DNA from: Lachnospiraceae bacterium
GTDB taxonomy: Bacteria > Bacillota > Clostridia > Lachnospirales > Lachnospiraceae
Assembly: GCA_017469405.1 (NCBI GenBank)
Contig: JAFUGL010000116.1
Location: 1-39,085 of the forward strand
Direction: 5' to 3'
Length of the DNA stretch: 39,085 nt
Part shown: piece after piece, positions 1-39,085 of the stretch
Position numbering within the stretch: the first letter of the stretch is position 1
How the letters are laid out: each line of letters opens with the position of its first letter
Made by a program: the position numbers and the translations under genes
Notes under the pieces: model-generated
Told to the model about the DNA's origin: nothing
Seen by the model: the letters and a program-made list of their open reading frames with translations, nothing else
Databases searched by the model: none

Positions 1-2
1 CA

Positions 3-614
3 AGCAGAATTGCGGCAACCATACTTGATATAGCGAAAGAATATTCTTATGGAATTCAATTTGCCAGCTTTTATCTACATGGTGAGCTTGTACCACATAT
101 CAGAATGATGAGGACAGGTAAGGAAAGTAACAGCCTTGCAAATTTATTTGGCATGCCTTATGTTGTAACCGGAATGAACAGAGCATTTGATTCGGTTACT
201 TTAAACTATAACTGGCAGGAACTGGGAACACAGGCATTTTCAGTATATTCTAAGACTACGGATTGGATAGATGATGAAAGTGCACGTGTGGCGGTTTCTT
301 CAGTTCTTAGATTTTTGACAAGAATGGGAATTATAAGATATGATTGTCATGGAGGCTATATATCAAGTATAATAAGTGAAGATGAGTTGGTTTCGGTTAA
401 ATCAGACAGTTCCGGATTTTTCAGAAAGCTTGCTCAAATAAACACAGAGATTAAAAGGGGCGATTTGATTGCGGAGATAATTAATCCTATGGATGGTAAG
501 ATTAAAACTCAGATTATATCCCCGACAGACGGAATTATATTTTTTGTTCAGGATGCTCCTATGGTATTTCAAAATACAGTATGTTATAAAATAATTAAGA
601 GATTGCATCAATAA
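3..614 (+). CDS. Succinylglutamate desuccinylase/aspartoacylase-family (M14-like) protein, 5'-truncated by the window
   Basis: The reading frame is open from base 3, upstream of the first internal ATG at 105, so this is the C-terminal 203 residues of a longer protein. The visible part has the family's late features: a 'LVPHIRMMRTGK' stretch, then a conserved region containing 'FGMPYVV', and a small beta-rich terminal domain ('KRGDLIAEI...GKI...SPTDGII...V') that resembles the barrel-sandwich tail of aspartoacylase-like zinc deacylases. The zinc ligands would lie upstream of the window. By family it would be a zinc-dependent hydrolase of an N-acyl amino acid or related amide; the substrate cannot be read. 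The family call rests on the tail and the 'PH(V/I)R' region only. Confidence 0.6.
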   Translation, partial: SRIAATILDIAKEYSYGIQFASFYLHGELVPHIRMMRTGKESNSLANLFGMPYVVTGMNRAFDSVTLNYNWQELGTQAFSVYSKTTDWIDDESARVAVSSVLRFLTRMGIIRYDCHGGYISSIISEDELVSVKSDSSGFFRKLAQINTEIKRGDLIAEIINPMDGKIKTQIISPTDGIIFFVQDAPMVFQNTVCYKIIKRLHQ

Positions 615-697
615 TCAGTACGAAGTTGACTATATGACCAATATGTCTAAATGAAATAATATTTTAATTATAAATAATGACGGAAAGGAAAGATAAA

Positions 698-3600
698 ATG
701 AGTAAGGTTAGAAGAATTTACGTCGAGAAAAAGGATGATTATGCAGTAAGAGCAAAGGAGTTAAAACAGCAGTTTAAGGATTACCTTGGAATTAAAACAG
801 ATGCTGTAAGAGTTCTTGTACGCTATGATATGGAGGGCGTTTCGGATGAAACCTATGAAAAGGCTAAAGTAACGGTTTTTTCAGAGCCTCCTATTGATAT
901 AATTTATGAAGAAAAGTTTGAAATGGGAGCAGATGATAAGTGTTTCTCCATGGAATACCTTCCGGGTCAGTTTGATCAGAGAGCTGATTCTGCAGAACAG
1001 TGTGTGAAGCTTCTTAATGAGGATGAAAATCCGCTTATCAAATCCGCTACTACTTATATAATATCAGGCAATATAAATGATGAGCAGTTAGAGGCGATAA
1101 AGGAGTATGTTGTAAATCCGGTTGATTCAAGAATTACCGATGAGACAAAGCCTGATACTCTTGTTACTGTATTTGAAGAACCAAAGGATGTTATCATTTT
1201 TGAAGGCTTCAAGGATATGGAGGAGGATAAGCTTAATGAGCTTTACGGCTCCCTTGGACTTGCCATGACCTTTAATGATTTCCTTCATATACAAAATTAT
1301 TATAAAAATGAGGAAAACAGAGACGCTTCCATGACAGAGATAAGGGTTCTTGATACATACTGGTCGGATCATTGTCGTCATACAACATTTTCAACTGAGC
1401 TTACCGATGTTAAATTTGATGACGGATATTACAAGGATATTCTTTCAGGTACTTATGATAAATATGTTGGTGCCATGAAGGAAATGTATAAGGATAGAGA
1501 TGACAAATTCGTCTGCCTTATGGATATAGCACTTATGGCTATGAAGGAATTAAGAAAAGCAGGAAAACTTGAGGACATGGAGGTATCGGATGAGATAAAT
1601 GCATGTTCTATCGTTGTGCCTGTAACAATAGATGGTAAGGAAGAGGAGTGGCTTGTAAGCTTTAAAAATGAAACCCATAATCATCCTACCGAAATCGAAC
1701 CGTTTGGTGGTGCGGCTACCTGTCTTGGTGGTGCTATAAGAGATCCGCTTTCAGGACGTTCTTATGTATATCAGGCAATGCGTGTCACAGGTGCTGCCGA
1801 TCCGACAGTTTCCTTAAAGGATACCATGAAAGGCAAGCTTCCACAGAGGAAAATTGTTAAAGTCGCTGCACAGGGTTACAGCTCATACGGTAACCAGATC
1901 GGACTTGCAACAGGTCTTGTAAATGAGATTTATCACCCTGATTATGTGGCAAAGCGTATGGAGATTGGTGCTGTTATGGGTGCTGCTCCAAGAAGATGTG
2001 TAAAGAGAATGTCATCTGATCCCGGAGATATAATTATACTTTTAGGCGGACGTACTGGTAGAGACGGCTGTGGTGGTGCAACCGGTTCATCCAAGGCGCA
2101 TACCGAAAGCTCAATCGAAACCTGCGGAGCTGAGGTACAAAAGGGTAATCCTCCTACAGAAAGAAAGATTCAGAGATTATTCAGACGTGAGGAGGTTGCT
2201 TCATTAATTAAGAAATGTAACGATTTTGGTGCAGGTGGTGTATCTGTTGCAATCGGTGAGCTTGCTGATGGATTAAAGGTAGATCTCGACAAGGTACCTA
2301 AAAAGTATGCGGGTCTTGACGGAACAGAGCTTGCTATATCAGAGTCACAGGAAAGAATGGCCATAGTTGTAGATCCGAAGGATGTAGATACTATGCTTGC
2401 TTACGCTAAGGAAGAAAATCTTGAAGCGGTGCCTGTAGCTGTCGTAACCGAGGAACCAAGACTTGTTCTTAACTGGAGAGGTAAAGATATTGTCAATCTT
2501 TCAAGAGCATTTCTTGATACAAACGGTGCTCATCAGGAGACTGAAGTTAAGGTCAATATGCCGGATGAAGCTTCCAAATATTTTGAAGAAACAAAGGATA
2601 CAAAGGATATAGAAAAGCTTTGGCTTTCAGTACTTTCAGACTTAAATGTCTGCTCACAAAAGGGTCTTGTGGAAATGTTTGATTCATCCATAGGTGCCGG
2701 AACTGTAACCATGCCTTATGGTGGTAAATATCAGCTTACACCTACACAGACAATGATTGCAAAGCTCCCTGTTCTTAAGGGTAAGACAGATACAGTTACC
2801 ATGATGAGCTACGGCTTTGATCCGTATCTTTCAAGCTGGAGCCCTTATCACGGTTCAATATATGCGGTTCTTACATCAGTTGCCAAGATTGCAGCTTCAG
2901 GTGGTGATGTAAGCAAGATAAGACTTACCTTCCAGGAGTATTTCAAGAGACTTGGAACAGACCCTTATCGTTGGGGACAGCCTCTTGCAGCACTTCTTGG
3001 TGCTTATGATGTACAGATGGGACTTGGTCTTCCTTCTATCGGTGGTAAGGATTCCATGTCAGGAACCTTCAATGATATAGATGTTCCGCCTACACTTTGC
3101 TCTTTTGCGGTAGATGTGGCAAGCTATATGAATGTTGTAACTCCTGAGCTTAAAAAGGCAGGAAATATATTGGTTAAATTTAATATTGATAAAGATGAAT
3201 ATGACATACCAAATTATCAGGATGCACTTAACAAGTACGGAAAGCTCTATGAAGCAATTAAAAACGGTTTGATAGAGTCTTCTTATGCAGTCGGCTTTGG
3301 TGGTGTTATCGAGGCCGTAAGCAAGATGGCATTTGGTAATAAGCTTGGTGTGGAGATAGAAGAGGCTTACCCGGCTGATAAGCTTTATTCAAAAGATTAC
3401 GGTTCAATAATCCTTGAGATAAAGGAAGAAAATCTGGATGCTCTTGGAATCCCTTGCATAGTAATCGGTAAGGTTACGGAAGAGCCTGAATTTAGATACG
3501 GTGATACTGTAATATCCATGGATGCAGCCCTTTATGCATGGACAGGAAAGCTCGAAAAGGTATTTCCTAATTATTCAAATGTATCACAGGAGGACAAGAT

Positions 3601-4486
3601 TAATGACGAGCTCAAGATAGAAAACGGAATAGTTAAGTCTTCAATCTATGATAAGGGAACCGTGCTTGTGGCAAAAAATAAGGTTGCAAAGCCAAAGGTA
3701 TTTATTCCTGTATTTCCGGGTACCAACTGTGAGTACGATTCTGCCAAAGCCTTTGAAAGAGCAGGTGCTGAGGTAACTACAATAGTATTTAAGAATCAGG
3801 ATGCACAGGATATAAGAGATTCGGTTGATGCTTTTGCAAAAGCTATAAGTGATAGTCAGATTATCATGTTCCCTGGCGGCTTTTCTGCCGGTGATGAACC
3901 GGACGGTTCAGGTAAATTTATCGCAACAGCCTTCAGAAATGCCAAGATTGCTGATGAGGTAATGAAGCTTCTCAATGAACGTGACGGTCTTGCACTTGGT
4001 ATCTGTAACGGTTTCCAGGCACTTATAAAGCTTGGACTTGTGCCTTACGGGGAGATAAGACCTCAGTCAGAGAATTCACCTACCCTTGCCATGAACAGTA
4101 TAGGACGCCACCAGTCCAAGATGGTTTATACAAAGGTCGTAACAAACAAGAGCCCATGGCTTAAAAAAGCAGAGCTTGGCGGAGTTTATACTGTACCTAT
4201 ATCTCATGGAGAGGGAAGATTTGTTGCAAGCAGAGAGTGGATAGAAAAGCTTTTTGCAAACGGACAGGTTGCAACACAGTATGTAGATATAGACGGAAAT
4301 CCAACTATGGATGAGTATTATAATATCAATGGTTCTTACTACGCAATAGAAGGTATTACAAGTCCTGACGGAAGAGTGCTTGGTAAGATGGCACATTCAG
4401 AGCGTAGAGGAGATGCGGTTGCAATCAATATCTATGGCGAACAGGATCAGAAGATATTTGAATCCGGCGTTGAGTATTTCCTGTAA
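698..4486 (+). CDS. purL: Phosphoribosylformylglycinamidine synthase, single-chain PurL
   Basis: This 1262-residue enzyme converts FGAR, glutamine and ATP to FGAM, the fourth step of purine synthesis, in the cytoplasm. The N-terminal two-thirds carries the ATP-grasp-like synthase halves ('FKNETHNHPTEIEPFGGAAT', 'GGRTGRDGCGGATGSS', 'SIGGKDSMSG'). The last ~270 residues are a class I glutamine amidotransferase ('PVFPGTNCEYDSA', 'LGICNGFQAL' with nucleophile Cys1103, 'SHGEGRF'). This fused form is common in Clostridia, whereas Bacillus uses separate PurS, PurQ and PurL. I chose the ATG at 698 because a purine-rich site (ggaaaggaaag) sits just before it. An ATG at 677 would add 7 residues without a better site. 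No other pur genes flank it. A weak TTGACT/TAAATG promoter may lie at 626-653. No clear terminator is seen downstream. Confidence 0.96.
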   Translation: MSKVRRIYVEKKDDYAVRAKELKQQFKDYLGIKTDAVRVLVRYDMEGVSDETYEKAKVTVFSEPPIDIIYEEKFEMGADDKCFSMEYLPGQFDQRADSAEQCVKLLNEDENPLIKSATTYIISGNINDEQLEAIKEYVVNPVDSRITDETKPDTLVTVFEEPKDVIIFEGFKDMEEDKLNELYGSLGLAMTFNDFLHIQNYYKNEENRDASMTEIRVLDTYWSDHCRHTTFSTELTDVKFDDGYYKDILSGTYDKYVGAMKEMYKDRDDKFVCLMDIALMAMKELRKAGKLEDMEVSDEINACSIVVPVTIDGKEEEWLVSFKNETHNHPTEIEPFGGAATCLGGAIRDPLSGRSYVYQAMRVTGAADPTVSLKDTMKGKLPQRKIVKVAAQGYSSYGNQIGLATGLVNEIYHPDYVAKRMEIGAVMGAAPRRCVKRMSSDPGDIIILLGGRTGRDGCGGATGSSKAHTESSIETCGAEVQKGNPPTERKIQRLFRREEVASLIKKCNDFGAGGVSVAIGELADGLKVDLDKVPKKYAGLDGTELAISESQERMAIVVDPKDVDTMLAYAKEENLEAVPVAVVTEEPRLVLNWRGKDIVNLSRAFLDTNGAHQETEVKVNMPDEASKYFEETKDTKDIEKLWLSVLSDLNVCSQKGLVEMFDSSIGAGTVTMPYGGKYQLTPTQTMIAKLPVLKGKTDTVTMMSYGFDPYLSSWSPYHGSIYAVLTSVAKIAASGGDVSKIRLTFQEYFKRLGTDPYRWGQPLAALLGAYDVQMGLGLPSIGGKDSMSGTFNDIDVPPTLCSFAVDVASYMNVVTPELKKAGNILVKFNIDKDEYDIPNYQDALNKYGKLYEAIKNGLIESSYAVGFGGVIEAVSKMAFGNKLGVEIEEAYPADKLYSKDYGSIILEIKEENLDALGIPCIVIGKVTEEPEFRYGDTVISMDAALYAWTGKLEKVFPNYSNVSQEDKINDELKIENGIVKSSIYDKGTVLVAKNKVAKPKVFIPVFPGTNCEYDSAKAFERAGAEVTTIVFKNQDAQDIRDSVDAFAKAISDSQIIMFPGGFSAGDEPDGSGKFIATAFRNAKIADEVMKLLNERDGLALGICNGFQALIKLGLVPYGEIRPQSENSPTLAMNSIGRHQSKMVYTKVVTNKSPWLKKAELGGVYTVPISHGEGRFVASREWIEKLFANGQVATQYVDIDGNPTMDEYYNINGSYYAIEGITSPDGRVLGKMAHSERRGDAVAINIYGEQDQKIFESGVEYFL

Positions 4487-4570
4487 AAGTTATTATTACA
4501 TTTTTGTGTTGCATAGATTTTTATTTAATATTAGTTAATTATATTTATCATTTGTAAATAAAATATATAG

Positions 4571-4599
4571 TGACAAAAAAATAGAAAAATGTTATAATT
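4571..4599 (+). promoter_or_regulatory. Sigma-A-type promoter of the chemotaxis receptor gene
   Basis: GTGACA (4571-4576) and TATAAT (4594-4599) are separated by 17 bases. Transcription would begin near 4606, giving a leader of about 80 bases. The leader contains an 8-bp inverted repeat (gataaatt/aatttatc). I found no known riboswitch signature in it. Confidence 0.7.
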
Positions 4600-4688
4600 T
4601 TCTATAGTGTAGCTTGATAAATTGCCTATGGGGGATAAATTTATCTAAACTTGATATAATCCATAAATTGCAAGGAAGGATAAACAAC

Positions 4689-6401
4689 ATGAGAAATTTT
4701 AGGGAAAAGATTATTGTAAAAGTTATAGTGCTGTCAGCGATTGCACTTGTTCTTACAGCTGTTTTGGTTGGTATTATAAGTATCAAAACATCAAAAAATA
4801 TGATTTACAAGCTTACTAAGGAAGAACTGATGGTAGGTGCTATACAGCTTGAAAATGAGATGTCCAATGAGTATGACGGCGACTGGTCCCTTGAAGGAGA
4901 GACTCTTTATAAAGGGGGAGTTGAAGTTCAGGATGAGCTTCAGAAACAGCTTGATAATCTTCAAGAAAAAACAAAGCTTGATTATACTTTGTTTTATGGC
5001 AATACAAGAAGAATGACAACCCTAATGGATAAGCAAGGTAAGAGATTGGTTGGTACCGATGTTACAACGGCCAATGTTCTTGATGTACTTGATTCAGGCG
5101 AGGATTGTTATTCTAATAATCTTAACATAGGCGGTAAACCTTATTATGGATACTATACCCCTCTTAAGAATCCTGATGGAGAGATAGTTGGTATGGTATT
5201 TACCGGTCGTCCCGCAGCTGATGTTAAGGATGATATAGGTAATCTTGTAAAAAAGATAGTAATTGCGATAGTTATATTTAGTGCAATCAGCTGTGCAATA
5301 GGTTTCTCACTCGCAGGTATTGTATCCGGAAAGATGAATCTGCTTGCTGATGATATAAAGGTAATAGCAGGAGGAGATCTTACAAGAGACGTGGAATTTA
5401 TACTTACAAAGAGACCTGATGAAATCGGAGCGATTGCTAGAGCAGTTTCTGAATTAAAGAATAAGCTCTCAGAGGTTATCGGCAATACCAAAACTCTTGC
5501 GGATCAGATTAAGGCTTCAGGATATGATTTATCATCATCTGCATCAGGTGCTGCAGAGGCTTCAAGCCAGGTGGTTTCTGCTGTTGAGGATATCACAAAG
5601 GGTTCACTTTCACAGGCAGAAAGTGTTCAGACTTCTTCTGAAAGCACTAACCAGATAGGTGATGATATAGAAGGTATCACAGACAATATACATACGCTCA
5701 ATGAACTTGTAGACAGCATGAAGGATGCAAGCGACAGAGCGATGATAGCTATGGAAGACCTGCTTGCTCAAAATGGCGATGTTACAGAGGCCGTAAGTTC
5801 TATCAGAGGTGTTATTGAAAATACAGCAAATTCTGTTCAGGAGATATCACAGATGACCCAGATTATCTCCGAGATAGCCGACCAGACCAATCTCCTTTCA
5901 TTAAATGCAACCATAGAGGCTGCAAGAGCAGGAGAGTCGGGTAGAGGCTTTGCGGTAGTTGCATCTGAGATATCCAATCTTGCAACCCAGTCACAGGATG
6001 CTGTTGTTAAGATTGAAGAGGTTACGCAGAAGCTGGTTGAAGATTCAATAAGTTCAGTTGAGACAGTTGATTCACTTGTTTCAGAGTTTGAGACTCAGTC
6101 CGATAAGATTATGCTTACAAGAGATGATATGAGTGTTCTTTCTGAGAATGCAACTAAGGTTCAAAGTTCAGTTTCAGATACAGGTGATAAGGCAGATACT
6201 ATAAATGTTACTAAAGAAAGTCTTATCAATATTATGGAAGATTTATCTGCGATATCAGAAGAAAACGCTGCATCAACAGAGGAAACCAATGCATCTATGG
6301 AAGAACTTAATTCAACCTTCCAGGTTATTTCTCAAAACGCAGTAAGCTTACAAACAATTGCAGAACAGTTAAGAAAGCAAATTGCATTTTTTAAAGTATA
6401 A
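4689..6401 (+). CDS. Methyl-accepting chemotaxis protein with Cache-type sensor
   Basis: This is a 570-residue transmembrane receptor that would signal to a CheA/CheW array. TM1 is at about residues 7-31 and is followed by a ~160-residue extracellular region with Cache-like features ('[12 protein letters not shown]' near its end). TM2 is at about 190-214, followed by a HAMP segment and a long coiled-coil signalling domain. The highly conserved hairpin tip is present ('[21 protein letters not shown]', '[15 protein letters not shown]'). The start is set at 4689 because AGGAAGG lies 10 bases upstream; an ATG at 4614 lacks a site and would put a polar stretch before the signal anchor. The ligand is unknown. 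It stands alone between a sigma-A promoter and a strong terminator, so it is monocistronic. No other chemotaxis or flagellar gene lies in the window. Confidence 0.93.
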
Positions 6402-6413
6402 TTTAAAATTTTT

Positions 6414-6444
6414 AACTGCCGCATTATTATGCGGCAGTTTTTTT
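6414..6444 (+). terminator. Rho-independent terminator after the chemotaxis receptor
   Basis: A perfect 10-bp stem (aactgccgca/tgcggcagtt) with a 6-base loop is followed directly by a T-tract. It begins 13 bases after the stop codon. Confidence 0.93.
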
Positions 6445-6445
6445 G

Positions 6446-6474
6446 TTGAAATATTAGGTGTGCTGTGTTACAAT
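6446..6474 (+). promoter_or_regulatory. Sigma-A-type promoter of typA/bipA
   Basis: TTGAAA (6446-6451) and TACAAT (6469-6474) have 17-base spacing. The promoter lies immediately behind the preceding terminator, 55 bases before the start codon. Confidence 0.75.
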
Positions 6475-6528
6475 AACAAGGTTTTTAAAGGTATATAAGA
6501 ATTATTATAAAAGAGGAAGATAATCGAT

Positions 6529-8367
6529 ATGAAGATAACAAGAGAAGATGTAAGAAATGTTGCGATAATTGCACACGTTGATCATGGTAAGACAACACTT
6601 GTGGATGAGCTTTTAAAACAAAGCGGTGTATTTCGTGAGAATCAGGAAGTAGCAGAAAGAGTAATGGACTCAAATGATATCGAAAGAGAAAGAGGTATAA
6701 CCATTCTTTCCAAAAATACAGCAGTTACTTATGGCAATACTAAGATTAATATCATTGATACTCCGGGACATGCGGATTTCGGTGGAGAGGTTGAGCGTGT
6801 TCTTAAGATGGTTGATGGTGTTATACTTGTTGTTGATGCATTTGAGGGTGCTATGCCACAGACAAAATTTGTGCTTAAGAAGGCACTTGAGCTTGATCTT
6901 AATGTTATTGTTTGTATCAATAAGATAGACAGACCGGAAGCAAGACCTGCCGAAGTAGAAGAAGAGGTGCTCGAGCTTTTAATAGAGCTTGATGCCAATG
7001 AAAAGCAGTTGGATTGACCTTTCGTAAATGCTTCAGCAAGAGATGGATATGCATCTTATAGTCCGGACGAGCCGGGAACGGATATGAAGCCTATATTTGA
7101 GACTATAATAAAGTCGATTCCTGCACCTACAGGTGATCCTGATGCGGGTACGCAGGTGCTTATAAGTACTATAGATTACAATGAGTATGTAGGAAGAATA
7201 GGTGTCGGTAAGGTTGATAACGGAATTCTTAAGCTTAATCAGGAATGTGTAATCGTTAATGCTCATGAGCTTGAGAAAAAGGTTAAGGTTAAGATTGGTA
7301 AGCTTTATGAATTTGACGGATTAAACAAGGTTGAGGTTAATGAGGCCGGTATAGGTTCAATAGTTGCCATATCTGGTATTTCGGATATTCATATTGGTGA
7401 TACTATATGCTCGCCGGAGAATCCTGAGCCGATACCATTCCAGAAGATTTCCGAGCCGACGATTTCTATGGATTTTATGGTAAATGATTCTCCGCTTTCA
7501 GGCAAGGAAGGAAAGTTTGTAACCTCAAGACATCTAAGAGACAGACTTTTCAGAGAGTTAAATACGGATGTTTCCTTAAGAGTTGAAGAAACAGATACTA
7601 CAGAGTGCTTTAAGGTATCCGGACGTGGCGAGCTTCATCTTTCGGTTCTTATTGAAAATATGAGGAGAGAGGGATATGAGTTTGCTGTAAGTAAGGCTGA
7701 GGTTATATATAAAGAGGATGAAAAGGGTAAAAAGCTCGAACCGTTTGAGCTTGCAGTTATAGATGTACCGGATGAGTTTTCAGGAACGGTTATAAATATG
7801 CTTAACAATCGTAAGGGCGAGCTTCAGGGTATGGCACCTACCGGAAATGGCACAACCAGACTTGAGTTTTTGATTCCGTCCCGTGGCCTTATCGGCTTTA
7901 GAGGTGATTTTATGACCGCTACAAAGGGTAACGGAATTATAAATACCTTATTTGAAGGCTATGAGTCATATAAGGGGGATATGTCATATAGAAGTCAGGG
8001 TTCGCTTATAGCTTTTGAGGCCGGTGAGGCAATTACCTACGGACTTTTTAATGCTCAGGAAAGGGGAACTCTTTTTATAGGTCCGGGTGAGCAGGTTTAC
8101 GGTGGTATGGTAGTCGGCCAGTGTGGAAAGACCGAGGATATAGAGGTAAATGTATGTAAGAAGAAACAGCTTACCAATACCCGTGCTTCAGGTTCTGATG
8201 AGGCACTTAAGCTTACACCTCCTAAGATTTTGAGCTTGGAGCAGGCACTTGACTTTATTGATACTGACGAGCTTCTTGAGATAACTCCGGAGCATATACG
8301 TATCAGAAAGAAGATACTTGATCCAACACTGCGTATGCGTGCTAAAAGAGCTATGCAGACAAGCTAA
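6529..8367 (+). pseudogene. typA: GTP-binding protein TypA/BipA, interrupted by an in-frame TGA at codon 163 (7015-7017)
   Basis: TypA/BipA is a ribosome-associated translational GTPase of the EF-G/LepA group that helps ribosome assembly under stress. The frame runs 612 codons, the family's usual length, and homology is continuous across the interruption. Before the TGA are G1 'AHVDHGKT' (residues 15-22), 'ERGITI', G3 'DTPGHADF' and G4 'NKID'. After it, in the same frame, come the G5 'SA' element, domain II, 'VSGRGELHLSVLIENMRREG' and the C-terminal domain ('PSRGLIGFRGDF'). The TGA replaces one residue in 'QLD-x-PFVNASARDG', which is Phe in the E. coli and B. subtilis proteins and, as I recall, often Cys in clostridia. 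A product stopping there lacks G5; a restart at the ATG at 7084 would lack the whole GTPase core. Nonsense mutation, base-calling error and UGA recoding all fit. An agaggaag site precedes the start. Confidence 0.88.
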
Positions 8368-8472
8368 TATTTAGGATTAATAAGATCATAAAGAGATGGC
8401 GTTAATTAATAGATATATTGTAATAATATTTACGTAATATATTATTAGATTTTTTGATTGATAGGATATAAT

Positions 8473-9126
8473 ATGAGCTATAATACTGTGATATTTGATT
8501 TGGACGGAACACTTTTAGATACACTGGATGATTTATCGGACAGTGTCAATTATGCACTTTCAAAAATGAATTATCCGTTAAGAAAAAAGGGTGAAATAAG
8601 ACTTTTTTTAGGAAACGGGATAAAGAATCTTATGAAGCTGTCTGTACCTGACGGAATACCTGATGAGGACTTTGATAAGACATTTAATTATTTTAAAGAG
8701 TATTATAATGTTCACAATCAGGATAAGACCAAGCCTTATGACGGTGTAATTACGCTTATGCATGACCTTAAAAATAAAGGCATTAAGATGGCGATTGTGT
8801 CCAATAAGGTTCAAAGTGCGGTTGACCAGCTTAGAGAAAAGTTTTTCAGTGATGTTATAGATATAGCTATCGGAGACAGTAATGATATAAAAAGAAAGCC
8901 TGAACCGGACTCATGCTATAAAGCGCTTAAGCTTTTAAAAAGCAGCATAGAAGAATCGGTATATGTGGGTGATTCTGAGGTGGATATGGCTACTGCAAAA
9001 AACGCAGGGCTTGATTTAATAACCTGTCTTTGGGGCTTCAGAGACAGAGATTTCCTTATAGAAAAAGGAGCAAAGGTTTTTGCCGAAACACCGGCAGATA
9101 TTGAAAGGGAGGTACTTAAGAAATGA
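8473..9126 (+). CDS. HAD-family hydrolase, phosphoglycolate phosphatase-like
   Basis: The 217-residue protein has HAD motif I 'VIFDLDGTLLDT' at the N-terminus, with the nucleophile and acid/base aspartates DxD. Motif II is in 'MAIVSNK', motif III is the Lys in 'KRKPEPD', and motif IV is 'VYVGDSEVDMATAKNAG'. A helical cap lies between motifs I and II. This matches the Gph/PgmB-type subfamily of small-molecule phosphatases; the exact substrate cannot be assigned. The ATG at 8473 is preceded by an AGGA site; an upstream TTG at 8458 would add five residues before the usual start of motif I. It overlaps pncB by four bases (ATGA), so the two genes are translationally coupled. This hints at a nucleotide-related substrate, but that is inference. 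Confidence 0.85.
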   Translation: MSYNTVIFDLDGTLLDTLDDLSDSVNYALSKMNYPLRKKGEIRLFLGNGIKNLMKLSVPDGIPDEDFDKTFNYFKEYYNVHNQDKTKPYDGVITLMHDLKNKGIKMAIVSNKVQSAVDQLREKFFSDVIDIAIGDSNDIKRKPEPDSCYKALKLLKSSIEESVYVGDSEVDMATAKNAGLDLITCLWGFRDRDFLIEKGAKVFAETPADIEREVLKK

Positions 9127-10571
9127 GAAATCTTACGATGCTTATGGACTATTATGAGCTTACGATGTCCAATGGATATTTTAAAAAGGGCTATAAGGAC
9201 AGAATTGCTGTATTTGATATGTTCTATCGTAATAATCCGGACAATGGCGGTTTTGTTGTATCAGCAGGACTTGAACAGCTTATCGAGTATATTCAAAATC
9301 TTTCATTTAATGACGATGATATAGAATATCTTAGAAAAAAAGGTGAATTTTCAGAGGATTTCTTAGAGTATTTAAAGAATTTCAAATTTACCGGTAATAT
9401 AGATGCGGTTCCTGAAGGAACCATAGTTTATCCAAATACTCCGCTTGTTACGGTAACAGCGCCTGTTATAGAGGCTCAGCTTCTTGAAACCATGCTTTTA
9501 CTTACAATCAATTTCCAGTCACTTATCGCAACAAAGGCTTCAAGGATCTGCCGTGCAGCAGGTGATACCGGAGCTATTGTTATGGAATTCGGTGCAAGAC
9601 GTGCACATGGTGCAGATGCAGCTACTCTTGGTGCAAGAGCAGCATATATAGGTGGAGCGGCAGCAACCGCTACAGTGCTTGCAGATGAGATGTTTGGAGT
9701 TCCTGCCATAGGAACAATGGCACATAGCTGGGTTCAGTTCTTTGATAATGAGTATGAGGCATTTAAGGCGTATGCTGAGGTTTATCCTGATAATTGTGTG
9801 CTTCTTATCGATACATTTGACATACTTAAGAGTGGACTTGTAAATGCAATTAAGGTTGCAAAAGAGGTTCTTGAACCGATGGGCAAGAGACTTAAGGGTG
9901 TAAGAATTGACAGCGGAGACCTTGCTTATTTCTCTAAGAAGATTAGAAAGCAGCTTGATGCAAACGGCATGGAGGATTGTAATGTCGTTGTTTCAAACAG
10001 CGTAGATGAATACCTTATAAGATCCTTAAATAAGCAGGGTGCAAGGATTAACTCATATGGTGTAGGAGAAAGAATGATTACATCAAAGTCTGATCCTGTA
10101 TTTGGTGGAGTTTACAAGCTTGTTGCTGTTAAGGATGGAAAAGACGGAGAGTATGTTCCTAAGATTAAGATATCTGAAAATGTTGAAAAGATTACCAATC
10201 CGGGTAAAAAGAGGCTTTGGAGAATCTTTAGCAAAGAGACAGGATATGGTTTGGCAGATTTAATAACTCTTAATGATGAAGAGGTTAAAGGTGATGAACC
10301 ATTTGCTTATGTGGATCCTAAAAAGCCTTGGAAGAAGATGAAGTTTGAAAATGTTGATGTTAAGGAACTTCAGGTACCTATATTTAAAGACGGTGAGCTT
10401 GTATATAATAAGCCTGAATTAAAAGACATTAAAGCTTATGTTGCTGACCAGCTTAAGAATAAGGTATGGGAAGAAGAGCAGCGTTATGAAAATCCTCATA
10501 TTCATTATGTAGATTTATCCAAGAAGCTTTATGATACTAAGGTTAAGATGCTTGAAGATAACCAGCAGTAA
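9123..10571 (+). CDS. pncB: Nicotinate phosphoribosyltransferase
   Basis: This enzyme joins nicotinate and PRPP (with ATP) to give nicotinate mononucleotide in NAD salvage. The 482-residue protein starts 'LTMLMDYYELTMSNGYF', typical of the family. It has 'EFGARRAHGADAA', the 'GTMAHSWVQFFDNEYEAF' block with the conserved His at 201 (autophosphorylated in family members), 'VLLIDTFDILKSGL' and 'GVRIDSGDLAYFSKKIR'. Length and motifs fit the Gram-positive type. It is coupled to the upstream HAD phosphatase by an ATGA overlap. No obvious terminator separates it from sigG 86 bases downstream, so some read-through is possible. Confidence 0.94.
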   Translation: MRNLTMLMDYYELTMSNGYFKKGYKDRIAVFDMFYRNNPDNGGFVVSAGLEQLIEYIQNLSFNDDDIEYLRKKGEFSEDFLEYLKNFKFTGNIDAVPEGTIVYPNTPLVTVTAPVIEAQLLETMLLLTINFQSLIATKASRICRAAGDTGAIVMEFGARRAHGADAATLGARAAYIGGAAATATVLADEMFGVPAIGTMAHSWVQFFDNEYEAFKAYAEVYPDNCVLLIDTFDILKSGLVNAIKVAKEVLEPMGKRLKGVRIDSGDLAYFSKKIRKQLDANGMEDCNVVVSNSVDEYLIRSLNKQGARINSYGVGERMITSKSDPVFGGVYKLVAVKDGKDGEYVPKIKISENVEKITNPGKKRLWRIFSKETGYGLADLITLNDEEVKGDEPFAYVDPKKPWKKMKFENVDVKELQVPIFKDGELVYNKPELKDIKAYVADQLKNKVWEEEQRYENPHIHYVDLSKKLYDTKVKMLEDNQQ

Positions 10572-10657
10572 AGATTTACCAGCTTAAAAAATGAATAGAA
10601 AACTCTGTAAATGTGAATCCTTTAAAGTGTAGATTTTATACTTTGGAGGAATAAAAG

Positions 10658-11437
10658 ATGGCACTTAATAAGGTGGTTATTTGCGGAGCTAATACAGCAA
10701 AGCTTCCTTTACTTTCCGAAGAAGAAAAGGAAGCTTTGTTTGATCGTATAGATAAGGGTGACAAGGAAGCACGAGAGGAATTTATAAAAGGAAACCTAAG
10801 ATTAGTATTAAGCGTGATTCAACGTTTTGCAGGAAATAATGCGGAAAATGCCGATGATTTATTTCAGGTTGGATGCATAGGTCTGATAAAAGCTATTGAT
10901 AATTTTGACAGAAATATGGATGTGAAGTTTTCAACATATGCGGTTCCGATGATAATAGGTGAGTGCAGGAGATATATGAGAGACAATAATGCCATAAGAG
11001 TTTCAAGGTCTCTTAGAGATATCGCATATAAGGCTATTTATGCCAAAGATTTACTTACAAAAAGGCTTGACAGGGAACCTACGATTAAGGAAATTGCCGA
11101 TGAAGTTGATATGCCGGAAGAGGACATTATTAATGCTTTGGATGCAATAGCTACACCTATGTCTTTGTTTGAACCGGTTTATCAGGAAGGTCAGGATGTT
11201 CTTTATCTTATGGATCAGATAAGTGATAAGAAAAATCGTGAAGAAAACTGGGTTGAAAATATGGCTCTAAAGGATGCTATGGACAGGCTTGATGACAGAG
11301 AATACAACATAATAAAATTAAGATTCTTTGAAGGTAAAACCCAGACAGAAGTTGCTGATGAAATATCGATATCACAGGCACAGGTAAGCAGACTGGAAAA
11401 AAGTGCAATAAAAAGCATGAGGAACTATCTCAGATAG
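10658..11437 (+). CDS. sigG: RNA polymerase sporulation sigma factor SigG
   Basis: SigG directs late forespore gene expression after engulfment. The 259-residue protein begins with the SigG-specific N-terminus 'NKVVICGANTAKLP', followed by region 2 ('NLRLVLSVIQRF', 'DDLFQVGCIGLIKAIDNFD', 'FSTYAVPMIIGE'), region 3 and region 4 with helix-turn-helix 'TQTEVADEISISQAQVSRLEKSA'. The N-terminal signature separates it from SigF and SigE. A GGAGGA site precedes the ATG. In Bacillus sigG follows spoIIGA-sigE; here it stands beside pncB instead. The last six codons form half of a shared terminator hairpin. Its presence implies sporulation ability or recent sporulating ancestry. Confidence 0.94.
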   Translation: MALNKVVICGANTAKLPLLSEEEKEALFDRIDKGDKEAREEFIKGNLRLVLSVIQRFAGNNAENADDLFQVGCIGLIKAIDNFDRNMDVKFSTYAVPMIIGECRRYMRDNNAIRVSRSLRDIAYKAIYAKDLLTKRLDREPTIKEIADEVDMPEEDIINALDAIATPMSLFEPVYQEGQDVLYLMDQISDKKNREENWVENMALKDAMDRLDDREYNIIKLRFFEGKTQTEVADEISISQAQVSRLEKSAIKSMRNYLR

Positions 11438-11452
11438 TTCCTCATGCTTTTT
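11410..11452. terminator. Bidirectional terminator shared by sigG and the convergent prepilin gene
   Basis: A perfect 20-bp inverted repeat (11410-11429 and 11433-11452) has a 3-base loop. It has A-rich left and T-rich right ends, so it terminates in both directions. The left arm lies inside the sigG reading frame and the sigG stop codon falls in the right arm. The prepilin stop codon begins 3 bases beyond. Confidence 0.92.
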
Positions 11453-11454
11453 AT

Positions 11455-12093
11455 TTATTGAGCATCATTTGGTGTTCCCAGTGCATCATATCTTGGATCT
11501 ACTTCAGGCCAAATCATATAACACTGACGACCATTACCACTGTCATTTTTGCCGTCTTTTGACATGAAATATCTGTTATCATTCATACCTGCACCTACAA
11601 AGATATAAATATTTTGATGCTTATCAGCACAGATAATCCACTCATCGATTACATTATCTTTTTCAAATTTTAGCGGAACCAAATCACTTTCAATATATGA
11701 TTTTATTAATTCTGCAAGATCTGAACTGTTTATGTCTGACGGAAGAGCTGTATTAATCAAATGAAAATCAGTAGCATATCTGGCATGAGAACCTGTCGGT
11801 ACATTTGCAAATCCTAAAACACGATAATACTTATTATAGCTTGGATTAGCTTCCATATTATTGCCGTAGGTACTTGTTGCATAATCTAAGAATTCTGCAA
11901 AATCTTCATCCCCGACATAGGCAGCCTGAAGTGATTTACCCAAAGCTTCAGCAGCTGATTTATCTCTTGATTTTCTTGCTTTATTGATATATCTAATTAA
12001 ATTTGGAGCCATTAATCCGGCAAGAACAGCCATTATGGCAATTACAATAATAAGCTCAACTAATGTAAAACCTGAATTTCTAGTTTTTTTCAT
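11455..12093 (-). CDS. Prepilin-type protein with N-terminal cleavage/methylation motif
   Basis: The 212-residue protein begins with a short basic leader and a type IV prepilin site: 'SG' then 'FTLVELIIVIAIMAVLAGL', with the conserved Glu five residues after the cut. The hydrophobic helix would anchor it in the membrane and pack in a pilus or pseudopilus. The rest is a soluble domain of about 180 residues without a motif I recognise. A GGGG-containing site precedes the ATG. A prepilin peptidase, assembly ATPase and platform protein are needed for export but are not in this window, so it is an orphan pilin gene. It converges with sigG on a shared terminator. It could be a minor pilin, a competence-type pseudopilin or an unrelated surface protein using the same signal. 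Confidence 0.88.
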   Translation of the reverse strand: MKKTRNSGFTLVELIIVIAIMAVLAGLMAPNLIRYINKARKSRDKSAAEALGKSLQAAYVGDEDFAEFLDYATSTYGNNMEANPSYNKYYRVLGFANVPTGSHARYATDFHLINTALPSDINSSDLAELIKSYIESDLVPLKFEKDNVIDEWIICADKHQNIYIFVGAGMNDNRYFMSKDGKNDSGNGRQCYMIWPEVDPRYDALGTPNDAQ

Positions 12094-12231
12094 ATTGTCA
12101 TCCCCTTTATTATGTCACAATGCCAACAGGTATTATTAAATAAATTATAAATTAAATATGAATAATATGTCAACAAAATATATCTAAAAGATGAAATTTT
12201 AATATTTGATAAGGTATGTCGTGGGGACAGA

Positions 12232-12507
12232 TTACTCTTCATCGTCTTGAGAAGGGGTTGCTTTAAAACCTTCAAGTTCCTCGTCTTCTGCAGGAAGGTC
12301 ATCATATAAAAGCTGTCCGATGTCAAGGTCAACATTGTCAAGATTTTTAAGTATGGCTGCATCTGAATTTTTAGGATTGATTTCTTCATTTAAATCTTCA
12401 ATTGTTTTCTTGTCAAGTCCGGTCATGAGTACAACTTCATCAACCTCAATTTTTCCCTTTAACATTCTTCTTGCAACATCAAGCTTTGCTTTGTCGGTTT
12501 TATTCAT
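12232..12507 (-). CDS. Small acidic protein of unknown function
   Basis: This is a 91-residue protein that I do not recognise as a named family. The first ~45 residues look helical and resemble a short helix-turn-helix-like segment ('ARRMLKGKIEVDEVVLMTGLD'), similar in style to the C-terminal tail of some PD-(D/E)XK/Rpn-type proteins. The rest is strongly acidic and ends in 'QDDEE'. It has no signal peptide or membrane segment, so it is probably cytoplasmic. An AAGGAGA site lies 11 bases upstream of the ATG. It lies between argH and the prepilin gene on the same strand, with 76 and 138 bases of spacer. A GGGGACAG motif, also present at the edge of the repeat at 32339, sits just after the stop codon. 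Confidence 0.6.
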   Translation of the reverse strand: MNKTDKAKLDVARRMLKGKIEVDEVVLMTGLDKKTIEDLNEEINPKNSDAAILKNLDNVDLDIGQLLYDDLPAEDEELEGFKATPSQDDEE

Positions 12508-12583
12508 GGTTAATAATTCTCCTTATATGTTATGTTAAAATATATTGTGTAATGAAAGATTATTTAATCTTATATGCAATATA

Positions 12584-13966
12584 TTAACAAAGATTACTGA
12601 TATATTCTTCGTTTAGGTCAATAACTTTTTTAATAGCCTCATTACCCGGAGCACCTATAGTATTTCTTTTCTCAACACAGGTTTTAAGACTTATGGCATC
12701 ATAGATATCATCTTCAAATACAGGACTTATGGCTTTATATTCGTCCAAAGTCATATCGAGCAGGGATTTATCCTTGTCGATGCAGTAAAGCACGAGTTGA
12801 CCGACTATACCGTGAGCATCCCTAAACGGAACACCGTGATTAACCAGGTAATCAGCAGCATCGGTAGCGTTGGTAAATCCGTTCATGGCACTCTTTTCCA
12901 TGTTGGCTTTATTAAGCTTCATGGTTGATATCATACCTGTAAAGAGAGCAAGGCAGCCTTTGACTGTATCAATTGCATCAAAAGTAAGCTCCTTATCCTC
13001 CTGCATATCCTTATTATAGGCAAGCGGTATACCCTTCATAGTCGTAAGCATAGAAGCAAGAGCACCATAGACACGACCTGTCTTACCGCGTACAAGCTCA
13101 GCAATATCAGGATTTTTCTTTTGTGGCATGATAGAACTTCCGGTGCTGTAAGCATCATCAAGCTCAACAAACTGGTACTCATTTGAGTTCCAGATGATTA
13201 TTTCCTCGGAAAATCTTGAAAGGTGCATCATAATTGTTGAAAATGCTGAAAGCATTTCTATTACATAATCACGATCGGAAACCGAGTCCATACTGTTTAA
13301 AGTAGGACCTTTAAAATCAAGAAGCTTTGCAGTGAGCTCTCTGTCTAACGGATAGGTTGTTCCTGCCAATGCACCTGCACCTAAAGGGCAGTAGTTCATT
13401 CGTTCGTAGATATCATTTATACGGCTTAAATCTCTTTTAAACATCTCCATATATGCACCGATATGATGGGCAAAGGTTACAGGCTGTGCCTTTTGCAGAT
13501 GTGTAAAGCCCGGCATATATGTATCAACATTTTCCTTCATAAGTTTGTGAAGTACCTTAATAAGCTCTATTACAAGCTTTTTAACCTCAAGAAGTTCATC
13601 TCTTACATAAAGCTTCATATCAAGAGCTACCTGATCATTTCTTGAACGTCCGGTATGAAGCTTCTTTCCGACATCTCCGATTCTGTCTATGAGATTTGCT
13701 TCAACGAAGCTGTGAATATCCTCATATTTATCGGTTATAACAAGCTTTCCTGATTCAACATCATTAAGTATACCGGTAAGACCATCAATTATCTGATTTT
13801 TTTCCTCATCGGTAAGTATGCCTGAAGCAGCAAGCATGGTTACATGAGCTATGCTTCCGCGGATATCCTGCTTATAAAATTTTTGGTCAAAGGATATGGA
13901 AGCATTAAAATTATAAACTAACTGGTCAGTTTCTTTTGTAAAACGACCACCCCAAAGCTGAGCCAT
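12584..13966 (-). CDS. argH: Argininosuccinate lyase
   Basis: ArgH splits argininosuccinate into arginine and fumarate, the last step of arginine synthesis. The 460-residue protein has the full set of superfamily motifs: 'LWGGRF' at the N-terminus, '[13 protein letters not shown]', '[16 protein letters not shown]' and the signature '[13 protein letters not shown]' (residues 275-287) with the catalytic serine. Length is normal. An AGAGG site precedes the ATG on the minus strand. argG is not adjacent, so the pathway is split across the genome. The convergent and divergent neighbours suggest it is transcribed from its own promoter in the 13967-14120 gap; I could not define that promoter confidently. 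Confidence 0.96.
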
Positions 13967-14120
13967 ATTTTACCTCTTTCTTTCTATATGATGTAAGATT
14001 TTATGTAGGATAAGCTTTTTAAGAAAACTATGTCTTAATATTCTGAGCCTAACCTTTTGTTCGATTTAACATGTATCATTTTACAACAACGTGATAAATG
14101 TAGCAAGTGATAAAAAGAAT

Positions 14121-14149
14121 TTGATTATTTTATAGAGTGGCTTTATAAT
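14121..14149 (+). promoter_or_regulatory. Sigma-A-type promoter for the small membrane protein gene
   Basis: TTGATT (14121-14126) and TATAAT (14144-14149) are spaced by 17 bases. They lie 41 bases before the ATG at 14191, and may serve the following transglutaminase-like and DUF5721 genes too. Confidence 0.75.
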
Positions 14150-14190
14150 ATAATGAGTTGATTTCAGAAGATTTTTGGGAGGGTTTTTAT

Positions 14191-14364
14191 ATGAATGAGA
14201 TTTTTACCATGCTTATGGCACAAACCGGAGATAGCAGCAAACCCTTACTTATTGCCATATGCCTCATAATTTCTGTTATTCTTACTGTAGTTTTGGTAAT
14301 TACAGGTAGAATGATAAACAAAAAAGATGATGAGGATGACGATGATATTGAAGATGACAGATAA
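14191..14364 (+). CDS. 57-residue single-pass membrane protein with a TGD-hydrophobic-basic core and an acidic tail
   Basis: I do not recognise a named family. The protein has a short N-terminus, then 'AQTGDSS', one hydrophobic helix (about residues 15-37), a basic 'GR..NKK' stop and a 12-residue tail made mostly of Asp and Glu. The TGD-helix-basic order looks like a sortase sorting signal, but the acidic tail and the lack of any exported domain before it argue against simple wall anchoring. GGGAGGG lies upstream of the ATG at 14191; an in-frame upstream ATG at 14158 lacks such a site. The promoter at 14121 supports expression. It is followed after 83 bases by the transglutaminase-like gene on the same strand. 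Confidence 0.65.
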   Translation: MNEIFTMLMAQTGDSSKPLLIAICLIISVILTVVLVITGRMINKKDDEDDDDIEDDR

Positions 14365-14447
14365 AGCATAATGATATTTGTCGTATTGAAATGATGGGTA
14401 AGACAATAAAAAAATAAGGATGATATGTCCGTAAAGAGGAATTATTT

Positions 14448-15527
14448 ATGAGAGAAAGTGGTTCTAAGTTATACTTAATTGTACCTTTGCTGGTTATAAT
14501 TATTATATTTATTGCCTATATGTTCAGTTGGGATATTGGGGCATATTTTCACCCTGATCAGACTACTGATGATATGGCTGTACTTACTAAGATGATAAGT
14601 GATCAGATTGATGAGGGTAAAAATAGCGGTGATTTTTATATAAAAAATATAGATATGGATGAGCTTGCAGGCATAAATGATTATATATGCAGTTTAAATG
14701 GTAATGTAAGTCAATATTCGATACTTGAGAAAAGCCGTCATGGTATGAAGGTCAGATTCTTCTATGAAATATCAGATAACTATTATGTTTATCAAAAATA
14801 TGTAAATGGTACAGGAATTCCATCGGACAGACCTGCTGCCATGAAGCTTTACGAAAAGGTAAATGAGATTATTCCGAAGATAATCAGCTCCAATATGACG
14901 GATTATGAAAAAGAACTTGCCATACATGACTATATAGTTACAAATTGTGAATATGGTTATGCTGATTATTCGAATGATTATGCATATAGAGCTTATGGTG
15001 TGCTGGTTCAGGGAAAGGCTGTATGTAACGGATATGCTGAGGCTATGGCTTTGCTGCTTAACTGCGTTGGTGTTGAAAATGAAATCATGACCGGCTGGGC
15101 AAGCGGTGAGCTTCATGCTTGGAATCGGGTTAAACTTGATGGCAAGTGGTACCAGGTGGATTCTACATGGGATGATCCTATACCGGATAGAGGAAGTTTT
15201 GCCGGACATCAATTTTTCAATGTTACTGATGATATTATGGATGATACTCATATTTGGACAATTTCAGATTATGAAACATGTGATTCTATGGATTATAATT
15301 ATTTTAAGGTAAATAATTCAATCGGAGATTATACAGCTTTTAAAAACAAGATAGATTTTTTGGCGCTAAGAAATCCTTATGGTACAGTAGAATATGTTCT
15401 TACCGACTATGACAAGGATAAATATGATATGTCACAGATAGCAAATGTACAGGGTATAACTTCATTTACCTATAGTCCTGAACCGTACGGATCATATTAT
15501 TTAATGACTATTAATTTCAATAAGTAG
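14448..15527 (+). CDS. Membrane-anchored transglutaminase-like cysteine peptidase-fold protein
   Basis: A 359-residue protein with a single N-terminal membrane helix (about residues 8-26) and an extracellular remainder. The core matches the transglutaminase-like superfamily: 'GVLVQGKAVCNGYAEAMALLL' with Cys193, 'ELHAWNRVKLDGKWYQVDSTWDDP' with His223 and Asp238, giving a full Cys-His-Asp triad. In Firmicutes such proteins act as peptidases, crosslinkers or wall enzymes; the substrate here is unknown. There is a second, differently built protein of this fold at 20261-22126. The gene follows the small membrane protein and precedes the DUF5721-like gene by 12 bases, so the three probably share a transcript. 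An AGAGGAA site precedes the ATG. Confidence 0.85.
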   Translation: MRESGSKLYLIVPLLVIIIIFIAYMFSWDIGAYFHPDQTTDDMAVLTKMISDQIDEGKNSGDFYIKNIDMDELAGINDYICSLNGNVSQYSILEKSRHGMKVRFFYEISDNYYVYQKYVNGTGIPSDRPAAMKLYEKVNEIIPKIISSNMTDYEKELAIHDYIVTNCEYGYADYSNDYAYRAYGVLVQGKAVCNGYAEAMALLLNCVGVENEIMTGWASGELHAWNRVKLDGKWYQVDSTWDDPIPDRGSFAGHQFFNVTDDIMDDTHIWTISDYETCDSMDYNYFKVNNSIGDYTAFKNKIDFLALRNPYGTVEYVLTDYDKDKYDMSQIANVQGITSFTYSPEPYGSYYLMTINFNK

Positions 15528-15539
15528 CAGGTGTAAAGA

Positions 15540-16019
15540 GTGAATAATTTTGAAATAAATGATAATAAAGAAATAAAAGAGTTTTTAAACGGACTTTTTA
15601 CCGAGGAAAGATATGACAGCTTTTACCTTTTCTCCGTAAAGCTTGATTCTGCTGTATCATATGATATAGATGGTAAAATAAATAAGGAATTCTTCAGCGA
15701 AGAGGAATTTAATGAGCTTACTGAAAAAGAATATATATGTTGGCGGGATATAAAAAAGACAATACTCGGTTTTATGAAGGACGGTAAGCTTCCGATTAAG
15801 ATGAAGCTTATTCTTATGTTCAATAAGGATAATGTAAATCGTCTGATTGAGATGAACAATATTCCGATACATCCGGATAATGTAAGAGCACTTTTTATGA
15901 ATGTTATATATTCGGATAACAGGCTCTCAATAACAACAGGTACATCATTAAACGTATTTACCATGGATAAGACCTTAGAGGAGCTTTGGGATAAGACGGT
16001 TGAGAAATATTATATTTAA
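15540..16019 (+). CDS. DUF5721-like conserved protein
   Basis: A 159-residue soluble protein beginning with GTG, preceded by an AGGTG site. Its layout resembles the Lachnospiraceae family I remember as DUF5721: an N-terminal 'KEFLNGLFTEERYDSFYLF' block, a strand-rich middle with 'CWRDIKKTILGFMKDGKLPIKMKLILMF', and a C-terminal 'TGTSLNVFTMDKTLEELWDKTV'. No catalytic motif or membrane segment is visible and the function of the family is unknown. It lies 12 bases after the transglutaminase-like gene and is closed by the CIRCE palindrome plus T-run, which can double as its terminator. The family name is from memory. Confidence 0.65.
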   Translation: MNNFEINDNKEIKEFLNGLFTEERYDSFYLFSVKLDSAVSYDIDGKINKEFFSEEEFNELTEKEYICWRDIKKTILGFMKDGKLPIKMKLILMFNKDNVNRLIEMNNIPIHPDNVRALFMNVIYSDNRLSITTGTSLNVFTMDKTLEELWDKTVEKYYI

Positions 16020-16046
16020 TTAGCACTCATTAAAAGTGAGTGCTAA
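16020..16046. promoter_or_regulatory. CIRCE operator (HrcA site) upstream of htpG
   Basis: A perfect consensus element, TTAGCACTC-N9-GAGTGCTAA, at 16020-16046. It ends 7 bases before the -35 box of the htpG promoter. The following T-run means it may also terminate the DUF5721-like transcript, whose stop codon it abuts. HrcA is the known repressor at CIRCE. Confidence 0.95.
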
Positions 16047-16053
16047 TTTTTTC

Positions 16054-16082
16054 TTGACATTCTGTGGAAGGGGTATTATATT
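16054..16082 (+). promoter_or_regulatory. Sigma-A promoter of htpG
   Basis: TTGACA (16054-16059), 17-base spacer, TATATT (16077-16082). The start point would be near 16089, giving a leader of about 95 bases with an AGGAGG site before the ATG. Confidence 0.88.
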
Positions 16083-16184
16083 ATCTTTATGGAGTTAAAG
16101 ATACATCGCAATAGTGGTAAATTTCAGATGTATTGATAAAAAAATCTAATAAATAATATATAAATTGTCAGGAGGAATGTAATA

Positions 16185-18212
16185 ATGGAAAAACAGGGAA
16201 GCTTATCAATTAACAGCGAGAATATATTCCCGATTATTAAGAAATGGCTCTATTCAGACCACGATATCTTTATAAGAGAGCTTATATCCAACGGCTGTGA
16301 TGCGATTACTAAATTAAAAAAGCTTGCCATGATGGGTGAGTTTGAAGAGACAGAAGGAGAAGAGTACAGAATTGATGTGTATGCATCTCCTAAGGATAAG
16401 ACCATAACCTTTGTAGATAACGGCCTTGGAATGACTGCCGAAGAGGTTGAGCAGTATATCAATCAGATAGCATTTTCAGGAGCTACGGATTTCATTAACA
16501 AATATAAGGATAAGTCCAATGATGACCAGATAATCGGACATTTTGGACTTGGATTTTACTCTGCATTTATGGTGGCAGACAAGGTTACCATTGAAACATG
16601 CTCTTATAAGAAGGATGCAGAGCCTGTATTTTGGGAGTGTGACGGCGGTACCGAATTTTCTATGACTGAAAGTGATGATGATACAAGAGGTACGGCAATT
16701 ACGCTTTATCTTAATGAGGACAGCTATGAGTTTGCAAATGAATATCGTGTAAGAGAGGTTATTCAGAAGTATTGTGCTTTCATGCCTTACAATATCTATT
16801 TTACTGACGAGGATAAAGCCGAAGAAGAGGCTAAGAAAAAGGAAGAGGAAGCTAAGAAAAAGGATAAGGTTATCGAGGTTGATACTACCGAAGAGGATGA
16901 CCTTGTAGGGGATGACAAAAAGGACAAGAAGGCTGACAAGAAATCTGATAAAGATAAAGCAGATAAGAAAGAAAAGTCAGATGATGAAGCTAAAGATGAA
17001 GATGAGAAGAAAGAGGTTCCTCTTAATAATACCAATCCGCTTTGGCTTAAGAATCCTAAGGATTGTACAGAGGAGGAATACATTGACTTTTATCAGCATG
17101 TATTCTTAGACTTTAAGAAGCCGCTTTTCTGGATACATCTCAATATGGATTATCCGTTTAACTTAAAGGGTATATTATATTTCCCTAAGATTAATCCTCA
17201 ATATGACCAGCTTGAAGGCACAATTAAGTTATATAACAATCAGGTATTTGTAGCTGATAACATCAAGGAGGTTATACCGGAATTCCTCATGCTCCTTAAG
17301 GGTGTTATCGACTGTCCTGATATTCCGCTTAACGTTTCAAGAAGTGCACTTCAAAACGACGGCTCGGTTAAGAAGATTTCAGATTATATCACCAAGAAGG
17401 TAGCAGACAAGCTTTCCGGCATGTGCAAGACCGAGAGAGAAGTATATGAGAAATACTGGGATGATATCAGTCCGTTTATCAAATTCGGTTGTTTAAGAGA
17501 TGATAAATTCTGCGAGAAGATGACAGATTATATGCTCTTCAAGAATCTTGAGGGCAAGTATATTACACTTCCGGACTACCTTGAGGCAGGTAAGGAAAAG
17601 TATGAAAATAAGGTATTCTATGTAAGTGATGAGGTTGCACAGTCACAGTATATCAATATGTTTAAGGAAGAGGGCATAGACGCGGTTTATCTTACTCATA
17701 ACATCGATAATCCGTATATAACTCACCTTGAGAGTAAGAATGAAAATGTCAAGTTCCTTCGTATAGATGCTGACCTTGCAGATAACTTTGTTGGCGAGGC
17801 ACTTACAGAGGAACAGACCAAGGAATATACCGATAAACTTACCGAAATCTTTAAGAAAGCAACCGGTAAAGAAAAGCTTACGGTCAAGGTAGAGAGCCTT
17901 AAAAATGAAAATGTATCATCAATGATTACATTGTCAGAGGAATCCAGACGTATGGCTGAAATGATGAAGGTTTACAGCATGCCGGGTATGGATCCTAATA
18001 TGTTTGGCAGTGAGGGTGAAACACTTGTATTAAATGCTAACAACAAGCTTGTTAAGTATGTCCTTGACAATCCTGAAGGCAAACATACAAATACAGTTTG
18101 CTGCCAGTTATATGACCTTGCGGTGCTTGCCAATAAACCTCTTTCACCGGAGGAGATGACAGCTTTCGTAACACGAAGCAACGAAATTCTTAATATTCTT
18201 ATAGAAGGATAA
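16185..18212 (+). CDS. htpG: Hsp90-family chaperone HtpG with long charged linker
   Basis: HtpG is the bacterial cytosolic Hsp90, an ATP-dependent dimeric chaperone. The N-terminal GHKL ATPase is intact: 'FIRELISNGCDA' (residues 29-40) with the ATP-site Glu/Asn, 'FVDNGLGM' and 'IIGHFGLGFYSAFMVADKV'. The middle domain has the conserved 'PDIPLNVSRSALQND' with the catalytic-loop Arg. Between them, about residues 208-278, is a ~70-residue Lys/Asp/Glu-rich linker that E. coli HtpG lacks and that resembles the charged linker of eukaryotic Hsp90. This explains the 675-residue length against a usual ~620-630. There is no C-terminal MEEVD. A perfect CIRCE and sigma-A promoter upstream predict HrcA control, unlike B. 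subtilis htpG. Confidence 0.96.
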   Translation: MEKQGSLSINSENIFPIIKKWLYSDHDIFIRELISNGCDAITKLKKLAMMGEFEETEGEEYRIDVYASPKDKTITFVDNGLGMTAEEVEQYINQIAFSGATDFINKYKDKSNDDQIIGHFGLGFYSAFMVADKVTIETCSYKKDAEPVFWECDGGTEFSMTESDDDTRGTAITLYLNEDSYEFANEYRVREVIQKYCAFMPYNIYFTDEDKAEEEAKKKEEEAKKKDKVIEVDTTEEDDLVGDDKKDKKADKKSDKDKADKKEKSDDEAKDEDEKKEVPLNNTNPLWLKNPKDCTEEEYIDFYQHVFLDFKKPLFWIHLNMDYPFNLKGILYFPKINPQYDQLEGTIKLYNNQVFVADNIKEVIPEFLMLLKGVIDCPDIPLNVSRSALQNDGSVKKISDYITKKVADKLSGMCKTEREVYEKYWDDISPFIKFGCLRDDKFCEKMTDYMLFKNLEGKYITLPDYLEAGKEKYENKVFYVSDEVAQSQYINMFKEEGIDAVYLTHNIDNPYITHLESKNENVKFLRIDADLADNFVGEALTEEQTKEYTDKLTEIFKKATGKEKLTVKVESLKNENVSSMITLSEESRRMAEMMKVYSMPGMDPNMFGSEGETLVLNANNKLVKYVLDNPEGKHTNTVCCQLYDLAVLANKPLSPEEMTAFVTRSNEILNILIEG

Positions 18213-18225
18213 AGAAATGTGTCAC

Positions 18226-18508
18226 AGGGTGTGAGCCTTGTTACAAAAAAATAAGGTTACGATACATCAAACATAAACAGGGCTATATGTTAGCATTTAG
18301 TCCAATTTGCGTTAAATCAAAAGTGAAAATTCGCATATAGGTGCGTAAAAAATCGAACTGTTTGAACGAAGTGAGTTTTTGATTTTTAGCACCTATAAAG
18401 AATTAAACGCTTTGATTTAGCAAATTGATGACTAGCTAACATATAGCCCTGTTTATGTTTGATGTAATGTAACCGTATAATAGCAATATTTAACAAGGCT
18501 CACACCCT
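18226..18508. repeat. 283-bp MITE-like nested palindromic element
   Basis: The outer arms are a perfect 18-bp inverted repeat (18226-18243 and 18491-18508). Inside them a 40-bp arm pair matches 38 of 40 (18255-18294 and 18435-18474). A further set is interleaved inside: caatttgc/gcaaattg, taaatcaaa/tttgattta and tataggtgc/gcacctata around 18389. No open reading frame is present. The right inner arm, reading gcaaattgatgactagctaac, recurs almost unchanged in the shorter palindrome at 32339-32483, so this is a dispersed family. It starts 13 bases after htpG and could form a large hairpin in RNA. The rest of the 520-base gap before eno holds the eno promoter and a structured leader. Confidence 0.85.
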
Positions 18509-18541
18509 ATTATATTGTTTATAGGAATATTTTTTCATTTA

Positions 18542-18570
18542 TTGACATATAAGAATATGTATGATATATT
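18542..18570 (+). promoter_or_regulatory. Sigma-A promoter of eno
   Basis: TTGACA (18542-18547), 17-base spacer, TATATT (18565-18570). The predicted start near 18577 leaves a leader of about 155 bases. Confidence 0.88.
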
Positions 18571-18577
18571 TTTATGT

Positions 18578-20031
<1,454 letters not shown>

Positions 20032-20112
20032 TTTACTGATTGAATGTTGATTGGTAATCATATGGTATAATTATTAATTAATATATTTAAATTTATATTT
20101 GATGTATTATGG

Positions 20113-20152
20113 GATATGCATATATTATTTATATATATGCATATCTTTTTTT
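20113..20152 (+). terminator. Rho-independent terminator of eno
   Basis: A perfect 12-bp stem (GATATGCATATA, 20113-20124, with 20134-20145) and 9-base loop is followed by a T-run to 20152. Confidence 0.85.
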
Positions 20153-20195
20153 GACATTTCTTGTGACAAAATTGGCAATTTTTTGATATATAATG

Positions 20196-20224
20196 TTGAA
20201 AATGTAATTATTTTGTAATATAAT
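20196..20224 (+). promoter_or_regulatory. Sigma-A-type promoter of the secreted repeat/transglutaminase-like gene
   Basis: TTGAAA (20196-20201), 17-base spacer, TATAAT (20219-20224), 36 bases before the ATG. The 20032-20260 gap otherwise holds only the eno terminator. Confidence 0.75.
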
Positions 20225-20260
20225 TTTGAATCGGATAGTTGATTTTTAAGGGAGGTTTAT

Positions 20261-22126
20261 ATGGACAGAGTATTTAGAAAAAAATCAATAAAAGTATTAT
20301 TGGCATTGTTCGGATTTGGTGTGTTTTTCGGTAATTCTTGTTTGAATATAAAGGCAGAAGAAAGCAGCGATTATGATTTGATTGCTACAGATAGTGATGC
20401 CTATGTTGAGATAATAGAAGATACAGAGGAAATCGAAACAGTTTACGATAATAATGAAGAAGTATGTGTAGAAAGTACTTTAGAAGATAATGAAGAAGTA
20501 TCTGTAGAAAGCACTTCAGAAGATAATGAGGTTGTTGCAGGTGTTATAAATATTCAACCTATATATAATGGCATAGACTACAGTGCAGTTTTTGATTATG
20601 ATTATTATACAAAAAAATACCCGGATGTGGTAAAAGTACTGGGAAATAACCCTGATGCTGTATTGGCACATTTTGTCAATTATGGAATGAGAGAAGGAAG
20701 ACAGGGTAATGCCGATTTTAATGTTTACTCTTATGCATATAAATATCCTGATTTAAGAAGTGCATTTGGTAATGATTTACCAAGTTATTATAATCATTAC
20801 ATAAATAAAGGAAAAAAAGAGAGTAGAATTGCAGTTGGAACAACTTCTTTGCAGGGTGGAACTACTGTATATAACGGAATAGATTATTCTCCTGTATATA
20901 ACTATGACTATTATACGTCAAAGTATCCTGATATAAAAAATATATTTGGACTTAATGATACAGCTTGCCTAAAGCATTTTGTGGAATATGGAATGAAAGA
21001 GGGCAGAAGAGGAAATGAGAATTTTGATGTAGTATCATATAAGAATTCCAATAAGGATCTTAGAGTGGCTTTTGGTTCAAATTTGCAGGATTATTATTAT
21101 CATTATCTTAGAATAGGAAGAAAAGAAAGCAGAGTTACAAATGGAAATACCAAAATAACCGATTACGTTACAGTTTATAATGGTAAGGATTATTCGGCAG
21201 TATATGACTTTAATTATTATATTAATAAGTATCCTGATTTGAAAAAAATATATGGAAATGATGATATAGGGGCCTTAAAGCATTTTGCCACAAATGGCAT
21301 GAATGAGGCACGTCAAGCCAAGGAAAGTTTTGATGTTTGGTCTTATGGATATTCATATGCTGATTTAAGAAAAACATTTGGCAATAATCTTCAAAGTTAT
21401 TATGAGCATTATATGAAAAATGGAAAAAAGGAAGGACGAAAGCTTACTGCCAATGTTACCAGCAGCAATAATGAAAATACTGTATATGCAGATTATGATT
21501 TTTCGTCCATATATGATATAGTTTATTATACAAGTCACAATCCGGATGTAAAAAGGGCATATAAGTTCGATGAAAATGCGATACTTGAACATTTTGCTCA
21601 AAATGGATTAAAAGAGGGAAGAAAAGCGCTTGCTTCATATAGTAATGATGACTATGAGACAGCAAAAGAAAAAGTTGCTGAGTATAATAAAAATAATGTT
21701 AATAACACCCAAAAGTATCCTAAGGCTATAAATGTACTTAATCAGATTGGCTGGGATTTAAAGGCAGCATTTAATTGGTCTGTAGCTCTTAAATATTATT
21801 CGGGAGTTTCAAAGTCTCCTGATCCGGGTATTAATTATTTCGGCGACTTTGGATTTGATAATAGAAAAGGTAATTGTTATGTCCTTGCTGCAACATTTTA
21901 TGAGATGGCTTATACTATGGGATACAACGTAAGGCAGATATATGGCACGGTACCATTAAGGGCAGGTGGCCAGGGACCTCATTCATGGGTAGAGATAGAT
22001 ATGGATGGAGGAACTTATGTATTTGACCCGGATATGACAAATGAAACAAAGGTTAATGGATTTAAGTTTACTTATGGAACACCGGGAACATGGATTTATA
22101 AAAAGATTGGCGTTATGCACGAATAG
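20261..22126 (+). CDS. Secreted protein with tandem tyrosine-rich repeats and a C-terminal transglutaminase-like domain
   Basis: A 621-residue exported protein. A basic, hydrophobic signal peptide covers residues 1-32. A short acidic segment with two near-identical 'DNEEV-VEST' repeats leads into three ~105-residue repeats starting near residues 101, 206 and 310, plus a half repeat near 413. Each repeat is itself two ~43-residue units built as 'YD-YY--KYPD----G-N------HF---G--EGR'. The C-terminal ~140 residues carry a transglutaminase-like triad: Cys539 in 'GNCYVLAATF', His574 in 'GPHSWVEI' and Asp589 in 'YVFDPDM'. Likely role: a surface enzyme or adhesin whose repeats bind the envelope or a ligand; this is inference. 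GGGAGG precedes the ATG. The lipoprotein gene begins 9 bases after its stop. Confidence 0.82.
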   Translation: MDRVFRKKSIKVLLALFGFGVFFGNSCLNIKAEESSDYDLIATDSDAYVEIIEDTEEIETVYDNNEEVCVESTLEDNEEVSVESTSEDNEVVAGVINIQPIYNGIDYSAVFDYDYYTKKYPDVVKVLGNNPDAVLAHFVNYGMREGRQGNADFNVYSYAYKYPDLRSAFGNDLPSYYNHYINKGKKESRIAVGTTSLQGGTTVYNGIDYSPVYNYDYYTSKYPDIKNIFGLNDTACLKHFVEYGMKEGRRGNENFDVVSYKNSNKDLRVAFGSNLQDYYYHYLRIGRKESRVTNGNTKITDYVTVYNGKDYSAVYDFNYYINKYPDLKKIYGNDDIGALKHFATNGMNEARQAKESFDVWSYGYSYADLRKTFGNNLQSYYEHYMKNGKKEGRKLTANVTSSNNENTVYADYDFSSIYDIVYYTSHNPDVKRAYKFDENAILEHFAQNGLKEGRKALASYSNDDYETAKEKVAEYNKNNVNNTQKYPKAINVLNQIGWDLKAAFNWSVALKYYSGVSKSPDPGINYFGDFGFDNRKGNCYVLAATFYEMAYTMGYNVRQIYGTVPLRAGGQGPHSWVEIDMDGGTYVFDPDMTNETKVNGFKFTYGTPGTWIYKKIGVMHE

Positions 22127-22135
22127 AGGTTTGTT

Positions 22136-22546
22136 ATGAGTAAGAAAAATATATCTAAAGTTTTATTGATGATTTCACTTATGACGGTGTTATCAGGCTG
22201 TGGTGATAAGAATTCTGAGGAAAATGCAACATCTACGGATGCTGTGGCAACTGCAACAGAGGCGACTGTAGAGGAAACAACCGAAGAGAAGACAACAGAG
22301 GAAAAGAAAGAAGAAAAAACCACAAAGGAAACAACAGAAGCCACAACTGAAGCTACTACTGAAAAAGCTACAGAAGCAGTTACTGAAGCACCAAAGACTA
22401 CACAGGCACCTGTAACGACAGCTGCGCCGGTTATAACAGAGGCACCAACAGAGGCTCAGACAGAGGCACCAACAGAGGCTCCTGCTATGGAAGATACGGG
22501 TGCTGGAGATGACAGCTGCATAGGCGATGAGGGATTGTTTTACTAG
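22136..22546 (+). CDS. Lipoprotein made almost entirely of a Thr/Glu/Ala-rich low-complexity region
   Basis: The 136-residue protein starts with a lipoprotein signal peptide and lipobox 'LSGC' (Cys22), so it should be lipid-anchored on the outer face of the membrane. The remaining ~115 residues are dominated by Thr, Glu, Ala and Pro ('TEAPTEA'-like units), of the kind normally found as a spacer between a lipobox and a folded domain. Here no folded domain follows; the protein ends 'GDDSCIGDEGLFY'. It may be a surface stalk or a truncated remnant of a larger lipoprotein. It follows the repeat/transglutaminase-like gene by 9 bases, and its stop codon directly abuts the ATG of the acyltransferase gene, so the three form one operon. 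Confidence 0.75.
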   Translation: MSKKNISKVLLMISLMTVLSGCGDKNSEENATSTDAVATATEATVEETTEEKTTEEKKEEKTTKETTEATTEATTEKATEAVTEAPKTTQAPVTTAAPVITEAPTEAQTEAPTEAPAMEDTGAGDDSCIGDEGLFY

Positions 22547-23587
22547 ATGAAAACTAACGATGAAAAAATATACTATCTATCATATCTAAGAGTAATAGCG
22601 TGTGTTGCCATTATATGGCTTCACACGTTTACTATGGAAGCAATGTTTTATAAAAATGACTTAAGTACATTTAATGATATTGCTTCTAATACTGTGCCTT
22701 TTATTATGATGTGGGCAGTCCCTTGCTTTGTCATGGTGACAGGTGCATTGTTGTTAAATCCTGAGAAAGAGATAACCGTAAAAAAGATAATTTGCAGATA
22801 TGTACTTAGAATTGCAATTGTTCTTATAGTGTTTGTATCAATTTTCACGATATCTGATGTTATTGCCAATAAAGAAAAAATCGGTGTGACAGACGTAGTT
22901 AAAAGAATTTTTTATAAGCTTTATACCGGAACAAGCTGGGCACATCTTTGGTACCTTTATCTTCTTATCGGATTATACCTGCTTTTGCCGGCATTTCGTG
23001 CTTTGGTTAAAGGACTGGATGATAAAGAGATAAAATATATTTTACTCATTTACTTTATCTTAAATTCAATTGTGCCGCTTATAAATCAGGTGTCCAAGAC
23101 ACAAACAGGTTTTTATATAACAACCAATTCAATTTTTCCGTTTTATCTTATAATCGGATACATGATTCATTCGGACAGGATAAAATTAAATATGAAAAAA
23201 TCCATAGCTTTGTTTGCTTTCGGAGAGATTTTAATTATTATTTTATCTGTTGTTGGGATAAAATCAGATAATTCCATCATTACTTCGTTGTTGGGAAATT
23301 ACTCCTTTGTGCCGGTTGTTATTACAAGTATAGGTATTTTTGGAATATTTAAAAATATTAATATCAATAAATCAAATAAGTTTATCTTATTGGTCGATAA
23401 GCTTTCATTCGGCATATACCTTACACATCTGGCATTCTTAAGATACGGAATTAGATTTGGTGGATTTAATCCATACACGCATGGTGGGATTATTATGATA
23501 GTGGTGATAGTGATGTTGGTGTTTATTCTTTCGTTCTTACTGACATATATACTAAAATTAATTCCCGGTCTAAAGAGTATTTTGTAA
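22547..23587 (+). CDS. Acyltransferase 3-family membrane protein
   Basis: The 346-residue protein has around ten hydrophobic segments and the acyltransferase 3 start pattern 'YLSYLRVIACVAIIWLHTF', with the conserved Arg and His. Internal landmarks are 'MWAVPCFVMVTGALLL', 'WAHLWYLYLLIGLYLLLPAF' and 'FGIYLTHLAFLRYGI'. Family members transfer acetyl or other acyl groups to cell-wall or surface sugars across the membrane; the acceptor here cannot be read. Its ATG follows the lipoprotein stop codon with no gap and lacks a close ribosome binding site (the nearest GAGGG is about 14 bases away), so translation probably depends on coupling. Confidence 0.88.
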   Translation: MKTNDEKIYYLSYLRVIACVAIIWLHTFTMEAMFYKNDLSTFNDIASNTVPFIMMWAVPCFVMVTGALLLNPEKEITVKKIICRYVLRIAIVLIVFVSIFTISDVIANKEKIGVTDVVKRIFYKLYTGTSWAHLWYLYLLIGLYLLLPAFRALVKGLDDKEIKYILLIYFILNSIVPLINQVSKTQTGFYITTNSIFPFYLIIGYMIHSDRIKLNMKKSIALFAFGEILIIILSVVGIKSDNSIITSLLGNYSFVPVVITSIGIFGIFKNININKSNKFILLVDKLSFGIYLTHLAFLRYGIRFGGFNPYTHGGIIMIVVIVMLVFILSFLLTYILKLIPGLKSIL

Positions 23588-23642
23588 CTGCAAAAAATAT
23601 TTATATAGAAAATAATATATTTACATAATAGATTTTTTATAT

Positions 23643-23700
23643 TAAAATATCTTTTATTGATGATTTGCATTAACTAACCAATAAAAGATATTTTATTATT
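23643..23700 (+). terminator. AT-rich inverted repeat between the acyltransferase gene and cysS
   Basis: A perfect 16-bp stem (23643-23658 with 23680-23695) has a 21-base loop and ends in a T-rich stretch. It probably terminates the upstream operon. It lies only 19 bases before the cysS ATG, so it may also affect cysS translation. The gap shows no T-box or S-box motif. Confidence 0.6.
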
Positions 23701-23718
23701 TGAAAGAGGAGATTATAG

Positions 23719-25125
23719 ATGAAGATTTTTAACACCCTTACCAGACATAAAGATGAGTTCACACCTATAAATGAAGGCAAGGTCGGTATATATGTATGCG
23801 GACCTACGGTTTATGATTACATACATATCGGAAATGCGAGACCTATGATAGTCTTTGACACACTCAGAAGATACCTTGAGTATAAGGGATATGATGTAAA
23901 CTATGTGTCAAACTTTACTGATGTGGATGATAAGATCATTAAAAAGGCTAACGAAGAGGGTGTAGAAGCATCTGTTATTTCGGAAAGATTTATCAAAGAA
24001 TGTAAAAAGGATATGGAAGGCTTAAATGTAAGGGAAGCAACCACACATCCAAAGGCTACAGAAGAAATACCTGATATGATAGAGATGATTAAGACCCTTA
24101 TAGATAAGGATTATGCATATGAGGTAAACGGAACTGTTTATTTCAGAACAAGAAAGTTTAATGATTACGGTAAGCTTTCCAAAAAGAATATAGATGATTT
24201 AAGAAGCGGTTTCAGAGATTTGAAGGTTTCCGGTGAAGAGGAAAAAGAGGATCCGCTTGATTTCGTGCTTTGGAAGCCTAAAAAAGAGGGCGAGCCTTTC
24301 TGGGAGTCACCTTGGGGTGACGGAAGACCGGGCTGGCATCTGGAGTGTTCTGTAATGTCCAAGAAATATATCGGAGATGTTATAGATATACATGCCGGTG
24401 GCGAGGATTTGATTTTCCCTCATCATGAAAATGAGATAGCACAGAGCGAGGCTGCCAACGATGCAGAGTTTGCAAGATACTGGATGCACAATGGCTTTCT
24501 AAAGATCAATAACGAAAAGATGTCAAAGTCACTCGGTAATTTCTTTACGGTAAGAGAGATAAGCGAAAAGTATGATTTACAGATTATAAGATTTTTCATG
24601 CTTAGTGCACATTACAGAAGTCCGCTTAACTTCTCTGATGATTTGGTTGAGGCTGCAAAGTCTTCTTTGGAAAGAATTAAGACTTCTGTTTCAAAGCTTG
24701 ATGAGATAATTAATGCTGCAAAGTCTGAAAAGGCTGATGATGCTGAAGCAGCTCTTATTTCCGGGCTTGATGGCTTTGAGAAGAAATTTGATGATGCCAT
24801 GGAGGATGATTTAAATACAGCAGATGCAATATCTGCCATATTTGAGCTTGTCAAATTTGCCAATACTAATGTAAATGAAAATTCAAGTAAGGAATTTGCA
24901 ACAAAGGTCTATGATATGATAGTTAAGCTTTGCGATGTACTTGGTATAAAGGCAAAAACCGAAGCAGAGCTTTTGGATGCAGATATAGAAAAACTCATAC
25001 AGGAAAGACAGGATGCCAGAAAAAATAAAGACTTTGCAAGGGCGGACGAGATCAGAAATTCGCTTTTGGAAAAGGGTATTATCCTTGAGGATACAAGAGA
25101 AGGAGTAAGATGGAAAAGAGCTTAG
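23719..25125 (+). CDS. cysS: Cysteinyl-tRNA synthetase
   Basis: CysS charges tRNA-Cys. The 468-residue class I enzyme has zinc ligand Cys27 in '[20 protein letters not shown]' (HIGN at 36-39), a second zinc cluster in '[11 protein letters not shown]' and '[21 protein letters not shown]', and KMSKS at residues 267-271. The C-terminal anticodon-binding region includes '[18 protein letters not shown]' and is of normal length. AGAGGAG precedes the ATG. It overlaps mrnC by 16 bases and heads the cysS-mrnC-cysE-rlmB-sigH cluster. Confidence 0.97.
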
Positions 25126-25550
25126 GAGAGGATTTGATTCTTCCTCAGGTTGAAAATGAAAATGTAAACGCATATCAGTACTCACCGCTTTCTCTTGCTT
25201 ATCTTGGCGACAGTGTTATGGATCTTATGGTTAAGTCTTATTTTGTTGTAAATGTAAACAAGCAGACCTATAAGTATCATAAGGATGTTACACATATTGT
25301 GAATGCGGTAAACCAGTCAGCATTTGTCGACAGTATTATGGATGAGTTAAAAGAGGATGAACTTGATATATATAAGCGGGGACGTAATGCAAATGCTCAT
25401 TCAAAGGCTAAAAATGCAACAAGGAGTGAGTACAGGAAGGCAACCGGACTTGAGGCTTTATATGGATATCTCTATCTTAAAAATGAGCTTGACAGATTAA
25501 AATATTTTACGGATAAGATGATAGAGGATTATCTGGATAAAAATAATTAA
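25110..25550 (+). CDS. mrnC: Mini-ribonuclease III
   Basis: MrnC is an RNase III-type endonuclease without the double-stranded RNA binding domain. In Bacillus it matures 23S rRNA. The 146-residue protein has the compact domain with '[18 protein letters not shown]' (catalytic Asp34), 'VNAVNQSAF', '[15 protein letters not shown]' and '[16 protein letters not shown]' with the second acidic site. Its start lies inside the cysS end, with an AAGGAG site, so the two are coupled. The same adjacency occurs in B. subtilis. Confidence 0.94.
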
Positions 25551-25626
25551 AGGTTTAAAGCTATAAATAATTTGTAAATACTGAATAATATAAAATAACT
25601 AATATATAAACTAACAGGTGATAATT

Positions 25627-26301
25627 ATGTCATGGTTTAAGTATTATAAGGAACAGGTAAAGATAATAAGGGAACGTGACCCAGCTATAAAAAACGATCT
25701 GGAGGTGCTTTTATATCCTTCCTTTAAAGCTATATACAGCTACAGAAAGGCACATAAGCATTATCTTAAAAAGCATTATTTTCGCGCAAGGTATATATCC
25801 CAGCGTGCAGCCAGAAAGACCGGAATAGAAATCCATCCCGGTGCAACGATTGGAGAGGGCTTTTTCATCGATCACGGTAATGGAGTTATAATCGGTGAAA
25901 CTACCATAATCGGGGATAATGTTACACTTTATCAGGGAGTTACCTTAGGCGGTACCGGTAAGGAAAGCGGCAAGCGTCATCCTACTATCGGAGATAACGT
26001 TATGATCAGTGCCGGTGCTAAAGTAATCGGTTCATTTACAATTGGAGAAAATTCAAAGATAGGTGCCGGTTCTGTTGTTTTGTCGGAGGTTCCGCCAAAT
26101 TCTACGGTTGTCGGTATCCCCGGAAGAGTTGTAAAGCGTGAGGAGGTAAGACTTCCACGGCTTGACCTTGACCAGACACATCTTCCTGACCCAGTGCTCA
26201 ATGATCTTAATATCCTTAAGCAGGAAAATGAAGAGCTTAAGATTGCATTTAAGAAGCTCGTTGACAGGGTTGAAAAGACAGAAAAGGAATTAAAAAAATA
26301 G
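25627..26301 (+). CDS. cysE: Serine O-acetyltransferase
   Basis: CysE acetylates serine with acetyl-CoA, the first step of cysteine synthesis. The 224-residue protein has a short N-terminal helical region and a left-handed parallel beta-helix of hexapeptide repeats: 'GIEIHPGATIGEGFFIDHGNGVIIGE' with the catalytic His in 'DHGNG', 'VTLYQGVTLGGTGKE' and 'HPTIGDNVMISAGAKVIG'. It is the short Gram-positive form. The ATG at 25627 has an AGGTGAT site; a GTG at 25618 is inside that site. It ends in a charged coiled-coil-like tail of about 40 residues. Its place beside cysS suggests coordination of cysteine supply with charging. A weak AAATAGAT/ATCTATTT hairpin covers its stop codon. Confidence 0.95.
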   Translation: MSWFKYYKEQVKIIRERDPAIKNDLEVLLYPSFKAIYSYRKAHKHYLKKHYFRARYISQRAARKTGIEIHPGATIGEGFFIDHGNGVIIGETTIIGDNVTLYQGVTLGGTGKESGKRHPTIGDNVMISAGAKVIGSFTIGENSKIGAGSVVLSEVPPNSTVVGIPGRVVKREEVRLPRLDLDQTHLPDPVLNDLNILKQENEELKIAFKKLVDRVEKTEKELKK

Positions 26302-26358
26302 ATCATTATCTATTTCTTTATTTTAATGAAAGGAATGGCATTTGCCATAAGAGAATAT

Positions 26359-27135
26359 ATGTCTTATAACAAACAAAATGATAATATCAGACATACAGAA
26401 GATGAACATTTAATTGAGGGACGTAACTCTGTTCTTGAAGCATTTCGCGCCGGTAAAACCGTTGATAAGCTCTATGTACAAAACGGTCTTAAGGATGGTG
26501 TGATTAGTTCTATTTTGAGAGATGCGAAAAAGCACGACACAATTGTAAACTTTGTAGCAAAGGAAAAGCTTGATCAGATGTCTAAAACCGGAAAGCATCA
26601 AGGCGTTATGGCAATTTGTTCGGCTTATCAGTATTCGGACATTGAGGATATATTTAAAAAGGCCGAGGAAAAGGGAGAACAGCCTTTTATATTTTTGCTT
26701 GATGAGATAGAGGATCCTCATAACCTTGGCGCAATTATTAGAACAGCAAATCTCTGCGGTGCACATGGTGTTATTATTCCAAAAAGAAGGGCAGCAGGAC
26801 TTACTGCAACGGTAGTCAAAGCCTCTGCGGGAGCTATCAATTATACTCCGGTTGCTAAGGTTACCAATCTTGCACAGACTATAGAGGAGTTAAAGCAAAG
26901 AGGAATGTGGTTTGCCTGTGCGGATATGGGCGGAGAGATAATGTATGATGTTGATCTTAAAGGACCGATAGGCATAGTAATCGGAAATGAAGGCTCGGGA
27001 GTCGGAAGGCTTGTTAAGGAAAAATGCGATTATGTGGTTTCCATTCCGATGATGGGAGATATAGATTCACTCAATGCTTCTGTTGCAGCCGGAGTTTTGG
27101 CTTATGAGGTTTTAAGACAGAGACTTGGAAGATAA
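26359..27135 (+). CDS. rlmB: 23S rRNA (guanosine-2'-O-)-methyltransferase RlmB/TrmH family
   Basis: This SPOUT-fold enzyme methylates a ribose in 23S rRNA using S-adenosylmethionine. The N-terminal substrate-binding domain begins 'LIEGRNSVLEAFRAG'. The trefoil-knot catalytic part has 'FLLDEIEDPHNLGAIIRTANLCGAHGVI', 'AAGLTATVVKASAGA', 'IVIGNEGSGVGRLV' and 'IPMMGDIDSLNASVAAGVLAYE'. I prefer the ATG at 26359 (258 residues), with AAGAGA ahead, because ATGs at 26326 and 26335 lack a well-spaced site; this choice is uncertain by up to 11 residues. It lies between cysE and sigH, in a neighbourhood also seen in Bacillus. Confidence 0.92.
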   Translation: MSYNKQNDNIRHTEDEHLIEGRNSVLEAFRAGKTVDKLYVQNGLKDGVISSILRDAKKHDTIVNFVAKEKLDQMSKTGKHQGVMAICSAYQYSDIEDIFKKAEEKGEQPFIFLLDEIEDPHNLGAIIRTANLCGAHGVIIPKRRAAGLTATVVKASAGAINYTPVAKVTNLAQTIEELKQRGMWFACADMGGEIMYDVDLKGPIGIVIGNEGSGVGRLVKEKCDYVVSIPMMGDIDSLNASVAAGVLAYEVLRQRLGR

Positions 27136-27223
27136 TATATTTGAGAAAAGTTAAAGATTCTGTGTTTGATTTAGATATAATTGTAGTAGTGTTTAGCAGA
27201 AGTTTGAAAGGATAAAGACTTTA

Positions 27224-27820
27224 ATGAGTATTAATTACGATTCCTTATCAGATAATGAAATAATAGCAAGAATTTCTAAAAATGATAATGATGCTATGGA
27301 ATATATGATGAAAAAGTATGGAGGAATTGTCAAAAGAGAAGTTCGTGCAGTTTATCTGATAGGTGCTGAGCCTGATGATCTGATGCAGGAGGGAATGATT
27401 GGTCTTTTTAAGGCTATAAGAGACTTTGAGGCTGATAAGGGCACAGTTTTTTCAACATTTGCAACACTTTGTGTAAGAAGACAGATAAAAACAGCAATAA
27501 ATAATTCAAATAGAAAAAAACATATTCCATTAAATAACTATATTTCAATATATGCAGAAAATGAAGAGTATGGATATGAGTTGGAGGATAATCTTGAATC
27601 AGATGACAATAATTCAAATCCGGAAGACATGATGATTGCTAAAGAAAAAAGCAAGGCATTAAATGAACAAATCGAAAAAAAACTCAGTTCTTTTGAAAAA
27701 AAAGTTTTAAGCTGTTATCTTGATGGACTTTCTTATCAGGAAATTGCACAAAGACTTGACAAAACTGAAAAATCAGTGGATAATGCTTTACAGAGAATCA
27801 GACGAAAGCTAAGTGAGTAG
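27224..27820 (+). CDS. sigH: Sigma factor SigH (sporulation/stationary phase)
   Basis: SigH starts the sporulation programme and some stationary-phase genes. The 198-residue protein has region 2 ('EPDDLMQEGMIGLFKAIRDFE', 'TVFSTFATLCVRRQIKTAI') and region 4 with 'LDGLSYQEIAQRLDKTEKSVDNALQRIRRKL'. Length, lack of region 3 and location directly after cysS-mrnC-rlmB all fit SigH. The Bacillus gene order also has rae1/yacP between rlmB and sigH; it is missing here. A TATAAT at 27176-27181 may be part of its own promoter, but no good -35 is seen. An AAAGGA site lies before the ATG. Confidence 0.9.
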   Translation: MSINYDSLSDNEIIARISKNDNDAMEYMMKKYGGIVKREVRAVYLIGAEPDDLMQEGMIGLFKAIRDFEADKGTVFSTFATLCVRRQIKTAINNSNRKKHIPLNNYISIYAENEEYGYELEDNLESDDNNSNPEDMMIAKEKSKALNEQIEKKLSSFEKKVLSCYLDGLSYQEIAQRLDKTEKSVDNALQRIRRKLSE

Positions 27821-27879
27821 TTCTATTTTCAATTTAATTTAATATCGAATATTAATAATTTTATTAATATTTTATATAA

Positions 27880-27952
27880 GCTGCTATGGCTCAGTCGGTA
27901 GAGCGTCGCATTGGTAGTGCGGAGGTCACGGGTTCGATTCCCGTTAGCAGCT
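27880..27952 (+). tRNA. tRNA-Thr (anticodon GGT)
   Basis: A complete 73-base cloverleaf: acceptor GCTGCTA/TAGCAGC with discriminator T, D-stem GCTC/GAGC, anticodon stem TCGCA/TGCGG with loop TTGGTAG (anticodon GGT), and T-arm ACGGG/CCCGT with loop TTCGATT. It reads ACC and ACU threonine codons. No CCA is encoded. It follows sigH by 59 bases. Confidence 0.97.
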
Positions 27953-27955
27953 TTG

Positions 27956-28030
27956 AAAAGAAATGTGGTTGTGCCATAGGCACGCACCGTACAGTCATTT
28001 GATTCAAGCGGTCTACTACGTTTCTTTTTT
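27956..28030 (+). ncRNA. Structured RNA directly downstream of tRNA-Thr, closed by a T-run
   Basis: A long outer stem pairs 27956-27969 with 28015-28028 (14 pairs, two of them G-U). It encloses a GTGCC-ATA-GGCAC hairpin (27971-27983) and a second arm ACCG/CGGT (27986-27989 with 28009-28012), a multi-branched fold of 73 bases. Its 3' strand runs into a T-tract, so it can terminate transcription. It may be only an elaborate terminator for the tRNA or a small RNA released by tRNA 3' processing. No peptide is apparent. Confidence 0.45.
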
Positions 28031-28089
28031 TTGTAAAAAAAAACAAAAATTTTTTAAAAATTGTTTAATTTTGTAAAAATATGGTGCAT

Positions 28090-28110
28090 TATACCACATT
28101 TCGTGGTATA
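28090..28110. repeat. Operator-like inverted repeat upstream of the dockerin glucosaminidase
   Basis: TATACCAC (28090-28097) and GTGGTATA (28103-28110) form a perfect 8-bp inverted repeat with a 5-base spacer, about 100 bases before the ATG at 28210. Its right arm overlaps a possible -10 box, TATACT (28107-28112), but the -35 is poor. A regulator-binding site is plausible. The remainder of the gap is A/T runs. Confidence 0.45.
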
Positions 28111-28209
28111 CTATCATAGATTAAGTGTTATTTGAGTTTACATAATTTTATAATAAGTATTTTAAGTAGTTAGATGATATAGTATTTTGAGTAAAAATTG
28201 GAGCAATTT

Positions 28210-30123
28210 ATGTTTAAGATAAGAAAAAATAAAATCATATATTTTCTTTTGACCTTGGTGTTATTGGTCAATGTCTTTTATTTCGGACAAGATAAGATTC
28301 TTATAGTTCATGCAGAGACATCAGCTCAAATTAGTGAAGGTGTTACAAATGTCAACTTTAGAGTTGAACCAAATGGTAATGCTGTAACCGATGAAAATGG
28401 TAAGGGTATAAAGCTTAACGGAGGACAGGAACTTACCCTTCTCGATACTACTAATTCGGCATGGTATAAAGTTTCGGTCGTTTATAATGGTGCAACATAT
28501 ACAGGATATGTATCCTCACAGTTTGTTACAATAAATAATGGTTCGTCAGGTGCTTTGGTTTCAGGTAGCAGCGAGGCAGATGAATCGTCAGTGGAGGAGG
28601 ATAGTCAGCTTGGAGCTTCATCTGATGCGGATTTTGAAGCACAGCTTACAGCACAGGGATTTCCGGAGAGCTATAAGGTTCTTTTAAGAGATATACATGC
28701 ACTTCACCCAACCTGGCAGTTTAAAGCGGTACAGACTGGAATTGATTGGAGTACACTTATTGCAAATGAAGTAAATAAGCAGGGACAGATTAAGAATCTT
28801 ATATATGGAGCATCATCGGCTCCTCATTATAATTGGAGAAGTATAACAATTGGTTACAATCCGGCTACCAATACTTGGTCACCATATGATGGAACTATCT
28901 GGTTTGCTGCATCTGATGATTTGGTAAAGTATTATATTGACCCGCGTACATATCTTTATGAAAATTTTGTGTTTGTGTTTGAAAGTCTTTCTTATCAGGA
29001 AGGTGTTCAGAATAAACAGGGAGTTGAAGCAATATTAAAAGGCTCCTTTATGTATAATGCAACGCCACCGGGAGAAACAAAGCAATATTCAGATATTATT
29101 ATGGATGCTGCTGCACAAAGCGGAGTAAGCCCGTATCATATAGCTTCCAGAATAAAACTTGAAATGGGCAATACGGGTGGAGTAGCAGCATTGGGTACAA
29201 GTGCAACCTATCCGGGAATATATAATTATTTTAACATAGGTGCATTTGATACTGCCAATGGATCACCGGTTGAGAAGGGCCTTTATTGGGCATCACAATC
29301 AGGTAGTTATGGAAGACCATGGAATACTGTTTCAAAAAGTATAGTAGGAGGTTCGCAGTATCTGGGAGCATCATATATACAAAGAGGACAGGATACACTT
29401 TATACTCAGAAATTTAATGTTACTTATACCGGTAATCTTTTCAATCACCAGTATATGTCCAATATTCAGTCTCCAACAACGGAAAGCAGGACAAATTATA
29501 ATGCATACAAAGCTAATAATCTGCTTGATTCAACTATGGTATTTAAAATACCGGTATATAAAAATATGCCGGAAAGTGCCTGTGTAAAGCCTGCTGATTC
29601 GGGAAATCCTAATAACTGGCTTAAGTCACTTGATATAGCCGGATATACTATTACACCTACATTTGCTGTTAATAATGTAACGGATTATTCTCTCATTGTG
29701 GATTCATCGGTTTCATCTATAAAAGTATCAGCATCGCCGGTTGTTTCTACGTCATCTGTATCAGGAACGGGTAATATAAATCTGATAGAAGGAACAAATT
29801 ATATAAAGATAAATGTAACTGCTCAGACAGGAGCTGTTAAAACATACACACTTACTGTTGTAAGAGGTAATTCATCTTCCGGTTCACAGACAATAGGAAA
29901 TGATGGATCAGGAGGAAACACCGGCGGTACATCAAGCGGTGTTAAGGGAGATATCAATGGGGATGGTAAGATATCTATACTTGATATAGTTAAGATACAG
30001 AGAGTTATTGTTGGACTTGATTCAATGGATATGATTTGCGATTTGAATGGTGATGGTAAGGTTTCTGTACTTGATATAGTTAAGCTTCAGAGACATATTG
30101 TTGGAATAGAAACTATAAATTAG
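28210..30123 (+). CDS. Secreted SH3-domain beta-N-acetylglucosaminidase with cadherin-like domain and C-terminal dockerin
   Basis: A 637-residue exported autolysin-type enzyme. A signal peptide (1 to about 37) is followed by an SH3b domain ('VNFRVEPNGNAV...YTGYVSSQFV'), an acidic Ser-rich linker, and a glucosaminidase domain of the LytD/GH73 kind (about 140-430), with the likely catalytic Glu318 in 'ASRIKLEMG' and 'YPGIYNYFNIGAF'. Then comes a cadherin-like beta-sandwich (about 460-560), a Gly/Ser linker and two dockerin type I repeats (about 580-633): 'GDINGDGKISILDIVKIQR' and 'CDLNGDGKVSVLDIVKLQR', each with a complete calcium-binding loop. It should cleave peptidoglycan glycan strands while held by a cohesin; the next gene encodes one. 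GGAG precedes the ATG at 28210; a TTG at 28198 is less likely. Confidence 0.9.
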   Translation: MFKIRKNKIIYFLLTLVLLVNVFYFGQDKILIVHAETSAQISEGVTNVNFRVEPNGNAVTDENGKGIKLNGGQELTLLDTTNSAWYKVSVVYNGATYTGYVSSQFVTINNGSSGALVSGSSEADESSVEEDSQLGASSDADFEAQLTAQGFPESYKVLLRDIHALHPTWQFKAVQTGIDWSTLIANEVNKQGQIKNLIYGASSAPHYNWRSITIGYNPATNTWSPYDGTIWFAASDDLVKYYIDPRTYLYENFVFVFESLSYQEGVQNKQGVEAILKGSFMYNATPPGETKQYSDIIMDAAAQSGVSPYHIASRIKLEMGNTGGVAALGTSATYPGIYNYFNIGAFDTANGSPVEKGLYWASQSGSYGRPWNTVSKSIVGGSQYLGASYIQRGQDTLYTQKFNVTYTGNLFNHQYMSNIQSPTTESRTNYNAYKANNLLDSTMVFKIPVYKNMPESACVKPADSGNPNNWLKSLDIAGYTITPTFAVNNVTDYSLIVDSSVSSIKVSASPVVSTSSVSGTGNINLIEGTNYIKINVTAQTGAVKTYTLTVVRGNSSSGSQTIGNDGSGGNTGGTSSGVKGDINGDGKISILDIVKIQRVIVGLDSMDMICDLNGDGKVSVLDIVKLQRHIVGIETIN

Positions 30124-30170
30124 ATATTTTGAATTAATTAATCATAATTTGTAATGGAATGGAGATTGCT

Positions 30171-32306
30171 ATGAAAAATATTAAGAAGATTTTGACAATG
30201 ATTTTAGTATTGGTTATGTGTCTTAATTTTGGTACACTTGATTCTAAAGCCGCAGCATCAGTAAGTATAGCTCTTTCAACCGGTTCGACAAGTATAGGTG
30301 GAAGTGTTTCTGTTACTGTAAGTGTAAGCGGTTCTGATATTTCAGCATATGATATCTATGTTTCATATGATTCAAGTGTTTTGCAATATAATTCCGGAAG
30401 CGGTGCCGCACAGGCAAATGGCGGAGGTGGAACCATAAGACTGGTTGGAACAGGAGCAGGTTCTACAACACTTTCATTTACAGCTGTAGGAAATGGTTCG
30501 TGTTACATTTCTACAAGTGGAACAGAATGCTATGATATAAATTATAATCAGATATCAATCAGTCATGGTGGTGCCAGTGTATCAGTTTCAACTCCGACAC
30601 CTTCAGATAATGGAAATAACAACAATAATAATGATAATGACAAAACAGAAGATACAACAACAGAAGAAGATGACCGTTCAGCAAACTGTAATTTAAAGAG
30701 TCTTCAGATTTCTCCTGGTACTTTGGAACCTGCTTTTTCACCATCAACCACATCTTATTTCGTACAGGTTGATGAGGATGTTACAAGCATGGTTGTAAGT
30801 GCTGTTGCAGAGGATGATAAGGCGACAACTACCGTACGTGGCGCAGGCCTTATCGAACCGGGAGCAAATACTGTAACGGTTACCGTTACTGCAGAAAATG
30901 GAGCTGTTAAAGTTTATACACTTAGTGTTGCAGCCGGTGAGGTGCTTGGCGATGCAAAAACAACTATAGACGGTATAGAATACGATTTTGTTCAAAGCAG
31001 CAACGGACTTGAAATACCGGAAGGGTATAATGAGATAACAGCTGAATATAAAGACTGGGAGGTACTTGCATTTGAGTCTCCTAATAAAAAAATCATTTTG
31101 GTATGTCTTAAGCCGAATGATATAAATGATGGTGAGGATGATGAATTAAAGTGGTTTATATATGATAAAGATAAGGAAAGTTTTTTACCATACAGAGAAT
31201 ATTCATCTGAGTTTAACAGATATGTTATTATTGAAGCACCTGAAGGGGTTGTTATACCTGAAGGTTTTGAAAAAACAGAGCTTGATATAGGAGGAATTGG
31301 AGAAAAGGTAACTGTTTATAAATCAGATAATATAAATGATAAAAATATATATCTGGTATATGCAATTAATATAGCGGGAGATGAGGGCTTTTATTGGTAT
31401 GATGCAAAGGAAAAAGCATTTCTAAGATATGCCGAAAAAGAAATTACTGAGCCTGCTTATGAGGTCGCAACTGAGACTATGGCAACACCTGCTGAACCGG
31501 AAGTAATTGAAAAGACAGAACCTAAGGATGAGGGCTTTTTCAGCAAAAAGAATCTTGGAATAATTTCTATTGCTCTTGGAGTTATTGCATTTCTTCTTAT
31601 AATTGTTATTATTACTCTTGCTACTATGCTTAAGTCAAAGAATAGTGAAGAGGAAGCAAAAGAGGATGCTGATGACATGACCGGAGTTGATTCTAATGTT
31701 TCATTTGATGAAAACATACCGGAAAAAGAAAGTTTATCAGATCAGAATATAATTAACGATTCTGCTGAAACTGTTGTTACAGAGGAAATGGTTGAAGAAG
31801 AGGCTAGAAAAGCGTATGAAGAGGATAGGGAAATTAGTCAGAATATTCCGGCAAGCTTTGATTTATCTAATATGCAGGATGGAAATGAAGTAGAAGATAG
31901 AAATATCAGTATAATGAGTTTTAAGAAAAAGGAAGAAAATAAAGAAGAAAAGCCTGAGGAGAAACCTGAAGAAAATAAAGAGGAAAAGCCTGAGGAGAAA
32001 CCTGAAGAAAAGATAGAGGAAAAGCCGGAGGAGAAACCTGAAGAAAATAAAGAGGAAAAGCCGGAGGAGAGATCAGAAGAAAAGATAGAGGAAAAAACTG
32101 AAGAAAAGTCAGATGAAAAACCGGAGGAAGATATAGAAATCATCAAATTTAATTTCCCGGATAATAATGATGACTTAGATGAAGAAAAAATTAAGAAAGC
32201 ATTTGAAAATGATTTTGAGAAACAGGCTGAGGCAATAAATAATAAGATAAAAAATGATTATGATGCCGAAAAAGATAGTGCATTTTCAGATGATTCAGAT
32301 AAATAG
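30171..32306 (+). CDS. Membrane-anchored cohesin-domain protein with cadherin-like domain and repetitive acidic cytoplasmic tail
   Basis: A 711-residue type I membrane protein. A signal peptide (1 to about 29) precedes a cohesin-like beta-sandwich (about 30-140: 'VSVTVSVSGSDISAYDIYVSYDSSVL' in two overlapping blocks, then a Gly-rich stretch). An Asn/Asp/Thr linker leads to a cadherin-like beta-sandwich (about 178-260) matching the one in the upstream enzyme. A further extracellular region (about 270-440) is unassigned. One membrane helix (about 462-487) is followed by 'KSK' and a ~220-residue acidic tail with 'KPEEKPEENKEE'-type repeats (about 588-650). It probably holds the dockerin glucosaminidase at the surface through cohesin binding. 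The gap from the preceding gene is 47 bases, so co-transcription is likely. GGAG precedes the ATG. Confidence 0.82.
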   Translation: MKNIKKILTMILVLVMCLNFGTLDSKAAASVSIALSTGSTSIGGSVSVTVSVSGSDISAYDIYVSYDSSVLQYNSGSGAAQANGGGGTIRLVGTGAGSTTLSFTAVGNGSCYISTSGTECYDINYNQISISHGGASVSVSTPTPSDNGNNNNNNDNDKTEDTTTEEDDRSANCNLKSLQISPGTLEPAFSPSTTSYFVQVDEDVTSMVVSAVAEDDKATTTVRGAGLIEPGANTVTVTVTAENGAVKVYTLSVAAGEVLGDAKTTIDGIEYDFVQSSNGLEIPEGYNEITAEYKDWEVLAFESPNKKIILVCLKPNDINDGEDDELKWFIYDKDKESFLPYREYSSEFNRYVIIEAPEGVVIPEGFEKTELDIGGIGEKVTVYKSDNINDKNIYLVYAINIAGDEGFYWYDAKEKAFLRYAEKEITEPAYEVATETMATPAEPEVIEKTEPKDEGFFSKKNLGIISIALGVIAFLLIIVIITLATMLKSKNSEEEAKEDADDMTGVDSNVSFDENIPEKESLSDQNIINDSAETVVTEEMVEEEARKAYEEDREISQNIPASFDLSNMQDGNEVEDRNISIMSFKKKEENKEEKPEEKPEENKEEKPEEKPEEKIEEKPEEKPEENKEEKPEERSEEKIEEKTEEKSDEKPEEDIEIIKFNFPDNNDDLDEEKIKKAFENDFEKQAEAINNKIKNDYDAEKDSAFSDDSDK
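31936..32128 (+). repeat. In-frame tandem repeats coding for Lys-Pro-Glu-Glu units
   Basis: Degenerate direct repeats of 12 bases (such as aagcctgaggag and aaacctgaagaa), grouped into longer ~36-base blocks, encode KPEE/NKEE/KIEE units in the cytoplasmic tail of the cohesin protein. Near-identical blocks suggest slippage or recombination, so copy number may vary between strains. Confidence 0.8.
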
Positions 32307-32338
32307 TGTGTCATATAATTAAATATTTGTTTTGCGAT

Positions 32339-32483
32339 AGGTACCTTGTCTTAGTTAAAGAATAATGTTGCAGCGCGTCAGATAAAAACAGGTATATATG
32401 TTAGCAAATTGATAACTAGCTAACATATATACCTGTTTTGTCTGATATACTGCAACTTTGGAAAAATACATGACAAGGTGCCT
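32339..32483. repeat. 145-bp MITE-like palindromic element, second family member
   Basis: The outer arms AGGTACCTTGTC (32339-32350) and GACAAGGTGCCT (32472-32483) differ at one position. The inner arms span 32367-32405 and 32419-32456, with the last ~26 bases nearly perfect, around a short loop. The centre, gcaaattgataactagctaac, matches the repeat at 18226-18508. The right edge continues into a GTCCCC motif. It holds no reading frame and lies between the cohesin gene and the glnS promoter, where it could also act as a terminator. Confidence 0.8.
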
Positions 32484-32511
32484 GTCCCCATAATTCACTT
32501 TATTAAAAAAA

Positions 32512-32540
32512 TTGACGTTATGTCTGTTTAATGTTATTAT
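32512..32540 (+). promoter_or_regulatory. Sigma-A-type promoter of glnS
   Basis: TTGACG (32512-32517), 17-base spacer, TATTAT (32535-32540), 33 bases before the ATG. No T-box is visible in this short leader. Confidence 0.78.
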
Positions 32541-32572
32541 AAAGATTGGTTTATTATATTTAGGAGGCAGAT

Positions 32573-34234
32573 ATGGAAGGCGAAGTAATTTCAAGAAATT
32601 TTATAGAGCAGGAAATTGATAATGATTTAAAAGAAGGAAGATATAATGAGGTGGTAACAAGGTTTCCACCGGAGCCAAATGGTTATCTTCATATCGGACA
32701 TGCCAAGTCAATTCTTTTAAATTATGGTCTTGCAAAAGAATATAACGGAAGGTTTAATTTTAGATTTGATGATACCAATCCGACAAAGGAAAAGACTGAA
32801 TTTGTTCAGTCTATAATAGATGATATTAAGTGGCTTGGAGCTGATTTCGGAGATACAGTACGTTTTGCATCCGATTATTTTGATGATATGTATGAGGCAG
32901 CTGTAAAGCTTATAAAAAAGGGTAAGGCATTTGTTTGTGACCTTACTGCAGATGAGATAAAGGAGTATAGAGGCGATTTTAAAAATCCCGGAAAGAACAG
33001 CCCTTACAGAGACAGAAGTATAGAGGAAAATCTTGACCTGTTTGAGCGCATGAAAAACGGTGAATTTCCGGACGGTTCTAAGGTACTTCGTGCTAAGATT
33101 GATATGGCATCTCCAAATATTAATATGAGAGATCCTGTCATCTACAGAATTGCCCGCATGACTCATCATAATACAGGTGATAAATGGTGCATTTATCCTA
33201 TGTATGATTTTGCTCATCCGATAGAGGATGCTATAGAGGGTATAACTCATTCTATATGTACACTTGAGTTTGAGGACCATAGACCATTATATGAATGGGT
33301 TGTAAATGAGCTTGAATATCCTAATCCTCCAAGACAGATTGAGTTTGCAAAGCTTTATCTTACAAATGTTGTTACAGGTAAGAGATATATTAAGAAGCTG
33401 GTTGAGGACGGTATAGTTGACGGCTGGGACGATCCGAGACTTGTATCCATAGCTGCACTTAGAAGACGCGGATATACTCCGGAATCAATCAAGATGTTTA
33501 TGGAACTTTCAGGTATATCCAAGGCTCAGAGTTCATCAGATTATGCAATGCTTGAGTATTGTATAAGAGAAGATTTAAAGATGAAGGCAGACCGTATGAT
33601 GGCAGTTCTTGATCCGATTAAACTTGTTATAGATAATTATCCTGAAGGTCAGACAGAATATTTTGATATAGACAATAATCAGGAAAATGAGTCAGCCGGA
33701 ACCAGAAAGGTTTCATTTAGTCGAGAGCTTTATATCGACAGGGAAGACTTTATGGAGGAACCTCCAAAGAAGTATTTCAGATTATTTCCGGGTAACGAAG
33801 TAAGGCTTAAAGGTGCATATTTTGTAAAATGTGTTGACTATAAAAAAGATGAGACAGGCAAGGTAGTAGAGATACACTGTACCTATGATCCTGAAACCAG
33901 AAGCGGTTCAGGCTTTGAGGGACGAAAGGTTAAAGGAACTATTCATTGGGTTGATGCAAATACAGCTGTAGATGCACAGCTAAGACTTTATGAAAATATA
34001 GTTGATGAAGAAAAGGGTAAGCTTAATGAAGACGGAACGCTCAATTATAATCCTAATTCACTTACTGTTTTAACGGATTGTAAGTTGGAGGCAGCATTTA
34101 AGGATGCAAAGCCGGGTGAATCATTCCAGTTTATAAGACATGGTTTCTTTTGTGTTGATACTAAAGATACTACAGATGACATGTTGGTATTTAACAGAAT
34201 TGTTTCGCTTAAGAGTTCGTATAAGCCAAGTTAA
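32573..34234 (+). CDS. glnS: Glutaminyl-tRNA synthetase
   Basis: GlnRS charges tRNA-Gln directly, which most Firmicutes replace with the GatCAB amidation route. The 553-residue class I enzyme has '[16 protein letters not shown]' (HIGH at 40-43), '[11 protein letters not shown]', '[42 protein letters not shown]'-type blocks in overlapping order, and two beta-barrel anticodon-binding domains at the C-terminus. The KMSKS-equivalent loop reads 'VVTGKR' (residues 266-271) in place of the E. coli VMSKR; the key lysine is kept. Length matches bacterial GlnRS. AGGAGG precedes the ATG. It has its own promoter. Confidence 0.95.
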
Positions 34235-34306
34235 ACAGAATATTTGATTTATGATAATACTAAATTAGGCGGTATTTATACTGATTTTTAAGAAAAGGAG
34301 ATAATA

Positions 34307-35146
34307 ATGGGACTTTTTTCGGATATGGAAAAATTCGGTTTGGGAGACTATGTTAATACCGAAATAATAGAAAAAAAGGAACATGGAACAGGTAATGCTG
34401 AAGAGGCAGCAAAGCAAATTGAACGAAAAGAAGAAGATTATATATTTGATAAAAAATATACATGTCCTGTATGCGATGTGGGATTTACATCAAAATGCGT
34501 AAAGACAGGTAAGGTTAAGAATTCCGGACATGATACGGATTTAAGACCTCTTTATGATTTTATGGATCCATTGAAGTATGATGTTGTTGCGTGTTCCTGT
34601 TGTGGATATGCATCGTTAGTCAGATATTACGGACGATTATCCACCAGACAGATAAAAGAACTAAAAGCCAATATTGGAAATAAATTTAGTGGTCTTAAAG
34701 ATGTCGAAGGAATTTTTTCATATGATGATGCTATAACGAGACATAAGCTTGCATTGATTTGTTCTGTTGTTAAAGGAGCAAAAAATAGTGAGCGAGCATA
34801 CACTAGTCTTAAGACAGCTTGGGTTTTAAGAGGAAAAAGACTTACTCTTGATGAAAAATCACCGGAATATAAAGAACTTTTAAATGATGAAATGGATTGT
34901 TTGAAAAGTGCATATGAAGGGTTTTTAACAGCTATTTCCAATGAACCGTTTCCTATAGCAGGTATGGATGAAAGTACAGTTAAATATATTATGGCTGATT
35001 TGGCCAGAAAATTAAAAAGATATGAAGAGGCTGCCAGACTTCTTGCGTCTGTATTATCGTCTAAGGCGACAATTAACAGATTAAAGGATGAAGCTCTTGA
35101 GCTTAAAGAGCTTATAAAGAAGGATATAGCAGCTGACAGAGCATAA
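34307..35146 (+). CDS. DUF2225 family zinc-binding protein
   Basis: A 279-residue soluble protein with the family's hallmarks: 'YTCPVCDVGF' (Cys53 and Cys56), 'DTDLRPLYDFMDPLKYDVVACSCCGYAS' in overlapping blocks with 'CSCCGY' at 96-101, together forming a likely zinc site, followed by a helical TPR-like region ('AYTSLKTAWVLRGKR', 'EEAARLLASVL'). The function of DUF2225 is unknown. AAAAGGAG precedes the ATG. It is separated from the next gene by 19 bases and the two are probably co-transcribed. Confidence 0.85.
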   Translation: MGLFSDMEKFGLGDYVNTEIIEKKEHGTGNAEEAAKQIERKEEDYIFDKKYTCPVCDVGFTSKCVKTGKVKNSGHDTDLRPLYDFMDPLKYDVVACSCCGYASLVRYYGRLSTRQIKELKANIGNKFSGLKDVEGIFSYDDAITRHKLALICSVVKGAKNSERAYTSLKTAWVLRGKRLTLDEKSPEYKELLNDEMDCLKSAYEGFLTAISNEPFPIAGMDESTVKYIMADLARKLKRYEEAARLLASVLSSKATINRLKDEALELKELIKKDIAADRA

Positions 35147-35165
35147 TTTGTCGGGGGTCTTTTTT

Positions 35166-35876
35166 ATGGGAAATAAAACTTCTGCAAATAAGAAGAATAT
35201 TAAGAGAACCAATAAAAAAAGAAATAATGTTAAAGATAAAAGCATTTATATAGTTATATCCAAAACATCCACATTTCCGTCTAAGGTAATTAAAATGTGG
35301 ACAAAGGAACCATATGCACATACATCCCTTGCTCTTGATATAGAGTTAAATGAGATGTACAGCTTTGCCAGACGAAAGCTGCATAATCCGTTTTGGTGCG
35401 GGTTTATCAGAGAGGATATAACTACTGGAGTTTTTGGAAGAGATGTAGATACAACCTGCAGGGTTGCCAGACTTAAAGTCAGCTCCAATACCTATAAAAA
35501 GATAGTTAAGATGCTTAAGGATTTCATGAAGCATAATATGGATTATAAGTATAATTATCTTGGCATACTGGGTGTTATGTTCAATAAGGCAGTTGAGCGT
35601 GAGTATAATTATTTCTGTTCGCAGTTTGTATATCATGTTCTTGAAACAACAGGAGCGGATACCTTTGATAAAAAGCCGGGACTTGTCAGACCTGAGGATT
35701 TCAGACAGTGGGATAAGCTGGAGCTCATATATGAGGGTAAGCTTAAGGATTACAGACAGTATCTTAAGGACAATAATATTACAGAGGAAAGTGATAATGA
35801 GTATTTTTCCGAATGTATGATAAAGAATCTTGCAGATAAGGCTGTAATGGTATTGCAGGAACAGGCTGCTAATTGA
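35166..35876 (+). CDS. Permuted papain-fold (YiiX/NlpC-P60-like) hydrolase candidate
   Basis: A 236-residue protein with a very basic N-terminus (residues 1-25) and no clear signal peptide. The likely catalytic pair appears in circularly permuted order: His52 in 'EPYAHTSLALD' before Cys151 in 'NYFCSQFVYHVLETTG'. That order is typical of the YiiX/DUF830-like branch of the NlpC/P60 superfamily, whose members act on peptides or lipid acyl chains. The substrate is unknown, and it may act inside the cell given no export signal. The ATG at 35166 follows a GGGGG site; an upstream TTG at 35148 is less likely. It is downstream of the DUF2225 gene and ends before a strong terminator. Confidence 0.65.
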   Translation: MGNKTSANKKNIKRTNKKRNNVKDKSIYIVISKTSTFPSKVIKMWTKEPYAHTSLALDIELNEMYSFARRKLHNPFWCGFIREDITTGVFGRDVDTTCRVARLKVSSNTYKKIVKMLKDFMKHNMDYKYNYLGILGVMFNKAVEREYNYFCSQFVYHVLETTGADTFDKKPGLVRPEDFRQWDKLELIYEGKLKDYRQYLKDNNITEESDNEYFSECMIKNLADKAVMVLQEQAAN

Positions 35877-35920
35877 GTGAAAATGTTTGAGTCTAATTTG
35901 GATAATAGTTGAGTAAAATA

Positions 35921-35954
35921 AAAGAAGCTGTTGGATTTGACAGCTTCTTTTTTT
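35921..35954. terminator. Bidirectional terminator between the papain-fold gene and the DUF6062 gene
   Basis: A perfect 11-bp stem (35921-35931 with 35940-35950), an 8-base loop and a T-run on the plus strand to 35954. The minus strand also has a T-rich stretch, so it can terminate both convergent genes. Confidence 0.88.
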
Positions 35955-35961
35955 ATGCACA

Positions 35962-36042
35962 GAGCCGCCAAAAGGAATATGTCAGCTAAAGCTGACCGGC
36001 GGCTCGCGCACGAGCAGGGTGCGATTTCATCTTCCCTGCTCG
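35962..36042. repeat. Two GC-rich hairpins next to the terminator
   Basis: The first is compound: GAGCCGCC (35962-35969) pairs with GGCGGCTC (35998-36005) around an inner GTCAGCT/AGCTGAC hairpin (35981-35987 with 35990-35996). The second is CGAGCAGGG/CCCTGCTCG (36011-36019 with 36034-36042). They are far richer in G and C than the surroundings and stop 2 bases before the DUF6062 stop codon. No T-run follows them, so they are not simple terminators; a mobile repeat or RNA-stabilising element is possible. Confidence 0.6.
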
Positions 36043-36044
36043 AT

Positions 36045-36767
36045 TTAGTCCTGTGAAATTATAGTATGGTTTGTTTTTATTATTCCGCGTGGGAGAGCAT
36101 CCTTGGAATTTTTCCACGGCTCATTTTTGAAGCGGTAGTCAAACTTGTCTATGAACCAGCCTATATCGCCGTTTACACGTTCCATATTTTCAAAATAAAC
36201 TGCATTTAGTGTATCTATGAAATCATTTAATGCATCCTTGGAAAGCTTTGTAGCTGCGTAATCATATAAAAGACCGTAATGGTATGTACAAAAGCCCTTG
36301 GAGTTTTTAACCTTATCCTTGAATTCCGGTTCCTTTTTCCAAAGGTGGAAGATGGTATCGATATATCTGTCGAAGGTTCCTTCGATACGTTCGCAGATAA
36401 AGCAGGTTTTCTCAAGATTTTTAACATATTCACCTACGGATGAAAACCCCTGTTTTTTGAAAAATGAACCCTGTGCTACAGGCTTATTTTCACTTAATGC
36501 TTTTAAATCCTTGATGGTTTTATCCGTATGTGTCTTCATCATAAGGGCAAGTCCGAGACGGTTTTTCTCACCGTAAAGTATCTTTATATGATGGCTGCAA
36601 AAACCAAGCTTATCAGTCATGGCACGGTTATCATCCTCCATATAGCTTGGTCCCATAGTGTACTCGATAGCATTTCTTTCAAGTTCTGCATACATGGCAC
36701 AGACAGGACATTCGCAGTCGGTGTTAAATGCATCGTTTACAGGTATTGTATAAAGCTGTTCTGCCAT
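36045..36767 (-). CDS. DUF6062-like protein with two CxxC/CxxH zinc modules
   Basis: A 240-residue soluble protein resembling the Lachnospiraceae family I remember as DUF6062. Two cysteine modules are repeated: Cys20/Cys23 ('CPVC') with 'GFCSHH' (Cys57, His59-60), and Cys122/Cys125 ('CFIC') with 'GFCTYHY' (Cys160, His163). Each would form a zinc site, suggesting an internal duplication. No enzyme motif is seen and the function is unknown. AAAGGA precedes the ATG. It converges with the papain-fold gene and diverges from the alpha/beta hydrolase gene. Confidence 0.72.
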   Translation of the reverse strand: MAEQLYTIPVNDAFNTDCECPVCAMYAELERNAIEYTMGPSYMEDDNRAMTDKLGFCSHHIKILYGEKNRLGLALMMKTHTDKTIKDLKALSENKPVAQGSFFKKQGFSSVGEYVKNLEKTCFICERIEGTFDRYIDTIFHLWKKEPEFKDKVKNSKGFCTYHYGLLYDYAATKLSKDALNDFIDTLNAVYFENMERVNGDIGWFIDKFDYRFKNEPWKNSKDALPRGIIKTNHTIISQD

Positions 36768-36908
36768 AGATTTTTCCTTTCGATTGTAGATTATTCTTTT
36801 TATTTTTTATAGTATCAGTATATAAAATAAGTATATACTAAACCGACTGTTTTTGCTATAATTATTTCACTGTGATTTAAGATTCATTTTATAAAAGGGG
36901 GCTTACTT

Positions 36909-37658
36909 ATGACATTTCACGAGTTTGGAAAAGAAAATGAAAAGGTTTTACTTATGATACACGGGGCTTGTATGTCCTGGAGAAACTTTAAGGAAAATAT
37001 AAGGCTTTTAAGAAAGGATTTTCATGTAATCGCGGTTGCGGTTCCGGGACACGATTTGCTTGAGTTTGATGAGTTCACATCCATAGAAAATGTGGCAAAA
37101 AGAATTGAAAATAAGCTTTTGGAAATGGATTTGAGTGATATCGATGTTATCTATGGTTTTTCAATGGGTGGAGGTATTGCTATAAGGCTTCTTGCTTACA
37201 ATAAGATTCACGCAAAAAATGTTGTCCTTGACGGAGGTATCACACCGAAGAATTACGGAAAGACCTTTGCCAAGGCTAAGCTTTGGGCGGACGTTACATT
37301 TAAAAAGCTTGAAAAGAAAAGCAGAGGACTTATGTCACTTATTTTTCCAGATGATGAATATGATGAAAAGCAGGTTGACCTTATGCATGGCGTTATAAGA
37401 TGTATGAGTGTTGACAGTATAAGAAGATTGTACGGTTCCATGGATAATTTTTATATGCCGGAGCATTTTCCTCTTATGGATACATATTTTGAGTACTGGT
37501 ACGGTTCGGGTGAAAAGCAGTTTAGAGAGGCTGATATTGATTACATCAAAGAGCATATTCCAAATGTCCGTTTCAGGCAGATACCTAATATGGATCACGG
37601 ACAGTATGTTATGGGATTTCCGGATTATTTTGCAAAGCAGATCAGAAAGCTTGTGTAA
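36909..37658 (+). CDS. Alpha/beta hydrolase family protein
   Basis: A 249-residue soluble protein with the fold's landmarks: the oxyanion 'MIHGACMSW' loop, the nucleophile elbow 'GFSMGG' with Ser85, and a late histidine (His230) in 'NMDHGQYV'. The catalytic acid cannot be placed with confidence. The substrate is unknown; small esters or amides are typical. AAAAGGGG lies before the ATG. A TATAAT at 36857-36862 may be its -10 box, but the -35 region is poor. It is followed by the OGG1-type gene on the same strand after 84 bases. Confidence 0.85.
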   Translation: MTFHEFGKENEKVLLMIHGACMSWRNFKENIRLLRKDFHVIAVAVPGHDLLEFDEFTSIENVAKRIENKLLEMDLSDIDVIYGFSMGGGIAIRLLAYNKIHAKNVVLDGGITPKNYGKTFAKAKLWADVTFKKLEKKSRGLMSLIFPDDEYDEKQVDLMHGVIRCMSVDSIRRLYGSMDNFYMPEHFPLMDTYFEYWYGSGEKQFREADIDYIKEHIPNVRFRQIPNMDHGQYVMGFPDYFAKQIRKLV

Positions 37659-37742
37659 TAGAAAACAATTTTTAACTGATAAATGTTTTGCGTGATATAT
37701 GATTTGTGTGATTTTATATCATAAAAAAATGAGGTTTTGAAT

Positions 37743-38702
37743 ATGAATATATACAGTGAGGATAAAAATGTAATAATAGAAGATGCTAAGGATTTTGATA
37801 TAGAGGATATCTTAGAATGTGGGCAGTGCTTTCATTTTATAAGACTTGATGACAAGGATTACGAGCTTATGGCGTACGGTAAGTACCTTCATATCAAGCA
37901 GATTGAGGAAAAAGAAGATAAGAAGAATAAAGTTAAAACAAAAAAAGATACGGTAAAAAACAATACAGGTTGTGATGATGAAAATAATAGCAGCAGGATA
38001 GTTTTATATAATACATCTATGGAGGATTATAACGGAATCTGGTCAAGGTATTTTGATATGGAGGTTGACTATTCGGATATAAAGAATAAGGTTTTAACTT
38101 CTGATGAAAGACTTAAAGAGGCTGTTATGGCTAAAGCCGGAATCAGAATCCTAAAGCAGGATTTTTTTGAAACCCTTATATCCTTTATCATTTCGCAAAA
38201 CAAGCAGATTCCTCATATAAAGCAGATTGTACATACTATATCCGAGCGTTACGGAGATAAGATTTTGCTTTCTGATGAAAGGGCGGTCTATACATTTCCG
38301 AGTGTGGAGAGGCTTTATGAGGTAAGTGAGGATGAGCTCAGAGAATGCAAGGTGGGATTTAGGGCTCCTTATATAAGAGATGCGGTCTGTAAGGTTTACA
38401 GCGGTGAGATAAATGAAGAAAAGCTTAGGGGTATGAGCTTTAACGATGCCCGTGAGGCGCTTATGACCATAAAGGGTGTAGGAGAGAAGGTTGCAAATTG
38501 TGTGCTGCTTTACGGACTTTCCTTTACAAATGCATTTCCGGTAGATGTATGGATGAAGAGGATTATGGAATATATGTATTTTGGTGAGGATACCAAAAAG
38601 GAGATTATTGAAAGCTTTGCATATGAAAAATACGGTGAATATGCAGGCTATGCACAGCAATACCTTTTTTATTACGGAAGAGAAAAAGGCCTTGGAAAAT
38701 AA
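37743..38702 (+). CDS. OGG1-type 8-oxoguanine DNA glycosylase/AP lyase
   Basis: It removes oxidised guanine from DNA in base-excision repair. The 319-residue protein has the OGG1-like N-terminal domain ('DIEDILECGQCFHF'), then the HhH-GPD fold: 'LISFIISQNKQIPHIKQIV', the hairpin 'IKGVGEKVANCVLLYGL' with the Schiff-base Lys249, and 'AFPVDVWMKR' with the catalytic Asp268. A lysine-rich low-complexity insert sits at about residues 54-84. The ATG at 37743 has a GAGG site; a TTG at 37737 is unlikely. It is encoded next to groES but separated by a CIRCE promoter. Confidence 0.92.
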   Translation: MNIYSEDKNVIIEDAKDFDIEDILECGQCFHFIRLDDKDYELMAYGKYLHIKQIEEKEDKKNKVKTKKDTVKNNTGCDDENNSSRIVLYNTSMEDYNGIWSRYFDMEVDYSDIKNKVLTSDERLKEAVMAKAGIRILKQDFFETLISFIISQNKQIPHIKQIVHTISERYGDKILLSDERAVYTFPSVERLYEVSEDELRECKVGFRAPYIRDAVCKVYSGEINEEKLRGMSFNDAREALMTIKGVGEKVANCVLLYGLSFTNAFPVDVWMKRIMEYMYFGEDTKKEIIESFAYEKYGEYAGYAQQYLFYYGREKGLGK

Positions 38703-38795
38703 TGAAATTTAGTATTAAATCTATGCTTTAAGAGTAGGTATAGAAGGATATTTTAAAATAATTTGTGAAAAAGCTGTAAATTTTACATTTAGGGG

Positions 38796-38823
38796 TTGAT
38801 TTTTTCCAAAAATTGAGTACAAT
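38796..38823 (+). promoter_or_regulatory. Sigma-A-type promoter of groES
   Basis: TTGATT (38796-38801), 16-base spacer, TACAAT (38818-38823). The start point would fall just before or in the CIRCE element, as is usual for HrcA-repressed groE operons. Confidence 0.72.
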
Positions 38824-38833
38824 AATAACTATG

Positions 38834-38860
38834 TTAGCACTCAAAGTAAATGAGTGCTAA
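38834..38860. promoter_or_regulatory. CIRCE operator upstream of groES
   Basis: Perfect TTAGCACTC-N9-GAGTGCTAA at 38834-38860, between the promoter and the groES start. Same sequence arms as the htpG site. Repression by HrcA is the established role. Confidence 0.96.
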
Positions 38861-38913
38861 AAAATCGAAGACTTGAATAAGGTCTTATATAGAGATGTTA
38901 GGAGGAATTTAAA

Positions 38914-39085
38914 ATGAAGTTATTACCATTAGGTGACAGAGTTGTATTAAAGCAGTCAGTTGCAGAAGAAACTACCAAGTCAGGTATAGTTCTTCCATCA
39001 CAGGCAAAGGAGAAGCCACAGTATGCTGAGGTTGTTGAAGTTGGCCCGGGTGCAGTTGTAGATGGCGAAAAGATTCCTATGGAGG
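38914..39085 (+). CDS. groES: Co-chaperonin GroES, cut by the window end
   Basis: The visible 57 codons begin '[19 protein letters not shown]', followed by the mobile-loop region '[16 protein letters not shown]' and '[16 protein letters not shown]', all standard for GroES. It caps GroEL during protein folding. AGGAGG precedes the ATG. groEL is expected just outside the window. CIRCE upstream indicates HrcA control. Confidence 0.97.

Follow-up and report, generated by a model that had tools for sequence, protein, structure and literature searches.

A dockerin-bearing autolysin encoded beside a membrane cohesin protein in Lachnospiraceae: a proposed enzyme–receptor pair

The window analyzed here is a stretch of 39,085 nucleotides from a Lachnospiraceae bacterium (assembly GCA_017469405.1, contig JAFUGL010000116.1). 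Two neighboring genes on its forward strand, here gene A and gene B, have the following features, given in window coordinates.

28210..30123, + strand: gene A, a secreted protein of 637 amino acids with SH3-like, glucosaminidase, cadherin-like and dockerin domains
28414..28527, + strand: SH3_3-like domain of gene A (22.6 bits, under the Pfam cut-off of 27)
28654..29592, + strand: SagB/AtlA-like N-acetylglucosaminidase domain of gene A
29161..29163, + strand: Glu318 of gene A (numbered from the ATG), aligned with a Glu of AtlA
29647..29865, + strand: cadherin-like domain (PF12733) of gene A
29944..30099, + strand: type I dockerin of gene A with two F-hand loops, the sole dockerin match in the genome
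30124..30170, + strand: gap of 47 bases between the genes
30171..32306, + strand: gene B, a single-pass membrane protein of 711 amino acids with an N-terminal cohesin-like domain
30267..30587, + strand: cohesin-like domain of gene B
30693..30929, + strand: cadherin-like domain (PF12733) of gene B
30954..31493, + strand: juxtamembrane domain of gene B, here MID, conserved in relatives
31554..31616, + strand: predicted transmembrane helix of gene B
31617..32303, + strand: acidic tail of gene B, predicted to be cytoplasmic, with EKPEE repeats and about 36% Asp+Glu

Gene A begins with the ATG at 28210, preceded by GGAG at 28200–28203, and gene B with the ATG at 30171; no terminator-like site was found on the forward strand of the 47-base gap. 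The signal peptides of both proteins were called by eye. The preliminary description had given the same gene positions and spacing, a dockerin with two complete calcium loops, a cadherin-like domain common to both proteins and a signal peptide with one membrane helix in gene B, all of which hold; of the SH3 and glucosaminidase domains that it assigned to gene A, the second is borne out and the first remains a match below the Pfam cut-off. The glucosaminidase domain matches the AtlA chain in PDB (5.6e-12) and scores 43.8 bits against the NCBIfam SagB model, far under the cut-off of 425. Glu318, which we take to be the catalytic acid, lies in a column that is invariant across 38 aligned relatives. 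The dockerin passes the curated cut-off of Dockerin_1 (PF00404; 35.1 bits against 22.9), a model that matches 55 of 55 aligned dockerins at E 0.01, and it shows the two F-hand calcium loops with like recognition residues expected of a type I dockerin, each loop fitting DxNxDGxxxxxD. The PF12733 domains of the two proteins score 31.9 and 37.8 bits, both above the cut-off of 24.2.

Gene B has a hydrophobic signal peptide and a single further hydrophobic stretch, the helix, and a search of it for LPxTG found none. Comparison of the MID domain with Pfam and PDB gave no meaningful match. The cohesin fold is a nine-strand jelly-roll. Against PF00963 (cut-off 24.1), the cohesin-like domain scores 25.3 bits in isolation, 21.2 in the genome search and 11.5 within the whole protein. 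When gene B is judged as a single sequence, the cohesin call is its weak link. A profile built from 53 related cohesin-like domains retrieves known cohesins first among PDB chains, with 3l8q as the best match (2.2e-9); the first 27 rows consist of 19 chains named scaffoldin or cohesin, four NagJ and two "Endoglucanase" chains that are presumably cohesins as well, and two others (7urp and 9qf3). PF00963 in turn matches 46 of the 53 domains at E 0.1. By sequence, the domain that the preliminary description had called cohesin-like thus belongs to the cohesin family.

The genome encodes one dockerin match and one cohesin match, in these two adjoining genes, and a search for a second cohesin at E 10 found none in the assembly, which is 91.5% complete. 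Conservation of the pair among relatives, proposed as a check in the preliminary description, is extensive: the genus provides 37 genomes with this one counted, and genes A and B occur together in 35 of them, including all 18 with completeness of at least 90% and contamination of at most 5%, and the two genomes without the pair are 71% and 64% complete. Among the 35 genomes with the pair, 29 have exactly one dockerin match and 29 exactly one cohesin match. In three of the genus genomes (G021, G035 and G036; locus L062 read) the dockerin lies between the SH3 and glucosaminidase domains, and the cohesin gene is still next. The Pfam dockerin cut-off is passed by 35 of the 37 genomes and the Pfam cohesin cut-off by only 10, nine of them at the gene B locus, whereas the family profile detects a cohesin in 35. 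Given this discrepancy, part of a category in Hungate genomes, of which we looked only at Eubacterium ruminantium FB3002 (L078, which carries the pair), may be sub-threshold cohesins.

Recognition positions 10, 11, 17 and 18 agree between both repeats of a single dockerin at a frequency of 81–92%, against 30–51% between proteins (n=48), and positions 2, 8, 16 and 19 of the same 48 dockerins show no within-protein excess of agreement; recognition residues are matched within a dockerin and divergent between species, and they differ among the pairs of the window, L028 and L089. These 48 unique sequences come from 101 entries, some loci being entered twice, of which 39 were left out for lack of a fit of both repeats to the parsing pattern, as were a further 14 of the 62 parsed, being identical to others; seven of the 48 have no adjoining cohesin recognized by our model. 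In a phylogeny of 171 glucosaminidases, the presence of a dockerin was not significantly associated with cohesin adjacency (six supported independent pairs, median p 1). The partial Mantel statistic for dockerin and cohesin given glucosaminidase is 0.218 (p 0.0005, 46 pairs), that of a dockerin–cadherin control is 0.188, and we regard the result as weak, adding little beyond the controls.

On the basis of these sequence comparisons, we posit, at a probability of about 0.6, that A and B form a dedicated pair of one enzyme and one receptor. The secreted glucosaminidase would fold its C-terminal dockerin with calcium and bind through it the cohesin-like domain of the single-pass protein B, so that an autolysin predicted to cut glycan strands would be kept at the outer face of the membrane, beside new peptidoglycan, and be linked across the membrane to the acidic tail of B, through which a signal might pass. 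Gene B would most likely be a membrane receptor dedicated to this autolysin, in a role resembling that of SpdC, the scaffold of SagB. The preliminary description had spoken of a mini-scaffold tethering a wall hydrolase to the membrane; tethering is still the best reading, and the word scaffold gives way to receptor given the single cohesin of gene B.

A wider search for the pair, also suggested in the preliminary description, found a glucosaminidase gene directly 5' of a cohesin gene in 72 of 200 Lachnospiraceae genomes. The glucosaminidase bears a dockerin in 36 of the 73 pairs, and 31 of these 36 dockerin-paired genomes have a single dockerin match, which lies at this gene in at least 25 among the matches listed; the single match lies elsewhere in G161, and its position is not among the matches listed for G052, G053, G080, G091 and G132. 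At one locus (L202), a glucosaminidase of another type (PF01832) with a dockerin adjoins the cohesin gene. As a point against the dedicated pair, there is one dockerin-bearing Clostridia group in which the first domain of the neighboring protein mostly fails our cohesin model.

The same sample provides the evidence for the alternative that fares best, which we consider unlikely: the cohesin of gene B would be a general β-sandwich domain for ligand binding, typical of a broader family of envelope proteins, and would bind a wall polymer or another shared ligand, with dockerin contact absent or secondary and the two genes linked only by a common process. In 37 of the 73 pairs the cohesin gene is kept beside a glucosaminidase without a dockerin, and 28 of 36 genomes with such pairs have no dockerin match at all (E 0.001); in the other eight, which have a match somewhere, the stretches upstream of the gene A copies hold none. 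Two groups of cohesins from dockerin-less pairs were compared with Pfam Cohesin, which matches 14 of 18 in one and 11 of 13 in the other. The neighborhoods of 31 of the 50 unpaired cohesin matches were inspected, and 15 of these 31 adjoin LCP-type genes (eight of eight scanned match LytR_cpsA_psr and the other seven were judged by eye); 13 of the 15 LCP-linked cohesins match Pfam Cohesin, and inspection of the C-termini of the LCP partners by eye found no common end. However, the symmetry of the dockerin repeats at recognition positions, the adjacency of single dockerins to single cohesins and the retention of the pair where the dockerin has moved within gene A argue against this alternative. 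Given the dockerin-less pairs and the LCP-linked cohesins, dockerin binding cannot be the sole role of the cohesin protein, and the dockerin would be one among the ligands of a broader family of envelope proteins.

We tentatively suggest, as a possible generalization that we do not favor, that the cohesin-MID-membrane protein may be a general Lachnospiraceae receptor for wall-building and wall-cutting enzymes (LCP ligase and glucosaminidase). Its enzyme-side ligands would be exchangeable, a dockerin in some lineages and, in one dockerin-less clade where many autolysins have it in place of the dockerin, a short, conserved C-terminal peptide of the GPGGSNVTI type. A conserved motif of the cytoplasmic tail, defined by a second pattern chosen after seeing the data since the first was too narrow, might couple the receptor to an intracellular partner.

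It is very unlikely that the partner of the dockerin is a different cohesin, carried by some other protein or by a neighboring cell, or that the dockerin is left over from a cellulosome-type system. Five glucosaminidase–dockerin genes in the family have no recognized cohesin neighbor, four of them in genomes with 18–29 dockerin matches, in which a different cohesin could take on the binding, and cellulosomal wall hydrolases with dockerins appear in a published review (PMC6403190). Against this stand the single cohesin match found at E 10 in the present assembly, 91.5% complete, and two calcium loops that are intact and alike. Association of A and B through their cadherin-like domains, merely strengthened by the dockerin, is equally improbable: PF12733 occurs in the cohesin gene of 65 of the 73 glucosaminidase pairs and of none of the 15 LCP-linked cases, but the domain is common among surface proteins and is present in gene B alone in three pairs and in gene A alone in six.

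Cohesin–dockerin modules are best known from plant-fiber-digesting machines and are seen mainly as tools for harvesting polysaccharides. In this rumen bacterium the pair probably holds the cell's own wall enzyme at its membrane, and it is kept in many gut relatives; the modules would here serve the bacterium's own wall in bacteria without a cellulosome, and the pair offers a testable route to autolysin localization in Lachnospiraceae. SpdC is a multi-pass protein, and neither SpdC nor SagB carries, to our knowledge, a cohesin or a dockerin. Gene A falls below the SagB cut-off, and gene B, with one helix beside its signal peptide and no Pfam match of the CAAX protease kind, is not an SpdC-type partner. 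The likeness to SagB–SpdC lies in the arrangement: in Staphylococcus aureus, SpdC is a CAAX protease homolog that holds and orients an N-acetylglucosaminidase of the SagB/AtlA kind, SagB itself being membrane-associated (PMC10581084), and a similar arrangement is proposed here. We found no pair of a membrane cohesin and a dockerin-bearing autolysin in the open-access literature searched. The lone cohesin match and lone dockerin match of this genome place the pair outside a cellulosome, which would have a multi-cohesin scaffoldin and many dockerin enzymes. The cellulosome of Ruminococcus champanellensis, as outlined in a review (PMC6403190), includes cell-wall hydrolases with dockerins and thus shares with gene A a dockerin on a peptidoglycan-degrading enzyme; unlike that scaffoldin system, the present genome has single matches and no scaffoldin was found in it. 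ScaE of Ruminococcus flavefaciens, described as a single-cohesin cell-wall anchor of the cellulosome attached by sortase via LPXTG (PMC2930009), likewise places one cohesin on a surface anchor protein, whereas gene B lacks LPxTG and has a membrane helix. In R. albus, according to PMC6118326, dockerins are many and cohesins few, in contrast to one of each here, and a single cohesin is thought to anchor isolated dockerin enzymes, a use of cohesin for surface attachment outside a cellulosome that resembles the one we propose for gene B.

The two adjacent genes that the preliminary description had claimed, one for a dockerin protein and one for a protein with a cohesin-like domain and a membrane helix, are both present, separated by 47 bases in which the plus strand carries no terminator-like site:

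28210 to 30123, plus strand: gene A, 637 residues, from an ATG at 28210 to a stop codon ending at 30123, with a signal peptide judged by eye
30171 to 32306, plus strand: gene B, 711 residues, from an ATG at 30171 to a stop codon ending at 32306, with a signal peptide judged by eye
30954 to 31493, within gene B: the juxtamembrane domain (MID), which has two apparent repeats (P-x-GF ... YDxxExTFxRY) and is widespread in the family

The gene A protein is composed of an SH3_3-like domain (below the Pfam cut-off, with 22.6 bits against 27), a glucosaminidase domain that is kin to those of SagB and AtlA, a cadherin-like domain (PF12733), and a type I dockerin. Glu318, which aligns with a glutamate of AtlA and whose counterpart column is invariant across 38 aligned relatives, is presumably the catalytic acid. 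Gene B encodes, in order, the cohesin-like domain, PF12733, MID, which has no meaningful Pfam or PDB match, a single helix, and an acidic tail.

From its one sequence alone, the gene B match to Pfam Cohesin is borderline, scoring 11.5 bits for the whole protein and 21.2 in the genome search; the isolated domain reaches 25.3, the cut-off being 24.1. Pfam Cohesin is matched by 46 of 53 aligned related domains at an E-value of 0.1, and a profile of these 53 domains searched against PDB chains has 3l8q as its top match (E-value 2.2e-9). The first 27 PDB rows comprise 19 named scaffoldin or cohesin, four NagJ, two "Endoglucanase" (the NagJ and "Endoglucanase" rows being, we assume, cohesin chains), and two others; weaker rows include unrelated antibody chains. 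The Pfam match is kept in 29 of 32 domains from the group with a dockerin, 14 of 18 and 11 of 13 in two dockerin-less groups, and 13 of 15 beside LytR_cpsA_psr-type (LCP) genes. In the window's genus, the Pfam cohesin cut-off is passed in only 10 of 37 genomes (nine at the counterpart of gene B) and the dockerin cut-off in 35 of 37. By sequence, the gene B domain is taken as a short, divergent cohesin.

At an E-value of 10, the window's own genome (91.5% complete) gives a single dockerin match, in gene A, and a single cohesin match, in gene B. A search for the same gene pair in relatives, as the preliminary description had proposed, found it conserved: both proteins are encoded in 35 of the 37 genomes of the genus (the window's own included), on the same contig and adjacent by their listed coordinates, and in all 18 genomes with completeness of 90% or more and contamination of 5% or less. 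In genome G006, the cohesin gene is cut by the contig end. Exactly one dockerin match is found in 29 of the 35 pair-bearing genomes, and exactly one cohesin match likewise in 29 of 35. Among genomes with extra dockerins, a second match to cohesin lies at a distance of 0.4 to 11.4 kb on the same contig in G019, G020, and G021 (below the cut-off in G019 and G020); none is seen in G022, G032, and G016. In G021, G035, and G036, the dockerin lies between the SH3 and glucosaminidase domains, and the cohesin gene is still next.

For the analysis of dockerin symmetry, two repeats could be delimited in 62 of 101 dockerin entries, 48 of which are unique. At positions 10, 11, 13, 14, 17, 18, and 21, the repeats are identical within a protein in 81–92% and between proteins in 23–51%, as judged with a shuffle that ignores kinship, and positions 2, 8, 16, and 19 show no within-protein excess of repeat identity among the 48 unique dockerins. 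Given this high identity within and low identity between dockerins, the partner-facing residues appear to vary among species and to stay matched inside each, the pattern as expected for two-faced binding. We take positions 10, 11, 17/18, and 22 to be the known recognition sites. The most likely mechanism is that the secreted glucosaminidase docks through its dockerin onto the membrane cohesin; the docked enzyme would cut glycan strands near the membrane, where the gene B tail could position it.

Most of the 70 named loci retrieved with gene A are from metagenome-assembled genomes of rumen and gut Lachnospiraceae, and some are from Oscillospiraceae and other Clostridia. Eubacterium ruminantium FB3002 (locus L078) is among the 70; the pair is absent from some of them. 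At some Clostridia loci (L111–L115, L117, L122, L125, L126, L128, L129, and L132), the first domain of the neighbor at the cohesin position is of another kind or strongly diverged, and several C-termini at these loci end in RGRHS or GKHS. A sample of 200 genomes of the family, approximately one per genus, has matches to the cohesin profile in 115, to the glucosaminidase profile in 100, and to Pfam dockerin in 75. A glucosaminidase gene directly precedes a cohesin gene in 73 pairs from 72 genomes, with a dockerin present in 36 pairs and absent from 37; among the matches listed, the genome's single dockerin match is the pair gene in at least 25 of the 36. Among glucosaminidases lacking a recognized cohesin neighbor (33 regions fetched), five have a dockerin; four are from genomes with 18–29 dockerin matches (G134, G193, G194, and G216), and the neighbor of the fifth (G111) combines a weak MID match with an unrecognized first domain. 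At L160 (G109), the dockerin match is not C-terminal and splits the glucosaminidase match in two. At L202 (1426–4890), the membrane cohesin gene adjoins a gene for another kind of glucosaminidase (PF01832) that bears a dockerin at its C-terminus.

On a tree of 171 glucosaminidases (61 with both a dockerin and a cohesin neighbor, 49 with cohesin only, 43 with neither, and 18 with dockerin only), dockerin presence and cohesin adjacency show no significant link after correction. Dockerin is widely scattered, its presence changing at least 14 times (by gain or loss, the tree being rooted at its midpoint), and two large clades have cohesin and mostly no dockerin. A genome-wide search at an E-value of 0.001 gives no dockerin match in 28 of the 36 genomes that have dockerin-less pairs. 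The partial Mantel correlation of dockerin and cohesin given glucosaminidase is 0.218, with the dockerin–cadherin control only slightly lower (0.188). Taken together, these results would make dockerin binding one use of the membrane cohesin protein; it is not what defines that protein.

LCP-type genes lie beside 15 of 31 fetched unpaired cohesin loci, with a LytR_cpsA_psr match in all eight neighbors scanned and the rest assigned by eye; LCP proteins attach polymers to the wall. At L203–L205, L207, L208, L211–L213, L215–L217, and L219–L222, a cohesin–MID–membrane gene without the cadherin-like domain directly follows the LCP-type gene. Of the 73 glucosaminidase pairs, 65 have this domain in their cohesin gene, versus none of 15 LCP-linked genes (Fisher p 1.5e-11, kinship ignored). 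At L209, L225, L227, and L230, the gene preceding the cohesin–MID–membrane gene was read by eye as purD. An acidic motif of the F-I-D-L type, a pattern picked after the data were seen and counted with near-identical rows retained, occurs in the C-terminal 14 residues of 59 of 127 cohesin–MID–membrane proteins versus approximately four expected from shuffles (14 of 15 LCP-linked, 19 of 24 Hungatella-type, 13 of 58 dockerin-paired, 0 of 12 triple-SH3, and 13 of 18 other). It is not found in the window's gene B, and several proteins of the window's clade have DSAF near the end in its place. Among 22 glucosaminidases of the dockerin-less Hungatella-type clade, 14 have, by eye, a GPGGSNVTI-like C-terminal peptide (L095–L101, L103, L121, L142, L147, L171, L174, and L181) at the place of the dockerin in relatives. 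GPG occurs 119 times in the inserts and C-termini of these dockerin-less glucosaminidases versus 22.2 expected from shuffles. A DNA pattern for the peptide, searched for in 12 such genomes, occurs in 6 of them, a single time in each at the glucosaminidase gene; G069 has one further match, which codes Cys instead of Ser.

Searches of the open-access literature, several of which combined dockerin or cohesin with wall hydrolases, listed no paper on a dedicated membrane cohesin–autolysin pair. A review describes lysozyme activity and dockerin-containing cell-wall hydrolases in the cellulosome of R. champanellensis and floats the term "lyticome" (PMC6403190). The nearest working analog of gene A and gene B would be SagB–SpdC, in which a membrane protein scaffolds a glucosaminidase and thereby sets strand length (PMC10581084). 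The likeness is one of analogy, not membership, given that gene A falls below the SagB cut-off and gene B is not SpdC-like.
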